Source: Clostridioides difficile ATCC 9689 = DSM 1296 (GTDB lineage: Bacteria > Bacillota > Clostridia > Peptostreptococcales > Peptostreptococcaceae). From it: 64,000 bases of DNA. A model generated the notes under the pieces. The model was not told the DNA's origin. It searched no databases and worked only from the letters and a program-made list of their open reading frames with translations. The translations under genes were made by a program, and so were the position numbers. Within the stretch, counting starts at the first letter, position 1; each line of letters begins with the position of its first letter. This document shows positions 1-64,000 of this stretch, piece by piece. Location of the stretch: positions 992,001-1,056,000 of the forward strand of contig NZ_CP011968.1 of NCBI RefSeq assembly GCF_001077535.1. The letters run 5' to 3'.

Positions 1-1
1 C

Positions 2-94
2 AATACATTTGATTTTGGGCAAGTAGTTTCTTGTAAATCTAGTTATGTTTCAACCAATGATAATATAATTTCATTAGTATTAGCTGGTAATTAA
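2..94 (+). CDS. C-terminal end of an upstream gene (partial)
   Basis: An open frame enters from the left edge and ends at TAA 92-94, giving about 30 residues that end in SLVLAGN. No family motif is visible in so short a piece. Context (a GH1 phospho-glucosidase and a LicT-type antiterminator follow) would suit the tail of a beta-glucoside PTS permease, but the residues do not clearly match an EIIA C-terminus, so the identity is left open. Confidence 0.45.
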   Translation, partial: NTFDFGQVVSCKSSYVSTNDNIISLVLAGN

Positions 95-165
95 GTTAAT
101 TTGACTAGAGATAAGTAAATTGATTTAAAAGGAAATAAGTAAATCAACAATTAAATACATCTAAA

Positions 166-387
166 AGTAAGTTTATTGCAATGAATTGTTAAAGAAAATA
201 ATTAATATGGAGTAAATCTATTGCAATGAAGTAACAAAGAAAATAATTAATATAGAGTAAGTTTATTGTAATGAATTGTTAAAGAAAATAATTAATATAG
301 GGTAAATCTATCTCAATGAAATAACAAAGAAAAGAGTTAATATAGAGTGAACTTATTGCAATGAATCAACAAAGAAAATAATTAATA
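166..387 (+). repeat. 45-bp tandem repeat, about five copies
   Basis: Five units begin at 166, 211, 256, 301 and 346, each 45 bp (the last is 42). They share the pattern agtaarttyattgcaatgaa, then a variable part, then aaagaaaataattaatatag. Units 1 and 3 resemble each other, as do units 2 and 4, so a 90-bp higher-order unit is likely. The array stops a few bases before the ribosome binding site of the GH1 gene, so it lies in the untranslated or intercistronic region. No frame through it is open. Confidence 0.85.
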
Positions 388-403
388 AAAAGGAGAAATA
401 TTT

Positions 404-1810
404 ATGAATACAGGATTTCCAAAAGACTTTTTATTGGGAGCATCATCTTCTGCATTTCAAGTGGAAGGAGCTTGGGATAAAGACAATAAAGGAAAAACCG
501 TAGCCGACTATAATTCTTTTAAAAAGTCTCATTTACAGGCAGATACTAAAGTCGCATCAGACTTTTACCATAATTATGAAGAAGATATTGAATTAATGAA
601 AGAATTAGGGATGAAAACATATCGTTTTTCAATTTCATGGGCAAGAATAATACCAGATGGTGAAGGAGAGATAAACCAGAAAGGTTTAGAATTTTATAAT
701 AAGATAATAGACAAACTAATAGAGTGTGATATTGAGCCATTCGTAACTTTATACCATTTTGACCTTCCATTTAAATTAGTAGAGAAATATAATGGTTGGG
801 AAAGTAGAGAAACTGTCTATGCTTTTGAAAGATTTGCTAAAATATGCTTTAAGCATTTTGGAGATAGGGTAAAGTATTGGCAACCTCATAATGAACAGAA
901 TTTAATTGTTAGAGTGGAGGAGAGAATTAATATATATGATGAAACAGATTCATGGAAGATAGATAAAATGCGTGCTCAGATGGATTATAATCTTTGCTTA
1001 GCACATGCATTAGCAGTCAATGCATGTCATGAGATGATAAAAGAAAGTAAAATTGGAGCAGCAGTATCATCATCTGTAACATATCCTCTTACTTCTAAGC
1101 CAGAAGATGTATATGCAGCTAGAATGAATGATAATTTTAAAGTGTACTATATGCTTGATATGCATCATTATGGAGAATATCCAGGGTATTATATGAAGTA
1201 TCTTGAAAAAAGAAATATAGTTCCTCACATGGAAGATGGGGATAAAGAGATACTTAAAAAAGCTAAAATGGATTTTATAGCTGTAAATTATTATAGGACA
1301 AATTGTGCAGAAGCTTTACCTGAAGATTCACAACATTCATTTGGATTAAGAGAAGGAACTGTTGATTTTAGTATGTATGGACTATTTAAAATGTCAATGA
1401 ATCCTAACTTAGAGGCCTCTGAGTATGGAGCAGCAATAGACCCATCAGGTCTTAGAGTTGCCTTAAATGAATATTGGCAAAGATATCACTTACCTGTTAT
1501 AATAACAGAAAATGGTCTAGGAGCTAAAGATATATTAGAAGATGGAAAAATTCATGATGACTATCGTATAGACTATTTAAGAAGTCATATAAATGCATGT
1601 AAACTAGCTATTGAAGATGGTGTAGAGATGATTGGATATTGTCCATGGTCATTTACAGACCTTTTAAGTTCTTCTCAAGGTTTTAATAAGCGTTATGGAC
1701 TTGTTTATATAAATAGAACTGACCATGAAATTTTAGATTTAAAAAGAATCAAGAAAGATAGTTTTTACTGGTATAAAGAAGTTATAGAGAACAATGGAAT
1801 AGTAAAATAA
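404..1810 (+). CDS. bglA: 6-phospho-beta-glucosidase, GH1 family
   Basis: Cytoplasmic hydrolase that splits phosphorylated beta-glucosides delivered by a PTS permease into glucose 6-phosphate and an aglycone or sugar. The 468-residue length is normal for GH1. The SISWARI strand is near residue 76, the acid/base Glu164 lies in HNEQN, and the nucleophile Glu369 in ITENG. The C-terminal S..QGFNKRYG segment (about 424-432) is the phosphate-binding loop that separates phospho-glucosidases from plain glucosidases. ATG 404 follows aaaaaggag. A LicT-type antiterminator follows 27 bp downstream, so the two genes are probably co-transcribed and PTS-controlled. The exact natural substrate cannot be read from sequence. 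Confidence 0.9.
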   Translation: MNTGFPKDFLLGASSSAFQVEGAWDKDNKGKTVADYNSFKKSHLQADTKVASDFYHNYEEDIELMKELGMKTYRFSISWARIIPDGEGEINQKGLEFYNKIIDKLIECDIEPFVTLYHFDLPFKLVEKYNGWESRETVYAFERFAKICFKHFGDRVKYWQPHNEQNLIVRVEERINIYDETDSWKIDKMRAQMDYNLCLAHALAVNACHEMIKESKIGAAVSSSVTYPLTSKPEDVYAARMNDNFKVYYMLDMHHYGEYPGYYMKYLEKRNIVPHMEDGDKEILKKAKMDFIAVNYYRTNCAEALPEDSQHSFGLREGTVDFSMYGLFKMSMNPNLEASEYGAAIDPSGLRVALNEYWQRYHLPVIITENGLGAKDILEDGKIHDDYRIDYLRSHINACKLAIEDGVEMIGYCPWSFTDLLSSSQGFNKRYGLVYINRTDHEILDLKRIKKDSFYWYKEVIENNGIVK

Positions 1811-1837
1811 ACATAAATATATATTGAGGGTTTTAGT

Positions 1838-2686
1838 ATGTACATTACAAAGGTATTAAATAATTCGTTGCTACTTGCAAAGGATGATAATGATGAAGAA
1901 ATAATATTGATGGGGAAAGGCATTGGCCATAATTATAAGGCCGGGTCTGAGTTAAATAAAAAAGATATAGAAAAGATTTTTGTTCTTCATGATGAAAATA
2001 TAAAAAAGAGTATTATACAATTGGCAACAGAAATAGATGCAGAATATTTTGGTATAGCTCAAATGATAATTGCATATGGAATAGAAAAATATAACTTAAA
2101 ACTTATGAACCATATATATTTGGCCTTAACTGACCACATTGCCTTTGCAGTGAGACGTTTTAAAGAAGGTATAATGATTGAAAATCACTATTTGTTCGAA
2201 ATCAAGGAATTTAATCCAAAAGAGTATGATATAGGAAAATATGCTATTACTGTTTTTAAGGAGGTTCTTGGTTTAGACCTACCAGAAGAAGAGATTGGTA
2301 ATATAGCAGGCCATTTTATAAATGCACAACAAGATAATCCTTATAGTGATAGAAATAAGAGAAGTGCTAAAATTGTAAATGCTATTTTGCAAATAGTTCA
2401 TTATCACTTTTCTATTGTATATAATAAAGAGTCATTTTATTATAGGAGATTTGTAATGCATCTAAAGGCCTTTTCACAAAGATTTCTGGCTAATGAACCA
2501 TCAAGAGAAAAAATAGATTTTATATATGAGCAAGTTCAAAAAAATTGTAAGGAAGAGTATGAATGTGTGAAAAAGGTAGGAGCTTATATGTATAAGGAAT
2601 ACTCCAGAGAATTACCAAGACAAGAGGAGTTATATTTGATGATTCATATTCATAAGATTTTAGGAGAATTATGCGAAAATAGTTAG
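1838..2686 (+). CDS. licT: BglG/LicT-family transcriptional antiterminator
   Basis: RNA-binding antiterminator expected to bind a RAT hairpin in the leader of a beta-glucoside operon and prevent termination. Its activity is set by PTS phosphorylation of its two regulation domains. The first ~55 residues are the CAT RNA-binding domain, including the GKGIGHNYKAG loop. PRD1 (about 65-170) has the conserved His in LTDHIAFAVRR and a second in AGHFINAQ. PRD2 (about 175-280) has VHYHFS and MIHIHKIL. The 282-residue length is typical. It is the last gene of the cluster; no RAT-like sequence is visible in the 300 bp before bglA, so the target probably lies left of the window. Confidence 0.9.
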   Translation: MYITKVLNNSLLLAKDDNDEEIILMGKGIGHNYKAGSELNKKDIEKIFVLHDENIKKSIIQLATEIDAEYFGIAQMIIAYGIEKYNLKLMNHIYLALTDHIAFAVRRFKEGIMIENHYLFEIKEFNPKEYDIGKYAITVFKEVLGLDLPEEEIGNIAGHFINAQQDNPYSDRNKRSAKIVNAILQIVHYHFSIVYNKESFYYRRFVMHLKAFSQRFLANEPSREKIDFIYEQVQKNCKEEYECVKKVGAYMYKEYSRELPRQEELYLMIHIHKILGELCENS

Positions 2687-2764
2687 AATATCTTAATATG
2701 CTAGTAATATTATAAAAAATTAAAAATTAACTGCACTTTAAATATGAATAATTGCATTACTTAA

Positions 2765-2820
2765 GGGGGTTGTCTTAAAATTGATTTTTTTAATTAAATT
2801 TGAAGCTCAACTCCTTTTTT
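2765..2820 (+). terminator. Terminator of the bglA-licT unit, dispersed-repeat type
   Basis: GGGGTTG at 2766-2772 can pair with CAACTCC at 2808-2814, followed by six T. The internal gttgtcttaaaattga resembles the other gtgtctYaaaatg terminator elements in this window (near 10980 and 13960). Confidence 0.6.
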
Positions 2821-3158
2821 AAACCTTTATATCATTACAACTTTAATGTTTATACGCCTGTACTTTAGATGTATATCTACTTTTTACATTTCTCAACATG
2901 CAAACCTACCATTTTTTGCAGTATGTTAATTGAAATAAACCATTGAGTTAACCCTAAATTTATTCTGGACTTATAGGAATAGTTCCAAAGATACTTTAAA
3001 ATATTTTCTGGAATAATTGCTTATTTCACATATGTTTTATTGTGATGTTTTGATTTAATAAATTCTTCAACTCTGTATATAGTAAATGTATTATCATGTT
3101 TGTTTTATTCAAGCACACTTATAATACGCTTGATTTTTTCACAATGATGAAATATACT
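2821..3158. other. Intergenic stretch without a recognisable gene
   Basis: AT-rich sequence with no open frame of useful length, no convincing terminator and no obvious operator. Together with the TetR-like relic that follows, it may be the scarred left junction of the transferred immunity module. Confidence 0.5.
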
Positions 3159-3326
3159 AATGGGTGTTATAGGTATAAGAATCGCATTACACTTGAAGAA
3201 GTAAGTGATAAATGAGATATAAATCCTCATATGATAAACTACTATTTCATTGAGGAACATATTCTAAGTGATGTCAAGATACTACAATATGACTAAATTC
3301 CTAGTGATAAAAAAGTCTACGAATGA
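3159..3326 (+). pseudogene. Decayed TetR-like regulator fragment
   Basis: One frame reads YKNRITLEEVSDK, a stop, then DINPHMINYYFIEEHIL, then further stops. The order ITLEEVS-K...I....INYYF resembles the helix-turn-helix of TetR-family regulators (IT.EEIA..AGIS...FY.YF). In-frame stops and lack of start and C-terminal domain mark it as a relic. It sits directly before the two-component genes, where a regulator of a transferred cassette could once have been. The resemblance is by eye only. Confidence 0.45.
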
Positions 3327-3346
3327 GTGTAGAAAGGGGAACTAAG

Positions 3347-4039
3347 ATGAATAAAGTTTTAATTATAGATGATGATAAAGATCTTTGTATTTTGTTAAAA
3401 AAGAGTATTTCAATTGAACAGATTGAAGCAAACTATTGCCATTCTGGGAGAGATGGACTGGTTGAACTTTCAAAACAAGATTATCAGTTAGTAGTTCTAG
3501 ACGTGATGATGCCAGGTATGGATGGTTTTGAAACTATGGAACAAATACGAAAATATAGCAGTATTCCCATCTTAATGCTGACATCAAAAAGCGATAATTA
3601 CAGCAAAGTGCATGGATTGCGAGCTGGTGCAGATGACTATCTAACCAAACCATTTGAAATTACAGAATTTACTGCTCGTGTACTGTCTTTAATCCGACGT
3701 TACACCCGTTTTAATCCAAAAAATGAGGAGCCACAGCAACTTTCTTTCAAAGGTTTGTTGATTGACCTTGACCAGCATACAGTTACTACCAATGGCGAAC
3801 CTATGTTGCTTCCACCCAAGGAATTTGGTGTACTTCTTTACTGTGCAAGGCATCAGGGTAAGATTTTGACAAAACAGCAGATTTATGAAGCCGTGTGGGG
3901 TGAGCCATATGTATATGATGACAGCAATATCATGGCTATTATCAGTCGCCTAAGAAAAAAAATTGAACTAGACCCATCATCTCCCATCTATTTGCAAACA
4001 ATAAAAGGAATTGGGTATCAATTCAACACGGAGGTATGA
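3347..4039 (+). CDS. OmpR/PhoB-type response regulator of a peptide-antibiotic immunity module
   Basis: Receiver domain (1-115) with acidic DDD near residue 8, phospho-acceptor Asp52 in VVLDVMMPG and Lys in LTKPFE. A winged-helix DNA-binding domain follows (about 128-228, LPPKEFGVLLY and a final TIKGIGYQF). ATG 3347 was chosen over the in-frame ATG at 3323 because gaaagggg sits 8 bases before it, while 3323 has no ribosome binding site. It overlaps the kinase ribosome binding site at its 3' end and precedes an ABC exporter. It probably activates that operon through the direct repeats near 5030-5064. Base composition is less AT-rich than the core genes around it. Confidence 0.88.
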   Translation: MNKVLIIDDDKDLCILLKKSISIEQIEANYCHSGRDGLVELSKQDYQLVVLDVMMPGMDGFETMEQIRKYSSIPILMLTSKSDNYSKVHGLRAGADDYLTKPFEITEFTARVLSLIRRYTRFNPKNEEPQQLSFKGLLIDLDQHTVTTNGEPMLLPPKEFGVLLYCARHQGKILTKQQIYEAVWGEPYVYDDSNIMAIISRLRKKIELDPSSPIYLQTIKGIGYQFNTEV

Positions 4040-4041
4040 AA

Positions 4042-4971
4042 ATGGATGAACAAACGATAATTCTTTTCTTACTCTTGCTGTCGATTGGTCTACTTTTTCT
4101 TTCCATATTTGCTTTTTCCAAGCTTGGGCATATTTACAAGCGCCTAAAAGATATAGAGGAGATACTGGCTGATGTACAAATTGGAGACGAAAATCGTAAA
4201 ATACTAATTAAGCCATGTGATGTTATGGCTCCATTGGTTTATCAGCTTAATGAGATTGTCTACGATTATGAAAATAAGTTACTTTCTCTGAAAAAGTCGG
4301 ATAAAGCTAGCAAACAACTTATGACAAGTTTATCTCATGATGTTCGTACACCATTAACAACTCTGATTGGTTATCTGGATGCTGTACACAGTGGTATAGT
4401 TATCGAACAAGAGCGGGAGGAATACCTTGAAATCGCTAGGCGTAGAGCCTACGACCTCAAGGATTACATTGATGTTCTTTTTGACTGGTTTCGGTTGAAC
4501 TCTGATGAATTTACGCTGTCAATAGAATCTGTGGAAATTGCAGAGTTGTCACGCAATATTTTGAAAGACTGGATTCCTATATTCCATGAAAAGAAACTGA
4601 ATTTTGAAATTGATATTCCAGAAAATCGACTAATGGTAAACCTCGACCCAGATGGATATTCCCGTGTGGTCAATAATCTGGTTCAAAATGTTCTTGCTCA
4701 CAGTAAGGCTCGGCAAATCAAAATTACCATGAGTGAGGATTCCAGAATGGTATTACTCCGTGTTGAGGATGATGGTGTTGGGATTGCCAGAGAAAATTTA
4801 CCACATATTTTTGAGCGACTGTATAAGTGTGATAAAGGACGTTCAGAAAAAGGAAGTGGTCTTGGTCTATCTATTGTCAGTCAAATGGTGGAGCGAATGG
4901 GTGGTCAGGTTTCCGTAGAAAGTGAGATTGGAAAGTATACCGTATTTACAGTGAGCTTACCATTAATATAA
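4042..4971 (+). CDS. Sensor histidine kinase, single N-terminal membrane segment
   Basis: Partner of the preceding response regulator. One hydrophobic segment (about 5-28) is followed by a short linker, the H-box SLSHDVRTPLTTLIGY (His near 96), the N-box NNLVQNVLAHS and the GVGIARENLPHIFERLYK...GSGLGLSI ATP lid. There is no extracellular domain, so it may sense at the membrane or through the ABC transporter. ATG 4042 is preferred because ggagg (4031-4034 region) lies 7 bases upstream; ATG 4036 is too close to it. The module order RR-HK-ATPase-permease-permease matches lantibiotic or bacitracin-type self-protection and resistance loci. Confidence 0.88.
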   Translation: MDEQTIILFLLLLSIGLLFLSIFAFSKLGHIYKRLKDIEEILADVQIGDENRKILIKPCDVMAPLVYQLNEIVYDYENKLLSLKKSDKASKQLMTSLSHDVRTPLTTLIGYLDAVHSGIVIEQEREEYLEIARRRAYDLKDYIDVLFDWFRLNSDEFTLSIESVEIAELSRNILKDWIPIFHEKKLNFEIDIPENRLMVNLDPDGYSRVVNNLVQNVLAHSKARQIKITMSEDSRMVLLRVEDDGVGIARENLPHIFERLYKCDKGRSEKGSGLGLSIVSQMVERMGGQVSVESEIGKYTVFTVSLPLI

Positions 4972-4980
4972 AATTGTTTT

Positions 4981-5016
4981 TCCCCCATGTGACATGTATA
5001 CACAGGGGGATTTTTT
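4981..5016 (+). terminator. Terminator after the histidine kinase gene
   Basis: TCCCCC-ATGTG pairs with CACA-GGGGGA around a short loop, followed by six T. It separates the regulatory genes from the ABC operon, which has its own promoter just downstream. Confidence 0.85.
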
Positions 5017-5029
5017 GTAAGTTATAAAG

Positions 5030-5085
5030 TTGCAAGGTTAATACAAGGTTGTTGCAAGGTTAATGTAAGATTGAGGTGGTATGAT
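5030..5085 (+). promoter_or_regulatory. Direct-repeat operator and -10 of the ABC immunity operon
   Basis: The 13-mer TTGCAAGGTTAAT occurs at 5030-5042 and again at 5052-5064, exactly 22 bp (two helical turns) apart. A TATGAT box lies at 5080-5085 and no good -35 is present. Direct repeats replacing the -35 are typical of OmpR-type activators, so this is the likely binding site of the response regulator encoded at 3347. Confidence 0.65.
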
Positions 5086-5118
5086 AACTTTAATAAACAA
5101 AGGAGGCTTTTATTATTT

Positions 5119-6042
5119 ATGAATAATTTAATTATTGAAACAAAAAATCTCACTAAGCAATATGGTGCTCAAAAGAGCGTTTCTAATTTGAATATTCACG
5201 TTCAGAAAGGTCGCATTTACGGATTGCTAGGAAGAAACGGTGCGGGTAAGACGACAACTATGAAAATGTTATTGGGTCTAACAAAACCAACTACTGGAGA
5301 AATTAAAATATTTGGTCAGGACATTCACAATAACGAGAAGAAGCTTCTTCCTCGAATTGGATGTTTGATTGAATCACCAGGGTTTTATCCTAATCTGACA
5401 GGAACAGAAAATCTCAAAATCTTTGCAAGGCTTAGAGGAATACCAAAAAAAAATGCAGTAGAATCAGCACTGGATGTAGTCGGTTTGCCAAACAATGACA
5501 AAAAGTTATTTTCTCAATACTCTCTTGGTATGAAACAGAGGTTGGCGATTGCTCTTGCCATTATGCATGACCCACAACTGTTGATTTTGGACGAGCCTAT
5601 CAATGGACTTGATCCTATTGGTATTGCAGAAGTAAGAACATTTATTCGTGATCTCTGCACAGAACGAGGTAAAACTATTTTGATTTCCAGTCACATTCTT
5701 TCTGAAATTGCCTTGTTGGCAGATGACATTGGCATTATTGACCATGGTATTTTGTTGGAGGAAGAAAGTCTTGCCCAATTAGAAGAAAAAAACAGTAAAT
5801 ACATACATTTTGCTGTATCTGATGCAGCACAGGCAGCAAGGCTTCTGGAAACCCAACTTAACCTGAAAAATTTCAAAGTAGCAGATAATTACAATATTAT
5901 GCTATATGATACAGATGTTTCTGTTGCAGAAATAAATCGTGCTTTCATTCTAAACAACATTGAGGTATCAGAATCTCATTTATGCGAAGATACTCTTGAA
6001 GATTACTTCAAGAAAGTAACAGGGGGTGAAGGAATTGCTTGA
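5119..6042 (+). CDS. ABC transporter ATP-binding protein, lantibiotic/bacitracin immunity type
   Basis: Cytoplasmic ATPase of a three-part exporter. Walker A GRNGAGKTTTMKMLLG lies near residue 39, the signature YSLGMKQRLAIA near 133 and Walker B LLILDEPINGLDP near 155. The C-terminal extension after ~220 resembles the LanF/BcrA type. ATG 5119 follows aaaggagg by 12 bases; an upstream in-frame start at 5071 lies inside the promoter and is rejected. It overlaps the first permease gene by 8 bases, so translation is probably coupled. The substrate is inferred to be a peptide antibiotic, from gene order only. Confidence 0.87.
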   Translation: MNNLIIETKNLTKQYGAQKSVSNLNIHVQKGRIYGLLGRNGAGKTTTMKMLLGLTKPTTGEIKIFGQDIHNNEKKLLPRIGCLIESPGFYPNLTGTENLKIFARLRGIPKKNAVESALDVVGLPNNDKKLFSQYSLGMKQRLAIALAIMHDPQLLILDEPINGLDPIGIAEVRTFIRDLCTERGKTILISSHILSEIALLADDIGIIDHGILLEEESLAQLEEKNSKYIHFAVSDAAQAARLLETQLNLKNFKVADNYNIMLYDTDVSVAEINRAFILNNIEVSESHLCEDTLEDYFKKVTGGEGIA

Positions 6043-6796
6043 TATAATTTCATGTGAATTTTCAAAACTCAAGCGGTTAAAATTTATACTGATTTCTATT
6101 TTAGGTGCTTGCTTATTTCCAATTCCCGCAACAATTTTGATTGCAAAGGATAACTTGCCCTTTGAGCAATTGTTCAAATTAGTTGTCAATTTTGGATATT
6201 TTTTGCTATTACCAATTGTATTAAGTATTGTTGCTAGCCAACTATTTTTTATAGAAAGAGATAATGATGTATTAAAAAATCTTGCAACAGTGCCAGTGCC
6301 AAAAGGAAAACTGGCTCTGGCAAAATTGGCTGTGTTGCTGTTTATATCATTGTTCTACTCTGTTGCAGGGTTAGGAGCTACTATCATTGGAGGTTTCATT
6401 GTTGGAATAGTAGAGGGGGTTGCTGTAAAATTAGGAATGAGCATTGCTTTTGGAATTATGTTTTTTGTTACTGTACTTCCTGTTGTGGTACTCATTGTAT
6501 ATTTCAATCGCAGCTATATTTTTTCTATTATACTTTCTTTTGTATATGCTATTTTCAATTTTAGTATATCCTTAAATATTATCAATTTTGAACCAAATAA
6601 CCCAATATTAAGTGTATTACCTGCTCCTGTTATAATGCGTTGGTGGATGGCATTTTGGGGAGATCCCACTGGCGAATACACGGCACTTAGACAGCCATAT
6701 TTGCTCTCAACTCCTGCTTGTGTAGGTATTTTATGTTTGATAACCATTATAGCAGTCCTGCTGATTTGTATGATATACAAAAAGCAGGAGAATTAG
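6035..6796 (+). CDS. ABC transporter permease, LanE/LanG-like (first)
   Basis: Membrane protein with about six hydrophobic segments, paralogous to the next gene. I place the start at TTG 6035 because the encoded MLDIISCEFSKLKR then aligns with MLDIITTEFQKIKR of the second permease and aggggg lies 8 bases upstream. A GTG at 6026 is in frame but falls on the ribosome binding site. The gene overlaps the ATPase stop codon by 8 bases. Works with the ATPase at 5119 and the permease at 6806 to remove a membrane-active compound; the specific substrate is unknown. Confidence 0.8.
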   Translation: MLDIISCEFSKLKRLKFILISILGACLFPIPATILIAKDNLPFEQLFKLVVNFGYFLLLPIVLSIVASQLFFIERDNDVLKNLATVPVPKGKLALAKLAVLLFISLFYSVAGLGATIIGGFIVGIVEGVAVKLGMSIAFGIMFFVTVLPVVVLIVYFNRSYIFSIILSFVYAIFNFSISLNIINFEPNNPILSVLPAPVIMRWWMAFWGDPTGEYTALRQPYLLSTPACVGILCLITIIAVLLICMIYKKQEN

Positions 6797-6805
6797 GAGG
6801 TATCT

Positions 6806-7588
6806 ATGCTTGATATAATTACTACAGAATTTCAAAAAATAAAAAGATATAATATTCTATGGATTGGTGTTGTTGCTGTTCTGTTTTCAGCACTATTGGC
6901 AGTTTTTCAGGTTGTAAGTTCACACGGCAGTGACCCTCTAACGTATGAGAGCTTTGCAAACGGAGTTATCTGGAATAATTTCAGTCTTAGTTTTCCATTT
7001 GGGATTACACTTATTGGAGGATATCTTATTAACCGTGAATATACAGACCAAACCTTAAAAAACATCCTAACTGTTCCTATTTCATTACGCAAATTGCTAG
7101 TGGGAAAATTAATTGCGGTTGGAGGAATTACTGTATTGTTAAGTCTTTTCAGCTTCTTATGCACATTTATTTTGGGGTTGTTATTTTGTAATATCAATAT
7201 ATCTGTTACACTCGTTGTAAAATCCTTAGTTCAGATTTTGTCTGTTAATCTGTATTGTTATGTTGCTGTTTTGCCGATTATTGCTTATTTTGGTCGTAAA
7301 CAAAATGCATTTCTGACAGGTGTAGGGATTGCATTTGTATACGGTTTTTGTGGTGTGTTTGTTGCTGGAAGAAATCTGACAGACTTTTATCCAATCACAG
7401 CAGGTCTTGGTCTAGTTGGATACAACAATGGTGCTGGTACTGTTTATCAGCCACTTATCGGTGCTATGACTTTGATTGTAATTCTAATCTTGACAACTAT
7501 TCTACTTGTATTTACACCTAATTATGATAAAGTTATGACCATATCTAAGAAAAAAGGGATAAAGCATAAAAAGTATTCTCATAAATAA
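6806..7588 (+). CDS. ABC transporter permease, LanE/LanG-like (second)
   Basis: Second membrane subunit, 260 residues with six predicted hydrophobic segments and a basic C-terminus (SKKKGIKHKKYSHK). The N-terminal LDIITTEFQKIKR matches the first permease, indicating gene duplication within the operon. ATG 6806 follows ttaggaggt with ideal spacing, nine bases after the first permease ends. Last gene of the immunity operon; a strong hairpin follows at 7673. Confidence 0.82.
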   Translation: MLDIITTEFQKIKRYNILWIGVVAVLFSALLAVFQVVSSHGSDPLTYESFANGVIWNNFSLSFPFGITLIGGYLINREYTDQTLKNILTVPISLRKLLVGKLIAVGGITVLLSLFSFLCTFILGLLFCNINISVTLVVKSLVQILSVNLYCYVAVLPIIAYFGRKQNAFLTGVGIAFVYGFCGVFVAGRNLTDFYPITAGLGLVGYNNGAGTVYQPLIGAMTLIVILILTTILLVFTPNYDKVMTISKKKGIKHKKYSHK

Positions 7589-7672
7589 CATAAATATTGT
7601 TTCTATTATTTAAGTTGCTAGACAGTGAAAAGAAAAAATCTGTCGTACAGTGGCTATATGCTCATGTATTCA

Positions 7673-7715
7673 AGAAGCTACAGTTTTGATTTTTCATAAC
7701 TGTAGCTTCTTTTTG
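7673..7715 (+). terminator. Terminator of the ABC immunity operon
   Basis: AGAAGCTACAGTT pairs with AACTGTAGCTTCT across a 12-base loop, followed by a T run. The 13-bp perfect stem closes the transferred module. Confidence 0.9.
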
Positions 7716-7883
7716 TATTTATTAAATCACGACTATCATAATACTTGCAATAGGTATAGCGACAAGAGAGAGTACTGTCATATGTGTTTTATATATTACA
7801 TTAAGTATATTCTAAAATATATGTTTTAAATAATATATTTGAAAATAGGAATATTTAAATAAAAAAAATAATATTATATATAG

Positions 7884-7940
7884 TTGACAAAAATTGGCAA
7901 ATGAGATACTATATAAATATAGAAATAGTAATCATTACTA
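7884..7940 (+). promoter_or_regulatory. rbr promoter with PerR box
   Basis: TTGACA (7884-7889), 17-bp spacer, TACTAT (7907-7912). Just downstream TAGTAATCATTACTA (7926-7940) is a perfect inverted repeat around one central base and fits the PerR box form (TTATAATNATTATAA). Its place at about +8 to +22 suits repression by the PerR encoded two genes down. Confidence 0.85.
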
Positions 7941-7964
7941 TTATTAAAAAGGGAGGAATTAATT

Positions 7965-8501
7965 ATGAACTTAAAAGGAACTAAAACAGAAAAGAATTTA
8001 ATGGCAGGATTTGCAGGAGAGTCAGAAGCAAGAAATAAATATACATACTACGCTTCAAAAGCAAGAAAAGAAGGTTATAATCAAATAGCTGCTATATTTG
8101 AAGAAACTGCTAACAATGAAAAGGAACATGCTAAATTATGGTTTAAACTTTTACATGATGGTATGCCTTCAACAGAGGAAAATTTAAAGGATGCAGCAGC
8201 AGGTGAAAACTATGAATGGACTGATATGTATGCAAAATTTGCTAAAGAAGCTAGAGAAGAAGGATTTGACAAGATAGCTTATTTATTTGAAGCTGTTGGA
8301 AAAATAGAGAAAGAGCATGAAGAAAGATACTTAAAGCTTTTAGAAAACTTAAATGAAGGAAAAATATTTAAAAGAGATGAAGAAGTTGTTTGGCAATGTC
8401 AAAACTGTGGTCATGTGTATGTAGGTACTGAAGCACCAGAAAAATGCCCAGTATGTGACCATCCAAAAGCATATTTCAATATAAAAGCTGAAAATTATTA
8501 A
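7965..8501 (+). CDS. rbr: Rubrerythrin (peroxide reductase)
   Basis: Non-heme iron protein that reduces hydrogen peroxide to water in anaerobes, using rubredoxin-type electrons. The N-terminal four-helix diiron domain has ESEARNKY (Glu near 20-21), ExxH at 52-55 and ExxH at 115-118. The C-terminal rubredoxin domain carries Cys145, Cys148, Cys161 and Cys164. The 178-residue length is standard. ATG 7965 follows aagggagg. It is the first gene of the rbr-perR-rbo unit and lies under a PerR box, so it should be induced by peroxide or oxygen. Confidence 0.95.
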
Positions 8502-8532
8502 AAATTATCATTATTAAAAAGGAATGTTAACT

Positions 8533-8922
8533 ATGAAATTTTCTAAACAACGAGAACTGATTTTAAATGAAATATTAAATAATCCGGTTCATCCTACTGC
8601 GGATTACCTATATGAAAACTTAAAAAAAGATAATCCAAATTTAAGCTTAGGAACTGTGTATAGAAATTTAGCTCAGCTAACGGAACATGGCTTTATAAGA
8701 AAGGTTAGTATTCCAGGGTATCCAGATAGATTTGATGGTCGAATAGATAATCACTATCATATCATATGTGAAGTATGTGGAGAGGTATACGATTTAGAAT
8801 CCGAAGTTCTTAATAATTTACAAGAATTAATATCTGAGGAGACAGACATAAAAATAACATCTTATAACATAAGTTTTAAAGGGATTTGTAATAATTGTAA
8901 AAGGTGTAGCCAAGTAGGTTAG
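8533..8922 (+). CDS. perR: Peroxide-sensing Fur-family repressor
   Basis: Metal-dependent repressor of the oxidative-stress operon, including its own gene. The winged-helix domain (1-80) contains the recognition region SLGTVYRNLAQL; residue 41 is Thr. The dimerisation domain has HYHIICEVCG and a CNNCKRC zinc site. ATG 8533 is used because aaaagga is 9-10 bases upstream; ATG 8524 lies directly on that sequence. Sits between rbr and rbo with short gaps. I recall that a laboratory C. difficile lineage carries a Thr41 change that disables PerR; here Thr41 is intact, so the repressor should be functional. Confidence 0.92.
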   Translation: MKFSKQRELILNEILNNPVHPTADYLYENLKKDNPNLSLGTVYRNLAQLTEHGFIRKVSIPGYPDRFDGRIDNHYHIICEVCGEVYDLESEVLNNLQELISEETDIKITSYNISFKGICNNCKRCSQVG

Positions 8923-8958
8923 TTTTCAAATTCTAAAAATAATTAATGAGGTGAGTTT

Positions 8959-9345
8959 ATGTGTAGTGAACAAAAATTTTTTATATGTGAGACTTGTGGA
9001 AACCTTGTAGGAATGATACAAAGTGGTGGTGTACCTATTTTCTGTTGTGGAAAACCTATGAAGGAACTTGTTCCTAATACAACAGATGCAGCAGTTGAAA
9101 AACATGTACCTGTAATTGAAGTGGATGGAAATAATGTTACTGTTAAAGTAAGTAGCACAACTCATCCAATGACTAAAGAACATCATATAGCATGGGTGTA
9201 TCTTATGACTGAACAAGGTGGTCAACGCAAATGTCTAGCAGTAGATGGAGAACCTGTAGTTAAATTTGCTTTGAATGATGATGATAAAGTGATTTCTGCC
9301 TATGCTTACTGTAATTTACATGGATTATGGAAGGCTGAACTGTAA
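8959..9345 (+). CDS. rbo: Desulfoferrodoxin (2Fe superoxide reductase)
   Basis: Reduces superoxide to hydrogen peroxide without making oxygen. The short N-terminal desulforedoxin domain binds one iron through CETCG (near 10-13) and FCCGKPM. The larger domain binds the catalytic iron through HPM, EHHIAW and the CNLHGLW segment near the C-terminus. The 128-residue length fits the class. ATG 8959 follows aatgaggtg. As the third gene of the PerR unit, its product makes peroxide that rubrerythrin can remove. Confidence 0.94.
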   Translation: MCSEQKFFICETCGNLVGMIQSGGVPIFCCGKPMKELVPNTTDAAVEKHVPVIEVDGNNVTVKVSSTTHPMTKEHHIAWVYLMTEQGGQRKCLAVDGEPVVKFALNDDDKVISAYAYCNLHGLWKAEL

Positions 9346-9368
9346 TATTTAAATAAATTGAGTCAAAA

Positions 9369-9406
9369 AGGAGGCTATAAATGTATTTTCATACAAATAG
9401 CCTCCT
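9369..9406 (+). terminator. Stem-loop after rbo, possible weak terminator or processing site
   Basis: AGGAGGCTAT (9369-9378) pairs perfectly with ATAGCCTCCT (9397-9406). There is no T run after it, so partial read-through into the next gene is plausible. Confidence 0.6.
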
Positions 9407-9471
9407 ATAAATTTATATAAATTCAAGTTTTAATTTTGTTTAATGTCAATATAATATAAGGAGAAAATAAT

Positions 9472-10914
9472 ATGTCAATTTATAAATGTAGTGTTTGTGG
9501 ATATATTTATGATGAATCTAAGAATGATAAAACATGGGATGAATTAAGTGAAGATTGGGAATGCCCTGTATGTACAAAAGGTCGTAGTTATTTTGGAAAG
9601 ATAAGTACTGTTTACTATGAAGAAGATGAAAAGATAGCAGAAGACATAGTTGAAGATGAATCTAAATTAAATACTGAAAAAGAGGGAGATTTAAATTACT
9701 TAAGTACATATTTAAGAAGAGATGATGAAGTTGAGAAACATATGGATATAATTCACGAAATGGCTGTTACAGGAAAATCTATAATAGAACCTATGAGAAC
9801 TAAACTACCAGTAATTTCTTGGGATGATATTTTAATTATGGGTGCTCAATTAAATCCATTACCTTTAAATGAGCATGATGAAGTAAATACAACAACAATA
9901 ATAGGAAAAAAAGCAAAGAAACCTATGATTATAGAAAATCCAGTTTATATTTCCCACATGTCATTTGGAGCTTTGTCTAAAGAACTAAAAATAGCTTTAG
10001 CAAAGGGTGCAGCCCAAAATAAGACAGCTATGTGTAGTGGTGAAGGAGGTATATTACCAGAAGAGAAGGAAGCTTCATACAAGTATATTTTTGAGTATGT
10101 ACCAAATAAATATAGTGTAACTGAAGAAAATCTTAAAAATTCTGATGCTATAGAGATAAAAATTGGTCAAGGAACAAAACCTGGTATGGGAGGTCATCTT
10201 CCTGGCGAAAAAGTAACTGAAGAAATAGCAAAAGTAAGAAATAAGCCTGTAGGTCAAGATGTAATAAGTCCATCTTGTTTTGAGGAAATACAATCCAAAG
10301 AAGATTTAAAGAAACTTGTAGATGAACTTAGAGAAGTTTCAGAAGGGCGTCCAATAGGTGTTAAAATTTCAGCAGGTCATATTGAAAAAGATATGGAATT
10401 TATAGCTTATGCTAAACCTGATTTTGTAACTATTGATGGTCGTGGTGGAGCTACTGGAGCAAGTCCAAAGTTGCTTAAAGATGCAACTTCAATTCCAACA
10501 ATATTTGCTCTTTATCGTGCTAGAAAATACATAGATACACATGGATTAGATATAGATTTGGTTATAACAGGTGGGCTTCGTATATCTACTGATTTTGCTA
10601 AGGCAATTGCTATGGGTGCTGATGCAGTTGCTATTGCAAGTTCTGCTCTTATGGCAGCGGCGTGTCAACAATATCGTATATGTGGTTCTGGTAAGTGTCC
10701 TGTAGGAGTAGCTACTCAGGATGAGGAATTGAGAAAAAGATTACATATAGAAAACAGTGCTAATAGAGTGGCAAACTTTTTAAATGTAAGTTTAGAAGAA
10801 CTTAAGACTTTTGCTAGAATTTCTGGTCATAAAGATATACATGATTTAAGTGTTGATGATTTATATACTGTTAACTCTGAAATATCAAATTATACAAACA
10901 TACAGCATGTATAG
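9472..10914 (+). CDS. Rubredoxin - glutamate synthase (FMN domain) fusion protein
   Basis: Residues 1-40 form a rubredoxin-like domain with CxxC at 6-9 and CPVC at 31-34; the gap between the pairs is 21 residues, shorter than in classical rubredoxins. Residues ~85-465 match the FMN-binding glutamate synthase domain: SHMSFGALS, GQGTKPGMGG, GRPIGVKIS, DGRGGATGASP and a Cys-rich CRI/CGSGKCPVG segment for an iron-sulfur centre. The glutamine amidotransferase domain is absent, so true glutamate synthase activity is uncertain. Position behind rbr-perR-rbo suggests a redox role fed by rubredoxin electrons; this is inference. ATG 9472 has ataaggag upstream. Confidence 0.85.
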   Translation: MSIYKCSVCGYIYDESKNDKTWDELSEDWECPVCTKGRSYFGKISTVYYEEDEKIAEDIVEDESKLNTEKEGDLNYLSTYLRRDDEVEKHMDIIHEMAVTGKSIIEPMRTKLPVISWDDILIMGAQLNPLPLNEHDEVNTTTIIGKKAKKPMIIENPVYISHMSFGALSKELKIALAKGAAQNKTAMCSGEGGILPEEKEASYKYIFEYVPNKYSVTEENLKNSDAIEIKIGQGTKPGMGGHLPGEKVTEEIAKVRNKPVGQDVISPSCFEEIQSKEDLKKLVDELREVSEGRPIGVKISAGHIEKDMEFIAYAKPDFVTIDGRGGATGASPKLLKDATSIPTIFALYRARKYIDTHGLDIDLVITGGLRISTDFAKAIAMGADAVAIASSALMAAACQQYRICGSGKCPVGVATQDEELRKRLHIENSANRVANFLNVSLEELKTFARISGHKDIHDLSVDDLYTVNSEISNYTNIQHV

Positions 10915-10979
10915 ATTGAAGTTTGAAACTATTAGATTTTAGATAGCTATAAAAGTAAATGATAAATATATTTTATAAA

Positions 10980-11102
10980 AGAGAGTGTCTTAAAATGAAC
11001 TTTTTAGTTCATAAGTCACTCTTTTTTTGATGAAGCCAAATATATTTATCATTTTAGCAATGAAAAAGAATCTTATCTCTTTATTTTGAGATAGACTCCT
11101 TC
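10980..11102 (+). repeat. Dispersed intergenic element with terminator, copy A
   Basis: AGAGTG...CACTCT hairpin (10982-11022) followed by seven T acts as terminator of the preceding gene. The whole ~120 bp is similar to 13960-14084: gtgtctYaaaatg, then agttYataag, then cactcttttttt, then atgaagYcaaatatatt. Shorter relatives lie near 2765, 19955 and 28854. Confidence 0.7.
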
Positions 11103-11210
11103 TATTTATGAAAATTAAAGATATTAAATTGTAAAATATTCTGTGATGTCGTACTATTAAACTAAAGATTCTGTACTTTAAAGTAAATAAAAATTTAAGG
11201 AGTGATTATT

Positions 11211-12026
11211 ATGGAAAGATTGAAGATACAAGTTTTAGTTGACAATAATACTTATATTGATAGATACTTTGTTGGAGAACCAGCAGTAAGCTATTATATT
11301 GAGATTGATGGAAATAGGATTTTGTTTGACTCAGGGTATTCAGATGTATTCATATCAAACGCTGAAAAATTAAATATAGATTTAGGAAATTTAACTCATG
11401 TTGTTTTTTCTCATGGGCATAATGACCATACAAGAGGTATCCAGTTTCTAGAAAATAGGTATGATTTATCTACAGTTGAACTTATTTCACATCCTAACTG
11501 TTTTATACCTAGAAAACATGGAGAGAAAAGCATAGGAGCTCCATTTTCTGCTGAGGAAATTAAAAATATTTTTATGTATAATCCTAAGGATAAGCCATTT
11601 AATCTAAGTAAGAATTGTGTGTTTTTAGGTGAAATACCTTCTATAAATGATTTTGAAAAAAGAGCTAAAATTGGTAAATGTAAAATAGGAGATTTGTGGG
11701 AAGATGATTATGTTTTAGATGATTCTGCTATAGTTTGTAAAACTGATAAAGGTATTTTTATTGTTACAGGATGTTCTCATAGTGGAATTTGTAATATAGT
11801 AGAGTATGCTAAAAAGGTATGTGGAGATGATAGAGTTATTGGTATACTAGGTGGTTTTCATCTTTTTGAATTGAATAATAGGTTAGATAGTACAATACAA
11901 TATTTGGATAAAGAAGAAATGAGAATGTTGTACCCTTGTCACTGTGTTTCTTTTAAGGTAAAAGCGAAGATGAATGAAATATTGAATATAAATGAAGTTG
12001 GAGTAGGGCTGACCATAAGTATATAG
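11211..12026 (+). CDS. Metallo-beta-lactamase-fold hydrolase
   Basis: Cytoplasmic, 271 residues. The metal-binding signature SHGHNDHTRG lies near residue 65, further ligands near FIVTGCSHSGICNIV and the HLF/CHCVSF segments near the C-terminus. The arrangement (TGCSHSGI, GILGGFH) resembles the archaeal and clostridial MBL subgroup often annotated as a dihydropterin-ribofuranosylaminobenzene phosphate synthase, but that activity should not be assumed. ATG 11211 is used because aaggag lies 8 bases upstream; GTG 11202 overlaps it. Single gene between two terminators, so it is probably monocistronic. Confidence 0.8.
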   Translation: MERLKIQVLVDNNTYIDRYFVGEPAVSYYIEIDGNRILFDSGYSDVFISNAEKLNIDLGNLTHVVFSHGHNDHTRGIQFLENRYDLSTVELISHPNCFIPRKHGEKSIGAPFSAEEIKNIFMYNPKDKPFNLSKNCVFLGEIPSINDFEKRAKIGKCKIGDLWEDDYVLDDSAIVCKTDKGIFIVTGCSHSGICNIVEYAKKVCGDDRVIGILGGFHLFELNNRLDSTIQYLDKEEMRMLYPCHCVSFKVKAKMNEILNINEVGVGLTISI

Positions 12027-12060
12027 TATTTGAAAGTATATAAGATTTAAGTTGAAGGTT

Positions 12061-12093
12061 AAAAAGATATTTTCTATAGAAAATATCTTTTTT
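12061..12093 (+). terminator. Terminator of the MBL-fold gene
   Basis: AAAAAGATATTTTC pairs perfectly with GAAAATATCTTTTT around a tiny loop and ends in a T run. It is symmetrical enough to act on both strands. Confidence 0.9.
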
Positions 12094-12627
12094 GTTACGT
12101 TTATTTTAAGAGAAATCAATATACTTTTATATGAAATATTGTAAAAAAATTTATTTTTAATGAGAATATATTTTCATTAATAAACAATTTTATTATGTAT
12201 TAATAATGTTAGAATAAATATAAATAAATCAAAGTTACTTACATTACAGTATATTTTTTCACAAAATATATTGATTTATTCTTTTAAAGTTTGATAATTC
12301 CAATGAATGTAATAAAAGAAGGAATTTTATACTATACGATTATTATTATATAATAATAAAGAAAAAATTATATAATAATAAAGAAAAAATGTATAATATT
12401 TAACATTAAAAAAGATATTTCATAAAATTAAAAAACAAAGTGAATTTGAATACTATTTAAAAAATAAAATAAATATATAAAAAATATTTAATATAAAGGT
12501 GGAAATAAGTTGAAAATGTAAAGTCATTGGAAAAATATAGTTGAATTTAATGAGCAAAAATGTTATTGTTTTATCAATAAAGTGTTAAAATAAAAACTTT
12601 CAATATCATTTTAGGGAGGATGATTTC
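12094..12627 (+). promoter_or_regulatory. Long AT-rich leader/promoter region of the YkvI-like gene
   Basis: A near-perfect palindrome AATGAGAATATATTTTCATT lies at 12159-12178 (Fur-box-like). A perfect tandem 22-mer (ttatataataataaagaaaaaa) lies at 12346-12367 and 12368-12389. A sigma-A-like promoter TTATTG-17 bp-TAAAAT lies at 12563-12591, followed by agggagga at the gene start. I see no riboswitch or coding frame in the rest. Confidence 0.5.
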
Positions 12628-13812
12628 ATGCAAAAAAGTGTAAAGAAAGCAAAAGTAACGGGCTCTATGTTAGCTATTTTTGGTGTTGCAAGCGTTCTTT
12701 TTAGTTCACATGCAGGAGGAGGATTTGCTACAGGGAATCAAGAAACTCAGTACTATGTGCAGTATGGATGGACAGCACCACTTATGGCAATTTTAGCAAT
12801 GATTATACTTACTGCTACCATGAGAGAAGTTATCATAATGTATAATAATAACAATTGTAGGAATTATAAGGATTTATTTTGTGAGCTTTGGAGACCATAT
12901 CCAAAACTTGAAATAATATGGGAGATATATTACTATCTAATGGTTTTAATAGCTGTAAGTGCTGTTATAGCAGGTGCAGCAGCAGTATTTCAAAGTATAG
13001 GAGTAAATTATTTTGTAGCTGTATTTATTATTGGAGTTGTACTTCTTGTCTTTACTATATTTGGTGCTATGCTTGTATCTAAAGCAGCTACAGCAATGAC
13101 AATAGCTATTCTAGTATGTACTCTTACTATTTTTATTGTTGGTATAAAAGCTAAAGTACCAGAAATAACTGAAATATTATCAAATAGAACGAGTTTCACA
13201 CCTGGCTATATCAAGCCAATACTTAATACTTTTATTTATGCAGGTTTTCAATCGGTTGTTATACCTACACTTGCAGGATGTTCAAGACCACTTCTTAAGA
13301 ACTCAAAAGAAGCTACTAAGGCAATGATAATTTCATTTGTTATGAATGCAATTGCATTAGGACTTGCTGTAACTATGCTAATGGGATGGTATAGAGAAAT
13401 TATTGCTGCTGGGCAAACAACACTCCCTACTCTTTATGTTGCAGGTCAATCTGGAAATCATACTATATACATAATTTATAATGTTGCATTATTCCTTTGT
13501 TTAATGTCTACAGGAGTAACTACTATATTTGGTCTTGTAAATAGATTTGAAGACCATAAAGCACTTTCTTTCCTTTCTTCAAGAATGAAAAGAAGGGTAT
13601 TTACAGCTTGTGCAATAATGGTAGTGTCAATGCTTATATCACTTACAGGATTAAGTAATATTGTTAAATATGGATATGGATATTGTGGTTATCTTGGTCT
13701 ATTCACTATAGTAATTCCATTCCTTACACTAGGACATTATAAGAATAAGAAGTTTGCAAAGGAAAATCCAGAAGCTAAATGGCCAGCGGAATTAAATGAA
13801 AATGTAAATTAG
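12628..13812 (+). CDS. YkvI-like membrane transporter (APC superfamily)
   Basis: A 394-residue polytopic protein with about ten hydrophobic segments. The N-terminal GVASVLFSSHAGGGFATGNQE, rich in small residues, resembles the substrate and sodium-binding unwound first helix of APC/LeuT-fold transporters; the overall pattern matches the uncharacterised YkvI family related to branched-chain and other amino acid carriers. Basic C-terminus. ATG 12628 follows agggaggatg. It has its own promoter and sits alone before a bidirectional terminator. The substrate is unknown; an amino acid or related metabolite with sodium symport is the natural guess. Confidence 0.75.
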   Translation: MQKSVKKAKVTGSMLAIFGVASVLFSSHAGGGFATGNQETQYYVQYGWTAPLMAILAMIILTATMREVIIMYNNNNCRNYKDLFCELWRPYPKLEIIWEIYYYLMVLIAVSAVIAGAAAVFQSIGVNYFVAVFIIGVVLLVFTIFGAMLVSKAATAMTIAILVCTLTIFIVGIKAKVPEITEILSNRTSFTPGYIKPILNTFIYAGFQSVVIPTLAGCSRPLLKNSKEATKAMIISFVMNAIALGLAVTMLMGWYREIIAAGQTTLPTLYVAGQSGNHTIYIIYNVALFLCLMSTGVTTIFGLVNRFEDHKALSFLSSRMKRRVFTACAIMVVSMLISLTGLSNIVKYGYGYCGYLGLFTIVIPFLTLGHYKNKKFAKENPEAKWPAELNENVN

Positions 13813-13959
13813 ATGTAGTAGCAAAAAATATTGCTAAAGAGAATACTATAGATAAGAATACTATAGATAATATATCTGCATGTTTATTAAGATTATTTGC
13901 AAAATCTAATATTAAACAACTATAAACAAGCAATATAAAACTAAGAATAAAAGATAAAA

Positions 13960-14084
13960 AGAGGGTGTCTCAAAATGGACTTTTAGTTTATAAGGCACTC
14001 TTTTTTATATGAAGTCAAATATATTTTCATTATTTTGACAATAAAAGAGACTAATCCTACTTTGGATAGCCTCTTTTTTCTTTA
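13960..14084. repeat. Dispersed intergenic element with two terminators, copy B
   Basis: GAGGGTG...CACTC hairpin with TTTTTT (13961-14006) ends the YkvI-like gene. A second hairpin AAGAG.ctaATCC/GGATagcCTCTT (14047-14080) can serve the convergent helicase gene. The element is the second full copy of the ~120-bp repeat seen at 10980. The 376-bp gap from 13813 to 14188 holds nothing else that I can recognise. Confidence 0.7.
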
Positions 14085-14188
14085 ATATAAAATAGTATAA
14101 CAGCAAAGTATAGATTGATACATGTTTTCTGTAGCTTTCTATATATTACAGTGTTTGTGTGGCATTGGTATTTTAAGCAATCTATAAA

Positions 14189-15298
14189 TTATAATTCTAT
14201 AATTCTTCTACTAATTTTAGATTCTATAGCCGTCTCTATTTCACTTAACATTCGTTCATTTTTAGGGTCAATAAAAGCACATGTATAGCCTTCTTCACCA
14301 GCTCTACCAGTTCTACCAATACGGTGGATGTAGTCTTCTGGTGTTTCTGGTAAATCGTAATTATATATATGACTTACTCCAGATATATCAAGACCACGAG
14401 AAGCTACATCTGTAGCTATTAAGTATTGTATATCTAAATTTCTAAATGATTTCATTATTCTTTCTCGTTTTGATTGAGCAATATCACTATGAAGTTTTTG
14501 ACAATTATATCCTCTTATAGCAAGAGCTTCTTCAAGATTGTCAACCCTTCTCTTAGTTCTACAAAATATTATTGCCATAAAAGGATTATCTTCATCTAGT
14601 ACCTTACATAAGGCATCTAATTTTTTTCTATCTGTAGTTTCTACTACTTCTTGTTTTATATTGTTAAGAGTGATTTCTTCTTTTTGAATAGAAACTACAA
14701 CAGGATTTTTTGTGTATCTATAAGCTAATTTTTTTACTTGAGAATTTATAGTTGCAGAAAAGCATAGTGTTTGCTTTTTGTTTGAAGTCTCTTTTAAAAT
14801 AGCTTCCACTTCATTTTTAAATCCCATAAGCAACATTTGGTCTGCTTCATCTAAAACAAAAGTCTTCAACTTACTAAGGTCTATTGTTTTTCTATTTAGA
14901 TGGTCTAAAAGCCTACCTGGTGTAGCTATAATCATATGAATATTTCCTTTTAGTTTCTTTATTTGAGAACCAATATCTTTTCCTCCATATGCTGCAAGAA
15001 TACTTACATCTTTAGATTCTTTAAGTTTCATAGCTTCTTCTGTTATTTGAATAGCTAGTTCTCTTGTAGGAGAAAGTATAAGTACTTGTATATCATTTAT
15101 ATCTAATGATATATTTTCAAATATCGGAAGTAAAAAAGCTAGTGTTTTTCCTGTTCCAGTTTGAGCTTCTGCTATTACATCTTTTCCTTCTTTTATTAGT
15201 TTAATACTTTCTTTTTGTATAGGTGTAGGTGTTGTTATTCCTGATTTTTTTAGAATATTTATTGTATTTTCACTAATCCCTAAGCTTTTGAAATCCAT
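14189..15298 (-). CDS. DEAD-box ATP-dependent RNA helicase
   Basis: A 369-residue helicase core without a C-terminal RNA-binding extension. Q-motif PTPIQ, motif I AQTGTGKT, Ia PTRELAIQ, II DEAD (in LDEADQMLLMGF), III SAT, and VI HRIGRTGRAGE are all present in order. Such proteins remodel RNA duplexes in ribosome assembly, mRNA decay or cold adaptation. The start is taken at the ATG encoding MDFKSLG (15298) with aaagg upstream; an ATG six codons earlier overlaps that site. Transcribed convergently toward the YkvI-like gene, probably as a single-gene unit. Confidence 0.9.
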   Translation of the reverse strand: MDFKSLGISENTINILKKSGITTPTPIQKESIKLIKEGKDVIAEAQTGTGKTLAFLLPIFENISLDINDIQVLILSPTRELAIQITEEAMKLKESKDVSILAAYGGKDIGSQIKKLKGNIHMIIATPGRLLDHLNRKTIDLSKLKTFVLDEADQMLLMGFKNEVEAILKETSNKKQTLCFSATINSQVKKLAYRYTKNPVVVSIQKEEITLNNIKQEVVETTDRKKLDALCKVLDEDNPFMAIIFCRTKRRVDNLEEALAIRGYNCQKLHSDIAQSKRERIMKSFRNLDIQYLIATDVASRGLDISGVSHIYNYDLPETPEDYIHRIGRTGRAGEEGYTCAFIDPKNERMLSEIETAIESKISRRIIEL

Positions 15299-15760
15299 TG
15301 TTATCTTACCTTTCATGAAAAATTTTCTTTTTTATTAACCAATTAATAATATCATATTTATAAGTATTTTTAGTAAATTTTTTAATTATTATTTATATAG
15401 CTTAAAAATATATTAAGATACTTTAAAATGGAATGTAACTTAAATTAAATTTTAGTAGGAATTTTATAGGTTTATTTTTAAAGGTTTTTTGAAAATAAAT
15501 CTATTTAAAAATTAAATTAAAATGCAAGAAAAACATAATAACTTTCATTTTTAAGAAGTTTTCACAAAAAAGAAAAAATATAGTGCAATAAATGATACAA
15601 AGTAATATAATAGATTACAAGATATGAAAAGCTAAAAAAATAAATTGCAAATGAAATTAAAATGAATAAAAAATAAAAAAATAATCATAAGTTAGAGGTA
15701 TCAATGAAAAATAAGACTTAATGTTTTTAAAATTAAAAGTATACTAAGGGGGGCATTAAT
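15299..15760. promoter_or_regulatory. Divergent intergenic region before the citrate operon
   Basis: Very AT-rich. A TATAAT at 15606-15611 is a candidate -10 for the rightward operon with only a weak -35 (TGCAAT) about 16 bp upstream. I see no riboswitch, terminator or clear operator palindrome. aagggggg precedes ATG 15761. Confidence 0.35.
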
Positions 15761-16954
15761 ATGTGCGTTATATCAAAAGATAGAGCAAAGGAAATAAAAA
15801 TAGTAGATACTACTTTAAGAGATGGAGAGCAAACAGCTGGGGTTGTATTTGCAAATAGAGAAAAAATAATGATTGCTGAAATGTTAAGTGACCTAGGTGT
15901 TGACCAAATTGAAGTTGGTATACCTACTATGGGTGGAGATGAAAAAAATGTAATAAAGCACATATGTAGTAGAAATTTAAAATCAGATATAATGGCTTGG
16001 AATAGAGCAGTAATAAAAGATGTTGAAGAATCTATTTCTTGTGGTGTTGATGCAGTAGCTATATCAATATCAGTATCTGACATTCATATAGAAAATAAAT
16101 TGAGAACTTCTAGAGGCTGGGTTTTAGAAAATATGGCTAAAACAGTTGAATTTGCAAAGAAAAATGGATTATATGTTTCAGTAAATGGAGAAGATGCTTC
16201 AAGAGCAGATATAGACTTCTTAACTGAATTTATAAATGTTGGAAAACAAGCAGGGGCAGATAGATTTAGATACTGTGATACAGTAGGAGTTATGAATCCT
16301 TTTTCTATAAAGAATGCAATAGAAACTCTTTATGAAAGAACTAATTTTGATATAGAAATGCATACACATAATGACTTTGGGATGGCAACTGCAAATGCAC
16401 TTGCAGGAATAGCAGCAGGAGCAAATTATGTTGGTGTTACAGTAAATGGATTAGGTGAAAGAGCAGGAAATGCAGCATTAGAAGAAGTTTTAATGGCACT
16501 TAAGTGTGTTTATAAATGTGATTTAAATAATATAGATACTAGAAAATTTAGAGGAATATGTGAGTATGTAGCACAGGCATCAGGAAGAATACTTCCTACA
16601 TGGAAACCAGTAGTTGGGGATAATATGTTTATACATGAATCTGGTATACATGCAGATGGAGCTTTAAAAGACCCACATAACTATGAACCATTTGACCCAA
16701 GTGAAGTAAATCTTGAAAGAAAAATAGTAATAGGTAAACATTCAGGAAGAGCTGCAGTTGTAAATAAGTTGAGTGAATATGAAATGTATATTTCTCCAGA
16801 AAACGCTACCAAGCTATTAAATGCTATAAGAGCTACATCTATAAGATTAAAAAGAAGTTTAATGGATAAAGAAATTCTTCAATTATATTGTGATATACTA
16901 GCACATGAGAAAGGCACAACAGAAGAAGAAGCAGTTAGAGGTTCATATATTTAA
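15761..16954 (+). CDS. Homocitrate synthase family enzyme, probable Re-citrate synthase
   Basis: HMGL-like Claisen condensing enzyme, 397 residues. VDTTLRDGEQTAGVVF (near 15) holds the catalytic Arg-Asp, HTHNDFGMATANAL carries the metal-binding His pair and GLGERAGNA the third conserved block. By sequence it belongs with isopropylmalate/homocitrate synthases. The next two genes encode aconitase and isocitrate dehydrogenase, and some clostridia make citrate with a Re-specific enzyme of this family, so oxaloacetate plus acetyl-CoA to citrate is the best assignment. The symbol aksA has been used for the family member. Start ATG 15761 follows aagggggg. Confidence 0.78.
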   Translation: MCVISKDRAKEIKIVDTTLRDGEQTAGVVFANREKIMIAEMLSDLGVDQIEVGIPTMGGDEKNVIKHICSRNLKSDIMAWNRAVIKDVEESISCGVDAVAISISVSDIHIENKLRTSRGWVLENMAKTVEFAKKNGLYVSVNGEDASRADIDFLTEFINVGKQAGADRFRYCDTVGVMNPFSIKNAIETLYERTNFDIEMHTHNDFGMATANALAGIAAGANYVGVTVNGLGERAGNAALEEVLMALKCVYKCDLNNIDTRKFRGICEYVAQASGRILPTWKPVVGDNMFIHESGIHADGALKDPHNYEPFDPSEVNLERKIVIGKHSGRAAVVNKLSEYEMYISPENATKLLNAIRATSIRLKRSLMDKEILQLYCDILAHEKGTTEEEAVRGSYI

Positions 16955-16978
16955 GATATAATTGTTTAGGAGGAAAAT

Positions 16979-18904
16979 ATGGGAGATAATATAGTTTATA
17001 AAATAATTAAAAAACATATAGTAGATGGAGAAGCTGTTGCTGGAAGTTCAATTGGTATAAAAATAGACCAAACTTTAACACAAGATTCTACTGGAACAAT
17101 GACATATCTTCAACTAGAAGCTATGGGAATAGATAAAGTAAAGACTAAAAGAAGTGTGGCATTTGTAGACCATAATATGTTACAACAAGGATTTGAAAAT
17201 GCAGACGACCATAAGTATATACAAACAGTGGCAGATAAATATGGAGTTTATTTCTCTAAGCCAGGAAATGGTATTTGTCATCAAGTATTTTTAGAAAGAT
17301 TTTCAACACCAGGAGATACACTTTTAGGTTCTGATAGCCACACACCTACTGCTGGAGGTGTGGGCATGATGGCTATTGGAGCTGGTGGATTAGATGTTGC
17401 TTTAGCCATGGCAGGAGGAGCATACTATATAAAAGCACCAAAAGTCTGTAAGGTGAATCTAGTTGGAAAATTAAATAATATGGTATCATCAAAAGATATA
17501 ATATTAGAAGTGTTAAGAAAACAAACTGTAAAAGGTGGAGTAGGTAAAGTTTATGAATATGGTGGAGAAGGTGTCAAAAGCCTATCTGTTCCACAAAGAG
17601 CTACAATAACAAATATGGGGGCTGAACTTGGAGCAACTACTTCAATCTTCCCAAGTGATGAAAAAACACTAGAATTTTTTAAGAGTCAAGGAAGAGAAGA
17701 GGCATGGATAGAGCTAAAACCAGATGCAGATGCAGTTTATGATGAAGAGATTACTATAAACTTGGATGAATTAAAACCATTAGCTGCAAAACCTCATAGC
17801 CCAGACAATGTAGATGAAGTTGAAAATATAGGCAAGATTAAAATAGACCAAGTGGCAATAGGAAGTTGTACAAATTCTTCTTATGAAGACTTAATGAAAG
17901 TAGCACAAATCCTGAAAGGAAATAAAGTACATAAGGATGTGAGTTTGGTAATAGCACCAGGTTCAAGACAAGTTATGGAGATGATTGCTAGAAATGGGGC
18001 TTTGGCAGATATAATAAGTGCTGGAGCTAGAATACTAGAAAATTCTTGTGGTCCATGTATTGGTATGGGTCAATCTCCAGGTACTGACTCTGTGTCTTTA
18101 AGAACTTTCAATAGAAATTTCTATGGTAGAAGTGGGACTTTGTCAGCACAAGTATATTTAGTAAGTCCAGAAGTGGCAGCAGTAAGTGCAATCAAGGGAG
18201 TGCTTACAGACCCAAGAGAATTTGATATTAAATTTACAAATTTAGATGTAAATGAATTTTTGATAGATGATAGCATGATAATTAAACCTGCTGATGTAGG
18301 AAGTGATGTAGAAGTAGTTAGAGGGCCTAATATAAAACCTTTCCCTCTTAATACAGAGCTAAGTCAGTCTATAGGTGGAAAAGTTATATTAAAGACAGAA
18401 GATAATATAACTACTGACCATATAATGCCATCAAATGCTAAGTTACTTCCTTTTAGAAGTAATATACCGTATCTTGCAAACTATTGTTTCAATACTGTAG
18501 ATACAGAATTTCCTCAGAGAGCAAAAGACAATAATGGTGGATTTATAGTTGGTGGAGATAATTATGGTCAAGGTTCAAGTAGAGAACATGCAGCTTTAGC
18601 ACCATTATATCTAGGTGTTAAAGGGGTAATAGTTAAGAGCTTTGCAAGAATCCACAAGGCTAACTTGATAAATAGTGGTATAATTCCAATGGAGTTTTGT
18701 GATGAGAAAGATTATGAAAATATATCTCTTTTAGATAATCTGGAGATACCAAATATTTTAGACAATCTAGGTAGTGGAATTTTAGAAGTTAAGAATACAA
18801 CTAAAGGAACTTCTTTTAAGGTCAAAGTAGAATTGTCAGCAAAAGAAGTTGATGTATTAAAAGCTGGTGGAAAATTAAACTACACTAAAAATCAAGCTAA
18901 TTAA
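16979..18904 (+). CDS. Aconitate hydratase
   Basis: Converts citrate to isocitrate through a [4Fe-4S] cluster. The cluster cysteines lie in IGSCTNSSYED (near 300) and NSCGPCIGMG (near 360). The first domain has DSHTPTAGGVGM; the C-terminal swivel domain has DNYGQGSSREHAAL and VIVKSFARIHKANLINSGIIP. At 641 residues it is a compact aconitase, shorter than the ~900-residue AcnA type. It begins 24 bp after the condensing enzyme (taggagg site) and precedes the dehydrogenase by 21 bp, so the three are one operon. Confidence 0.92.
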   Translation: MGDNIVYKIIKKHIVDGEAVAGSSIGIKIDQTLTQDSTGTMTYLQLEAMGIDKVKTKRSVAFVDHNMLQQGFENADDHKYIQTVADKYGVYFSKPGNGICHQVFLERFSTPGDTLLGSDSHTPTAGGVGMMAIGAGGLDVALAMAGGAYYIKAPKVCKVNLVGKLNNMVSSKDIILEVLRKQTVKGGVGKVYEYGGEGVKSLSVPQRATITNMGAELGATTSIFPSDEKTLEFFKSQGREEAWIELKPDADAVYDEEITINLDELKPLAAKPHSPDNVDEVENIGKIKIDQVAIGSCTNSSYEDLMKVAQILKGNKVHKDVSLVIAPGSRQVMEMIARNGALADIISAGARILENSCGPCIGMGQSPGTDSVSLRTFNRNFYGRSGTLSAQVYLVSPEVAAVSAIKGVLTDPREFDIKFTNLDVNEFLIDDSMIIKPADVGSDVEVVRGPNIKPFPLNTELSQSIGGKVILKTEDNITTDHIMPSNAKLLPFRSNIPYLANYCFNTVDTEFPQRAKDNNGGFIVGGDNYGQGSSREHAALAPLYLGVKGVIVKSFARIHKANLINSGIIPMEFCDEKDYENISLLDNLEIPNILDNLGSGILEVKNTTKGTSFKVKVELSAKEVDVLKAGGKLNYTKNQAN

Positions 18905-18925
18905 TATGAAAAGAGGGAATATTGA

Positions 18926-19921
18926 ATGTATAAAGTGACACTTATACCAGGAGATGGAATAGGACCAGAAGTTGCGAAAGCTATGAAAAAGGTAGTAGAA
19001 GCTACTGGAGTAGAAATAGAATGGGAAGAAGTTAATGCAGGAGAGGCAGTTATTGAAGAGTATGGTACTCCACTTCCTGAATATATTATAGATAGTATAA
19101 AAAAGAACAAAATAGCTATAAAAGGCCCAATTACTACTCCTGTAGGTAAAGGATTTAGGAGTGTAAATGTAACTTTAAGACAGGCATTAGATTTGTATGT
19201 CAATTTAAGACCTATTAAAAGTTTTAAGGGGATAAAATCAAGATATGAAGATGTTGATTTAGTGGTTGTAAGAGAAAATACAGAAGATTTATATGCTGGA
19301 ATAGAACATAAAATAGGTGATTATGCAGCTGAAAGTATAAAGATAATAACAAGAAGTGCAAGTGAAAGAATTGTTGATTTTGCATGTAACTATGTTAAAG
19401 ATAATAAGAGAAAAAAAGTTACAGCTATACATAAGGCAAATATAATGAAAATGTCTGATGGATTGTTTTTAGATGTGTTTAGAGAAGTTGCATCAAAACA
19501 TGGTGTAGAATATGATGATTTGATTGTAGATGCAGCAGCTATGAACTTAGTTTTAAATCCAGAAAATTATGATGTAATGGTAATGCCAAATCTTTATGGA
19601 GATATACTATCAGATTTAGGTGCTGGGCTTGTTGGAGGTTTAGGTATAATTCCAAGTGCAAATATTGGTAAAGATTGTGCGATATTTGAAGCTGTTCATG
19701 GAAGTGCTCCACAAATAGCAGGTCAAAATAAGGCTAATCCAACAGCACTTATTCAATCATCAGTAATGATGCTTAGATACTTAGGTGAATATGAAAATGC
19801 ACAAAAAATAGAAACAGCTTTAGAAAAAGTATTTCTTGAAGGAAGTAAATTGACTGTAGATTTGGGTGGCTCAGCTTCTACTACAGAGTTTGCGGATGAG
19901 GTGTGTAAGTATATTGTATAG
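18926..19921 (+). CDS. icd: Isocitrate dehydrogenase
   Basis: Beta-decarboxylating dehydrogenase, 331 residues. GDGIGPEV near the N-terminus, VNLRPIKSF, the REN-TEDLYAGIEH substrate block, the YGDILSDLGAGLVGGLG metal block and the EAVHGSAPQIAGQNKANPTA cofactor block appear in order. It converts isocitrate to 2-oxoglutarate, supplying glutamate. The compact length fits NAD-type or isopropylmalate-dehydrogenase-like members, but cofactor preference is not settled by eye. Third gene of the citrate branch; gagggaat precedes ATG 18926 and a terminator follows at about 19965. Confidence 0.9.
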   Translation: MYKVTLIPGDGIGPEVAKAMKKVVEATGVEIEWEEVNAGEAVIEEYGTPLPEYIIDSIKKNKIAIKGPITTPVGKGFRSVNVTLRQALDLYVNLRPIKSFKGIKSRYEDVDLVVVRENTEDLYAGIEHKIGDYAAESIKIITRSASERIVDFACNYVKDNKRKKVTAIHKANIMKMSDGLFLDVFREVASKHGVEYDDLIVDAAAMNLVLNPENYDVMVMPNLYGDILSDLGAGLVGGLGIIPSANIGKDCAIFEAVHGSAPQIAGQNKANPTALIQSSVMMLRYLGEYENAQKIETALEKVFLEGSKLTVDLGGSASTTEFADEVCKYIV

Positions 19922-19954
19922 ATTTTATTTAGGGAAAAAGTAAAATATAGATTG

Positions 19955-20000
19955 AAGGAAAGAGGCTTTCTCAAAATGGAGATAAGCCTTTTTTATTGGA
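19955..20000 (+). terminator. Terminator of the citrate operon, dispersed-repeat type
   Basis: AGGCTTTCTC and GGAGATAAGCCT form the stem around aaaat, followed by six T. The tctcaaaatgga core matches the other dispersed terminator elements here. Confidence 0.8.
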
Positions 20001-20135
20001 ATGATAAAATATATTTGATTTTATACAAAAGAGAGTTCCTCATAAACGAAAAAGTTAATTTTGGGATATCCATTTTAATTTTAAAATTAATTGATTAATA
20101 TGCAAAGAAAGATTAAATAAATTTATTATTTTTAA

Positions 20136-20187
20136 TTGAACTTTCAACCAAAATATGGTAAAATTTAAAAAAGTTGAACTTTCAACT
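20136..20187 (+). promoter_or_regulatory. marR promoter with two MarR-type operators
   Basis: Promoter TTGAAC (20136-20141), 17 bp, TAAAAT (20159-20164). TTGAACTTTCAA (20136-20147) overlaps the -35, and the longer perfect inverted repeat AGTTGAACTTTCAACT (20172-20187) lies over the start of transcription. The centres are 38 bp apart. Two copies bracketing the promoter of a MarR gene point to autorepression. Confidence 0.8.
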
Positions 20188-20270
20188 AAAAATGAATATA
20201 TTGATTATGTGAAATTCTATAAAACAGAAACTATTTGACTTTAGCCATAGTAGTTTCAGTGGAGGTGTGT

Positions 20271-20720
20271 TTGATTAAGACTTTAGACAGTAATATATTA
20301 AGAGAAGTAGGTACTTTATCTAGAGCAGTAAATTCAATAAATGATATTAAGTACAAGGAATTAAAGTTACAAAAAGGACAATTTACATTTTTGACAAGAA
20401 TCTGTGAAAATCCTGGTATAAATCTTGTGGAATTATCAAATATGTTAAAGGTAGACAAGGCTACAACAACCAAGGCTATACAAAAATTAATAAAGGCAGG
20501 ATATGTAGATAAAAAGCAGGATGAGTTTGATAAAAGAGGATATAATTTAACTCCAACTGATAAATCTTTGGAAGTTTATGAGTTGATAATTGAAGAAGAG
20601 AATAGAAGTATAGAGATATGTTTTGATAATTTTACAGATGAAGAAAAACAAGTGGTAACTAAGTTATTAGAAAAAATGAGCAAAAACGTAGAAAATGAAT
20701 GGTTTAAAGTAAAGAGATAG
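20271..20720 (+). CDS. MarR-family transcriptional regulator
   Basis: 149 residues with the winged helix-turn-helix near 45-95 (LVELSNMLKVDKATTTKAIQKLIKAGYV) and the wing KKQDEFDKRGYNLTPT. Start is TTG 20271, 5 bases after ggagg; an upstream in-frame ATG at 20235 has no ribosome binding site and lies close to the operators. It probably represses its own promoter and the downstream GNAT gene through the paired repeats at 20136-20187. The ligand is unknown. Confidence 0.85.
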   Translation: MIKTLDSNILREVGTLSRAVNSINDIKYKELKLQKGQFTFLTRICENPGINLVELSNMLKVDKATTTKAIQKLIKAGYVDKKQDEFDKRGYNLTPTDKSLEVYELIIEEENRSIEICFDNFTDEEKQVVTKLLEKMSKNVENEWFKVKR

Positions 20721-20753
20721 TAAATAAATACATTAACTTAAGGAGATATTTTT

Positions 20754-21248
20754 ATGATTAGAAAAGCGAATATGAATGATTTAGAAAGCATTATGAAAAT
20801 TATAAAATCTACAGTGGAAGAAATGAAGACTTATAATAATACACAATGGGATGAAAACTATCCATTAGAAAAAGACTTTGTTTCAGATATTAAGAAACAA
20901 GATTTATATATTTATGAAGTGGATGGAGAAGTAGCAGGGTTTATATGTCTTAATTATGAAGAGCCAGAAGAATATTTAGGCTTAAATTGGTCATCTAATA
21001 AAAAAGCAATGGTAATACATAGAATGGCTGTAAATCCAAACTTTAGAAAGACAGGAATAGCATCTAAGTTAGTTGATTTTGCTGAAAAATTAGCTGTAGA
21101 AAACAATGTATCATACTTAAAGAGCGATACATATTCAATAAACTCAAAAATGAATTTATTACTTACAAAGTGTGGTTTTATAAAAATCGGAGAAATGAGT
21201 TTTTTAGGAAAGGAGAAATCTTTCTACTGTTATGATAAAATATTATAA
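20754..21248 (+). CDS. GNAT-family N-acetyltransferase
   Basis: 164 residues. The acetyl-CoA binding motif A is HRMAVNPNFRKTGIASKLVDFAEKLA (near 96-122), followed by the usual YLKSDTYSINSKMNLLLTKCGF block. It transfers an acetyl group to an unknown amine. It lies 33 bp after the MarR gene with its own taaggag site, so it is likely co-transcribed and controlled by that regulator's ligand. Confidence 0.85.
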   Translation: MIRKANMNDLESIMKIIKSTVEEMKTYNNTQWDENYPLEKDFVSDIKKQDLYIYEVDGEVAGFICLNYEEPEEYLGLNWSSNKKAMVIHRMAVNPNFRKTGIASKLVDFAEKLAVENNVSYLKSDTYSINSKMNLLLTKCGFIKIGEMSFLGKEKSFYCYDKIL

Positions 21249-21344
21249 AGAGCATTTATAATACAAGGGGTAAATAATAGATTTTCAGCATTAGTAAGGG
21301 CATAATATAACCTAGTATATGCTATTATGAAAGGGATGATTTAT

Positions 21345-21866
21345 ATGATTGGATTTCTAAAGAAAAGAAGAAGTATTAGAAAATACAAGGATGTTGAAGT
21401 AGAAAAAGAAAAATTAGATAAAATATTAAAAGCTGCTCTTTTAGCTCCATCATCAAAGGGGCTTAGAACATGGGAATTTATAGTGGTAGATGATAAAGAA
21501 AAGCTAATTAATTTATCTCAATGTAGAACTAAAGGTGGTGGATTTTTCTTAAAAAATGCACCTTTAGCTATTGTAATTATTGCAGATAAAGAAAAAAATG
21601 ATGTTTGGATAGAGGATGCAAGTATAGCTGCTTCATACATACAACTTCAAGCTCATGAACTAGGTTTAGGTTCTTGTTGGATACAAGTAAGAAATAGAAT
21701 GCATGATGATAATATAGAAGCTGATAAGTACATTAGAGAAGAATTAAAAGTACCTAGCAAGTACAGTGTAGAATGTATAATTTCTATAGGATATCCTGAT
21801 GAAGAAAAGAAAGCATACAGTGACTCTGATTTAGACTATAAAAAGGTTCATTTTAACAACTTTTAG
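21345..21866 (+). CDS. Nitroreductase-family flavoprotein
   Basis: 173 residues with the FMN-binding RRSIRKYKD at the N-terminus, LLAPSSKGLRTWEF, and LGLGSCWIQVRNR plus IISIGYPDEEK near the C-terminus. These are hallmarks of the small FMN nitroreductase/oxidoreductase fold. Start ATG 21345 is set 9 bases after aaaggg; an in-frame ATG at 21327 carries that ribosome site within it. Likely substrates are quinones or nitro-compounds; a defined role is not visible. Confidence 0.85.
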   Translation: MIGFLKKRRSIRKYKDVEVEKEKLDKILKAALLAPSSKGLRTWEFIVVDDKEKLINLSQCRTKGGGFFLKNAPLAIVIIADKEKNDVWIEDASIAASYIQLQAHELGLGSCWIQVRNRMHDDNIEADKYIREELKVPSKYSVECIISIGYPDEEKKAYSDSDLDYKKVHFNNF

Positions 21867-22054
21867 TATATAATATGTTGTATTAAGACATTATATTTTT
21901 TTCTATTGTTAATATATACTTAAAATTGTAAAAATATATCTGAATTTTACTAACTTATCTAGGGGTTATGTACAAGGATTTTAAAGATAAATATAGAAAT
22001 TAATGTTTATAATCGATACATAACTTGAGTAACAAAATTTAAGGAGGTTAAAGT

Positions 22055-22366
22055 ATGGGTATATTTAAAACAAAAATGGATGAGGACTGGAAAGTAAACT
22101 ACATTAAAGAGTTTAATGAAATGAGAGATTCTTATGAGAGTAAACTTCAAAAAAAACAGTTTGAGGTAGATAGTTTGAAATCAGAATTGGATAGACTAAG
22201 AAGCTATAAAAATAGCCTTAAGCCAAAAGAAAAACAAATTACTGATGATGATATAAATAATATAAAGAGTTTAAGAAGAGATGGCTTAAGCTATAAAGAA
22301 ATTTCAAATCAAACAAGTTGGAGCAAAGCAACTGTAAGTAGGGTATTAAATGGACTTTACGATTAG
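22055..22366 (+). CDS. Small coiled-coil/helix-turn-helix protein
   Basis: 103 residues. Residues ~15-60 form a charged helical stretch with heptad character (SYESKLQKKQFEVDSLKSEL and on). The C-terminal ~40 residues, with SYKEISNQTSWSKATVSRVL, look like a resolvase/Hin-type helix-turn-helix. It could be a small DNA-binding regulator that dimerises through the coiled coil. ATG 22055 follows aaggagg. The next gene, a CPBP-like membrane protein, starts 27 bp later, so the two may be linked in function. Confidence 0.65.
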   Translation: MGIFKTKMDEDWKVNYIKEFNEMRDSYESKLQKKQFEVDSLKSELDRLRSYKNSLKPKEKQITDDDINNIKSLRRDGLSYKEISNQTSWSKATVSRVLNGLYD

Positions 22367-22393
22367 CATATACATGGGGTGATTTAAATTGGG

Positions 22394-23080
22394 ATGAAGT
22401 ATAGTTACAAAAAATGCATAATAGATTCTATTTTATTGATGTTTATAGTTCAAATATTAAGGATGATTTTGAATTATGTACTTCTAAGTCAATTTGAATT
22501 TACTCTTGAAAATTTTAATATTATAAACTTAATTTCTTTTACATTAGTTGGTTTATCGTTAATTTTATTTTTAAAAGATAATTCTTTGTATAACAAGGTT
22601 AGAAATAGAAAAATCACAGAAGCTTTTGAAGAAAATAAAAACAATATACTTATTGAAAAGTGTAAGCTGATACTTTTTGTTGTGGTTTTATCTTTAGCAA
22701 TAATTGTAACTTATTGTACTAAGGGATATGTACTTTTTAATGTAACTATGATGACTTTGTCTGTATTGATAGTTCCAATATTTGAAGAGTTATTTTTTAG
22801 AGAATATATATGGAACTATCTAAGTAATTTTATAAAGTCAAAGAGTAAAATTATCTGTATAACATCTATACTATCTGGAATTTATAATATAGGATACATA
22901 GATGTTATAAGAAATTATGTAATATTGTATAACAATTCGAGCTACACCTTTGAAGTTATTATTTCAAAAATTATGATAGGTACTGTTTTTGGTATTGTAC
23001 TTGGATTAGTTAAGTATAGGTTTAGAGATGTAGGGTTTTGTATATTATTGAGGAGCTTATTTGCTATATTTATTAGGTAG
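22394..23080 (+). CDS. CPBP (Abi)-family intramembrane protease-like protein
   Basis: 228 residues with several membrane segments. The first CPBP motif is clear: EELFFRE at 131-137 (Glu131, Glu132, Arg136). The second motif, expected as FxxxH, is not evident: the matching region reads SGIYNIGYIDVI without His. The third motif His is also not obvious. It may be inactive as a protease or use other residues. ggggtga lies 12 bases before ATG 22394. Family members process prenylated peptides or protect against self-made bacteriocins, but nothing here fixes the role. Confidence 0.65.
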   Translation: MKYSYKKCIIDSILLMFIVQILRMILNYVLLSQFEFTLENFNIINLISFTLVGLSLILFLKDNSLYNKVRNRKITEAFEENKNNILIEKCKLILFVVVLSLAIIVTYCTKGYVLFNVTMMTLSVLIVPIFEELFFREYIWNYLSNFIKSKSKIICITSILSGIYNIGYIDVIRNYVILYNNSSYTFEVIISKIMIGTVFGIVLGLVKYRFRDVGFCILLRSLFAIFIR

Positions 23081-23098
23081 ATAGTATAATCGGTTTAT

Positions 23099-23137
23099 AA
23101 GGTTGTTTTAAATTTAATTTTAAATCAACCTTATTTT
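23099..23137 (+). terminator. Terminator after the CPBP-like gene
   Basis: AAGGTTG.TTTAAA pairs with TTTAAATCAACCTT, followed by attttattt. Confidence 0.8.
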
Positions 23138-23311
23138 ATTTGTGTTTTATAAAGCACTTATATATTAATAACTAATAAATTTAATAAAAATTATTTGAAT
23201 ATTTTTAAAATATATAAATATGTATTGACATATAAATATTATGAATTACAATTTATATAAACTAATAAAAATTAAATAATATTAATCAACTTATTGAATG
23301 GAGGAATAAAA

Positions 23312-24196
23312 ATGAAATTTGTGACTTTTTGTAGTAGCAATGAAGAAAAAATAGGTGTATTTAATTCAGAAACAAATAGTATATATGAAATTAATAGTTT
23401 AGGATTAAGTAAATTATATACTGATATGAATGATTTTATTGAAAACGTATCTACAGGAGATTTAGAAAAAATAAAAAACAATTCATTTGAAAACGCAAAG
23501 TGTTATAAGTTAGAAGAAGTTAAATTATGTTCCCCAATTGTAAGACCTAAAAAAGATATTATATGTTTAGGTCTAAACTATAAAGACCATGTCAATGAAA
23601 TCCCAGATGGAGTTATAAAAAACGTAGTTATGCCAGATTATCCAATTTATTTTTCTAAGAGAGCAGACAAAATAATTGGAGTGGATGATAAGATAAGCTT
23701 ACATGGAGATTTGGTAGAGAAGTTGGACTATGAATCAGAACTTGCAGTAATCATAGGTAAAGAAGGTATAAATATATCAAAAGAAGATGCTTATGAATAT
23801 ATATTTGGATATACAATAGTAAATGATATAAGTGAAAGAGCACTTCAAGATAAACATGTTCAATGGTTTAGAGGAAAAAGCTTAGACACACATACATCTA
23901 TGGGACCTTATATAGTACATAAAGAAGAATTTGAACATCCTTTAAAATTAGATATAAGTAGTGTAGTAAATGGAGAAGTAAGACAAAATTCTAATACAGA
24001 GTACTTTATATTTGATATACCTACTATAATAAATGATTTATCAAGAGGAATGACTCTAAAGCCAGGAGATATAATTTCAACTGGAACTCCAGCAGGGGTT
24101 GCTATGGGGATGAATCCTCAAGTATATTTAAAGCATGGCGATATAGTTGAATGTAAAGTCGAAGGAATAGGAGTTTTAAAAAATATAGTTGATTAA
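23312..24196 (+). CDS. Fumarylacetoacetate hydrolase (FAH) family protein
   Basis: 294 residues. LGLNYKDHVNE, the metal-binding DYESELAVIIGKEG, GYTIVNDISERALQ, KSLDTHTSMGPYIV and the closing GDIISTGTPAGVAMGM are the usual FAH blocks. Members cleave or decarboxylate beta-diketo acids; bacterial single-domain forms include acylpyruvases and oxaloacetate decarboxylases or tautomerases. ATG 23312 follows ggaggaat; a TTG six codons upstream is rejected. It lies as a single gene ~100 bp before the AICAR transformylase. Confidence 0.85.
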   Translation: MKFVTFCSSNEEKIGVFNSETNSIYEINSLGLSKLYTDMNDFIENVSTGDLEKIKNNSFENAKCYKLEEVKLCSPIVRPKKDIICLGLNYKDHVNEIPDGVIKNVVMPDYPIYFSKRADKIIGVDDKISLHGDLVEKLDYESELAVIIGKEGINISKEDAYEYIFGYTIVNDISERALQDKHVQWFRGKSLDTHTSMGPYIVHKEEFEHPLKLDISSVVNGEVRQNSNTEYFIFDIPTIINDLSRGMTLKPGDIISTGTPAGVAMGMNPQVYLKHGDIVECKVEGIGVLKNIVD

Positions 24197-24294
24197 TGGA
24201 TAAATATGCCATATAATTTTATTAGTACGAATAATTTAATTAATATAGGATTAATCAAACTTATGATTAATTTATTATAGAGAGGGATGAGTAT

Positions 24295-25470
24295 ATGGCA
24301 AGAGAACTAGAATTAAAGTATGGCTGTAATCCAAATCAAAAACCATCAAAGATTTATATGAAGAATGGAGAACTTCCTATAGAAGTATTAAATGGAAAAC
24401 CTGGATATATAAATTTTTTAGATGCATTTAATAGTTGGCAACTTGTGAAGGAATTAAAAGAAGCTACAGGTCTCCCAGCAGCAACTTCATTTAAACATGT
24501 AAGTCCAGCAGGAGCAGCAGTAGGGGTACCTTTATCAGATACTTTAAAGCAAATATATTTTGTTGATGATTTAGAGCTTTCTCCATTAGCTTGTGCTTAT
24601 GCAATGGCAAGAGGAGCAGATAGAATGTCTTCTTATGGCGATTTTATAGCACTTTCAGATGTATGTGATAAGGAGACTGCAACTATTATAGCAAGAGAGG
24701 TTTCTGATGGTATAATAGCTCCAGGATATACAGATGAAGCCCTTGAAATATTAAAAGGAAAGCGTAAAGGCAACTATAATATTGTAAAAATAGATGAAAA
24801 TTATACTCCTGAACCTATTGAAACAAAGGATGTTTATGGAATTACTTTTGAACAAGGTAGAAATGAAATATTAATAAATGAAGACCTATTAAAAGATATT
24901 CCAACTGATAATAAAATTTTTACAGATAGTGCAAAACGTGATTTAATTATAGCTCTTATTACATTAAAATATACACAATCAAATTCTGTTTGTTATGCTA
25001 AAGATGGACAAGTAATAGGGGTAGGTGCAGGTCAACAATCACGTATTCATTGTACTAGACTTGCAGGTAACAAAGCTGATACTTGGTATCTTCGTCAACA
25101 TCCTAAAGTATTAAACTTAAAATTTAAAAAGGATATAGGTCGTCCAGATAGAGATAACACTATTGATGTATATCTTTCTGATGATTATATGGATGTGCTT
25201 GCTGATGGCATATGGCAAAACTTTTTTGAAGAAAAACCAGAGCCTCTAACTGGAGAAGGAAAAAGAGCATGGCTTAAAACTTTAACAGGAGTAGCACTTG
25301 GTTCAGATGCATTTTTCCCATTTGGAGATAATATAGAACGTGCAAAAAGAAGTGGGGTAAGTTTTATAGCACAACCAGGTGGTTCTATTCGTGATGATAA
25401 TGTTATATTAACTTGTAATAAGTATAACATAGTCATGGCATTTACTAAAAATAGATTATTCCATCATTAA
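24295..25470 (+). CDS. Stand-alone AICAR transformylase (PurH C-terminal domain type)
   Basis: 391 residues covering only the formyltransferase half of PurH: SFKHVSPAGAAVG contains the Lys-His catalytic pair, GVGAGQQSRIHCTRLAG is the second conserved block, and VALGSDAFFPFGDNIERA...FIAQPGGSIRDD closes the active site. The N-terminal IMP cyclohydrolase domain is absent. It would catalyse AICAR to FAICAR with 10-formyl-tetrahydrofolate. It stands alone, away from any purine operon, with its own ribosome site and a strong terminator. Confidence 0.88.
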   Translation: MARELELKYGCNPNQKPSKIYMKNGELPIEVLNGKPGYINFLDAFNSWQLVKELKEATGLPAATSFKHVSPAGAAVGVPLSDTLKQIYFVDDLELSPLACAYAMARGADRMSSYGDFIALSDVCDKETATIIAREVSDGIIAPGYTDEALEILKGKRKGNYNIVKIDENYTPEPIETKDVYGITFEQGRNEILINEDLLKDIPTDNKIFTDSAKRDLIIALITLKYTQSNSVCYAKDGQVIGVGAGQQSRIHCTRLAGNKADTWYLRQHPKVLNLKFKKDIGRPDRDNTIDVYLSDDYMDVLADGIWQNFFEEKPEPLTGEGKRAWLKTLTGVALGSDAFFPFGDNIERAKRSGVSFIAQPGGSIRDDNVILTCNKYNIVMAFTKNRLFHH

Positions 25471-25505
25471 AATACTGAAAGTATAAAGATAATATAGATT
25501 AAGTA

Positions 25506-25539
25506 AAAATCTACAACAAGTTTTGTTGTAGATTTTTTT
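25506..25539 (+). terminator. Terminator of the AICAR transformylase gene
   Basis: AAAATCTACAAC pairs with GTTGTAGATTTT around aagtttt, followed by T residues. Confidence 0.92.
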
Positions 25540-25597
25540 ATTTGCTGTATAATTTTAAATAGAACTTTATTTTTAGATATTCAATTTGGAGGTTGAT

Positions 25598-26452
25598 ATG
25601 GCTTTAAATATAAGAAACTATAGCCTATTATGTAATCAAGGAACAGCTAAATTTAATGAAGATGTAGTCGGTATAAATCCATTTGGCGCATGGGTTTTAG
25701 ATGGTGCTACAGGACTTAATGGAAAAAATTTAGTGTCAACTGAAAGTGACGCAAGGTGGTATGTTCAGTGGTGGAATAGGTATTTATATAAAAATATAAA
25801 TAAAGAAGAATCATTAAAGAGTATTATTAATACTGGAATAATAGAAGTAAAAAAAGAGTATGAACTAAGATTAAATGGGTTTAAGGTTGAAAAATTAGAT
25901 TTACCATCTAGTTCTATAGTTGTTGTAAAATTTCATGAAAATAAAGTAGAGTATTTTTTATTAGGAGATTGTGCTTTGTTTATTAAAAATGGAGATTCCA
26001 AAGTTATAAAAGATAGGAGTATTTGTAAATTTGATAATACTGTATTTTATGAAATGAGTAAACTTTCTAACTTGGAAGAGATGGCATTTGATGAGATTAG
26101 AACTAGTGTTATGGATACAATAGTAAGCAATAGATTGAAGAAAAATACAAAAGAGGGCTATTGGATATTGGATTTTGATGAGGAAGCTGTGGAAAATTCT
26201 ATATATGGATACATTGAAATAAAAAAAGATTTTCAATTGATGCTAACGAGTGATGGTTTTACAAGTGCATGTGATAGATATAATCTAATAAAAGAAGAAG
26301 AATTGATACGTATAGCAGAAAAATTTGGTATAGGATATATACATAATAAAGTAAGGGATTTTGAAGATAATGACTATAAAGCGGTTAAAGTGCCAAGATT
26401 TAAAGTAAAAGATGATTCATCTTGTTTATATTTAGATATATATAATGATTAG
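25598..26452 (+). CDS. PP2C-like (PPM) protein phosphatase
   Basis: 285 residues. The family blocks are recognisable: FNEDVVGINPFGAWVLDGATGL near the N-terminus, SSSIVVVKF, EYFLLGDCALFI, LMLTSDGFTSA and DDSSCLYLDI at the end. Metal-binding aspartates fall in VLDGATG, SDGF and DDSS. It should dephosphorylate Ser/Thr phosphoproteins, or be a diverged member. ATG 25598 is 4-5 bases after ggaggt; the TTG at 25586 overlaps that site. A glycosyltransferase gene follows 43 bp downstream on the same strand. Confidence 0.7.
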   Translation: MALNIRNYSLLCNQGTAKFNEDVVGINPFGAWVLDGATGLNGKNLVSTESDARWYVQWWNRYLYKNINKEESLKSIINTGIIEVKKEYELRLNGFKVEKLDLPSSSIVVVKFHENKVEYFLLGDCALFIKNGDSKVIKDRSICKFDNTVFYEMSKLSNLEEMAFDEIRTSVMDTIVSNRLKKNTKEGYWILDFDEEAVENSIYGYIEIKKDFQLMLTSDGFTSACDRYNLIKEEELIRIAEKFGIGYIHNKVRDFEDNDYKAVKVPRFKVKDDSSCLYLDIYND

Positions 26453-26495
26453 ACTGTATAAAACTATTTAATTTTAGAAAGGAGGCAAGTGAAAA

Positions 26496-27731
26496 GTGAA
26501 AATTCTTCATATAATAACACAAAAACCAAATAGTACAGGTAGTGGTATATATTTGTCTGGTATGATAAAAGGGTTCGAAAAAATCGGTCATAAGCAAGCT
26601 GTAATTGCAGGTATAGATGTAAATGATGATGTAAATTGTTTTCCAAGTGAAGTAAGTTTTTATCCAGTAAAGTATAATTGTGGGGAGTTAAATTTTCCTG
26701 TTGTAGGTATGAGTGATTCTATGCCATATGAAAGTACAAGATATAAAGATTTAAATATAGACATGATAAATAGATTGAAATATCAATTTAAAGTAAATAT
26801 AGATAAGGCTATGAATGATTTTAAGCCAGAACTTATAATATGTCATCATTTGTACCTTTTAACTGCATTTGTTAGGGAAATGGTAAAAGATATAAAGGTT
26901 ATGTCTATTTGTCATGGAACTTGTTTAAGACAGTTAAATACCATTGATTTAGAGAAAGAATACATAATAGCAAATATAAGGAAATTAGATTTAATATTTG
27001 CTCTTCATGAAAATCAGAAATATGATATTATAAAGACTTTTGGAGTAAGTGAAAGTAAAGTAGTTGTAATTGGTAGTGGTTATAATGATGATATATTTTA
27101 TAATAAAAATTATAAAATAAAGGATGATAAAATAAAAATAGTATTTGCAGGTAAGATATGTAAATCAAAGGGACTGATTCCATTTATAAAAGCTATATCT
27201 AAATTAAAATATAGTAAAGATTTAATAGAAGTCAATTTTGCAGGTACTGGAAGCGATATCGAATCATATAATGAGATAGTTAAACTGGCAAGTAAGTCTC
27301 CATTTAAAATGAATTTCCTAGGAAAGTTAGAACAGAGAGATTTAGCTGAGCTATTCAACAGGTCACAAATATTTGTGTTACCATCATTTTATGAGGGATT
27401 ACCAGTTGTAGTTTTAGAAGCTTTATCTTGTGGCACAGATGTAATCACTACTGATATTCTTGGTGTTAAAGAGTGGATTGGTAGTGAGATTAATAATTCT
27501 GGAAAGATAGAATATGTTTCTCTACCTTTTATGGAGAAAGAAGGTATTCCAAAAGATGAAGAGTTATATGATTTTGAAAATAATTTGTATAATGCAATAG
27601 ATTCTAAGATACAATCTTTATTGAATAACTCAAATAAGAAAACATCTGTAGATATGTCAAAAAAAACGTGGGATGGCTTAGCATATAGAATAAATGAAGT
27701 TATTTTAATGGATGAATTGTGTTTAGTCTAA
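26496..27731 (+). CDS. Glycosyltransferase, GT4 family
   Basis: 411 residues, two Rossmann-like halves. The C-terminal half contains IVFAGKICKSKGL and VLPSFYEGLPVVVLEALSCGTDVI, the E-x7-E nucleotide-sugar site of GT4 enzymes. The N-terminal half begins MKILHIITQKPNSTGSG, an acceptor-site loop. No signal peptide. Start is GTG 26496 after aaaggagg (12 bases). Placed between a PP2C-like protein and a cell-wall binding protein, it may glycosylate a surface polymer or metabolite, but donor and acceptor are unknown. Confidence 0.82.
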   Translation: MKILHIITQKPNSTGSGIYLSGMIKGFEKIGHKQAVIAGIDVNDDVNCFPSEVSFYPVKYNCGELNFPVVGMSDSMPYESTRYKDLNIDMINRLKYQFKVNIDKAMNDFKPELIICHHLYLLTAFVREMVKDIKVMSICHGTCLRQLNTIDLEKEYIIANIRKLDLIFALHENQKYDIIKTFGVSESKVVVIGSGYNDDIFYNKNYKIKDDKIKIVFAGKICKSKGLIPFIKAISKLKYSKDLIEVNFAGTGSDIESYNEIVKLASKSPFKMNFLGKLEQRDLAELFNRSQIFVLPSFYEGLPVVVLEALSCGTDVITTDILGVKEWIGSEINNSGKIEYVSLPFMEKEGIPKDEELYDFENNLYNAIDSKIQSLLNNSNKKTSVDMSKKTWDGLAYRINEVILMDELCLV

Positions 27732-27751
27732 AATTATTTAAATTATAAAAA

Positions 27752-27778
27752 AGTGTAACTATTTTTACACTATTTTTA
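27752..27778 (+). terminator. Terminator of the glycosyltransferase gene
   Basis: AGTGTAA (27752-27758) pairs with TTACACT (27765-27771), followed by ATTTTT. Confidence 0.75.
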
Positions 27779-27831
27779 AATGATTTTATATTATACTAAT
27801 ACTAAATATATTTGTTTTAGGGAGGTAATTT

Positions 27832-28773
27832 ATGAGGATTAGTAAAAAGGTATTGGCGTTAGGTATTTCAGCATTACTGTTAAGTGTTAGTTTTCCAACA
27901 TCAATAAACGCACTAGATAAGATTGAAAATATTCAAGGAGTAGATAAATATGAAACAGCTGGGCTTATTTCAGATAAGCAAGATTTTACAACAGCAGTTC
28001 TTATCAATGCAGACTCTACAATGGTAGATGGGATTGCTGCAAGTGGTCTTGCAGGAGTAAATAATGCAGCTATTTTATTAACTAATAAGGATGATATACC
28101 AGAAGCAACGCTTCAAAGACTGAATAGAGTTACTAAGATATATGTAATAGGTGGAGAAAATTCTATAAGTAAAGATGTAGAAAAAATGTTACTTATGAGA
28201 AGAATGCAAGTTATAAGAATTGATGGTGTAGATAGAGTAGATACAAGTTATAAAATTGCAGGCGAAATAGAAAAAATTAAAAACAGTGATAAGATGTTTT
28301 TAGTAAATGGATTTAAGGATGAAGCTGATGCAGTAAGTGTTGCATCTGTTGCTTATAGAGATGGAGCTCCTATAATATTGACAAAAGATATACCTTCAGC
28401 AGAAGAAGACACAGACTTAGACCCATGGTTTGGAGTTTCTCCTGTTCCAGTATATGCTATTGGAGGAGAGTCTACATTAAGTGATTACATAGTGAGCAGA
28501 TATAGAGCAACTAGAATTGGCGGTGTTGATAGATATCAAACTAATAAAAATGTTATTGAAAAGTTCTATAATGGAGCAAAAGAGTTCTATATAACAAGTG
28601 GAGACGATTTAGTTTATGCTTTAGTTGCATCACCACTTGCAAAAAATGCTCCTGTTGTTTTAGTTTCAAATAAAAGTGATAAGAGTATATTAAGTGGAGC
28701 TAGTAAAGTAACAGCAATAGGTATAAGTGATAAGAGTATTATAGAGCAATGTTTGGATGCTGTAAAGAAGTAA
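27832..28773 (+). CDS. cwp25: Cell-wall binding protein of three CWB2 repeats, Cwp25-like
   Basis: Secreted S-layer-associated protein, 313 residues. A signal peptide (about 1-27, cleavage near SINA) is followed by three CWB2 (PF04122) modules, each with a version of V.IDGVDRYETS..IA, AILLT.KD.IP and IYVIGGE.SIS. These repeats anchor Cwp proteins by binding the anionic wall polymer PSII in C. difficile. Unlike most Cwps there is no additional functional domain, so anchoring or competition for anchoring sites may be its whole role. ATG 27832 follows agggaggt; a terminator follows at 28854. Confidence 0.9.
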   Translation: MRISKKVLALGISALLLSVSFPTSINALDKIENIQGVDKYETAGLISDKQDFTTAVLINADSTMVDGIAASGLAGVNNAAILLTNKDDIPEATLQRLNRVTKIYVIGGENSISKDVEKMLLMRRMQVIRIDGVDRVDTSYKIAGEIEKIKNSDKMFLVNGFKDEADAVSVASVAYRDGAPIILTKDIPSAEEDTDLDPWFGVSPVPVYAIGGESTLSDYIVSRYRATRIGGVDRYQTNKNVIEKFYNGAKEFYITSGDDLVYALVASPLAKNAPVVLVSNKSDKSILSGASKVTAIGISDKSIIEQCLDAVKK

Positions 28774-28853
28774 TGGAGTGTTATTAGTAAAATGAATATA
28801 CACATTGAAAATTAGTAGATTGTTCATTTTATAATGGTATAAAATATATGGGA

Positions 28854-28884
28854 AGAGGCTATCAAATGGAGATAAGCCTCTTTT
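28854..28884 (+). terminator. Terminator of cwp25, dispersed-repeat type
   Basis: GAGGCT...AGCCTC stem with TTTTT. The core atcaaatggagataag is a short relative of the repeat at 19955 and 13960. Confidence 0.8.
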
Positions 28885-28991
28885 TCATTGTTAAAATTAT
28901 GAAAAGATACTTTATTTTATATAAAAAAGTATCTTATGAACTAAATGTCTATTTTGAGACACTATCTACTTTTCTTATATTATATTATTTT

Positions 28992-29345
28992 TTATATGGA
29001 ATAAATTTCATAAGTATTATCTTCCTTTAATTTTTCTAACCAAACCATCTCTAAAATATCTAGTTCTTCTAAATAATCTTTCTCTGTTTTGTTATCATCA
29101 TGTTTTATAAGTTCTAAAACTTCAAATATAAATGCTTTTTCACCATATTTTTTCCATTCATTATTTAATTCTTTTATCATACATGAGCCAGCACCAAGCT
29201 GAAATTTGAGAGAGTTAAATTTGCTTTTTATGTCATTACTTTTTCCAAGGTAAATCTTTTTAGTAATATCATTTTTTATTATGAATACACCTATGTCAAA
29301 TTTCATTTCTTTGTATAATTGTTTTAATTCACGTTTTCTATCCAT
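28992..29345 (-). CDS. GIY-YIG family protein
   Basis: 117 residues. The fold signature is visible as GVFIIKNDITKKIYLGKSNDIKSKF, where GVF and YLG stand for GIY and YIG and Lys-Ser-Asn follows. The rest is charged and helical. GIY-YIG proteins are nucleases in repair or mobile elements; this short, stand-alone form has no extra DNA-binding domain. gagagg precedes the ATG at 29345 by about 10 bases and is partly contained in a large inverted repeat (29359-29422). It is an orphan gene between cwp25 and a zinc-ribbon protein. Confidence 0.7.
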   Translation of the reverse strand: MDRKRELKQLYKEMKFDIGVFIIKNDITKKIYLGKSNDIKSKFNSLKFQLGAGSCMIKELNNEWKKYGEKAFIFEVLELIKHDDNKTEKDYLEELDILEMVWLEKLKEDNTYEIYSI

Positions 29346-29358
29346 GATTTTAGATACC

Positions 29359-29422
29359 TCTCTTTATAATTGATATGTAATATGTAAGTGTAAAAATATA
29401 TTACATATAAATTATAAAGAGA
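29359..29422 (-). promoter_or_regulatory. 25-bp inverted repeat over the GIY-YIG gene promoter
   Basis: Arms 29359-29383 and 29398-29422 are complementary at 24 of 25 positions around a 14-bp loop. On the minus strand TTTACA-17 bp-TATAAT gives a promoter whose -10 lies within the distal arm, while the proximal arm reaches into the ribosome binding site. It can act as operator, as an mRNA hairpin that hides the ribosome site, or both. Confidence 0.65.
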
Positions 29423-29554
29423 TTAATTTTATATGTAAATAGTTTTTATAAATTTAATTATGAATTAGTCATCAATAAACAAGAAATTTAGCTGTAGAAA
29501 TCCATTATAAAGGCTATTATAAATTTTAATATGCTAAAAATATAAAAAGAATAG

Positions 29555-29583
29555 TTGACAGTGTAGAAAATATGGAATAAACT
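29555..29583 (+). promoter_or_regulatory. Promoter of the zinc-ribbon protein gene
   Basis: TTGACA (29555-29560), 17-bp spacer, TAAACT (29578-29583), about 50 bp before the start codon. The rest of the 29423-29631 gap shows nothing else that I recognise. Confidence 0.65.
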
Positions 29584-29631
29584 AAAAGTGTAATAGTAAT
29601 ATGAAATTATATATTACATTGAAAGGTGTGA

Positions 29632-30552
29632 ATGATTATTATGAATAAAAAAATAGAATTAATAGGGAACTTTGCAAGTGATTGGATTAGGTATAGTGAT
29701 TATGAATATAAAATTACTGAAGAAGATGAATTATATATAGTTCCAACAGAAGATGCTGTGTTTACCATGTATAACCCATTTGATGTAGCAGATGATATAA
29801 TAGTAGATATAATTCGCATAGGACAAGAGGCATTACAAGATATATCAAAAGAGACAAAAGAAATGAAACTAAAGAAAGAAGTACTTGAATTTGTAAAAAA
29901 GTATGGATTATTGGGTTTAATATATTCAAGTGTATATAATAGAGATATAGTTGGAGAAGAAAGAGTACTGATGATTGAAAAGAATTATATTACAAAAGAG
30001 AATATATTGAGTACAGATGAATATGTAAACATGTTTATACCATTTGCAAGTGATGAAGATGTGTATTTTAAAAAGTATAGAAGGGGTATAGATGTATCAA
30101 AGAGAGAAGAATCTCCAAAGTTTTTTGGAAAGAGACCATTGATTTTAGATTTAGTATTTTCAAAGTTCTACACTGAACAACTAGATTGGATTGTAAGTTT
30201 TGCTAAAGATATGTGTAAGCATTTTAATCAAATTTGTGTATATAAAAATACATCTAATCTATTAACTGAAAGTGTTACTATTATGTCTGGAGGGTTTAAT
30301 CCTCAAAAGATAGGATTTTCTATAAGCCAATTAGATAAACCAATTATTGCATGGGAGTTTGATTCTTTGAAAACAGCTATTGAGACTATCTATGCCTTTG
30401 CAATTACAAGTGAACCTTCTTCTTTAAATAAATGCAAGTACTGTGGTAAAATTTATATTCCTACAAATTCTAAATCTCAATACTGTTCACCTTCTTGTAG
30501 AAATTGCTCAAATGTAAAGAAAAGTAGAAGTAGAGCCAAAAAAGATAAATAA
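29632..30552 (+). CDS. Unrecognised protein with C-terminal zinc ribbon
   Basis: 306 residues. The last ~40 contain CKYCGKIYIPTNSKSQYCSPSCRNC, a CxxC...CxxxC zinc knuckle of the type found at the C-terminus of CGNR-like and other uncharacterised proteins, followed by a basic KKSRSRAKKDK tail suited to nucleic acid binding. The N-terminal 250 residues show no known motif. ATG 29632 lies 5 bases after aaagg. It has its own promoter. A role as DNA- or RNA-binding regulator is inference only. Confidence 0.55.
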   Translation: MIIMNKKIELIGNFASDWIRYSDYEYKITEEDELYIVPTEDAVFTMYNPFDVADDIIVDIIRIGQEALQDISKETKEMKLKKEVLEFVKKYGLLGLIYSSVYNRDIVGEERVLMIEKNYITKENILSTDEYVNMFIPFASDEDVYFKKYRRGIDVSKREESPKFFGKRPLILDLVFSKFYTEQLDWIVSFAKDMCKHFNQICVYKNTSNLLTESVTIMSGGFNPQKIGFSISQLDKPIIAWEFDSLKTAIETIYAFAITSEPSSLNKCKYCGKIYIPTNSKSQYCSPSCRNCSNVKKSRSRAKKDK

Positions 30553-30690
30553 AATTAATAAATATATCATTGTTTAGATTTTAGTAAATAACTACTGAAT
30601 TAAAAGTTGTTATAGAAAATTATATATCTAAATGATGGTATTTTTTTTGTTGAGAAAATTGAAAAGTTTAATTGAGATAGTAATTTTGAG

Positions 30691-30730
30691 TTGACAAAAA
30701 CCACTTTTAACACTACTATTATAAGTGGTT
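30691..30730 (+). promoter_or_regulatory. Promoter with inverted-repeat operator before the unknown gene pair
   Basis: TTGACA (30691-30696), 17 bp, TACTAT (30714-30719). AACCACTT (30699-30706) in the spacer and AAGTGGTT (30723-30730) just after the -10 form a perfect inverted repeat with a 16-bp gap, which brackets the -10. This suggests a dedicated repressor. Confidence 0.65.
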
Positions 30731-30812
30731 GGCAAAATAATATATACTAATTTAAGTATAGCGTAAAAAACAAAAAAAGTCAATGGAAAAAATAAAAAAG
30801 GAGAATTTAAAA

Positions 30813-31247
30813 ATGATATCACCTATTATTTTGAGTTCTATAAATCAGAATTTAAAGGAAATAGAAAGAAATGAACTGCTTGAAACTAATATAGAATCTG
30901 GAGATTATGGTCTAGCTCTTTCTGAATCTGATGTAAAAGATATAATAAATTCGAGAGATAATACTTTAAAGGGGTATGGAAGAATAGAATTAGATATAAA
31001 AGTTACAAAACAGTTAATAGAAAATATATATACATCACAATATACAAATGTGGACAATTATTTAGAGGCTATTAATGATATGCAAGAAATTTTTTATTAT
31101 TTAAAAAATGAAACTGATGACAAGATATGTGATGATGAGATTATAGAAATACTGGGTGAATTTTATGAAAAATTTTCAGGCAATATGGACAATGTAAGAG
31201 GAGAAGCAGACGAATTTGCAAAGAAATTTAAATTTGGAGAAGTTTAA
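30813..31247 (+). CDS. Conserved protein of unknown function (DUF6323-like)
   Basis: 144 residues from ATG 30813, chosen because aaaaaggag lies 9 bases upstream. Acidic and helical, no signal peptide or membrane segment; MISPIILSSINQNLKEIERNELLE at the start and a C-terminal FAKKFKFGEV. I believe this matches a clostridial family listed as DUF6323, always next to a longer partner, but cannot check it here. It lies 22 bp before the 511-residue gene, so the two form an operon behind an operator-bearing promoter. Confidence 0.6.
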   Translation: MISPIILSSINQNLKEIERNELLETNIESGDYGLALSESDVKDIINSRDNTLKGYGRIELDIKVTKQLIENIYTSQYTNVDNYLEAINDMQEIFYYLKNETDDKICDDEIIEILGEFYEKFSGNMDNVRGEADEFAKKFKFGEV

Positions 31248-31269
31248 TATATGATAAGAGAGATTTTGT

Positions 31270-32805
31270 ATGTTAAATAATTTAAGTAATATTAATATAA
31301 ACGAAAATAATTTAATAAAGAACCAATATTCCATATCTCTACTTAAGGAATGTCTAAATTGTAAAGTGATAGATGAAAGAGAAGTATATAATATACAACA
31401 AGAAATATCTCTAATACTTATGGATTTGATTAAAAAATATACAAATGGTCAAAGCACATCAGTAAAAACAGAAGTTGCCGAAAAACTGTTGATTTCAATA
31501 TGGTATGCTATTGATGCATATATAAATAAGCTTGGAGATATAGAAAAAAGAGTTGTGGAGTTGACTGCTAAGAATGTTAAAAAGGTGTACCTTGGAGGCA
31601 TTGAAATATTAGAGGAAGAGTTAGTTAGGCTAAAAGATTTTTATAAACTAATGATGAGTAGAAAATTGGATACTAATTCAATAGCATATAATGATACCTT
31701 GATGGAGTTATCAAGTTTCTTTAAAAGTTATATTGTAAAATTTGAAGCTCAGGACGTTCCAGTAAGTATAGATTATCCATTGGCACTAGATGATATGGAT
31801 GTTAAGGGTATTTATTATGTGAAGAATTATATTGAGAGTATAGATATAGAAAATAGATTTTGTAACCTATTTAAGAAAAAAGATAGAGAAAAATTATTTT
31901 ATGACTATGGGGTGACTTATAAAATAGATTGTGATGTTGTACTTGTAAATTTATTTGAACTTATTATAAATAATTGTATTTTTTCTACTATTTTAGGAAA
32001 TGAAGTGACTAATTTAGAAATTTCAAAATATGAGTATGAATTTTTAGAAAAACAATTTAAAAATATGTACAATAATATTACTGAAGATGAAGTTATAGGC
32101 TCTGAAGAAAGTAATATAATTGAATTGATTGAAGTAGATGATAGTTTTAACACTGAAGTAGATAGTAATTTGGATTATAATGATTTTGAAGAAATTAACA
32201 GAGAAATTAGAATAAATAAAAAAATAACTTTACTACTTATGGAAGCAATTGAAGTATTAATAAAAAGATTAAGCATAGAAGATGAAGATGTAATAAGATA
32301 TATTAAAAAATATGAAAAGATATTTATTGAATCTGTGCTAAGCTCAATAAAAAGTAACACTTTTAAAAGTATGGTAACTGTGAGTAAAAATAAAAAGGAA
32401 CACTTAGAAGATTATATTGTTGATGATGAAAGTAAATTGGATGATGAATCGTTTAGAGAGATATTCAATGAGATATTAGATAGTACATCTATAATTGAAA
32501 AAATAAGAATAATAAAGGAAAATATCAATGCTAAAAAAGACTTTATCGATATTCTTGAATCTGAATGTTTATTTGGAGAAGAGTATTTAATGTTGTTTGC
32601 ATCATTAAGTGAATTAGAATTGGCAATATTGGGTAGTGTAGTATTTTATGAAGATATTAGAATGAGAGAAATTAATATATTAGAATTTATGTTAAATGAG
32701 AAAACTGAAACTACTTTATGGAAGATAGAGTACATTAAATTTATGAAGAGGCAAAGTGAAGATAAGATATACTCCATAGAAGAGCATATGAATAAAATTA
32801 ATTAA
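31270..32805 (+). CDS. Large conserved protein of unknown function (DUF6179-like)
   Basis: 511 residues, strongly helical, acidic, no signal peptide or clear membrane segment. I see no Walker, nuclease or protease motif. Two stretches rich in acidic residues lie near 270-310 and 370-400. I believe it matches the clostridial family DUF6179, the steady partner of the small gene upstream. The short spacing (22 bp) and shared promoter suggest a complex. Function is unknown; gagag precedes ATG 31270 as a weak ribosome site, so translational coupling with the first gene is possible. Confidence 0.6.
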   Translation: MLNNLSNININENNLIKNQYSISLLKECLNCKVIDEREVYNIQQEISLILMDLIKKYTNGQSTSVKTEVAEKLLISIWYAIDAYINKLGDIEKRVVELTAKNVKKVYLGGIEILEEELVRLKDFYKLMMSRKLDTNSIAYNDTLMELSSFFKSYIVKFEAQDVPVSIDYPLALDDMDVKGIYYVKNYIESIDIENRFCNLFKKKDREKLFYDYGVTYKIDCDVVLVNLFELIINNCIFSTILGNEVTNLEISKYEYEFLEKQFKNMYNNITEDEVIGSEESNIIELIEVDDSFNTEVDSNLDYNDFEEINREIRINKKITLLLMEAIEVLIKRLSIEDEDVIRYIKKYEKIFIESVLSSIKSNTFKSMVTVSKNKKEHLEDYIVDDESKLDDESFREIFNEILDSTSIIEKIRIIKENINAKKDFIDILESECLFGEEYLMLFASLSELELAILGSVVFYEDIRMREINILEFMLNEKTETTLWKIEYIKFMKRQSEDKIYSIEEHMNKIN

Positions 32806-32888
32806 CAAAAAATTGTGAATAAATAGAATGTTAGTATATAATATAATCTGTAAAGCATATCAAAAATACATATATTTGGAGGAAAATT

Positions 32889-34256
32889 ATGAAAGAGTAT
32901 ATCATAAATAATGTTGAAGAAATAAGAGAAGAATTAATTGATTTATCTAAGAAAATATGGGAAAATCCAGAATTAGCCTTTGAAGAAAAGTATGCAAGTA
33001 GCATTCAAAAAGAATACCTAAAGTCAAAAGGATTTAAAATTGAAGAAGTAGAAAATTTACCTACTGGATTTATAGCAAGTTTTGGAGAGGGTAAACCTGT
33101 GATTGGCATACTTGGAGAATATGATGCTTTACCAGAGCTATCACAATGTGTAAGTGCAGAAAGAAAGCCATTGGTAGAAGGAAAAGCTGGACATGGATGT
33201 GGGCATAACCTGTTGGGTGTAGCAGGTGTAGGAGCAGTTGTTTCTATAAAAAAATTAATAGAAGAAAATAAATTTAATGGAACAATAAAATATTTTGGTT
33301 GTCCTGCTGAAGAAGAAGGTGGAGGAAAGACAGTTATGTGTATAAATGGCTGTTTTGATGATGTAGATTGTGCATTTACATGGCATCCTTTTGATATAAA
33401 TGCACCTTGGAGAGGTGGAAGTCTGGCAAACTTATCTGTAAAATTTAAATTTAAAGGGATAACAGCCCATGCAGCTCAAGCTCCTCATAATGGTAGAAGC
33501 GCACTTGATGCTGTTGAAATTATGAATGTTGGAGCTAATTATTTGAGAGAACATGTTATTGACTCTATAAGAATGCACTATGTTATAACTAATGGTGGTG
33601 GAAGACCTAATGTAGTTCCTGGATTTGCTGAAAGTTGGTACTTTATTAGAGGTAAAAAAGCAAAGGATGCAGAACACGTTCTTGATAGATTAATAAAAGT
33701 AGCTCAAGGAGCAGCAATGATGACAGAAACTGAAATGGAGTATAAGGTTACAGATGGAATATATGACTATATACCAAACCAATGTTTGACTGATTTAGTT
33801 TATGACAATATGGTTTTTGTTGGTTGCCCTAAAAATACTCCTGAAGAAGAAGAATTTGCAAAAAAGTTGTGTGATACTCTTACTAGAGAAGAAAGATTAG
33901 GTGTAGCAACATCATTACAAAATGATAAATCTATTGTAGAAAGCTATATACACAAGGAAATAGTTGACGGTGACAAAGATAAAGGACTAGCTGGTTCTAC
34001 TGATGTTGGAGATGTAAGTTATGTAATACCAGTGGCTCAATTTGCAATGGCAGCTTGGCCTGTTGGAATTGCAAGTCATACATGGCAGTCATGTTCATCA
34101 GCAGGTTCAAATATAGGATTTTCTGCTATGATAAATTCAGCTAAAGTACTGGCTTGTAGTGCTTATGATGTATTTATGGATACTAAAATTATTGATGAAG
34201 CAAAAATTGAATTTGATAAATCATTAGATGGACAAAAATTTAAACCATTGGTATAA
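32889..34256 (+). CDS. M20-family amidohydrolase, AbgB-like
   Basis: 455 residues. GHGCGHN (near 100) and CPAEEEGGGKT carry metal ligands and the catalytic Glu; FKGITAHAAQAPHNGRSALDA is the dimerisation/substrate loop; STDVGDVSYV and SHTWQS complete the site. The closest pattern is the p-aminobenzoyl-glutamate hydrolase subunit B (AbgB) and related amidases rather than aminoacylases. It would split an amide from a cytoplasmic substrate. A TTGTGA/TATAAT-like promoter lies at about 32813-32842; tggagg precedes ATG 32889. Confidence 0.82.
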   Translation: MKEYIINNVEEIREELIDLSKKIWENPELAFEEKYASSIQKEYLKSKGFKIEEVENLPTGFIASFGEGKPVIGILGEYDALPELSQCVSAERKPLVEGKAGHGCGHNLLGVAGVGAVVSIKKLIEENKFNGTIKYFGCPAEEEGGGKTVMCINGCFDDVDCAFTWHPFDINAPWRGGSLANLSVKFKFKGITAHAAQAPHNGRSALDAVEIMNVGANYLREHVIDSIRMHYVITNGGGRPNVVPGFAESWYFIRGKKAKDAEHVLDRLIKVAQGAAMMTETEMEYKVTDGIYDYIPNQCLTDLVYDNMVFVGCPKNTPEEEEFAKKLCDTLTREERLGVATSLQNDKSIVESYIHKEIVDGDKDKGLAGSTDVGDVSYVIPVAQFAMAAWPVGIASHTWQSCSSAGSNIGFSAMINSAKVLACSAYDVFMDTKIIDEAKIEFDKSLDGQKFKPLV

Positions 34257-34290
34257 TTTTGGTAATAAAATATTTCTGGGGGGAATAGCT

Positions 34291-34515
34291 ATGAGAGAAA
34301 AAGTTGAAAAAGTGCTTGAGGAAAAGATAAAACCAGTATTACAAAGAGATGGTGGAGATGTAGAGCTTATAGATGTAAATGAAAATGGTGTGGTTTTAGT
34401 TAGACTACAAGGGGCATGTAGTGGGTGTCCAGGAGCGACTATGACAATCAAAGCTATTATTGAAAATGTTTTGGTGAGTGAAGTTCCAGGAGTAACTCAA
34501 GTATTAGGTGTTTAA
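34291..34515 (+). CDS. NifU-like C-terminal domain protein (iron-sulfur scaffold)
   Basis: 74-residue stand-alone NFU domain. RDGGDVELIDV and the CSGCPGA motif, whose two Cys bind a bridging iron-sulfur cluster, are clear, as is the closing VPGVTQVLGV. It likely carries or transfers Fe-S clusters to target enzymes; the window's aconitase is one possible client, which is inference. ATG 34291 follows ggggggaa; an in-frame ATG at 34228 lies inside the preceding gene and is rejected. Confidence 0.88.
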   Translation: MREKVEKVLEEKIKPVLQRDGGDVELIDVNENGVVLVRLQGACSGCPGATMTIKAIIENVLVSEVPGVTQVLGV

Positions 34516-34565
34516 TAGTTAGCGTTTATTAAATGTATGTTATACATAAGTATTTAATAAAGAAG

Positions 34566-34850
34566 TAAAAAAAATAGTGAAGCAATATATATGAAAAAGT
34601 ATGAGAAAGATAATAAAACATTATAGAAATAATGAAATATTTCATATGTATATGAAGAAATAAGAAAAAATAGTGAAGCAATATATATATGAAAAAGTAT
34701 GAGAAAGATAATAAAACATTTATAGAAATAATGGAATATTTCATATATACATATGAAAAAATAGTAAAACAATATATATATGAAAAAGTGTGAGAAAATA
34801 ATAAAATACTATAGAAATAATTAAATATTCTATATAGGTATTAAGAAACA
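34566..34850 (+). repeat. Imperfect ~95-bp tandem repeat, three copies
   Basis: Units begin at 34574, 34670 and 34761 with atagtRaaRcaatatatat, continue gaaaaagtRtgagaaa.ataataaaa, then atagaaataat. Copies 1 and 2 are closest; copy 3 has drifted. No coding frame runs through. It lies between the nfu gene and a bidirectional terminator. Confidence 0.8.
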
Positions 34851-34887
34851 TGAAAGAAATAATGGAGTATTATAAATAAATATGTAA

Positions 34888-34959
34888 AAGTGTGAAAGAA
34901 GGATGTAGATAAATTTGTCTTATACAAATTTACCTACAGTATTTCTTACACACTTTTTA
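34888..34959. terminator. Bidirectional terminator between nfu and hsmA
   Basis: AAGTGTG...CACACTT encloses an inner TGTAGATAAATTTGT/ACAAATTTACCTACA stem, with T runs available on both strands. It separates rightward and leftward units. Confidence 0.85.
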
Positions 34960-34964
34960 TTTTA

Positions 34965-35363
34965 CTATCCAGCCATACCAATAAACATACCTATAAAATA
35001 TGGAACTAACCATATAGTCCATACAACTATACTAAACTTATGAAAGAATTTTTTCTTTTCCTCATCATCTTTGTATAGGACAAAAGTAGCCCAACTTGCA
35101 TGAAAAAGCATAAGTACAATTGCAAGAAGACCTGTAATACTATGAAGGTTTTGTGATAAAGCAGATTTTACTTCAAAAGTATGGCTGTTGGCTATGTTAC
35201 TCATTGTAAATGTTCCTAAAGTATCAAATATAAAACCAAGCCAAAATATAATTACATGTTTCTTTTTTAAAATTTTTGCCTTTCTTTCTCCAAATACACC
35301 TATAGTGTAGAAAATTAAAGCTGATGTTATAAATACTATTGCAAGTATTAATTTATAATTCAT
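34965..35363 (-). CDS. hsmA: HsmA-family heme-binding membrane protein
   Basis: 132 residues with four hydrophobic segments: IFITSALIFYTIGVFG, VIIFWLGFIFDTLGTF, ITGLLAIVLMLFHASWATF and a C-terminal VVWTIWLVPYFIGM. His residues in NLHSITGLL, LFHASW and KFFHKF could ligate heme. The family (TIGR03987-like) is that of HsmA, described in C. difficile as binding host heme in the membrane and lowering oxidative stress. It starts 2 bp after hsmR stops, with aaaggagag upstream, so the pair is one operon under the HsmR operator. Confidence 0.85.
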   Translation of the reverse strand: MNYKLILAIVFITSALIFYTIGVFGERKAKILKKKHVIIFWLGFIFDTLGTFTMSNIANSHTFEVKSALSQNLHSITGLLAIVLMLFHASWATFVLYKDDEEKKKFFHKFSIVVWTIWLVPYFIGMFIGMAG

Positions 35364-35365
35364 AA

Positions 35366-35800
35366 TTATCTCTCCTTTACTTTTGCCAATATATTTCTAA
35401 GATTTTTTACTAAGTCACTCAATTCGTTTTCATCACAATTTTTAAAAATATCATCAAAACTTTCTTGCATTTTAATTTTAAAATTTGTGGCAAATTCAAA
35501 TCCTGTTGTTGTAAACTTAACGTATGTATTTCTTTTATCATTAGATTTCTTGAATTTTTCTATATATCCAATCTGTTCTAATCTGCTGATTATGCCTGAA
35601 ACCGTACCTTTAGCTAAAGACATTTCATCACATAGTTGTGATATTGTAAGTTCTTGATTATGAGCTATCAGTTTTATAATTATAATCTGTTGGTGTGTTA
35701 ATCCATTTTCTTTAAAATTTTCTTCTACTGTGTACATAGTTTTAGAATAAAGTTCTTTTAAGAGCATGGCTATTCTAAAACAGTCATAATTACTTTTCAA
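35366..35800 (-). CDS. hsmR: MarR-family heme-responsive regulator
   Basis: 144-145 residues; the winged helix spans about 45-105 (LTISQLCDEMSLAKGTVSGIISRLEQIGYI, then KKSNDKRNTYVKFTTTG). Start is TTG 35800, 7-8 bases after agaggtg; GTG 35809 lies on that site. Known biology: HsmR represses hsmRA until it binds heme. The palindrome GTTTGCATACAAAC at 35820-35833 lies next to the -10 of this operon and is the likely operator. Confidence 0.85.
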   Translation of the reverse strand: MKSNYDCFRIAMLLKELYSKTMYTVEENFKENGLTHQQIIIIKLIAHNQELTISQLCDEMSLAKGTVSGIISRLEQIGYIEKFKKSNDKRNTYVKFTTTGFEFATNFKIKMQESFDDIFKNCDENELSDLVKNLRNILAKVKER

Positions 35801-35819
35801 TAAAATCACCTCTTAAATG

Positions 35820-35863
35820 GTTTGCATACAAACTAATATAATATACTTTTCTTATATAGTCAA
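35820..35863 (-). promoter_or_regulatory. hsmRA promoter and HsmR operator
   Basis: On the minus strand TTGACT (35863-35858), 17 bp, TATATT (35840-35835). Immediately downstream, GTTTG-TATG-CAAAC (35833-35820) is an inverted repeat at the transcription start, a fitting place for repression by HsmR. Confidence 0.75.
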
Positions 35864-35973
35864 CCTAAAATTTTATAATTTTATAGAAAATAATGAAGAA
35901 TAGAATATAAAAATTTTATTTTAGGTATAAATAAAATAATTTGATGAAATTTTAACAATTTTTAAAAAGTTTG

Positions 35974-36002
35974 TTTACACAGTTAATAAATGATGCTAAA
36001 AT
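35974..36002 (+). promoter_or_regulatory. Promoter of the opp operon
   Basis: TTTACA (35974-35979), 17-bp spacer, TAAAAT (35997-36002), giving a start near 36009. An intrinsic-terminator-like hairpin lies 40 bases into the transcript. Confidence 0.65.
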
Positions 36003-36050
36003 TAACTCATAGATAAATATAGAAAATTTAATTTTGTTTAATGATAATGG

Positions 36051-36102
36051 AACCACGAAGGTTTTAACGTTACTTTACGTTTGCTTTTATGTGGTTTTTT
36101 TT
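36051..36102 (+). terminator. Terminator-like hairpin in the opp leader
   Basis: AACCAC (36051-36056) pairs with GTGGTT (36091-36096), with GAAG/CTTT and AACGT/ACGTT inside, followed by a run of up to eight T. It sits between the opp promoter and oppB and could limit transcription unless relieved. Confidence 0.6.
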
Positions 36103-36126
36103 ATTGCAACAAAGGGGGGTTGGGGT

Positions 36127-37113
36127 TTGTTAAAGGATATATTGAAAAAGTTGTTGCAGTTTATTTTAGTAATGTTTTTATTATCTTTTATTGTTTTTTA
36201 CATGGCAAGACTTGCTCCAGGAGACCCATTAATCTCTTACTATGGGGATGGAGTAGAAAGAATGAGTACACAAGAAAAAGAAAATGCTATGAAAAAACTT
36301 GGTTTGGATGAACCAATATACAGTCAATATATAAAATGGATTTCAAATGCATCAAAAGGGGAATTTGGAATTTCATTTAAATATAAACAAAATGTTACTT
36401 CTGTTATAAATGATGTCTATATAAACACTATAATATTAGGTGGTTCAGGATATATACTTACCTTTGTGCTAGCCTTATTGTTAGGAATATTTTGTACATT
36501 ACATGAAGATAAGCTCATTGATAGAATCATATGCAAATTAGGAACAATAACCAACTGTATTCCATCATTTTGGGTTGCCTTAGTACTCATACTTATATTT
36601 AGTATAAACTTAAGTATACTTCCAAGTAGTGGTGCTTATTCAATGGGAGAAGAGTCCAGTATATTAAGTAGGATATCACATCTAATCTTACCTCTTACAG
36701 TACTTATATTAAGCCATCTATGGTATTACACATATATGATAAGAAATAAATTACTAGAGGAAATAAGAGAAGATTATGTGCTTTTATGTAAAGCAAAAGG
36801 TTTAAATAATAGAACTATTGTTTTTAAGCATTGCCTGAGAAATATAATGCCATCATATATTAGTATAATGGCCATTTCGATACCTCATATACTAGGAGGA
36901 ACTTATGTAGTTGAAAAAGTTTTTTCTTATCCTGGGTTAGGAACACTTTGTTTTGAAAGTGCAAAGTATCATGATTATAATATGTTATTAGTTTTATGCT
37001 TAATAACAGGGGCTTTAGTAGTATTTGGGAATATGTTAGCTCAAATTATAAACAATAAAATAGACCCTAGAATGAAATATGATAGAGGTGATACTAATGA
37101 AGCCACAATATAG
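36127..37113 (+). CDS. oppB: Oligopeptide ABC transporter permease OppB
   Basis: Inner-membrane permease with six segments. LARLAPGDP-like motif (MARLAPGDPLISYYG) near the N-terminus and the EAA loop CKAKGLNNRTIVFKHCLRNIMPS near 220 are typical of OppB/DppB. Start is TTG 36127 (MLKDILKKLLQF), preceded by aaagggggg; the frame is open back to 36034 but that part runs through the leader hairpin. It is the first gene of oppBCADF, which imports peptides and in C. difficile has been linked to control of sporulation. Confidence 0.88.
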   Translation: MLKDILKKLLQFILVMFLLSFIVFYMARLAPGDPLISYYGDGVERMSTQEKENAMKKLGLDEPIYSQYIKWISNASKGEFGISFKYKQNVTSVINDVYINTIILGGSGYILTFVLALLLGIFCTLHEDKLIDRIICKLGTITNCIPSFWVALVLILIFSINLSILPSSGAYSMGEESSILSRISHLILPLTVLILSHLWYYTYMIRNKLLEEIREDYVLLCKAKGLNNRTIVFKHCLRNIMPSYISIMAISIPHILGGTYVVEKVFSYPGLGTLCFESAKYHDYNMLLVLCLITGALVVFGNMLAQIINNKIDPRMKYDRGDTNEATI

Positions 37114-38008
37114 TGATTTTGAAATTGTAGGAGAAAATTATATTTTAGTAGCAGAAGATGAACATATAGAAACAAAGAAAACCTTATCTAAAAAAATTAA
37201 AGAATTACCATATATATCAATTATTATTTTATCAATCATAGTCATTGGAAGTGTATTCTCATCTTTTATAATGACACATGAACCAACATACATGGATTTA
37301 GCAAGTTCTAATTTAGCTCCAAATAAAACTTTTTTATTTGGAACAGACTCAATGGGTAGAGATATATATTCTATGATATGGTATGGAGGAAAAATATCTT
37401 TATTTATAGGACTATTTTCCACTGTAATATCAACTGTTATAGGAATTGTTTATGGTAGTATAAGTGGTTCAGCATCTGAACTCGTAGATGATGCAATGAT
37501 GAGGTTTACAGAAATCATACTTAGTATACCTTCAATATTAATTATAATATTTGTACAAGCTATACTTGGAAATTCAAATCCAGTATCTATGTCCATAGTA
37601 ATAGGGATAACAAGTTGGATGAATATATCTAAGATAGTGAGAACAGAAGTTAGACAAATAAGAAATAGCGAATACATACTAGCAGCTAAGAGCATGGGAG
37701 GAGGATTCTTCTATGTATTAAAGCAACATTTACTTCCAAATTTTGTGGCATCAATAATGTTCATGGTTGTAACAAACATAGGCGCAGCTATTGGTACTGA
37801 ATCGACACTTAGCTTTTTAGGAATTGGTTTACCAATAGAAATTGTTTCTTGGGGAAGTATGTTATCTTTGTCAGAGGAAGCATTACTTTCAAATAGATGG
37901 TGGATTATACTGATTCCGGGTATATTTTTGGTTACAACATTGGTGTGTATAACAAATATAGGTAATTATATAAGAAAGAATAATAATAAAAAATCTAGTA
38001 ATTTATAA
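37097..38008 (+). CDS. oppC: Oligopeptide ABC transporter permease OppC
   Basis: 303 residues from ATG 37097, which has gaggtgat upstream and overlaps oppB by 17 bases. Long cytoplasmic N-terminus, first membrane segment near ISIIILSIIVIGSVF, the FGTDSMGRDIYSM motif typical of OppC/DppC, and the EAA loop AAKSMGGGFFYVLKQHLLPN. It forms the translocation pore with OppB. Confidence 0.9.
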   Translation: MKPQYSDFEIVGENYILVAEDEHIETKKTLSKKIKELPYISIIILSIIVIGSVFSSFIMTHEPTYMDLASSNLAPNKTFLFGTDSMGRDIYSMIWYGGKISLFIGLFSTVISTVIGIVYGSISGSASELVDDAMMRFTEIILSIPSILIIIFVQAILGNSNPVSMSIVIGITSWMNISKIVRTEVRQIRNSEYILAAKSMGGGFFYVLKQHLLPNFVASIMFMVVTNIGAAIGTESTLSFLGIGLPIEIVSWGSMLSLSEEALLSNRWWIILIPGIFLVTTLVCITNIGNYIRKNNNKKSSNL

Positions 38009-38120
38009 ATCAGCATTTGAGTACTAAATAAGCAAATACTGAGGTATTTGAAATATCTATTTAAATAAATGGGGTCAAAGCTTTGAAAAATATTTTATAA
38101 AAAGCAAAAGGGGGAGCATC

Positions 38121-39689
38121 ATGAAATTAAAGAAGTTAAAAGTTTTAAGTTTAGTAATGATACTTAGTCTAATGGCAGGTTGTTCTAGTGGAGGAGACAA
38201 AGATAAGAAGGCAGATACGCCTAAAGATGGAAAGGTACTTGTTTATGGAAGTAATGACTATACAAGTATAAATCCTGCACTATATGAACATGGAGAAATA
38301 AATTCGTTAATATTTAATGGATTAACAGCTCATGATGAAAATAATAAGGTGGTTCCTTGTCTAGCAAAGGACTGGAAATTTGATGAGGCAACAAATACAT
38401 ATACTTTTAATTTAAGAGATGATGTTAAGTGGCATGATGGAGAGAAATTTACAGCAAATGATGTTAAGTTTACAATAGAAACTATAATGAATCCAGATAA
38501 TGCTTCTGAGATAGCATCAAATTATGAAGATATAACAAAAATTGATGTGGTTAATGATAATACTATAAAAATTACTTTAAAAGCTCCAAATACAGCAATG
38601 CTTGATTATTTAACAGTAGGAGTATTACCAAAACATGCTTTGGAAGGTAAGGATATAGCTACTGATGAATTTAATCAAAAACCAATAGGTACTGGACCAT
38701 TTAAACTTGAAAAATGGGACAAAGGTCAAAGTATAACACTTGTTAAGAATAGTGATTATTTTGTAAAAGAACCAGGATTAGATAAAGTAGTCTTTAAGAT
38801 TGTTCCAGATGATAAGGCTAAGGCAATGCAATTAAAATCAGGAGAATTAGACCTAGCTCAAATAACTCCTAAAGATATGTCTAACTTTGAAAAAGACGAA
38901 AAGAATTTTAAAGTAAATATAATGAAAACAGCCGACTATAGAGGTATATTATACAATTTTAATTCTAAATTCTTTAAAGATAAAAAAGCTAAAGGATTAC
39001 CAAATGCTTTAAGCTATGCAATAGATAGAAAAGCAATAGTTGACAGTGTATTATTAGGACATGGTGTACCAGCATATTCACCTTTACAAATGGGACCATA
39101 TAATAATCCTGATATAGAAAAGTTTGAATATAATCCAGAAAAAGCTAAACAAGAAATTGAAAAGCTAGGTTGGAAATTAGGTTCTGATGGAATCTATGAA
39201 AAAGAAGGTACTAAGTTAGCTTTCGAGATAACAGCAGGTGAGAGTGACCAAGTTAGAGTTGATATGGCTAAAATATGTGCACAACAGTTAAAAGAAATTG
39301 GTGTTGATGCTAAAGCTGTTGTTGTAACTGAAACAGATTGGGCTAATCAAGATGCTCATTTAATAGGTTGGGGAAGTCCATTTGACCCAGATGACCATAC
39401 ATATAAAGTATTTGGAACAGATAAAGGTGCAAATTACAGTGCTTACTCTAATCCTACTATAGATAAAATACTTCAAAAAGCAAGAGAAACAGAAGATAAA
39501 GATGAAAAATTAAAGTTATATAAACAATTCCAAGTAGAAATGACTAAGGATATGCCTTATACATTTATTGCTTATATAGATGCAATATATGTTGGAAAAC
39601 CAAACATAAAAGGATTAACACCTGATACAGTTTTAGGTCATCATGGTGTAGGTATATTCTGGAACATAGCTGACTGGACAATTGAATAA
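38121..39689 (+). CDS. oppA: Oligopeptide-binding lipoprotein OppA
   Basis: 522-residue family 5 solute-binding protein. A lipoprotein signal (MKLKKLKVLSLVMILSLMAG) ends at Cys21, which would be lipidated. SINPALYEHGEI, FNLRDDVKWHDGEKFTANDVKFTIE and KPIGTGPFKLEKWDKGQSI are the family blocks. It captures peptides outside the cell and hands them to OppBC. Lies between permease and ATPase genes (order B-C-A-D-F) with a 112-bp gap before it and a stable stem-loop after it, suggesting separate mRNA stability for this high-demand subunit. Confidence 0.92.
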   Translation: MKLKKLKVLSLVMILSLMAGCSSGGDKDKKADTPKDGKVLVYGSNDYTSINPALYEHGEINSLIFNGLTAHDENNKVVPCLAKDWKFDEATNTYTFNLRDDVKWHDGEKFTANDVKFTIETIMNPDNASEIASNYEDITKIDVVNDNTIKITLKAPNTAMLDYLTVGVLPKHALEGKDIATDEFNQKPIGTGPFKLEKWDKGQSITLVKNSDYFVKEPGLDKVVFKIVPDDKAKAMQLKSGELDLAQITPKDMSNFEKDEKNFKVNIMKTADYRGILYNFNSKFFKDKKAKGLPNALSYAIDRKAIVDSVLLGHGVPAYSPLQMGPYNNPDIEKFEYNPEKAKQEIEKLGWKLGSDGIYEKEGTKLAFEITAGESDQVRVDMAKICAQQLKEIGVDAKAVVVTETDWANQDAHLIGWGSPFDPDDHTYKVFGTDKGANYSAYSNPTIDKILQKARETEDKDEKLKLYKQFQVEMTKDMPYTFIAYIDAIYVGKPNIKGLTPDTVLGHHGVGIFWNIADWTIE

Positions 39690-39705
39690 TACTGAAATTA
39701 ATTAG

Positions 39706-39739
39706 AAACCTTAGGGATAAAAATATATCCCTAAGGTTT
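39706..39739 (+). terminator. Stem-loop after oppA (likely mRNA-stabilising)
   Basis: AAACCTTAGGGATA pairs with TATCCCTAAGGTTT; no T run follows, so read-through into oppD is expected while the 3' end of oppA mRNA is protected. Confidence 0.75.
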
Positions 39740-39763
39740 GAATAGCATAGGGGTTGATGGTTT

Positions 39764-40789
39764 TTGGAACATTTATTGGAGGTTAATAATCTATCTGTAA
39801 GTTTTAAAGTAGAAGAAGGAGAAGTTCAGGCTGTAAGAAATGTATCTTTTAATCTAAAAAAAGGTGAGACATTGGCTATAGTTGGAGAATCTGGTTGTGG
39901 GAAATCTGTACTGTGTAAGAGTTTGATGAGGATACTCCCATACAATGGATATATTAAAAATGGAGAGGTTTTACTTAAATCAAGTGATTTGGTTAAGAAG
40001 TCTGAAAAAGAGATGGAAGATATAAGAGGAAAGAATATATCAATGATATTTCAAGACCCTATGACATCTCTCAATCCAACTATATCAATAGGAAAGCAAA
40101 TTGCAGAAGCTGTAATCATTCATCAAGGTATAAGTAAAAGTGAAGCAAAAAAGAGAGCCATAGAGCTTATTGAATTGGTTGGAATTGATAATCCTGAGAA
40201 AAGATTTAAACAATTTCCACATCATTTTTCAGGTGGAATGAGACAACGTATAGTAATAGCTATAGCACTTGCCTGTAATCCAGATGTATTGATTGCTGAT
40301 GAACCTACAACTGCTTTAGATGTAACTATACAAGCTCAAATAATTGATTTAATAAAGGATTTACAACATAAAATAGGTTTGTCAATAATATTTATAACTC
40401 ATGATTTAGGAGTAGTTGCAACTATAGCTGATAGAATAGCAGTTATGTATGCAGGAAAGATTGTAGAAATAGGAACTGTAGAGGATATATTTTATGACCC
40501 TAGACATCCATATACTTGGGGGTTGTTGGGTTCATTACCTACTTTAGATTCGCAGGATGACTATTTATATAATATACCTGGAATGCCTCCAAATTTATTG
40601 AACCCACCAAAAGGAGATGCTTTTGCAATAAGGAATAAAAATGCACTTAAGATAGATTATGAAAAAGAGCCACCAATGTTTAAAATTAATGATACACATA
40701 GTGCAGCAACTTGGTTATTGCACCCAGATGCACCTGAAGTAGATGTACCAGTTAGAGTAAATTGTGGAAGGGTGATTTCTAATGAATAG
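39764..40789 (+). CDS. oppD: Oligopeptide ABC transporter ATPase OppD
   Basis: 341 residues. Walker A GESGCGKSVLCKSL (near 38), signature HFSGGMRQRIVIAIALA, Walker B VLIADEPTTALDVT, and the OppD/F C-terminal extension with HPYTWGLLGSLP and the Cys-containing tail. Start TTG 39764 after ataggggt at slightly long spacing. It overlaps oppF by 8 bases. Confidence 0.9.
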   Translation: MEHLLEVNNLSVSFKVEEGEVQAVRNVSFNLKKGETLAIVGESGCGKSVLCKSLMRILPYNGYIKNGEVLLKSSDLVKKSEKEMEDIRGKNISMIFQDPMTSLNPTISIGKQIAEAVIIHQGISKSEAKKRAIELIELVGIDNPEKRFKQFPHHFSGGMRQRIVIAIALACNPDVLIADEPTTALDVTIQAQIIDLIKDLQHKIGLSIIFITHDLGVVATIADRIAVMYAGKIVEIGTVEDIFYDPRHPYTWGLLGSLPTLDSQDDYLYNIPGMPPNLLNPPKGDAFAIRNKNALKIDYEKEPPMFKINDTHSAATWLLHPDAPEVDVPVRVNCGRVISNE

Positions 40790-41726
40790 AGAAAAAATAC
40801 TGGAAATAAAAAACTTAAAGCAATATTTTCATTTGGACAAAAGTACTACTGTAAAAGCAGTTGATGATATAAGTTTTGATATATATAAGGGTGAGATATT
40901 TGGATTGGTAGGAGAGTCGGGTTCAGGAAAATCTACAACTGGTAAAACTATAATAAGACTACATGAATCTACTGGTGGAGAAGTAATTTACAAAGGAAAT
41001 TGCATATCAGATAAAAAAACGTACAAATTTATAAAAAAAGATGTAAACAAAAGTATGCAGATTATTTTTCAAGATTCTACTTCATCATTAAATCCACGTA
41101 TGACAATTGCAGATATAATTTCAGAGCCACTAAAAATTCAAGGTATCTGTAAAAATAAAACAGATAGAATGAATAAAGTATATGAGATGCTAAAGCTAGT
41201 AGGACTTGATAGAAGTTATGCAAATAAGTATCCATCTGATTTTTCAGGTGGACAAAGACAGCGTATTGGCATAGCACGAGCTCTTTCAGTAGACCCAGAA
41301 TTTATAATAGCTGATGAGCCTATAGCTTCTTTGGATGTGTCTATACAAGCACAAATAGTAAATTTATTTAAAAAGTTGCAACAAGAAAAGAATTTAACTT
41401 GTTTATTTATAGCTCATGATTTATCTATGGTGAGACATATTAGTGACCGTATAGGAGTTATGTATAATGGAAAATTAGTAGAATTGGCAGATTCAAATGA
41501 ATTGTATAATAATCCTATTCATCCATATACAAAATCACTACTTTCTGCAATTCCTGTTCCTGACCCTAGATATGCTAAGTCAAGAAATAGAATAGAGTAT
41601 AATTCTAATGGATATGATTGTTCAAATGAAAAGTTATTAAGTTGGATTGAGGTTTCAGATGGACATTTTGTATATTCTTCTAAATCAGACATAAATAAAT
41701 ACCAACAAAATTTAAAAGTTGTTTAG
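40782..41726 (+). CDS. oppF: Oligopeptide ABC transporter ATPase OppF
   Basis: 314 residues. Walker A GESGSGKSTTGKTII, signature DFSGGQRQRIGIARALS, Walker B FIIADEPIASLDVS and the terminal HPYTKSLLSAIPVPDP that marks OppF. ATG 40782 follows ggaagggtga. It pairs with OppD to power peptide uptake. Last gene of the operon before the strong terminator at 41769. Confidence 0.9.
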   Translation: MNREKILEIKNLKQYFHLDKSTTVKAVDDISFDIYKGEIFGLVGESGSGKSTTGKTIIRLHESTGGEVIYKGNCISDKKTYKFIKKDVNKSMQIIFQDSTSSLNPRMTIADIISEPLKIQGICKNKTDRMNKVYEMLKLVGLDRSYANKYPSDFSGGQRQRIGIARALSVDPEFIIADEPIASLDVSIQAQIVNLFKKLQQEKNLTCLFIAHDLSMVRHISDRIGVMYNGKLVELADSNELYNNPIHPYTKSLLSAIPVPDPRYAKSRNRIEYNSNGYDCSNEKLLSWIEVSDGHFVYSSKSDINKYQQNLKVV

Positions 41727-41768
41727 TATAAAAATACTTGAACAGGTATTTATTTGAAATACAAACTA

Positions 41769-41818
41769 AAACCCTATTTTTGGAGAAATTTTAAAACTAC
41801 TCCAAAATAGGGTTTTTT
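41769..41818 (+). terminator. Terminator of the opp operon
   Basis: AAACCCTATTTTTGGAG pairs with CTCCAAAATAGGGTTT (long, GC-topped stem) followed by TTTT. The remaining ~265 bp to the next gene show no further element that I can name. Confidence 0.92.
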
Positions 41819-42084
41819 ATTTCTACTTTTCAAATATAATAAATTCAAATATAATAAAATTAAAAACAAGTAAAGTATGTTGTTAAGAAAGTACTATAAA
41901 ATTAAAAATAGTAATGTAGAAAAAATGAGCAATAATCTTATTTTTTCTACAATAATTTTCTATAATTTAAAGTAAGGAAAGTTTGATAAATTATAACCTT
42001 AGTTAAAGAATAAGAGTTTATTAAAAAATAAAGTGTGTATAGGGGTTTTAGTTAATAAAATACTATAATGTAGGGGAGCTTGTA

Positions 42085-44742
42085 ATGATATATAAAAAAG
42101 ATAAAGTAATGAAAGTTTTAGAATCATCATATAGGGAAAATGAAAAAGGGATTACAGCTAACCAATTATCAGAAAAGACAGGAATTGCAAGAAACAATAT
42201 AAGTACATATTTAAACCAATTATTCAATGAGGGTATGGTTACGAAGATAAAAGGAAGACCTGTGTATTATATCCCTGCAAATCTTAACCTTAACAAGAAT
42301 GAATTGCTTGATACACAAAGTGAGTTGCTTGGCATAAAAAAAGGAACAAAAGTAGAAAACAAAATAAAAAAAGATAGTTTTGAAACACTAATAGGTAAAG
42401 AACATAGTTTAAGACCTATAATAGAAAAATGCAAGGTCGCAATGCTCTATCCTACAAATGGACTTCATACTATTATCTATGGAGAAACAGGAGTAGGAAA
42501 GAGTATGATTGCTAGATATATGTACGATTATTCTATAGATAGTGGAATTAGAAAAAATAAAGCTCCTTTTGTAACATTTAATTGTGCTGATTATGCTAAT
42601 AATGCACAATTACTTATGGGACATATTTTTGGGGTAGAACAAGGAGCTTATACAGGTGCAGAATCTTCCAGAAAAGGTCTTTTGGAAATTGCAAATGGAG
42701 GGATACTATTTTTAGATGAAATTCATAGACTACCAGCAGAAGGTCAAGAAATGTTGTTTACTTTTATAGATAAGGGAACATTTAAAAGACTAGGAGATGC
42801 AACGAAAGAAAGAGAGTCTAAGGTATTAATAATATGTGCTACTACAGAAAATCCGACATCAACACTATTAGATACATTCAATAGAAGAATACCAATGAAA
42901 ATAGAAATACCATCATTGAGAGATAGGACAATGATTGAAAGAATGGAATTAGTCAAAAATTTTTTCAAGGAAGAATCAAAAAGTATTTCTATTTCAATAA
43001 AAGTACATAAAGAAATAATTAAATCACTATTACTTTATGATTGTAAAAATAATGTAGGTCAACTTCAAAATGATATAAAATTAGCTGTTGCAAATGGATA
43101 CCTAAGATATAAAAGAGATAATAAAGAACCAGTTTATATAGAGAAAAAATATTTTGATAAATCTATAAATGAAGTGAGTGATGATTATAGAGAGAAGTCT
43201 ATTAAAGCAGATGAAGTTATAACACATGGAATAGAATATTTTGTATTTACGTCATTAGGAGAAGAAGAAGTTATTAACTACAATGATATAAATATTATTA
43301 ATGCAGTAAATACTAATCTTAATAAATCTGTAGAAATGAATATAGCAGATGCTTCTCTATTTAATAATGTTAAGTTTAAAAGCATGTGTGAATCAATAAG
43401 ACAAATTATTAAAGAAGATGAAGAAATAGATATAAGTGAATCAATATTTAAGTCAATGGCAATTTATATAAAAAGTGTATTGGATAAAAGTAGCTCTACA
43501 AACAACATAGATTTGAATCAAATTAGAAGAAATAACAGAAGTGAATTTAAAACAGCATTAAAAATAGTTGGAATAATTGAAAATGAATTTGATTTATTTT
43601 TATCTATAGAAACTGTAGCATATATTACATTATTCATAGTACAAGCTAAACAAGATGAACAAAATAAAATAGTGAATAACATTAATATTATAGTTGCTAT
43701 GCATGGAGAAACTACAGCAAGTAGTATGGTAAAAGCAGTTGGTGATATTATTGGAAAGTGCAGTGCTATTTCTTTCGATATGAAGTTAGATAAAAGCTAT
43801 GATGAAGTAATTGTAGATTTTAAAAATTTAATTAATAATATAGACAATAAAGATGTATTACTATTTACAGATATGGGTTCATTAAACTCTTTTGATGAAA
43901 TTATAAAGAAAGAAAAAAAGTGTGGAGTAAGAGTAATTCCTATGGTGACGACATTAACTGTGTTAGAAGCAGTTCAGAAGGCCAATATGGGATTACCTTT
44001 AAATGACGTATACAACTCTATCACTAACACGAGAAAGTACTATTTTGGAACTAATGAAATTCAAAATAAAGAAAATCTGTCTAAAACAATTATTATAGCA
44101 TCACATGTTTCAGAAGGTGTAGATAATAAAACAAGAAAAATATTAGAAGAAAAGATGAGTAGGTACTTAGATGGAATAGATATTATATCTGTCCCATATA
44201 AAACAGAAAAAGATTTAAGTTTAAATATTACGAAACTTAAAGAAAGTAGTAATATTGTTGCAGTAATCAATGAACAAAGAATTAATATTAGAGGAATTGA
44301 CTATATTAGCAAAAAAGATATAGATAAGGATGAAAATATCAATAAATTAAAAAATATTATAAAGATAAGTATAGGTTATGATGATGTAGTTGAAGGTTTA
44401 AAGACATCCTTAAAAAGCTCTAATTATAATAGGATATTTAAAGATATAAAATATGTGTCTGATGAATTGTTTTTAGTATTTAATATAGAAAAGAAATACG
44501 ATAAAGTAATTGGACTTATGATGCATTTAGCTTTCATGGTAGATGGGTTGATTGGAAATACTAGAGAAATTGAAAAGCTTGATAAAGAAAAAACACTTGA
44601 TTATCACAAGAGCCTAAGCAAAATAAAAGATATAGTATCTCAATTAGATAAAAAATATAATATAGAAATTAATGAAAAAGAGTGCTATCAAATATTATTA
44701 ATATTAGAATATGCAGAAATAATCGAAAAAGATTACCAATGA
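42085..44742 (+). CDS. LevR-type sigma-54-dependent activator with PRD and EIIA domains
   Basis: 885 residues. N-terminal helix-turn-helix (about 20-55, ITANQLSEKTGIARNNISTYL); AAA+ domain with Walker A GETGVGKS (133-140), the sigma-54 contact loop GAYTGA (187-192) and Walker B ILFLDE (207-212); then PRD1 (about 450-550), a mannose-type EIIA domain with VAMHGETTA, and a C-terminal PRD2. Such proteins activate PTS operons from -24/-12 promoters and are tuned by PTS phosphorylation. The target is the next operon, with a matching promoter at 44883. ATG 42085 follows aggggag. Confidence 0.92.
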   Translation: MIYKKDKVMKVLESSYRENEKGITANQLSEKTGIARNNISTYLNQLFNEGMVTKIKGRPVYYIPANLNLNKNELLDTQSELLGIKKGTKVENKIKKDSFETLIGKEHSLRPIIEKCKVAMLYPTNGLHTIIYGETGVGKSMIARYMYDYSIDSGIRKNKAPFVTFNCADYANNAQLLMGHIFGVEQGAYTGAESSRKGLLEIANGGILFLDEIHRLPAEGQEMLFTFIDKGTFKRLGDATKERESKVLIICATTENPTSTLLDTFNRRIPMKIEIPSLRDRTMIERMELVKNFFKEESKSISISIKVHKEIIKSLLLYDCKNNVGQLQNDIKLAVANGYLRYKRDNKEPVYIEKKYFDKSINEVSDDYREKSIKADEVITHGIEYFVFTSLGEEEVINYNDINIINAVNTNLNKSVEMNIADASLFNNVKFKSMCESIRQIIKEDEEIDISESIFKSMAIYIKSVLDKSSSTNNIDLNQIRRNNRSEFKTALKIVGIIENEFDLFLSIETVAYITLFIVQAKQDEQNKIVNNINIIVAMHGETTASSMVKAVGDIIGKCSAISFDMKLDKSYDEVIVDFKNLINNIDNKDVLLFTDMGSLNSFDEIIKKEKKCGVRVIPMVTTLTVLEAVQKANMGLPLNDVYNSITNTRKYYFGTNEIQNKENLSKTIIIASHVSEGVDNKTRKILEEKMSRYLDGIDIISVPYKTEKDLSLNITKLKESSNIVAVINEQRINIRGIDYISKKDIDKDENINKLKNIIKISIGYDDVVEGLKTSLKSSNYNRIFKDIKYVSDELFLVFNIEKKYDKVIGLMMHLAFMVDGLIGNTREIEKLDKEKTLDYHKSLSKIKDIVSQLDKKYNIEINEKECYQILLILEYAEIIEKDYQ

Positions 44743-44771
44743 GTATAAAAACTTATTTGGTAATTTTTTTT
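44732..44771 (+). terminator. Terminator overlapping the end of the LevR-type gene
   Basis: ATTACCAA (44732-44739), which includes part of the last codons, pairs with TTGGTAAT (44757-44764), followed by T8. Confidence 0.85.
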
Positions 44772-44791
44772 AGTCTAAAATAATATTAATA

Positions 44792-44876
44792 TTAGACACA
44801 TATAAATATACTTAGACAAAGTATCTAAGTTTTGATGATAAAAATGATTGAAATAACAGTGTTTTAAAGTGTCTAA
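44792..44876 (+). promoter_or_regulatory. Probable upstream activator sites for the LevR-type protein
   Basis: TTAGACAC (44792-44799) is repeated in inverted form as GTGTCTAA (44869-44876). Between them CTTAGA (44811-44816) and TCTAAG (44824-44829) form a second inverted repeat. All share the TAGAC/GTCTA core and lie just upstream of the -24/-12 promoter. Confidence 0.6.
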
Positions 44877-44882
44877 AAAAAC

Positions 44883-44898
44883 TGGCATAATACTTGCT
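44883..44898 (+). promoter_or_regulatory. Sigma-54 (-24/-12) promoter of the PTS operon
   Basis: TGGCATAATACTTGCT fits TGGCAC-N5-TTGCW with one change; GG (44884-44885) and GC (44896-44897) are exactly 12 bp apart. It lies 59 bp before the first gene and directly after the gene of a sigma-54 activator. Confidence 0.9.
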
Positions 44899-44956
44899 TA
44901 TATTATTAAATGAGTAATATAAATAATTAAAATTTAAATAAAAAGGAGTAAATAAT

Positions 44957-45586
44957 ATGCAAGATAAAATATTAAGAGATAAAAAGGCAAATGACCCATG
45001 GGCAAGAATGACTACAAGAAACGGATTTAGTGCAGACGAAATAATATCGTCATTTCAAAAAGCTATAAGAAGAAATATGGTGGAAGAAGCTTGTGAATTT
45101 GCTTATGAACTATATATATCATCACCAGAATTAGAAGATAAGCTATGGAGAAGGATACTTACAATATCAGTTGAAGATATAGGAATGGGGGACCCATCAG
45201 CTGTAATAATCATAAATAATTTAAATCAAGTAAGAAAGGAATATTCATATGCAGATGGAGACAGACCTTTATTTTTCATACATGCAATAAGATATCTTTG
45301 TGCATGTGAGAAAGATAGATCAAGTGATTTATTAAAAAATATAATTATAAAAGGATTTGCAATGGGTAAAGTTCCAGAAGTTATGGACGTGGCACTTGAC
45401 AAGCATACATATAGAGGATTAGAAATGGGAAGGGATTCATTCCACTTTTTAAATGAAGCTAGTATAGTAATACCAGAAAAAGAAGTAGATAATGATTATA
45501 AAGAAAGATACTTAAAAATATTAGAAAAATATAAGCAAGAAGAAGTTATAGATACGGCTTTCAAGTTTAATCATTGGCAGTACTAA
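44957..45586 (+). CDS. MgsA/RarA C-terminal-domain-like protein in a PTS operon
   Basis: 209 residues. The pattern DDIISSFQKAIRRNMVEEACEFAYEL...LWRRILTISVEDIGMGDPSAVIII resembles the C-terminal (post-AAA+) part of RarA/MgsA, which reads SA.HKSIRGSDPDAALYWLARML..G.D...I.RRL...A.EDIG.ADP. The AAA+ ATPase domain itself is absent: no Walker motifs. The gene is first behind the sigma-54 promoter and precedes the PTS genes. Its link to sugar uptake is unexplained. ATG 44957 follows aaaaagga. Confidence 0.65.
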   Translation: MQDKILRDKKANDPWARMTTRNGFSADEIISSFQKAIRRNMVEEACEFAYELYISSPELEDKLWRRILTISVEDIGMGDPSAVIIINNLNQVRKEYSYADGDRPLFFIHAIRYLCACEKDRSSDLLKNIIIKGFAMGKVPEVMDVALDKHTYRGLEMGRDSFHFLNEASIVIPEKEVDNDYKERYLKILEKYKQEEVIDTAFKFNHWQY

Positions 45587-45720
45587 GAATTAGAGTAAAT
45601 ATTACTAAGAATTAAAATAAAATAATAAGAATTAAAGTAAAAACTGATAGGAATTAGAGTAAGAATTGGCTGATAAAAAATTAGAAAACAAAAGAGGTTA
45701 GATATTGTAGGAGGGTAATT

Positions 45721-46047
45721 ATGAATATTTTATTAGTATGTGCAAATGGAGCTTCAACAGGTGTACTTGTGGAAAAGATGAAAAGTTTTTGTAGTGAGCA
45801 TGAAAAGTTAAAAACTAAAACTATAAATATAGAGGCAACATCATTTGAAAATTTAAAATCATACATTGAAGCTAATGATACAGATGTAGTACTTGTAGCA
45901 CCACAAATTAGGTTTAAGGAAGATGATGTAGTTGAAGCTTGTAAGAATTACAAAATAGCAGTTGGTTTAATAGATACTAAGCATTATGGTCGTATGGATG
46001 CTCCTTCTGTTATGAAGTCGGCAATCGAATTATATAAAAATAGATAA
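45721..46047 (+). CDS. PTS EIIB, lactose/cellobiose family
   Basis: 108 residues. The phospho-acceptor Cys7 lies in LLVCANGASTGVLVEKM, the standard EIIB loop for the Lac family. It passes phosphate from EIIA to the incoming sugar at EIIC. ATG 45721 follows aggaggg. Between the preceding gene and this one are short direct repeats of agaattaRagtaa (45588-45668), probably an untranslated spacer. Confidence 0.92.
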   Translation: MNILLVCANGASTGVLVEKMKSFCSEHEKLKTKTINIEATSFENLKSYIEANDTDVVLVAPQIRFKEDDVVEACKNYKIAVGLIDTKHYGRMDAPSVMKSAIELYKNR

Positions 46048-46062
46048 TTGGGGGGAATAAAA

Positions 46063-47343
46063 ATGGAAGCACTTCAAAATAATTTAAGAAGATTTCTTCT
46101 TCCAATAGCACAAAAGATTGAAAAACAAAGGCATCTTCAAGCTATAAAAGAAGGTATGATAAGTATTACCCCAATAATAATTGTTGGTTCTTTAAGTATG
46201 TTATTTATGGCATTAAACAATATGTTACCTGAAGGAAGTGCAAAAACATTATTATCTGAAAATATGGATACATTACTTATCCCTAATAAATTTACTATGA
46301 GTTTATTATCTATATATTCAGCATTTTTTATAGCTCAGGCACTAGCTAAAAAATATAATCTTAATCATGTAGAAATAGGTATGACAGCAGTTGTTGCACA
46401 ACTTGTTGTATGTGGACAAGTAGTAGATGGTGTATTAGATACAAGTTATTTAGATGCACAAGGTTTATTTGTAAGTATATTAGTAGCACTTTTAGTAGTT
46501 GATATTACTAAGTTTATGAATGATAAAAATCTCGTAATTAGATTTCCAAAAGAAGTACCTAGTGTAGTAAATAAAAGTTTTAGAAACTTAACTCCAATGA
46601 TAGTATGTATAATGTTATTTACAGCAATAGCAGCAATAACTAAAAATGTCTCAGGTCAACCACTACCAGCTATTATAATGAATTTCTTAGCACCAGCTAT
46701 AAGCAGTGTAGATAATGTTTTTGCAGTAACTATAATACTATTTATAACTCAATTATTATGGTTCTTTGGGCTTCATGGAGCAGCAATAACTTCAAGTATA
46801 TGGATGCCAATAGCAGCTACATATATGGCAGAAAATGCAACACTGATAGCAGCAGGAGGAGACCCAAAATATGTGTTTACAATAGGATTTTACTATGGTT
46901 TCTTGCAAGTAACTGGTTCAGGGATAACTTTGGGATTAGTGTACCTTATGTCAAGAAGTAAGTGTAAAAGTTTTAATAGTATGGGAAAAGTTGTGATTTT
47001 ACCATCACTATTTGGAATAAATGAGCCAGTAATATTTGGAACACCAATAGTTATGAACCCATATATGTTTGTACCATTTGTATTTGGACCTGTATTGGTT
47101 GGAGCACTTAATTTTATGGCATTAAAAGTAGGATTACCTATTGCAGAACCACCAGGTTTTTTACCTCCAGGGGTTGCAGCATTTTTGATGACATTAGATT
47201 GGAAGGCAATCGTATTAGTATTTGCAAGTATAATACTTATGACCTTGATATATTATCCATTCTTTAAGATAATGGAGAAGGAAGAATTAAATAAAAATGC
47301 AGAATTAGCTACAACATTAGATGATGATAGCTTTGATTTTTAA
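46063..47343 (+). CDS. PTS EIIC, lactose/cellobiose family permease
   Basis: 427 residues, about eight to ten membrane segments. LRRFLLPIAQKIEKQRHLQAIKEGMI at the start, WFFGLHGAAITSSIW and the family motif GINEPVIFGTPIVMNP near 325 are characteristic of CelB/LicC. ATG 46063 has ggggggaa 8 bases upstream; the TTG at 46048 overlaps that site. It imports a disaccharide or glucoside with phosphorylation. Confidence 0.92.
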   Translation: MEALQNNLRRFLLPIAQKIEKQRHLQAIKEGMISITPIIIVGSLSMLFMALNNMLPEGSAKTLLSENMDTLLIPNKFTMSLLSIYSAFFIAQALAKKYNLNHVEIGMTAVVAQLVVCGQVVDGVLDTSYLDAQGLFVSILVALLVVDITKFMNDKNLVIRFPKEVPSVVNKSFRNLTPMIVCIMLFTAIAAITKNVSGQPLPAIIMNFLAPAISSVDNVFAVTIILFITQLLWFFGLHGAAITSSIWMPIAATYMAENATLIAAGGDPKYVFTIGFYYGFLQVTGSGITLGLVYLMSRSKCKSFNSMGKVVILPSLFGINEPVIFGTPIVMNPYMFVPFVFGPVLVGALNFMALKVGLPIAEPPGFLPPGVAAFLMTLDWKAIVLVFASIILMTLIYYPFFKIMEKEELNKNAELATTLDDDSFDF

Positions 47344-47366
47344 CAAGTCATTAGAAGGAGAAGGAT

Positions 47367-47696
47367 ATGGTACCTGAAATGGAAGAAAAAGTATTTAGTA
47401 TAATATCAGAAGCAGGAGATGCTAAAAGTGATGTAATGATGTCTCTTAAGGAAATAAAAAAAGGTGACTACAATAAAGCAAAACACCTTTTAAATTCAGC
47501 CTCAGAGAAAATACAAACAGCATCAAAGTATCATTTAGAATTACTATCAAATGCTATGAATAGTGAAGATAGTGGGACTGATTTTTTAGTTGTGCACTCT
47601 GAAGACCATTATTCAAATGCATTATTTGCTCATTCTTTAGTATCTGAACTTGTAGATATATTTGAGATGATGGACCCAAGAATTAATAAGAATTAA
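47367..47696 (+). CDS. PTS EIIA, lactose/cellobiose family
   Basis: 109 residues, helical. The active-site His is in FLVVHSEDHYSNALF, the usual VH.QDH.M region of this family. It receives phosphate from HPr and passes it to EIIB. aaggagaagg precedes ATG 47367. With the EIIB and EIIC genes it makes a complete permease. Confidence 0.9.
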   Translation: MVPEMEEKVFSIISEAGDAKSDVMMSLKEIKKGDYNKAKHLLNSASEKIQTASKYHLELLSNAMNSEDSGTDFLVVHSEDHYSNALFAHSLVSELVDIFEMMDPRINKN

Positions 47697-47777
47697 ATTT
47701 CTTGTAAATAGTGCTTGAAGTTTGGCTATAGTTTATTAAATTAATAGATTTAATAAATGAACTCCCTTTTACTTTAA

Positions 47778-49172
<1,395 letters not shown>

Positions 49173-49187
49173 GAATAATATATTTTT

Positions 49188-49245
49188 AAAGTTCCTACAG
49201 TTTAGTACATAGCCTAGTTAATGTATTTGTAGGGACTTTATTTAT
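49188..49245 (+). terminator. Terminator of the PTS-GH4 operon
   Basis: AAAGTTCCTACA (49188-49199) pairs with TGTAGGGACTTT (49228-49239), one G-T pair, followed by a T-rich stretch. Confidence 0.85.
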
Positions 49246-49494
49246 TTACAAATGAGATACAAGTGGCAAACATAGTGTATTTTGCAGTTAGGAAAGTAGG
49301 TTTAGTTACTTGTTAGTTGGATTAAATTTAGGTACAATAATTTACTATCAATCAATAGAAATAACCAGAGAAGTTGCATAATAAAAAATTTACACTTTTA
49401 ACAGGATTTATGTAGGTGTTTATAGAAATAAATAAATATGTACATAAATACATAATTATTTTTAAGTCTAAAATACAAGAATGGAGAGATGGCT

Positions 49495-50349
49495 ATGAAG
49501 TGGAGAGATTATGCTGATGATGTAAATTTATTTGAGGATTTTGATAAAACTATCAAGCCTCTAACTGACGAACAAAGAAGAAAAAATATAAACACTTTAA
49601 TTGCATATTTTTCAAAAGAAGTTCCTTCTAAAATATACAATTTATCAAATGATGAAATTAAGCCTAGAGATATACTTAGAGGACTTTTGAATGTATATCC
49701 ACCAAAAGAAATTGCTCCAGAGATACTTAATATGTTACATAATTTATTGTTGATTGAATGTGAAGAAAGAGAGTTAGTAGATGTAAATGATATAGAAGAA
49801 GTAGAGGAAGGGATTGCCATATGGAGAGGTAATATAACGAATTTAAGAGCAGATGCAATAGTAAATGCTGCAAATAACAAGTTATTAGGGTGTTTACAAC
49901 CATTACATCTATGCGTGGATAATGAGATACATTCATGCGCAGGTCCTAGACTTAGAGAAGATTGTGACAAAATAATAAAAAAACAAGGGCATTTAGAATA
50001 TACTGGAGATGCTAAGATAACTAGAGGTTATTGTTTACCTGCAAAATTTGTAGTACATACTGTTGGACCTATTGTATCTGGTGGTCAGCCAAGTAAAGAG
50101 CAAGAAAAGCAACTGCTTCATTGTTATAAATCATGTTTAAATACAATAAAAGAAATTGATGAAATAAAAAATATTGTTTTTTGTGGAATTTCTACAGGTG
50201 TATTTGGTTATCCAAAAAAAGAGGCAGCTAATCTTGCTGTAAGTAGAGTTAGACTATGGCTAAAAGAAAATCCTGAAAAAAATTTAAAAGTTGTATTTAA
50301 TGTGTTTACTGAAGAAGAAGAAGAGAAATATAGAAGAATATTTAAATAA
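49495..50349 (+). CDS. Zinc-type macrodomain protein (ADP-ribose hydrolase)
   Basis: 285 residues. N-terminal ~90 residues are a helical extension; the macrodomain begins at WRGNITNLRADAIVNAANN, followed by HSCAGPRLREDC, the GDAKITRGYCLPAKFVVHTVGP block and CGISTGVFGYPKKEAA. Cys and His in LLGCLQPLHLCVDNEIHSCAG match the zinc-binding macrodomains of Firmicutes, which remove ADP-ribose from proteins. ATG 49495 is 6 bases after ggagag; ATG 49489 touches it. No sirtuin or lipoate gene lies next to it, unlike the streptococcal type. Confidence 0.85.
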   Translation: MKWRDYADDVNLFEDFDKTIKPLTDEQRRKNINTLIAYFSKEVPSKIYNLSNDEIKPRDILRGLLNVYPPKEIAPEILNMLHNLLLIECEERELVDVNDIEEVEEGIAIWRGNITNLRADAIVNAANNKLLGCLQPLHLCVDNEIHSCAGPRLREDCDKIIKKQGHLEYTGDAKITRGYCLPAKFVVHTVGPIVSGGQPSKEQEKQLLHCYKSCLNTIKEIDEIKNIVFCGISTGVFGYPKKEAANLAVSRVRLWLKENPEKNLKVVFNVFTEEEEEKYRRIFK

Positions 50350-50553
50350 TATTATGTAACAGAATCCTAAAAATACTTATTATATAATACAAATTCATTG
50401 TATAAGATAATAATTTACAAGTAGTAAAAATTAATAAAATATAATTTGTATTTTTAATAAATAAGTAGGTATAATAGAAATTATAAGAATAGTATAATCA
50501 ATTATGCTATTACTTAGAAAATATAATATAGGAAAATTGTATGGTAAATAAAT

Positions 50554-51534
50554 ATGAAAAATAGTTTTAAAAATTGTATTAGTTTAAGAAATAAATTTAT
50601 AATTATATCAATTGTGTTTCTATTAATCCTATTAATTGTATCTTATATATTTGGCAAATTAGTGTATAATAGTTCAGTTGGTTTAGAGCAGTTAATAAAA
50701 AACGAAGATATAGTAAAAATATTTTCTGAGAGAAAAGATAAACCACTGGAGAAATTAAAAAACTACAAGACATCTGAATTAATGATACAAAGTTCTAATA
50801 ATTACAAGCTTGAAAGTCTTTTTATAACTTCAAATATAAAGACAAGAGATACTATGATACTTGTTCATGGAATTGGAAGTAGTTACTATGAAATGTTAAA
50901 GGTAGCATATAGATATTTAGATAAAGGTTATAATGTATTAGTTTATAATCAAAGAAATACTGGTAATAGTGGTGGAGATAATTACACATTTGGTCTTTAT
51001 GAAAGGTATGATTTAGATAGTCTAGTTAAATTTGTAAAAAATAAATTTCCTGAAGGAAGATTAGGAGTGCATGGATTTTCCATGGGGGCAGGGACAGCTG
51101 CTATGCATTCAGAGATAAATTCAAAAGATGATAAGGTCGATTTTTATATACTGGATTCTCCTTATTCTGAAATGAAAGATGCAATTAGAATGGGAGTACT
51201 AGAAAAACGAATACCAGATATATTAATCAATTATGTGGTGACTTGTGGAGATTTATATAATAAGTTTAAATCTGGATTTTGGTACAGTGATGTAAAACCA
51301 TATGAGTCAGTTGAGAAATCTAATGTACCCATACTGTTTATACATGGAACAAAAGATACTGTTTGTAATTATCAAAATAGCAAGAAAATGTATGATTTAG
51401 TTAAACATGATAAAAAAGACCTATGGCTTATAGAAGGTATTGGTCATGTTGATGGATTTGAACATGATAGTACAGTATACTTCAATAAAATATTTAAATT
51501 TATAGATAGTAATGTTTTAAGTGATAAAAGTTAA
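50554..51534 (+). CDS. Membrane-anchored alpha/beta hydrolase
   Basis: 326 residues. One N-terminal membrane segment (14-34) suggests the catalytic domain lies outside the cell. Nucleophile Ser176 in GFSMG, acid Asp268 in HGTKDTV and His298 in GIGHVDG make a complete triad; the oxyanion region is HGIGSS near 105. Resembles the YqkD-like serine hydrolases, whose substrates are unknown. The ribosome site before ATG 50554 is weak. AT-rich spacer with no recognisable signals before it. Confidence 0.8.
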   Translation: MKNSFKNCISLRNKFIIISIVFLLILLIVSYIFGKLVYNSSVGLEQLIKNEDIVKIFSERKDKPLEKLKNYKTSELMIQSSNNYKLESLFITSNIKTRDTMILVHGIGSSYYEMLKVAYRYLDKGYNVLVYNQRNTGNSGGDNYTFGLYERYDLDSLVKFVKNKFPEGRLGVHGFSMGAGTAAMHSEINSKDDKVDFYILDSPYSEMKDAIRMGVLEKRIPDILINYVVTCGDLYNKFKSGFWYSDVKPYESVEKSNVPILFIHGTKDTVCNYQNSKKMYDLVKHDKKDLWLIEGIGHVDGFEHDSTVYFNKIFKFIDSNVLSDKS

Positions 51535-51736
51535 TTGAATATTAGTAGCTTATTTATTTTTGTATTTATTAAAAGATAGATAGGCTATTTTTATGTTTAA
51601 ATATAAGTTTTGTTTAGTAATGTGAATTAATTTCTAGTAAAAATGAAAATAACTACCAATTAAATTCATTTATACCTCAAATAAAAGAGTTAGTATTAGA
51701 TTACAATCAAATCTAAAGAAAAGAGAGGTAGTATAT

Positions 51737-52186
51737 ATGAAAAACAAAAATAATAAAGATAAAAACATGTTGAATATTAAAGTATTGAGAGTTCTAGGAG
51801 TGCTATTAATACTTTTTGATTATACGGGTGATACTTTGAATTTTTATAATTTCTTCGCAAAGCCATTAGTATCGGGTAATTTATATAAGACAACAGGTAC
51901 TGACTGCATTGTATTTTTATTATTTATTGTAGAGTGTGTATACCTAGTGGGAAGATATATATTAAAAGTTAAGATAAATTGGAGTGAGATTATTGAAAAT
52001 GAGAAAGGTAATTTTATAAATAACTTGTTGGTTGAAAAAATACAAGAAGAAAGCAACATTGTATATAATTTATTAAACTCATATGTGTTGCCACATATAT
52101 ATAAGAAAGCAAGGGGATTGATGTTTAAAACATATCATATGTTAATCTACATTAAAGAAAAATACTATTATGTAAATATATATTAA
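51737..52186 (+). CDS. Small membrane protein of unknown function
   Basis: 149 residues with two likely membrane segments (about 16-34, VLRVLGVLLILFDYTG, and 59-76, CIVFLLFIVECVYLVGR), then a charged cytoplasmic tail and a Tyr-rich C-terminus. No family recognised. gagaggtag precedes ATG 51737, so translation is likely. It is followed by a long palindromic terminator. Confidence 0.5.
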   Translation: MKNKNNKDKNMLNIKVLRVLGVLLILFDYTGDTLNFYNFFAKPLVSGNLYKTTGTDCIVFLLFIVECVYLVGRYILKVKINWSEIIENEKGNFINNLLVEKIQEESNIVYNLLNSYVLPHIYKKARGLMFKTYHMLIYIKEKYYYVNIY

Positions 52187-52265
52187 TATAATATGATTGC
52201 ACAATTAATTATATTATATTTTGTATTGGATGATAAAATGAAAGACATAAATTTTTTGAGACACT

Positions 52266-52342
52266 AAAATCGCAATTTATTTCGTGTTTAAGTTATAAAT
52301 TTTGTGAAAAATTATAAATCTTATAAAATAGATTGCGATTTT
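52266..52342. terminator. Bidirectional terminator before the ModE-like regulator gene
   Basis: AAAATCGCAAT (52266-52276) and ATTGCGATTTT (52332-52342) pair perfectly with further inner pairing; T runs suit both strands. Confidence 0.8.
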
Positions 52343-52346
52343 AATC

Positions 52347-53276
52347 TTAAACTTTTGCTATAGTTTTTCCAGTATCAGTTAAATCATATCCGCCAAGACC
52401 TTGAAGTTCAGCTTTAAACTCAGGAGAGTTTATTATGTTAATTATAGTTTGGTAAACTGGATTTTGTAAGTCTTCTTTTTTAATAACTAAATCATAGCGC
52501 TCTTTGTGAAGAGGAATAAAGTCGATATTATTTACTTGTAAAGCAGCTTTTTCATTTCCCAAACCAACATCTGCTATTCCACGAGAAACAGTACTTGCAA
52601 CTCCAAGATGTGATAATTCTTCATTATCATAACCTTTTATATGTTTACCATTAAAGTTTAGAAGTCTAAGTTTACCATCTAGTAAAACCCTAGTTCCAGA
52701 ACCTTTTTCCCTATTTACAATGGTTATACTTGGTTTTGTTAAATCCTCCCAGGTTGTTATCTCTTTAGGATTTCCTTTAGCAACATAGAAACCTTGCATT
52801 CTATAAGCTAGATTTATAAGTACACATGGTATTCCTGGCAATAGCTTTTTAACAAAAGTGCTATTATATTCATCCGTTTCGAAATCCCATAGATGGGATG
52901 ATGCTATAGAAACTCTGCCATTATATAACTCATACAAAGCATTATAACTACCTATATAAGAGCGAAATGTACTTATTCCATCCAATTTTTTTTCAACAGA
53001 CCTAGCTAAAATGTCTAATATTACATCTTGACCAGAAATAATAATTTTGAAATTATTATTTATATCTATATTTTTATTGTTGAAATGTGTATCCTTTACT
53101 TTACCAGTTTTTTGGCTGTTGATATATTCTTCAACATCTTTAGTATCAACTCTTATTTTTTTCCCTACTTTATAAGAAGGAAGTTCACCTCTTTTGATTA
53201 ATTCATATACAGTATTTTTTGTTATCTTTAATAATTCAGCTACCTCGACAGGTGTCAAAGATGATAATGAGTCCAT
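52347..53276 (-). CDS. One-component regulator: excisionase-type HTH plus ModA-like sensor domain
   Basis: 309 residues. Residues 1-56 form a MerR/excisionase-like helix-turn-helix (SLTPVEVAELLKITKNTVYELIKRGELPSYKVGKKIRV). Residues ~75-309 resemble a periplasmic-binding-protein fold of the PBP-like family: SSHLWDFET, GIPCVLINLAYR, TKPSITIVNREKGSGTR and GIADVGLGNEKAA. Such proteins sense molybdate or tungstate in the cell. It is divergent from modABC, 192 bp away, and probably binds the repeats downstream of the modA start. ggaggtgg precedes ATG 53276. Confidence 0.82.
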   Translation of the reverse strand: MDSLSSLTPVEVAELLKITKNTVYELIKRGELPSYKVGKKIRVDTKDVEEYINSQKTGKVKDTHFNNKNIDINNNFKIIISGQDVILDILARSVEKKLDGISTFRSYIGSYNALYELYNGRVSIASSHLWDFETDEYNSTFVKKLLPGIPCVLINLAYRMQGFYVAKGNPKEITTWEDLTKPSITIVNREKGSGTRVLLDGKLRLLNFNGKHIKGYDNEELSHLGVASTVSRGIADVGLGNEKAALQVNNIDFIPLHKERYDLVIKKEDLQNPVYQTIINIINSPEFKAELQGLGGYDLTDTGKTIAKV

Positions 53277-53358
53277 AATCCACCTCCATATAAGGTTATT
53301 TTAACATTAAAAAAAGGAAAATGTAGCAAAATATTTAAAAGTAGTGTAAATAAATTAC

Positions 53359-53440
53359 TTGAAAATTTATTATCATGTATATATAATTAAACTATATATA
53401 ACAAAACATGATAAAACATAATAAAACATGTTAAAATGTG
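53359..53440 (+). promoter_or_regulatory. modA promoter with repeated operator
   Basis: TTGAAA (53359-53364), 17 bp, TATAAT (53382-53387). Downstream, three near-copies of ataaaacatR (53401-53430) repeat every 10-11 bp, followed by ttaaaatgtg; ACATG/CATGT at the ends also form an inverted repeat. Helically phased repeats over the start are a likely binding site for the divergent regulator. Confidence 0.65.
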
Positions 53441-53468
53441 TATCAAATTTACAAAAAGGGAGATTGTT

Positions 53469-54281
53469 ATGAAAAAAATATTGGGAATATTAGGATTAGT
53501 TGCATGTTTAACTTTGGGGACAGTTGGGTGCAATAGTAATGAAGACAAAAAAGATGATGGAAAACAAGAAAAAACAACTAAAAGTAGTGATTCAGTAGAG
53601 TTAAATATATCGGCTGCTGCAAGTTTAAAAGAAGCAATGGCAAAGATTGAAGAAGAATATAAAAAAGTTGATTCAAATGTAAAACTTACAGTTAACTATG
53701 GAGCATCAGGCTCATTACAACAACAAATAGAACAAGGAGCACCTTGTGATTTATTTATTTCAGCAGGTCAAAAACAAATGAAAGCTTTGGATGAAGAGAA
53801 GTTATTAGTTTCTGATACTATGAAAGATTTAGTAAAAAATGATTTAGTTCTTATTTCTTCTGCTGACAGTAGTGTATCAGGTATGAAAGATTTGACTACA
53901 GATAAAGTGAAGAAAATTGCTGTTGGTGAAGCTGAAAGTGTTCCAGCTGGTAAGTATGCAGATGAGGTGTTAACTAATTTAAATTTAAAAGATAAGTTAA
54001 AAGATAAGCTAGTATTTGCAAAAGATGTAAAAGAAGTTTTAGCATGGGTGCAATCAGGAAATGCTGATGTTGGATTCGTTTACTTCAGTGATACTGTCAA
54101 TAATGATAAGATAAAAGTAGTTGAAAAAACAGACGAAAAAACTCATTCGCCTATTACATATCCAGTTTCAGTAATTAAAGCTAGTAAAAACGTAGATGCT
54201 GCTAAGAAATTTGAAGAATTTTTATTAAGTGAGTCAGGACAAAAGATTTTTGAAGAATTTGGATATAAAAAAGTAGAATAA
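53469..54281 (+). CDS. modA: Molybdate-binding lipoprotein ModA
   Basis: 270 residues. Lipoprotein signal ends in LGTVGC (Cys21). SAAASLKEAM (Ser pair for oxyanion), NYGASGSLQQQIEQGAPCDLFISA and the terminal ASKNVDAAKKFEEFL are family marks. It binds molybdate or tungstate outside the cell. ATG 53469 has aaaaaggga upstream; an ATG 11 codons earlier lies in the operator region and is rejected. Confidence 0.92.
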   Translation: MKKILGILGLVACLTLGTVGCNSNEDKKDDGKQEKTTKSSDSVELNISAAASLKEAMAKIEEEYKKVDSNVKLTVNYGASGSLQQQIEQGAPCDLFISAGQKQMKALDEEKLLVSDTMKDLVKNDLVLISSADSSVSGMKDLTTDKVKKIAVGEAESVPAGKYADEVLTNLNLKDKLKDKLVFAKDVKEVLAWVQSGNADVGFVYFSDTVNNDKIKVVEKTDEKTHSPITYPVSVIKASKNVDAAKKFEEFLLSESGQKIFEEFGYKKVE

Positions 54282-54361
54282 ACTTAGAAATAAATTATGT
54301 GTAATTAAGTATAAATTATATATAAATAAATGAAAATTGAAAATAATTGTGTATTATAATA

Positions 54362-54411
54362 AAATGGAAATAGTGAAATTAATAGAGTTATTAGTTTCAC
54401 TATTTCCATTT
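54362..54411 (+). terminator. Intercistronic 17-bp perfect hairpin between modA and modB
   Basis: AAATGGAAATAGTGAAA (54362-54378) pairs with all of TTTCACTATTTCCATTT (54395-54411) around a 16-base loop that can pair inside. A-rich sequence follows instead of T, so it is more likely an mRNA-stabilising or processing stem that sets the ratio of binding protein to permease. Confidence 0.75.
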
Positions 54412-54429
54412 AAAATTAAGGAGGGAAAG

Positions 54430-55113
54430 ATGGGAACAGATTGGTCACCCTTATGGATATCACTTAAGACATCTATTTTGTCAACAATAATAACTTTTGT
54501 AATAGGAATATTTGTGTCATATATTATGGCTAACTATAGAGGTAAGTGGAAGGGTCTTATAGATGGACTATTTACACTTCCACTAATTTTGCCACCAACA
54601 GTTGTAGGTTTCTTTTTATTATTACTATGTGGGAAGAATGGATTTATAGGAAAGTTTTTATTAAATTTCGATAGGACTTTAATATTTAGTTGGACAGCAA
54701 CTGTAATTTCAGCAGTAGTGGTGTCTTTTCCTATGATGTATAGAACTTCAAGGTCAGCTTTTGAACAGATTGATAATAATATGTTGTCAGCTGCTAGAAC
54801 ATTAGGTCTTAATGAATGGAAAGTATTTTTTAAGATTGCAGTTCCATTAGCATGGCCTGGAATAATTGGTGGATTGGTGCTGTCGTTTGCCAGAGCTCTT
54901 GGAGAATTTGGTGCTACACTTATGATAGCTGGAAATATACCTGGAAAAACTCAAACTATGCCAATAGCTATATTTTTTGCTGTTGAAGGCGGAGATATGA
55001 ATAAAGCTATGATGTGGGTTATGATTATTGTAGCAATATCTATAGCAATGATTTTATTACTAAATTATTGGTCGGAATTTCAGCAGAAAATTATAGGAAA
55101 GAGGTGTGGATAG
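54430..55113 (+). CDS. modB: Molybdate ABC transporter permease ModB
   Basis: 227 residues. Start ATG 54430 after taaggaggg; the open frame extends upstream through the hairpin, which is not expected to be coding. Six membrane segments; LPPTVVGFFLLLL and the EAA loop SAARTLGLNEWKVFFKIAVPLAWPG are classic ModB/CysT features. Imports molybdate with ModA and ModC. Confidence 0.92.
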   Translation: MGTDWSPLWISLKTSILSTIITFVIGIFVSYIMANYRGKWKGLIDGLFTLPLILPPTVVGFFLLLLCGKNGFIGKFLLNFDRTLIFSWTATVISAVVVSFPMMYRTSRSAFEQIDNNMLSAARTLGLNEWKVFFKIAVPLAWPGIIGGLVLSFARALGEFGATLMIAGNIPGKTQTMPIAIFFAVEGGDMNKAMMWVMIIVAISIAMILLLNYWSEFQQKIIGKRCG

Positions 55114-56190
55114 TTGAGCTTATACGTGGATATTGAAAAAGATTTATCCTCTTTTAAACTAAAGGTAGAAATTAAACAAGAAAAAGGTACTCTGGGGTTT
55201 TTGGGAGAATCTGGTTCTGGAAAAAGTATGACATTAAAATGTATAGCAGGGCTTGAGAAACCAACAAGAGGTAAAATTGTATTAAATGATAGAGTTCTAT
55301 TTGATTCTGAAAAGAAGATAAATTTATCAACACAAGATAGAAAGGTAGGATTTTTATTTCAAAACTATGCTTTGTTTCCACATATGACTGTAAGTCAAAA
55401 TATAGAACTTGGGCTTTTAAAACTAAGTAAGAGTGAAAAAAAGGAAATAGTAGCAAGGTACTTAGATATACTTAAATTAAATGGGTTTGAGGGGAGATAC
55501 CCTTGGCAATTATCTGGTGGTCAACAACAAAGGGTAGCACTAGCTAGAGCATTGGCAACATCTCCAGATATATTACTTTTAGATGAACCTTTCTCAGCAT
55601 TGGACCATCATTTAAGAAGTAATATGGAAAAAGAACTTATGAATATGTTAAAAGATTACAAGGGAGATATACTATTTGTTACTCATGATATTGAAGAAGC
55701 TTACCGAGTTTGTGATGATATTATAGTGTACAACAAAGGAGAAGGTCTTCCAAAGAGACCTAAAAAAGAGCTCTTTGAATCTCCAAAGTACCTTATAGAA
55801 GCTAAGATAACAGGGTGTAAAAATATATCCAAATTAAATAGACTGGATAAAAATACTATTTATGCTACAGACTGGGGATGCGAGTTGACATTAAATAGAG
55901 AAATAGGTGATAATATAGAATATGTGGGAATCAGGGAGCATCATATTAAGGTCTTGGATTCTAATGAAGATTTAAATGAAAAGTTATGTTTCGAATTGAT
56001 TAACATTGTAGAAAATCCTTTTACATATACTATATATGTTAGAAAAACTGATTTATCTAACGAATGTGTACCTATTCAAATAGAATTGGAAAAAAGTAAA
56101 ATGAGATTTAAGAAAGGTGACAGAATATATTTAAATTTTCCACAGGAATATTTATTTTGCTTTAGATACAATTATAACAAAAAGGAGTAA
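55114..56190 (+). CDS. modC: Molybdate ABC transporter ATPase ModC
   Basis: 358 residues. Walker A GESGSGKSMTLK, signature QLSGGQQQRVALARALA, Walker B ILLLDEPFSALD, then a C-terminal ~120 residues with a TOBE/Mop-like fold that may bind oxyanion and adjust activity. Start TTG 55114 follows agaggtg and immediately abuts modB, with translation probably coupled. Confidence 0.92.
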   Translation: MSLYVDIEKDLSSFKLKVEIKQEKGTLGFLGESGSGKSMTLKCIAGLEKPTRGKIVLNDRVLFDSEKKINLSTQDRKVGFLFQNYALFPHMTVSQNIELGLLKLSKSEKKEIVARYLDILKLNGFEGRYPWQLSGGQQQRVALARALATSPDILLLDEPFSALDHHLRSNMEKELMNMLKDYKGDILFVTHDIEEAYRVCDDIIVYNKGEGLPKRPKKELFESPKYLIEAKITGCKNISKLNRLDKNTIYATDWGCELTLNREIGDNIEYVGIREHHIKVLDSNEDLNEKLCFELINIVENPFTYTIYVRKTDLSNECVPIQIELEKSKMRFKKGDRIYLNFPQEYLFCFRYNYNKKE

Positions 56191-56195
56191 ACTAT

Positions 56196-56753
56196 ATGAC
56201 TGAAAAAGAAAAAATGTTGTCTGGGAAAGGATACTATGCAAATGATGAATTGTTAGTAAAAGAAAGAGAGTATTGTAAAAAATTAACTAGATTGTTTAAT
56301 AATACTTTAGAGGATGAATATGAAAAAAGAGAAGATATTTTAAGACAACTATTTGGTTCAGTTGGCAAGCAAATAAATGTAGAACAAAACATTAGGTGTG
56401 ATTATGGATATAACATACATGTAGGCGAAAATTTCTTTGCAAATTATGATTGTATTTTTTTAGATGTATGTAAAATTGAAATAGGTGACAATGTAATGTT
56501 AGCTCCAAACGTTCAAATCTATACAGCCTATCATCCAATTGATGCACAACTTAGAAATTCAGGCATAGAGTATGGTTCTCCTGTAAAAATAGGTGATAAT
56601 GTATGGATAGGTGGGGGAGTAATCATAACACCAGGAATTACTATAGGTGATAATGTAGTAATAGGTGCAGGAAGTGTAGTCACAAAAGATATACCACCAA
56701 ATACTGTAGCTGTTGGAAATCCATGTAGAGTAATAAAGAAAATAGAAGAATAA
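56196..56753 (+). CDS. Hexapeptide O-acetyltransferase (Maa/LacA-like)
   Basis: 185 residues. N-terminal helical cap (MLSGKGYYANDELLVKEREYCKKL) and a left-handed beta-helix made of hexapeptide repeats (IGDNVMLAPNVQIYTAYHPIDA..., IGDNVWIGGGVIITPG, IGDNVVIGAGSVVTKDIPPN). The His in YHPID is the catalytic residue of maltose/galactoside acetyltransferases. Begins 5 bp after modC with aaaaggag, so it may be the last gene of the mod operon, although no functional link to molybdate is apparent. Confidence 0.88.
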   Translation: MTEKEKMLSGKGYYANDELLVKEREYCKKLTRLFNNTLEDEYEKREDILRQLFGSVGKQINVEQNIRCDYGYNIHVGENFFANYDCIFLDVCKIEIGDNVMLAPNVQIYTAYHPIDAQLRNSGIEYGSPVKIGDNVWIGGGVIITPGITIGDNVVIGAGSVVTKDIPPNTVAVGNPCRVIKKIEE

Positions 56754-56850
56754 ATATGATTGTATAAAGTTTATACAAGTAAAATTTATACAAACAAATT
56801 AAGAGCATTTAAATATAATCTTTAAATAGATAATACATTAAAATAAAAAT

Positions 56851-56892
56851 ATATGCCTGTTTCTATAAATTAATTTATAGAAACAGGCATAT
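56851..56892. terminator. Bidirectional terminator between the acetyltransferase and the ABC lipoprotein genes
   Basis: A 19-bp perfect stem, ATATGCCTGTTTCTATAAA against its complement, closes around four bases. It serves the convergent genes on both sides. Confidence 0.92.
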
Positions 56893-56916
56893 TAATCGTA
56901 TATAGAAAATATCTTT

Positions 56917-57939
56917 CTATTCTTGTTTAGTCTTTACATAAGAAATATTTTCATTAGAAGGTTTTTCCATACCTAAAGCTTTTAATATATCTTCATTAAC
57001 AATGATATCTGTATCATCTGATGTAGCCACAGGCATATCAGATACTGATTCACCATTTAAAATTTTAACTGCCATTTCACCTGTTTTGTAACCTAGTTTT
57101 TCGTAGTTGATACCTTGACAAGCAAGAGCACCTTTTTCAACTGGCCCAGATTCAGCTGCTATAACAGGTATTTTATTCTCAGTAGCTATTTTAGAGACTA
57201 TAGGCATAGAAGAAGCCACTAAGTTATCTGTAGGAACATATAATACGTCTATTTTGCCAACTAAACTAGAAATACCTTGGTTAACTTCATTTGAAGTAGT
57301 TATACCTTTTTCAACAACTTTAAATCCATTTTTAGATGCATATTCTTTTAAAGCATCAACTTGGACTTTGGAATTTACTTCACTAGTATTGTACATAACT
57401 CCTATAGTTTTTGCCTTAGGAGCAAATATTTTAAGAAGTTCTAAACCTTTGTCTACAGAAACAAAATCTGATGTTCCAGATACATTTGTGCCTGGCTTTT
57501 CAAGAGTTTTAACTAATCCAGCAGCAACAGGGTCACTCACAGCAGTAATAAGTATAGGTATATCTTTAGTAGCATTAAATGCTGCCTGAGCTGATGGAGT
57601 AGATATAGCAAATATTAAGTCCTTCTTATCAGATGCAAATTTACTCGCAATACTTTGTGTAGTAGGCATGTCATTTTGAGCATTTTGGAAGTCTATATCA
57701 ATATTTTCTCCATCTTTAAATCCGTTCTTTTCTAATGCTTTTACAAAACCTGTTCTAGTGGCATCTAATGCTGGATGTTCAACCAGTTGAGTTATACCAA
57801 TTTTTTTAACTTCTTTACCTTTAGAATTACTTTCTTGTTTTGAATTACCAGAGTCTCCTCCTTGTGAACACCCTGTAAGCATAGATATACTAAGAGCACC
57901 AGCTAAAATCAAACTTGCCAATCTTTTTTTATTAATCAT
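56917..57939 (-). CDS. Aromatic amino acid (tyrosine)-binding lipoprotein, CD0873-type
   Basis: 340 residues; TrpX-like ABC_sub_bind family. Lipoprotein signal ends at LTGC (Cys24). GITQLVEHPALDATRTGF, DFQNAQNDMPTTQSIASKF, FAISTPSAQAAFNATKDIP and VYN/MYNTSEVNSKVQVD are conserved. I recognise it as the C. difficile CD0873 lipoprotein, reported as a surface adhesin that binds tyrosine. It is the third gene of the operon (permease, ATPase, binding protein), which begins with a leader peptide of six Tyr codons. gaggggga precedes ATG 57939. Confidence 0.9.
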   Translation of the reverse strand: MINKKRLASLILAGALSISMLTGCSQGGDSGNSKQESNSKGKEVKKIGITQLVEHPALDATRTGFVKALEKNGFKDGENIDIDFQNAQNDMPTTQSIASKFASDKKDLIFAISTPSAQAAFNATKDIPILITAVSDPVAAGLVKTLEKPGTNVSGTSDFVSVDKGLELLKIFAPKAKTIGVMYNTSEVNSKVQVDALKEYASKNGFKVVEKGITTSNEVNQGISSLVGKIDVLYVPTDNLVASSMPIVSKIATENKIPVIAAESGPVEKGALACQGINYEKLGYKTGEMAVKILNGESVSDMPVATSDDTDIIVNEDILKALGMEKPSNENISYVKTKQE

Positions 57940-58069
57940 TTTTATATCCCCCTCAAAAATTTATTATTATATATGTTCATATATTCATATGAATTATTAC
58001 AAAGTAACCATAATTATTGTAATTTTAACTTTATTTTAAAGCCGAGTTTAATACAATAGATATATTATT

Positions 58070-58825
58070 TTAAACTGCATATTCAAATTTTTCTAAGATT
58101 TCTTCAACTGTTAATTGTTCTTTTTCTTTACCTTTTACATCTAATACAACTTCACCCTTATGAAGCATTATCAATCTATCACCATAATGAAGAGCGTGTT
58201 TTAAGTTGTGAGTAACCATAAGTGTAGTTATATTTTTTTCTCTTACGATTTTATCTGTTAACTCTATTACTTCATTTGATGTTTTTGGGTCAAGTGCTGC
58301 TGTATGTTCATCAAGTAATAAAACTGATGGATTTGTTAAGCACGACATAATTAGTGATAATGATTGTCTTTGACCTCCTGATAAAAATTTTACTTGAACA
58401 TCAAGGTATTTTTTTAAATCAAGAGATACACCTTCCAATAAATTTTCTAAGAAATCTCTTTTGTAACGAAGACATTTTCTTAGATTTAATAGTTTTCCTT
58501 TGTTAAGAGCTAAAGACAAGTTTTCTCTAACAGTCATAGAAGGGCAAGTTCCAAGACTTGGGTCTTGAAAAACTCTACTTACTATTTGAGTTCTTCTGTG
58601 TTCAGCTAAATTAGACAAGTTATGTTTATTTAATAATACTTGACCAGAAGATTCTTTTATAAGCCCGGATATTATATTTAATAAAGTAGATTTACCAGTT
58701 CCATTACTACCTATGATACTTACAAATTCACCATCTTCTATATCGATTGATAAATTTTCAAAGATAGTATTAGGTTCACCATATGGATTAGGGAAACTCT
58801 TTGAAAGATTTTTAATTTGTAACAT
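58070..58825 (-). CDS. Aromatic amino acid ABC transporter ATPase (first copy)
   Basis: 251 residues. Walker A GSNGTGKSTLLNIISG, Q-loop VSRVFQDPSLG, signature FLSGGQRQSLSLIM, Walker B VLLLDEHTAALDP (His after Glu as in this subfamily), switch His in VTHNLKHALHYG. It overlaps the permease gene by 14 bases with gaggtg as ribosome site. Its first third is virtually identical at DNA level to the second copy (61658-62413), while the middle differs (QVLLNKHNLSNLAEHRR here), a sign of partial gene conversion. Confidence 0.92.
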   Translation of the reverse strand: MLQIKNLSKSFPNPYGEPNTIFENLSIDIEDGEFVSIIGSNGTGKSTLLNIISGLIKESSGQVLLNKHNLSNLAEHRRTQIVSRVFQDPSLGTCPSMTVRENLSLALNKGKLLNLRKCLRYKRDFLENLLEGVSLDLKKYLDVQVKFLSGGQRQSLSLIMSCLTNPSVLLLDEHTAALDPKTSNEVIELTDKIVREKNITTLMVTHNLKHALHYGDRLIMLHKGEVVLDVKGKEKEQLTVEEILEKFEYAV

Positions 58826-59742
58826 CTACAACACCTCTTTTTTCTGATTTATTTTTGGTACTAGCTTTGCATTTGTTTTTTTTTAGTGAAATATTTAAGT
58901 TACCAGTAGCTAGGAAAGCTATTATAACTATGGCAGTTATTAGTTTTAAGTCAGTTGATAACATTCCTAAACTCATTGCAAAGTATATAGTGAATTGGTA
59001 TATAAAAGAGCCAACAATTATTGCAGTAGTATCTTTGATAAAAGTAAATTTCTTAAATAGTGTAATACCAATTATGATAGAGGCAATTCCAAGAACTAAA
59101 GTTCCTATACCCATATTTACATCTGAGAATCCCAAGAACTGAGCCATAAGACTACCAGATAAAGCTATAAGTCCATTTGAAATCATAAGTCCTAGTATTT
59201 TTATAGAACCTATATTTATACCTAGGGATTTAATCATTTGAGAGTTATCACCAACACCTTTTAAAGTGTATCCAAGACCTGTTTTTAGGAATAAATCTAA
59301 AAGGACTTTACAGATGAATACAAAAGCTAAGGCTAAAACTATAGGAGATATTTCCCCATTGAATAAGTGTTTAAAGCTAAATAGAGGAATATTTGATTTT
59401 CCCATTATTCTTAAATTGATAGAGTATAGCATTCCCATAACTAAAATACCAGAAAGTAAATTAGATATCTTAAACTTAATGTGAAGAATCCCTGTAACAA
59501 GACCAGCAGTACAACCACATAAGATAGCCATTAAAGTTGCTACTACAGGAGAAATACCATTAGTAAGAGAAAATGCTACAATAGAAGCACCCATTGTGTA
59601 GCTACCATCAGCAGACATATCTGGAAAATCTAAGATTTTGTAAGTTATATAAACCCCCAGTGCCATAATCGATAAAATTAAACTTTGCGTCATTACAGAT
59701 ATAATACCTGACATAAATAAAACACTCCTTTGAAAATATTTT
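58640..59742 (-). repeat. Long near-identical duplication (copy 1 of two)
   Basis: 58640-59742 matches 62228-63330 at a constant offset of 3588 bp. I see only about three base differences (near 58676, 58869 and 59731), synonymous sites included. It covers the permease gene, its ribosome site and the start of the ATPase gene, and ends abruptly in both directions in sequence that has diverged. Confidence 0.88.
58812..59714 (-). CDS. Aromatic amino acid ABC transporter permease (first copy)
   Basis: 300 residues, about nine membrane segments, of the TrpY/branched-chain permease fold (SADGSYTMGASIVAFSLTNG, LSGILVMGMLYSINLRIMG, GNLNISLKKNK). It is the first structural gene after the Tyr-leader attenuator. 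Identical to the second permease apart from a Cys/Tyr change in the C-terminal KNKCKAST. The shared permease implies that specificity between the two operons must come from the binding proteins. aaaggagtg precedes ATG 59714. Confidence 0.92.
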   Translation of the reverse strand: MSGIISVMTQSLILSIMALGVYITYKILDFPDMSADGSYTMGASIVAFSLTNGISPVVATLMAILCGCTAGLVTGILHIKFKISNLLSGILVMGMLYSINLRIMGKSNIPLFSFKHLFNGEISPIVLALAFVFICKVLLDLFLKTGLGYTLKGVGDNSQMIKSLGINIGSIKILGLMISNGLIALSGSLMAQFLGFSDVNMGIGTLVLGIASIIIGITLFKKFTFIKDTTAIIVGSFIYQFTIYFAMSLGMLSTDLKLITAIVIIAFLATGNLNISLKKNKCKASTKNKSEKRGVVDVTN

Positions 59743-59774
59743 TATAATTTTAATTATTTGCTAATTTTGTGTAT

Positions 59775-59807
59775 AAAAAAACCACATAGTGTACAAAACT
59801 ATGTGGT
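59775..59807 (-). terminator. Attenuator terminator of the Tyr-leader operon
   Basis: Segment 6 ACCACATAGT (59807-59798) pairs with segment 7 ACTATGTGGT (59790-59781), followed by six T on the minus strand. Segment 6 can alternatively pair with segment 5 just upstream, which would prevent the terminator. Confidence 0.9.
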
Positions 59808-59820
59808 AAAAACACGAATA

Positions 59821-59958
59821 AGCCACATAGTTTAATCTATGTGGCTCTTATATAGTTAAATGAAAACTTTATAAACAATATAGCCAACATAGATACAATC
59901 CCAAAATTTTAGTAGTCTTAAGGGGTCTGTATCTATGTTAAAACGTAGGTACAAACCC
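59821..59958 (-). promoter_or_regulatory. Attenuator RNA, segments 1 to 5 (Tyr leader)
   Basis: Segments on the transcript: 1 59958-59942, 2 59939-59923, 3 59902-59882, 4 59846-59837, 5 59830-59821. Pairings possible are 1:2 or 2:3, 3:4 or 4:5, 5:6 or 6:7 (segments 6 and 7 form the terminator). Thus 1:2, 3:4, 5:6 are compatible and exclude the terminator, while 2:3, 4:5, 6:7 include it. Segment 2:3 has 16 of 17 positions pairing. The leader peptide's UAG lies on the first base of segment 1. Confidence 0.85.
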
Positions 59959-60014
59959 TAAAAATAGTGGCTATAATAATAATAATATTTTCTATTGTTT
60001 AATAAAGTATTCAT
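59958..60014 (-). CDS. Tyr-rich leader peptide of the aromatic ABC operon
   Basis: An 18-codon frame, MNTLLNNRKYYYYYSHYF, ends in TAG. Codons 10-14 are five consecutive TAT (Tyr), and codon 17 is a sixth. aaagggagag lies 7 bases before the ATG at 60014. The Tyr run falls 5-9 codons before the stop, and the stop overlaps RNA segment 1. A six-Tyr content in 18 codons directly before a tyrosine transporter is the mark of ribosome-mediated attenuation. The second operon has a related peptide sharing M.TLLN, but with Phe. Confidence 0.88.
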   Translation of the reverse strand: MNTLLNNRKYYYYYSHYF

Positions 60015-60079
60015 AATTATCTCTCCCTTTTAATATTTTAATTAGTCAGAAAATTATATGTATTCTCGACTTGTTATAA

Positions 60080-60108
60080 ATTATAAATTATACAATAATA
60101 AAAGTCAA
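60080..60108 (-). promoter_or_regulatory. Promoter of the Tyr-leader ABC operon
   Basis: On the minus strand TTGACT (60108-60103), 17-bp spacer, TATAAT (60085-60080). The transcript starts near 60073, about 60 bases before the leader ATG. Confidence 0.85.
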
Positions 60109-60523
60109 CTGCTAAATTTAATTAAAATACTAAATAATGTATACTCAGAATACTTTTAAATTAATGTATTGTTTGCAAAAAAACGTTATCCTAAGTTATA
60201 AGTGAATGTGGAAATTTTATCAAAATATTTACTAAATATGGAATAACTAGACATGTATATCAATCAAATATCATAAAAAAAAGCTGTCTGGAGAATATTA
60301 AAATTCTTTTGGACAGCTCAAGTAGTGATTAGAAAGTTATATAACTTTCATAATCAGTCGTCAATATAGACGACTTTTATGGAAAATGAATAACTTTATA
60401 TGCAATATTCAAATTGCTACAATAAGCACAATTTTCAAAGGGTTAGGGTGGATAAGAGTACTTATTATATAAAGTTTTCATATTACCTACTTCATATTAC
60501 CTATTTTTTGAAATTAATAGGTT
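60109..60523 (-). terminator. Intergenic region with terminator of the second ABC operon
   Basis: No gene seen. On the minus strand AGCTGTC.C (60318-60311) pairs with GACAGCT (60288-60282), followed by T7 (60281-60275): the terminator of the operon at 60524-63302. A small AGTCGTC/GACGACT hairpin lies at 60354-60374. The rest is AT-rich spacer leading to the next promoter. Confidence 0.75.
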
Positions 60524-61561
60524 TTATTTTGCAGATTTTGCATTTTCATCTGACTTTATATACTTTATATTATCTGCTGATAACTTTTGCATGTCAAGTG
60601 CTTTTAGTGTATCTTCGTTAATTATTATTTCAGTTTCATCTAATGTAGTAACTGGTATATCGCCAACAGATTTTCCTTCTAATACTTCAATAGCAAGTTC
60701 TCCAGCCTTATAACCTAGTTTTTCATAATCTATTCCACAACAAGCTAAAGCACCAGAAGATACAGAACCTTCTTCAGAGGCTATTATAGGAATCTTGTTT
60801 TCATTAGCAACTTTAGAAACTATTGGCATAGAAGAAACTATTAAATTGTCAGTAGGGACATATAAAACATCTATTTTGCCAACTAAACTAGAAATAGCTT
60901 GGTTAACTTCACTTGAAGAGCTGATTCCTTTTTCAAATACTTCATAATTATTTTTCTTAGCATAATCATGTAGAGAATCAACTTGGATTTTTGAATTAAC
61001 TTCACTAGTATTGTATATAACCCCTATTTTCTTTGCTTTTGGAGTCAATGTTTTAACCAATTCTAATGTTTTATCAATTGAAAGATAATCAGATGTACCA
61101 GAAACATTTCCACCTGGTTTTTCAAGAGATTTAACAAGTCCAGCTTCTACAGGGTCTGTAACAGCAGTCATTATTATCGGAATATCTTTAGTAGAATTAT
61201 AAGCTGCTTGTGCAGATGGAGTAGATATAGCATATATCAAATCTTTTTTGTCGGATACAAACTTACTAGCAATACTTTGTGTAGTAGGCATATCATTTTG
61301 TGCATTTTGGAAATCTATTTTTATATTATCTCCATCTTTATAGCCTTTATCTTCGAGTGCTTTGATGAATCCTTTCTTTGCTTTATCCAGAGATGGATGT
61401 TCCACTAATTGACTAATACCTATATTTTTTTGTTTTTTGCTATCTGTTTCTTTATTTTCATTTGAAGCATTGGAGCCATCATTTTGAGAACATCCAGTAA
61501 GCATTGATACACCAAGTACTCCTGCTATAATTAAACTTAATATTTTTTTACTTTTTATCAT
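60524..61561 (-). CDS. Aromatic amino acid-binding lipoprotein, paralogue (Phe candidate)
   Basis: 345 residues, same family as the protein at 56917; lipobox LTGC with Cys24. The folds align without gaps over most of the length (GISQLVEHPSLDKAKKGF, DFQNAQNDMPTTQSIASKF), yet many positions differ, such as AYNSTKDIP for AFNATKDIP and ASEEGSVSSG for AAESGPVEKG, some near the likely ligand pocket. Third gene of the second operon, whose leader peptide has Phe rather than Tyr codons, so phenylalanine is a reasonable candidate ligand. aagggagg precedes ATG 61561. Confidence 0.85.
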   Translation of the reverse strand: MIKSKKILSLIIAGVLGVSMLTGCSQNDGSNASNENKETDSKKQKNIGISQLVEHPSLDKAKKGFIKALEDKGYKDGDNIKIDFQNAQNDMPTTQSIASKFVSDKKDLIYAISTPSAQAAYNSTKDIPIIMTAVTDPVEAGLVKSLEKPGGNVSGTSDYLSIDKTLELVKTLTPKAKKIGVIYNTSEVNSKIQVDSLHDYAKKNNYEVFEKGISSSSEVNQAISSLVGKIDVLYVPTDNLIVSSMPIVSKVANENKIPIIASEEGSVSSGALACCGIDYEKLGYKAGELAIEVLEGKSVGDIPVTTLDETEIIINEDTLKALDMQKLSADNIKYIKSDENAKSAK

Positions 61562-61657
61562 TTTATTTTCCTCCCTTAAAATTTATTAATTATATTTGTT
61601 CATATATTCATATGATAGATTATAAATATTTCTGATTAAAACTAAGATTTTAATTTC

Positions 61658-62413
61658 TTATACTGCATATTCAAATTTTTCTAAGATTTCTTCAACTGTT
61701 AAATCTTCTTTTTCTTTATCTTTTACATCTAATACAACTTCACCCTTATGAAGCATTATCAACCTATCTCCATATTGAAGAGCGTGTTTCAAGTTGTGAG
61801 TAACCATAAGTGTAGTTATATTTTTTTCTCTTACGATTTTATCTGTTAACTCTATTACTTCATTTGATGTTTTTGGGTCAAGTGCTGCTGTATGTTCGTC
61901 TAGTAATAAGACCTTAGGACTTGCTAAGCTAGACATAATTAGTGATAGTGATTGTCTTTGACCTCCTGAAAGATATTGTACTTTAATATCTAAATATTTT
62001 TTTAAATCCAAAGAAATTCCTTCAAGTAAGTGTTCCAAGTCATTCGTTTTATGACGAAGACATTTTTTTAAGTTCAATAATTTCCCTTTATTAAGTGCTA
62101 GAGATAAATTTTCTCTAACCGTCATAGAAGGACAAGTTCCAAGGCTTGGGTCTTGAAAAACTCTACTTACTATTTGAGTTCTTTTATACTCAGCTAAATT
62201 TGTTATAGTAGTACTATCTAAAGTAATTTGACCAGAAGATTCTTTTATAAGCCCAGATATTATATTTAATAAAGTAGATTTACCAGTTCCATTACTACCT
62301 ATGATACTTACAAATTCACCATCTTCTATATCGATTGATAAATTTTCAAAGATAGTATTAGGTTCACCATATGGATTAGGGAAACTCTTTGAAAGATTTT
62401 TAATTTGTAACAT
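61658..62413 (-). CDS. Aromatic amino acid ABC transporter ATPase (second copy)
   Basis: 251 residues with the same motifs as the first copy: GSNGTGKSTLL, FLSGG-type YLSGGQRQSLSLIM and LLLDEHTAALDP. Its first ~75 codons match copy one almost base for base, then it diverges (QITLDSTTITNLAEYKR) and becomes similar again at the C-terminus. Overlaps its permease gene by 14 bases. Confidence 0.92.
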   Translation of the reverse strand: MLQIKNLSKSFPNPYGEPNTIFENLSIDIEDGEFVSIIGSNGTGKSTLLNIISGLIKESSGQITLDSTTITNLAEYKRTQIVSRVFQDPSLGTCPSMTVRENLSLALNKGKLLNLKKCLRHKTNDLEHLLEGISLDLKKYLDIKVQYLSGGQRQSLSLIMSSLASPKVLLLDEHTAALDPKTSNEVIELTDKIVREKNITTLMVTHNLKHALQYGDRLIMLHKGEVVLDVKDKEKEDLTVEEILEKFEYAV

Positions 62414-63330
62414 CTACAACACCTCTTTTTTCTGATTTATTTTTGGTACTAGCTTTGTATTTGTTTTTTTTTAGTGAAATATTTAAGTTACCAGTAGCTA
62501 GGAAAGCTATTATAACTATGGCAGTTATTAGTTTTAAGTCAGTTGATAACATTCCTAAACTCATTGCAAAGTATATAGTGAATTGGTATATAAAAGAGCC
62601 AACAATTATTGCAGTAGTATCTTTGATAAAAGTAAATTTCTTAAATAGTGTAATACCAATTATGATAGAGGCAATTCCAAGAACTAAAGTTCCTATACCC
62701 ATATTTACATCTGAGAATCCCAAGAACTGAGCCATAAGACTACCAGATAAAGCTATAAGTCCATTTGAAATCATAAGTCCTAGTATTTTTATAGAACCTA
62801 TATTTATACCTAGGGATTTAATCATTTGAGAGTTATCACCAACACCTTTTAAAGTGTATCCAAGACCTGTTTTTAGGAATAAATCTAAAAGGACTTTACA
62901 GATGAATACAAAAGCTAAGGCTAAAACTATAGGAGATATTTCCCCATTGAATAAGTGTTTAAAGCTAAATAGAGGAATATTTGATTTTCCCATTATTCTT
63001 AAATTGATAGAGTATAGCATTCCCATAACTAAAATACCAGAAAGTAAATTAGATATCTTAAACTTAATGTGAAGAATCCCTGTAACAAGACCAGCAGTAC
63101 AACCACATAAGATAGCCATTAAAGTTGCTACTACAGGAGAAATACCATTAGTAAGAGAAAATGCTACAATAGAAGCACCCATTGTGTAGCTACCATCAGC
63201 AGACATATCTGGAAAATCTAAGATTTTGTAAGTTATATAAACCCCCAGTGCCATAATCGATAAAATTAAACTTTGCGTCATTACAGATATAATACCTGAC
63301 ATAAATAAAACACCCCTTTGAAAATATTTT
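62228..63330 (-). repeat. Long near-identical duplication (copy 2 of two)
   Basis: Counterpart of 58640-59742. Ends just upstream of the permease ribosome site, before the attenuator, whose sequence has diverged but whose fold has been kept. Confidence 0.88.
62400..63302 (-). CDS. Aromatic amino acid ABC transporter permease (second copy)
   Basis: 300 residues, identical to the first permease except Tyr for Cys in KNKYKAST. The start is ATG 63302 (MSGIISVMTQ) with aaaggggtg before it. The frame is open further upstream to 63407, but that part is the attenuator terminator and is not expected to be translated. Confidence 0.92.
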   Translation of the reverse strand: MSGIISVMTQSLILSIMALGVYITYKILDFPDMSADGSYTMGASIVAFSLTNGISPVVATLMAILCGCTAGLVTGILHIKFKISNLLSGILVMGMLYSINLRIMGKSNIPLFSFKHLFNGEISPIVLALAFVFICKVLLDLFLKTGLGYTLKGVGDNSQMIKSLGINIGSIKILGLMISNGLIALSGSLMAQFLGFSDVNMGIGTLVLGIASIIIGITLFKKFTFIKDTTAIIVGSFIYQFTIYFAMSLGMLSTDLKLITAIVIIAFLATGNLNISLKKNKYKASTKNKSEKRGVVDVTN

Positions 63331-63372
63331 AAATGGTTTTTTAAATTTGGTTTTAAAAAATGATTTTGATAT

Positions 63373-63405
63373 AAAAAAACCACACAGTATATATAACTGT
63401 ATGGC
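63373..63405 (-). terminator. Attenuator terminator of the Phe-leader operon
   Basis: Segment 6 GCCATACAGT (63405-63396) pairs with segment 7 ACTGTGTGG (63388-63380), followed by seven T. G-U pairs replace A-U and G-C pairs of the first operon, so the fold is kept while the bases differ. Confidence 0.88.
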
Positions 63406-63418
63406 AAAAATTCGAATA

Positions 63419-63577
63419 AGCCACACAGTATAATCCATGTGGCTCTATATTATGATGATAAAATAAAAACTTTAACAACAATTACTATAGCCAACATAGA
63501 TACAATCCTTAAAAATCATAATCCTAAGGGGCTTGTATCTATGTTATGACAATTTGTCTTAACTTAGGTACAAACCC
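63419..63577 (-). promoter_or_regulatory. Attenuator RNA, segments 1 to 5 (Phe leader)
   Basis: Segments: 1 63577-63561, 2 63545-63528, 3 63510-63489, 4 63444-63435, 5 63428-63419. The same alternative chains as in the first operon can form: 1:2, 3:4, 5:6 or 2:3, 4:5, 6:7. Compensatory changes appear in segments 4, 5, 6 and 7 (CATGG/CTGTG/CATACAG for CATAG/CTATG/CACATAG), which supports selection on the fold. Confidence 0.83.
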
Positions 63578-63630
63578 TAACTAAATTGGCTACTAAAAAA
63601 TCGTACTTGTTTGTTTAATAAAGTCTTCAT
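63577..63630 (-). CDS. Phe-containing leader peptide of the second aromatic ABC operon
   Basis: A 17-codon frame, MKTLLNKQVRFFSSQFS, ends in TAG. Codons 11, 12 and 16 are TTT (Phe); no Tyr occurs. aaaaggagagg lies about 6 bases before ATG 63630. The FF pair lies 6-7 codons before the stop, within the span occupied by the Tyr run of the first leader. The stop again overlaps segment 1. Three Ser codons are present too, so Phe is likely but not proven as the sensed amino acid. Confidence 0.8.
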   Translation of the reverse strand: MKTLLNKQVRFFSSQFS

Positions 63631-63692
63631 ATTTACCTCTCCTTTTAATTTAATAATTTTGAAAATTTTGTTTTCTGTTTTGTATAGTAATT

Positions 63693-63721
63693 AGTTTAAT
63701 ACAGTAAAAAATAAAAGTCAA
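63693..63721 (-). promoter_or_regulatory. Promoter of the Phe-leader ABC operon
   Basis: On the minus strand TTGACT (63721-63716), 17-bp spacer, TAAACT (63698-63693). Same geometry as the first operon. Confidence 0.8.
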
Positions 63722-64000
63722 CTATAAATTTTGAAAAATTATCAAATTATCAGAAAATTGAGTTTAAATAAAAAAATTTTTACATGTAGAATATAGTTAT
63801 ATTCTTAATTATTGTTTTTTTATAAAAATGAAAAATATAAATAAGTCATAAAAGATTATAAAAATAAAGAGATATTTAGATAATTAGTGTAAATAGGTTT
63901 TAAATCAACATAATAACTTAAATTATATGGTATAATAAATTAAATAATTGTTTTAATTCAAAATTTTTTGTTATTTTAAATTATTTCAAAACTCTTAGTT
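63722..64000. other. Right-edge intergenic sequence
   Basis: Very AT-rich with no open frame. A TGGTATAAT near 63929-63937 could be an extended -10 for a rightward gene beyond the window. Nothing else recognised. Confidence 0.4.

Follow-up and report, generated by a model that had tools for sequence, protein, structure and literature searches.

What governs transcription of the CD0873-type transporter operon in Clostridioides difficile? The question is raised by positions 59775 to 60108 of the window (the whole stretch analyzed here, 64,000 nucleotides of strain ATCC 9689 = DSM 1296), where a short reading frame rich in Tyr codons precedes a chain of RNA segments with alternative pairing partners and a terminator. 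Leader-peptide attenuation is a classical mechanism, and Firmicutes are thought to read tRNA charging mainly via T-boxes. The genome contains 25 T-boxes (RF00230, cut-off 93), none of them in the window or at the operons discussed here. As argued below from sequence comparison, the RNA is very probably a ribosome-mediated transcription attenuator that reads the charging of Tyr-tRNA, and the same chassis recurs elsewhere with Phe, His, Leu, Tyr/Phe, and Trp codons.

The layout of the locus is summarized in the table. The initial annotation had read here a promoter of the form TTGACT-17-TATAAT, a strong ribosome site, an 18-codon frame with six Tyr codons, five of them consecutive, and seven RNA segments with alternating pairing that end in a T6 terminator. 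All of these elements are present in the sequence. TTGACT occupies 60108-60103 and TATAAT 60085-60080 on the minus strand, spaced by 17 nucleotides; GGGAGAG forms the ribosome site ahead of the leader ATG at 60014, also on the minus strand; the frame encodes MNTLLNNRKYYYYYSHYF; and six T follow the terminator stem in the run ending at 59775, or seven if the stem-closing T is counted. The list of segments 1 to 7 stands, and two elements were missing from it: segment 0 (59975-59968), inside the ORF, and an anti-start linker (59878-59859). The stretch between 59000 and 61000 holds three terminator-like sites, against a mean of 0.5 in shuffled sequences, and two of the three fall within the Tyr leader. 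Hairpin 4:5 is itself terminator-like, with a U-run that is weak in the window leader and strong in several relatives. The sequence TATTATTATTATTAT occurs three times in the 4.15 Mb genome, both strands counted. An ORF with its ribosome site, a cognate codon run, mutually exclusive folds, and an intrinsic terminator ahead of the first gene are thus all found in the window leader.

Table. Features of the Tyr-leader operon and the neighboring Phe-leader operon, in window coordinates.
Feature	Position	Strand	Evidence
Promoter-like site TTGACT-17-TATAAT	60080..60108	minus	11/12 consensus matches
Ribosome binding site AAAGGGAGAG of the leader ORF	60021..60030	minus	sequence
Tyr leader ORF MNTLLNNRKYYYYYSHYF and stop	59958..60014	minus	sequence; homologous ORFs in relatives
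Segment 0, TATAGCCA within the ORF; partner is the 3' half of segment 3	59968..59975	minus	covariation
Segment 1; first base is the last base of the stop codon	59942..59958	minus	alignment of 24 leaders
Segment 2; partner 1 or 3	59923..59939	minus	alignment of 24 leaders
Segment 3; partner 2, 0, or 4	59879..59902	minus	alignment of 24 leaders
Linker (anti-start), complementary to the start codon region of the leader	59859..59878	minus	start:linker energies
Segment 4	59835..59846	minus	alignment of 24 leaders
Segment 5; 4:5 is the first terminator-like hairpin, U-run weak here	59821..59830	minus	terminator scan, alignment
Segment 6	59796..59807	minus	alignment of 24 leaders
Segment 7 with the T run; 6:7 forms the terminator hairpin	59775..59790	minus	terminator scan, alignment
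Permease (BPD_transp_2), first gene of the Tyr-leader operon	58812..59714	minus	domain match
ABC ATPase, Tyr-leader operon	58070..58825	minus	domain match
Substrate-binding lipoprotein CD0873 (ABC_sub_bind, PF04392), Tyr-leader operon	56917..57939	minus	domain; structures 6hni/6hnj/6hnk
Paralogous Phe leader ORF MKTLLNKQVRFFSSQFS and stop	63577..63630	minus	sequence
Phe leader RNA, same segments, terminator at the end	63375..63576	minus	sequence, alignment, model match
Permease of the Phe-leader operon, 1/903 bases unlike the other copy	62400..63302	minus	domain match, DNA comparison
Substrate-binding lipoprotein, Phe-leader operon (CD0876 by gene order)	60524..61561	minus	domain match

Comparison with relatives shows a conserved ORF with Tyr codons and a chain of segments predicted to adopt two conserved, mutually exclusive folds. 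When tyrosine is plentiful, the ribosome would reach the stop codon and cover segments 0 and 1, so that 2:3 forms; segment 4 would then be left to segment 5, 6:7 would form, and transcription would end. With no ribosome on the RNA, 0:3 and the anti-start pairing would hold segment 3, and transcription would end too. A ribosome held on the Tyr run would create the only state in which segment 0 is covered and segment 1 free; 1:2 could then form, followed by 3:4 and by 5:6, and with these hairpins in place ahead of the terminators, RNA polymerase would read into the transporter genes. The initial annotation had proposed that a Tyr stall frees segment 1 and leads to read-through by 1:2, 3:4, and 5:6, and the comparison lends support to this scheme because both conformers are kept with compensatory changes, a paralogue carries Phe codons, and His runs stand before his genes. 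The simple scheme needs amending: in it, an untranslated RNA would read through, while folding through 0:3 and start:linker predicts termination in leaders of this type.

The breadth of conservation was assessed on permease-encoding loci, 80 of which were kept from 123. The permease is present in 31 of 71 genomes of the family. Leaders of the CD0873 type, also seen in family genomes, lie upstream of it in 21 of the 79 loci scanned; the scan covered the stretch directly before the permease, which in many of the distant loci stands behind other genes. The hosts are Clostridioides, Metaclostridioides, Asaccharospora, Peptacetobacter, Peptostreptococcus, Tepidibacter, and Marinisporobacter, joined by Lutibacter sp. 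B2, Clostridium acetireducens, C. tetanomorphum, and two metagenome-assembled genomes. Three candidates (L003-L005) were rejected as chance matches to a ribosome site and ATG in the genome of the window itself.

Covariation across relatives, a check that the initial annotation had called for, bears out both conformers, which are conserved with compensatory changes in the 24 aligned leaders. In the terminating fold (2:3, 4:5, 6:7), 94.1% of 846 alignment cells are paired, and 11 of 36 pairs have changed on both sides, a number equaled in 2 of 500 shuffles; the covariation score was reached by none of 500, and the count of further pair types, a weak measure, was equaled by 66 of 500. The antiterminating fold (1:2, 3:4, 5:6) is paired in 92.0% of 865 cells, and 13 of its 38 pairs have changed on both sides (0/500 shuffles). 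Its weak spots are three pairs near the 1:2 loop, only 58% paired, and the poorly paired far end of 5:6. Controls with slid partners gave 26-49% pairing for the two folds, or 17-57% when 0:3 is included. P. russellii fits the segment scheme most poorly. Among the Phe leaders, those of M. mangenotii and a relative (L022, L024) seem, judged by eye, to carry at least three tandem terminator-like hairpins. Three others of the Phe class (L027, L032, L040) have only two Phe codons, with Val or Ile codons in most Phe places; they count against the favored explanation and are possibly a broader or weaker sensor.

Two further pairings connect the leader ORF with the RNA behind it. Segment 0, the final part of the ORF, reads TATAGCCA; its partner within segment 3 is TGGCTATA, with 91.6% of cells paired across the 24 leaders and changes on both sides at 3 of the 8 pairs. 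In 23 of 24 leaders, the linker that separates segments 3 and 4 is complementary to the start codon and about seven codons, with a mean energy of -13.5 kcal/mol for cognate pairs, -8.7 between clades, and -5.4 after shuffling; 23 of 24 rows are stronger than the mean of other clades, and some non-cognate pairs beat the cognate one. Both 0:3 and start:linker are predicted to obstruct 3:4. The start:linker pairing reaches p <= 0.05 in 22 of 23 clostridial CD0873-type leaders versus 5 of 70 other records, and it was discarded as a family-wide feature on this count and on that of the Trp leaders described below, which pair no better than shuffled sequences (22 of 70 better).

Folding with ribosomes represented as masks gave a mixed picture that is partly consistent with an attenuator and counts as support rather than proof. 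When the RNA was cut before segment 5, the probability of 3:4 without a ribosome was at most 0.03 in all 24 leaders. It exceeded 0.5 with a ribosome on the aromatic run in 7 of 24 leaders when a single ribosome was placed, and in 19 of 24 when the upstream ORF was covered as well; both M. mangenotii Tyr rows, Lutibacter sp. B2, Marinisporobacter, and L115 failed in both modes. In the fold prediction, another check put forward at the outset, equilibrium chooses 4:5 once segment 5 is present: for both C. difficile leaders this hairpin then has a probability of 1.0 wherever the ribosome is placed. Since equilibrium favors 4:5 in both, antitermination has to be kinetic, and read-through would depend on the order of folding. 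Among the 100 classified records of the wider family introduced below, sequestration of segment 4 is higher with a ribosome on the run than without one in 83, and higher than with the ribosome at the stop position in 86. Without a ribosome, segment 4 is paired upstream with mean values of 0.49 for His, 0.49 for Tyr/Phe, 0.62 for Leu, 0.32 for Tyr, and 0.22 for Phe leaders; the high values mean that termination without translation is not predicted in the wider family. Sequestration is also high with the ribosome placed before the run (Tyr/Phe 0.69, Leu 0.85).

By gene order, we take the neighbors of CD0873 in the Tyr-leader operon to be CD0874 and CD0875. The lipoprotein gene is CD0873 by structure match, and CD0873 is described as a tyrosine-binding protein (PMC6816091), in keeping with the initial annotation. 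In faecal water, expression of CD0873-0875 is reported to fall more than 100-fold, the largest drop recorded there (PMC6232153). A second operon lies next to the first, and its leader keeps the same RNA chassis, with Phe codons in MKTLLNKQVRFFSSQFS replacing the Tyr codons of MNTLLNNRKYYYYYSHYF. The two operons are 82% identical in DNA from the ORF to segment 7 and 75% in the binding protein genes; the permease genes (58812-59714 and 62400-63302) differ at 1 of 903 bases, and their near-identity extends into the ATPase gene. By this comparison, the sensing and binding parts have diverged around an unchanged shared channel, and the near-identical permeases suggest both gene conversion and a hotspot of recombination. 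A crossover between the identical permease genes would place the CD0873 genes downstream of the Phe leader. In the contigs of strain 173070 (L014, L015), the Phe leader has a CD0873-like gene behind it and the Tyr leader a CD0876-like gene in front, either a rearrangement or an assembly error at the repeat.

In the Phe-leader operon, the binding protein and the ATPase are encoded by CDR20291_0805-0806, which correspond to CD0876-CD0877 (PMC6816091). CD0876 has been proposed as another tyrosine transporter (PMC6816091), and its Phe leader suggests that it serves Phe at least in part. According to PMC5951980, strains that have lost CDR20291_0805-0806 show reduced uptake of Tyr and Phe and reduced p-cresol production, and such a loss has recurred at this repeat. 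The same source reports that deletions in the Phe-leader operon lower p-cresol, a Tyr product, more than Phe products, an effect that counts against the explanation favored here. Glu263, said to recognize the Tyr hydroxyl, failed as a marker of Tyr versus Phe binding: it is kept in both leader classes and is Asp in one L020 protein. Position 266 is mostly His in binding proteins with Tyr leaders, Ser with Phe leaders, and Pro in CD0873; as a specificity marker it is suggestive only, being confounded by descent.

The chassis extends well beyond this family of transporters. A first covariance model (R1) covered segments 0 to 5 and was trained exclusively on Tyr and Phe leaders. At E <= 0.01 it matched 49 of 71 genomes of the family and 28 of 391 of the class, some of the class matches being spurious. 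Despite its training it found His and Leu runs, among them the C. difficile hisZ leader (E 2.3e-6), which has five His codons and encodes MVRLNIVKLNTKLNHHHHHRLKGL. Five weak matches among the 64 examined (L179, L180, L181, L188, L231) lack the family ORF and were set aside. A second model built without any Trp leader (R2) matched 20 of 391 class genomes and 58 of 198 sampled genomes of the order at E <= 0.001; the window leader is no isolated rarity, and the initial annotation had called such attenuation uncommon in Firmicutes. In total, 120 matches in 99 loci yielded 101 records after 19 palindromic echoes on the opposite strand were dropped. A leader ORF ends within the model in 101 of 101 records, with a loose ribosome-site pattern and the L020 ORF set by hand, and ORF presence is not fully independent of the match because both models include the last ORF codons.

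By codon run, these records comprise 46 His, 20 Tyr, 16 Tyr/Phe, 13 Phe, and 5 Leu leaders and one unclear case. The latter, L283 (G430), is a weak match with leader MLKVQFIKLNNGYNI, kept among the 101 without a class; the gene behind it is presumably an aspartyl-tRNA synthetase, and it may represent a further specificity or chance. Downstream genes were assigned by the best BLAST hit to 21 annotated representatives, with several hisZ and TrpX hits under curated cut-offs. On this assignment, His runs precede hisZ-like genes in 29 of 29 cases, hisS in 10 of 10, and SBP_bac_3 genes in 5 of 5, and otherwise only one NhaC gene and one gene without assignment. Aromatic runs precede the CD0875-type permease (18/18), ABC_sub_bind (5/5), and BrnQ genes (11/11). 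SNF symporters follow 14 aromatic and 5 Leu leaders, NhaC genes one Tyr and one His leader, and two genes are without assignment. Synonymous codons are used in both classes, CAT 158 and CAC 32 times in His leaders, TAT 87 and TAC 18 times in Tyr leaders. In 93 of 100 records, pairing between the ORF end and the segment 3 of the same leader is better than the average with segment 3 of other classes. The aromatic codons before BrnQ genes (L200, L161, L197, L199, L157, L163, and similar) do not match their branched-chain annotation. BrnQ-type carriers with aromatic leaders may transport aromatic amino acids; should the annotation be right, the mismatch counts against the favored explanation.

The Trp members of the family come from an RNA already in Rfam. 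The trpB motif (RF04312, SRC-39-1), with over 900 representatives, ranks among the strong riboswitch candidates of PMC11109978, which leaves a classic attenuator open. The window leader scores 44.7 bits against RF04312 (E 3.7e-5), under the gathering cut-off of 59; a mir-218 model matches the same hairpins at E 5.1e-5, so the score alone proves little, and the leader is a relative of RF04312 rather than a member. Among other loci, 10 of 11 score 36-56 bits, 6 of them at E <= 0.002. RF04312 was matched at E <= 1e-4 by 173 of 395 genomes in the order of genome G834, with 60 above the Rfam cut-off; even sampling of the phylum gave matches in 3 of 398 genomes. None of the 12 further genomes reached through the loci, some of them Fusobacteriaceae, has a match, and the published range in Fusobacteria is thus unconfirmed by them.

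Since RF04312 begins after the ORF, a search for an ORF with Trp codons upstream of it is an independent test. We examined 70 matches from 68 genomes, made up of the 30 best loci and 40 lower ones among the matches listed, related genomes not being independent. A Trp codon occurs in the last 14 codons of an ORF in 70 of these 70 listed matches, and two or more in 49; shuffled controls gave 2.2% for one Trp and 0.1% for two or more, and the reverse strand 0 of 70. The next gene is TrpX-like in 63, TrpB-like in 5, and without a call in 2, with 8 annotated. R2 recognizes all 30 loci given to it out of the 70, at E <= 0.002. Of the 70 Trp leaders, 65 exceed the non-cognate mean in 1:2 pairing and 53 in 0:3 pairing, and start:linker is absent. 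From the upstream Trp-codon ORF and the recognition by R2, the trpB motif seems to represent the RNA half of this leader-attenuator design. CD0873 and TrpX match one NCBIfam model, CD0873 under its cut-off, and by this match would belong to a single transporter family, whose leaders carry Trp codons in one order and Tyr or Phe codons in Clostridia. RF02863, known as Enterococcus sRNA 2410, is passed by L197 (61.3 against a cut-off of 61), one of six BrnQ-type loci tested; the window leader scores 23.3 bits, under that cut-off.

These results bear directly on whether the RNA senses a ligand by itself. A riboswitch in which hairpin 2:3 binds the amino acid or a related compound, as proposed for the trpB motif, would draw on the ranking in PMC11109978 and on the well conserved core sequence of 2:3. 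It is nonetheless very unlikely: the Trp-codon ORF lies directly upstream in every one of the 70 listed matches, an ORF with a classified codon run is found in 100 of 101 records, the codons vary by gene family while the hairpin stays recognizable, every segment has competing partners, and PMC11109978 itself allows a classic attenuator. Equally improbable is sensing of the free amino acid by the nascent chain, as in TnaC, where the peptide rather than codon supply stalls the ribosome. Conserved peptide ends (SQFR, SHYF, WQNWRR) would agree with it; yet these end codons double as pairing segment 0, the peptide outside the codon run varies widely, and uptake genes are expected to rise on starvation, not on excess. 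A general sensor of slowed translation (antibiotics, cold) without amino-acid specificity, in which any ribosome held on the run gives the same fold, has the slimmest chance of all, given His runs in 39 of 39 hisZ-like and hisS leaders and otherwise only before SBP_bac_3 genes, one NhaC gene, and one gene without assignment, and Trp codons throughout the 70 listed trpB matches.

It is likely that one homologous chassis spans the Clostridia, extends to one or more orders in another class of the phylum, and has repeatedly been re-coded for Trp, Tyr, Phe, His, or Leu through the codon run and its pairing partner. This would explain the trpB motif and perhaps Enterococcus sRNA 2410, and transporter specificity would be readable from the leaders, as with BrnQ and its Tyr/Phe runs. 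CD0873-type leaders would have gained, in addition, locks inside the ORF that end transcription except with a ribosome at the right codons.

In Proteobacteria, the his leader is a chain of alternating segments. The present leaders resemble the trp and his attenuators of Proteobacteria in their codon-rich ORF, exclusive folds, intrinsic terminator, and segment chain. They differ in that the stalled ribosome would stand upstream of segment 1, which stays free, and in that the ORF of CD0873-type leaders pairs with the RNA through 0:3 and start:linker; no proteobacterial leader family of Rfam matches at its cut-off in the window or at 12 further loci. Closer to home, His attenuators are described before his operons of Peptostreptococcaceae, including C. 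difficile (PMC9413887), and His leaders before hisZ and hisS are predicted in bacilli (PMC2965389). The C. difficile hisZ leader matched by our Tyr/Phe model is presumably the one in PMC9413887; as far as the accessible parts of both papers go, they treat His only, without a link to Tyr, Phe, Leu, or Trp leaders. The Leu-rich attenuator of the Staphylococcus aureus ilv operon, supported by mutants (PMC5794164), is likewise leader-peptide attenuation in Firmicutes with genetic support; likened here by its description in that source, it has a different antiterminator and serves a biosynthetic operon.

Attenuation by leaders as such and His leaders before his genes are already known. As far as searched, the Tyr, Phe, Leu, and Trp members, the RNA chassis common to them, and the identification of the trpB motif are new: a literature search, with most subscription journals outside its reach, found no earlier report of these members or their unity. 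The two hairpins of the trpB motif correspond to 2:3 and 4:5 of the present family, and the accessible text of PMC11109978 gives no leader peptide for the motif, whose Rfam model starts after the ORF; the leader family would supply a mechanism for this published riboswitch candidate and its more than 900 representatives. The consensus of RF02863 can be read as an ORF end followed by hairpins like 2:3 and 4:5, unlike its filing as an sRNA. Leader codons would serve as a readable label of transporter specificity, and in C. difficile, Tyr versus Phe codons set apart two nearly identical transporters of aromatic amino acids that have been linked to p-cresol production. T-box riboswitches (RF00230) also read tRNA charging in Firmicutes; beside them, a wide leader-peptide family with interchangeable codon runs would be a second solution to the same task.
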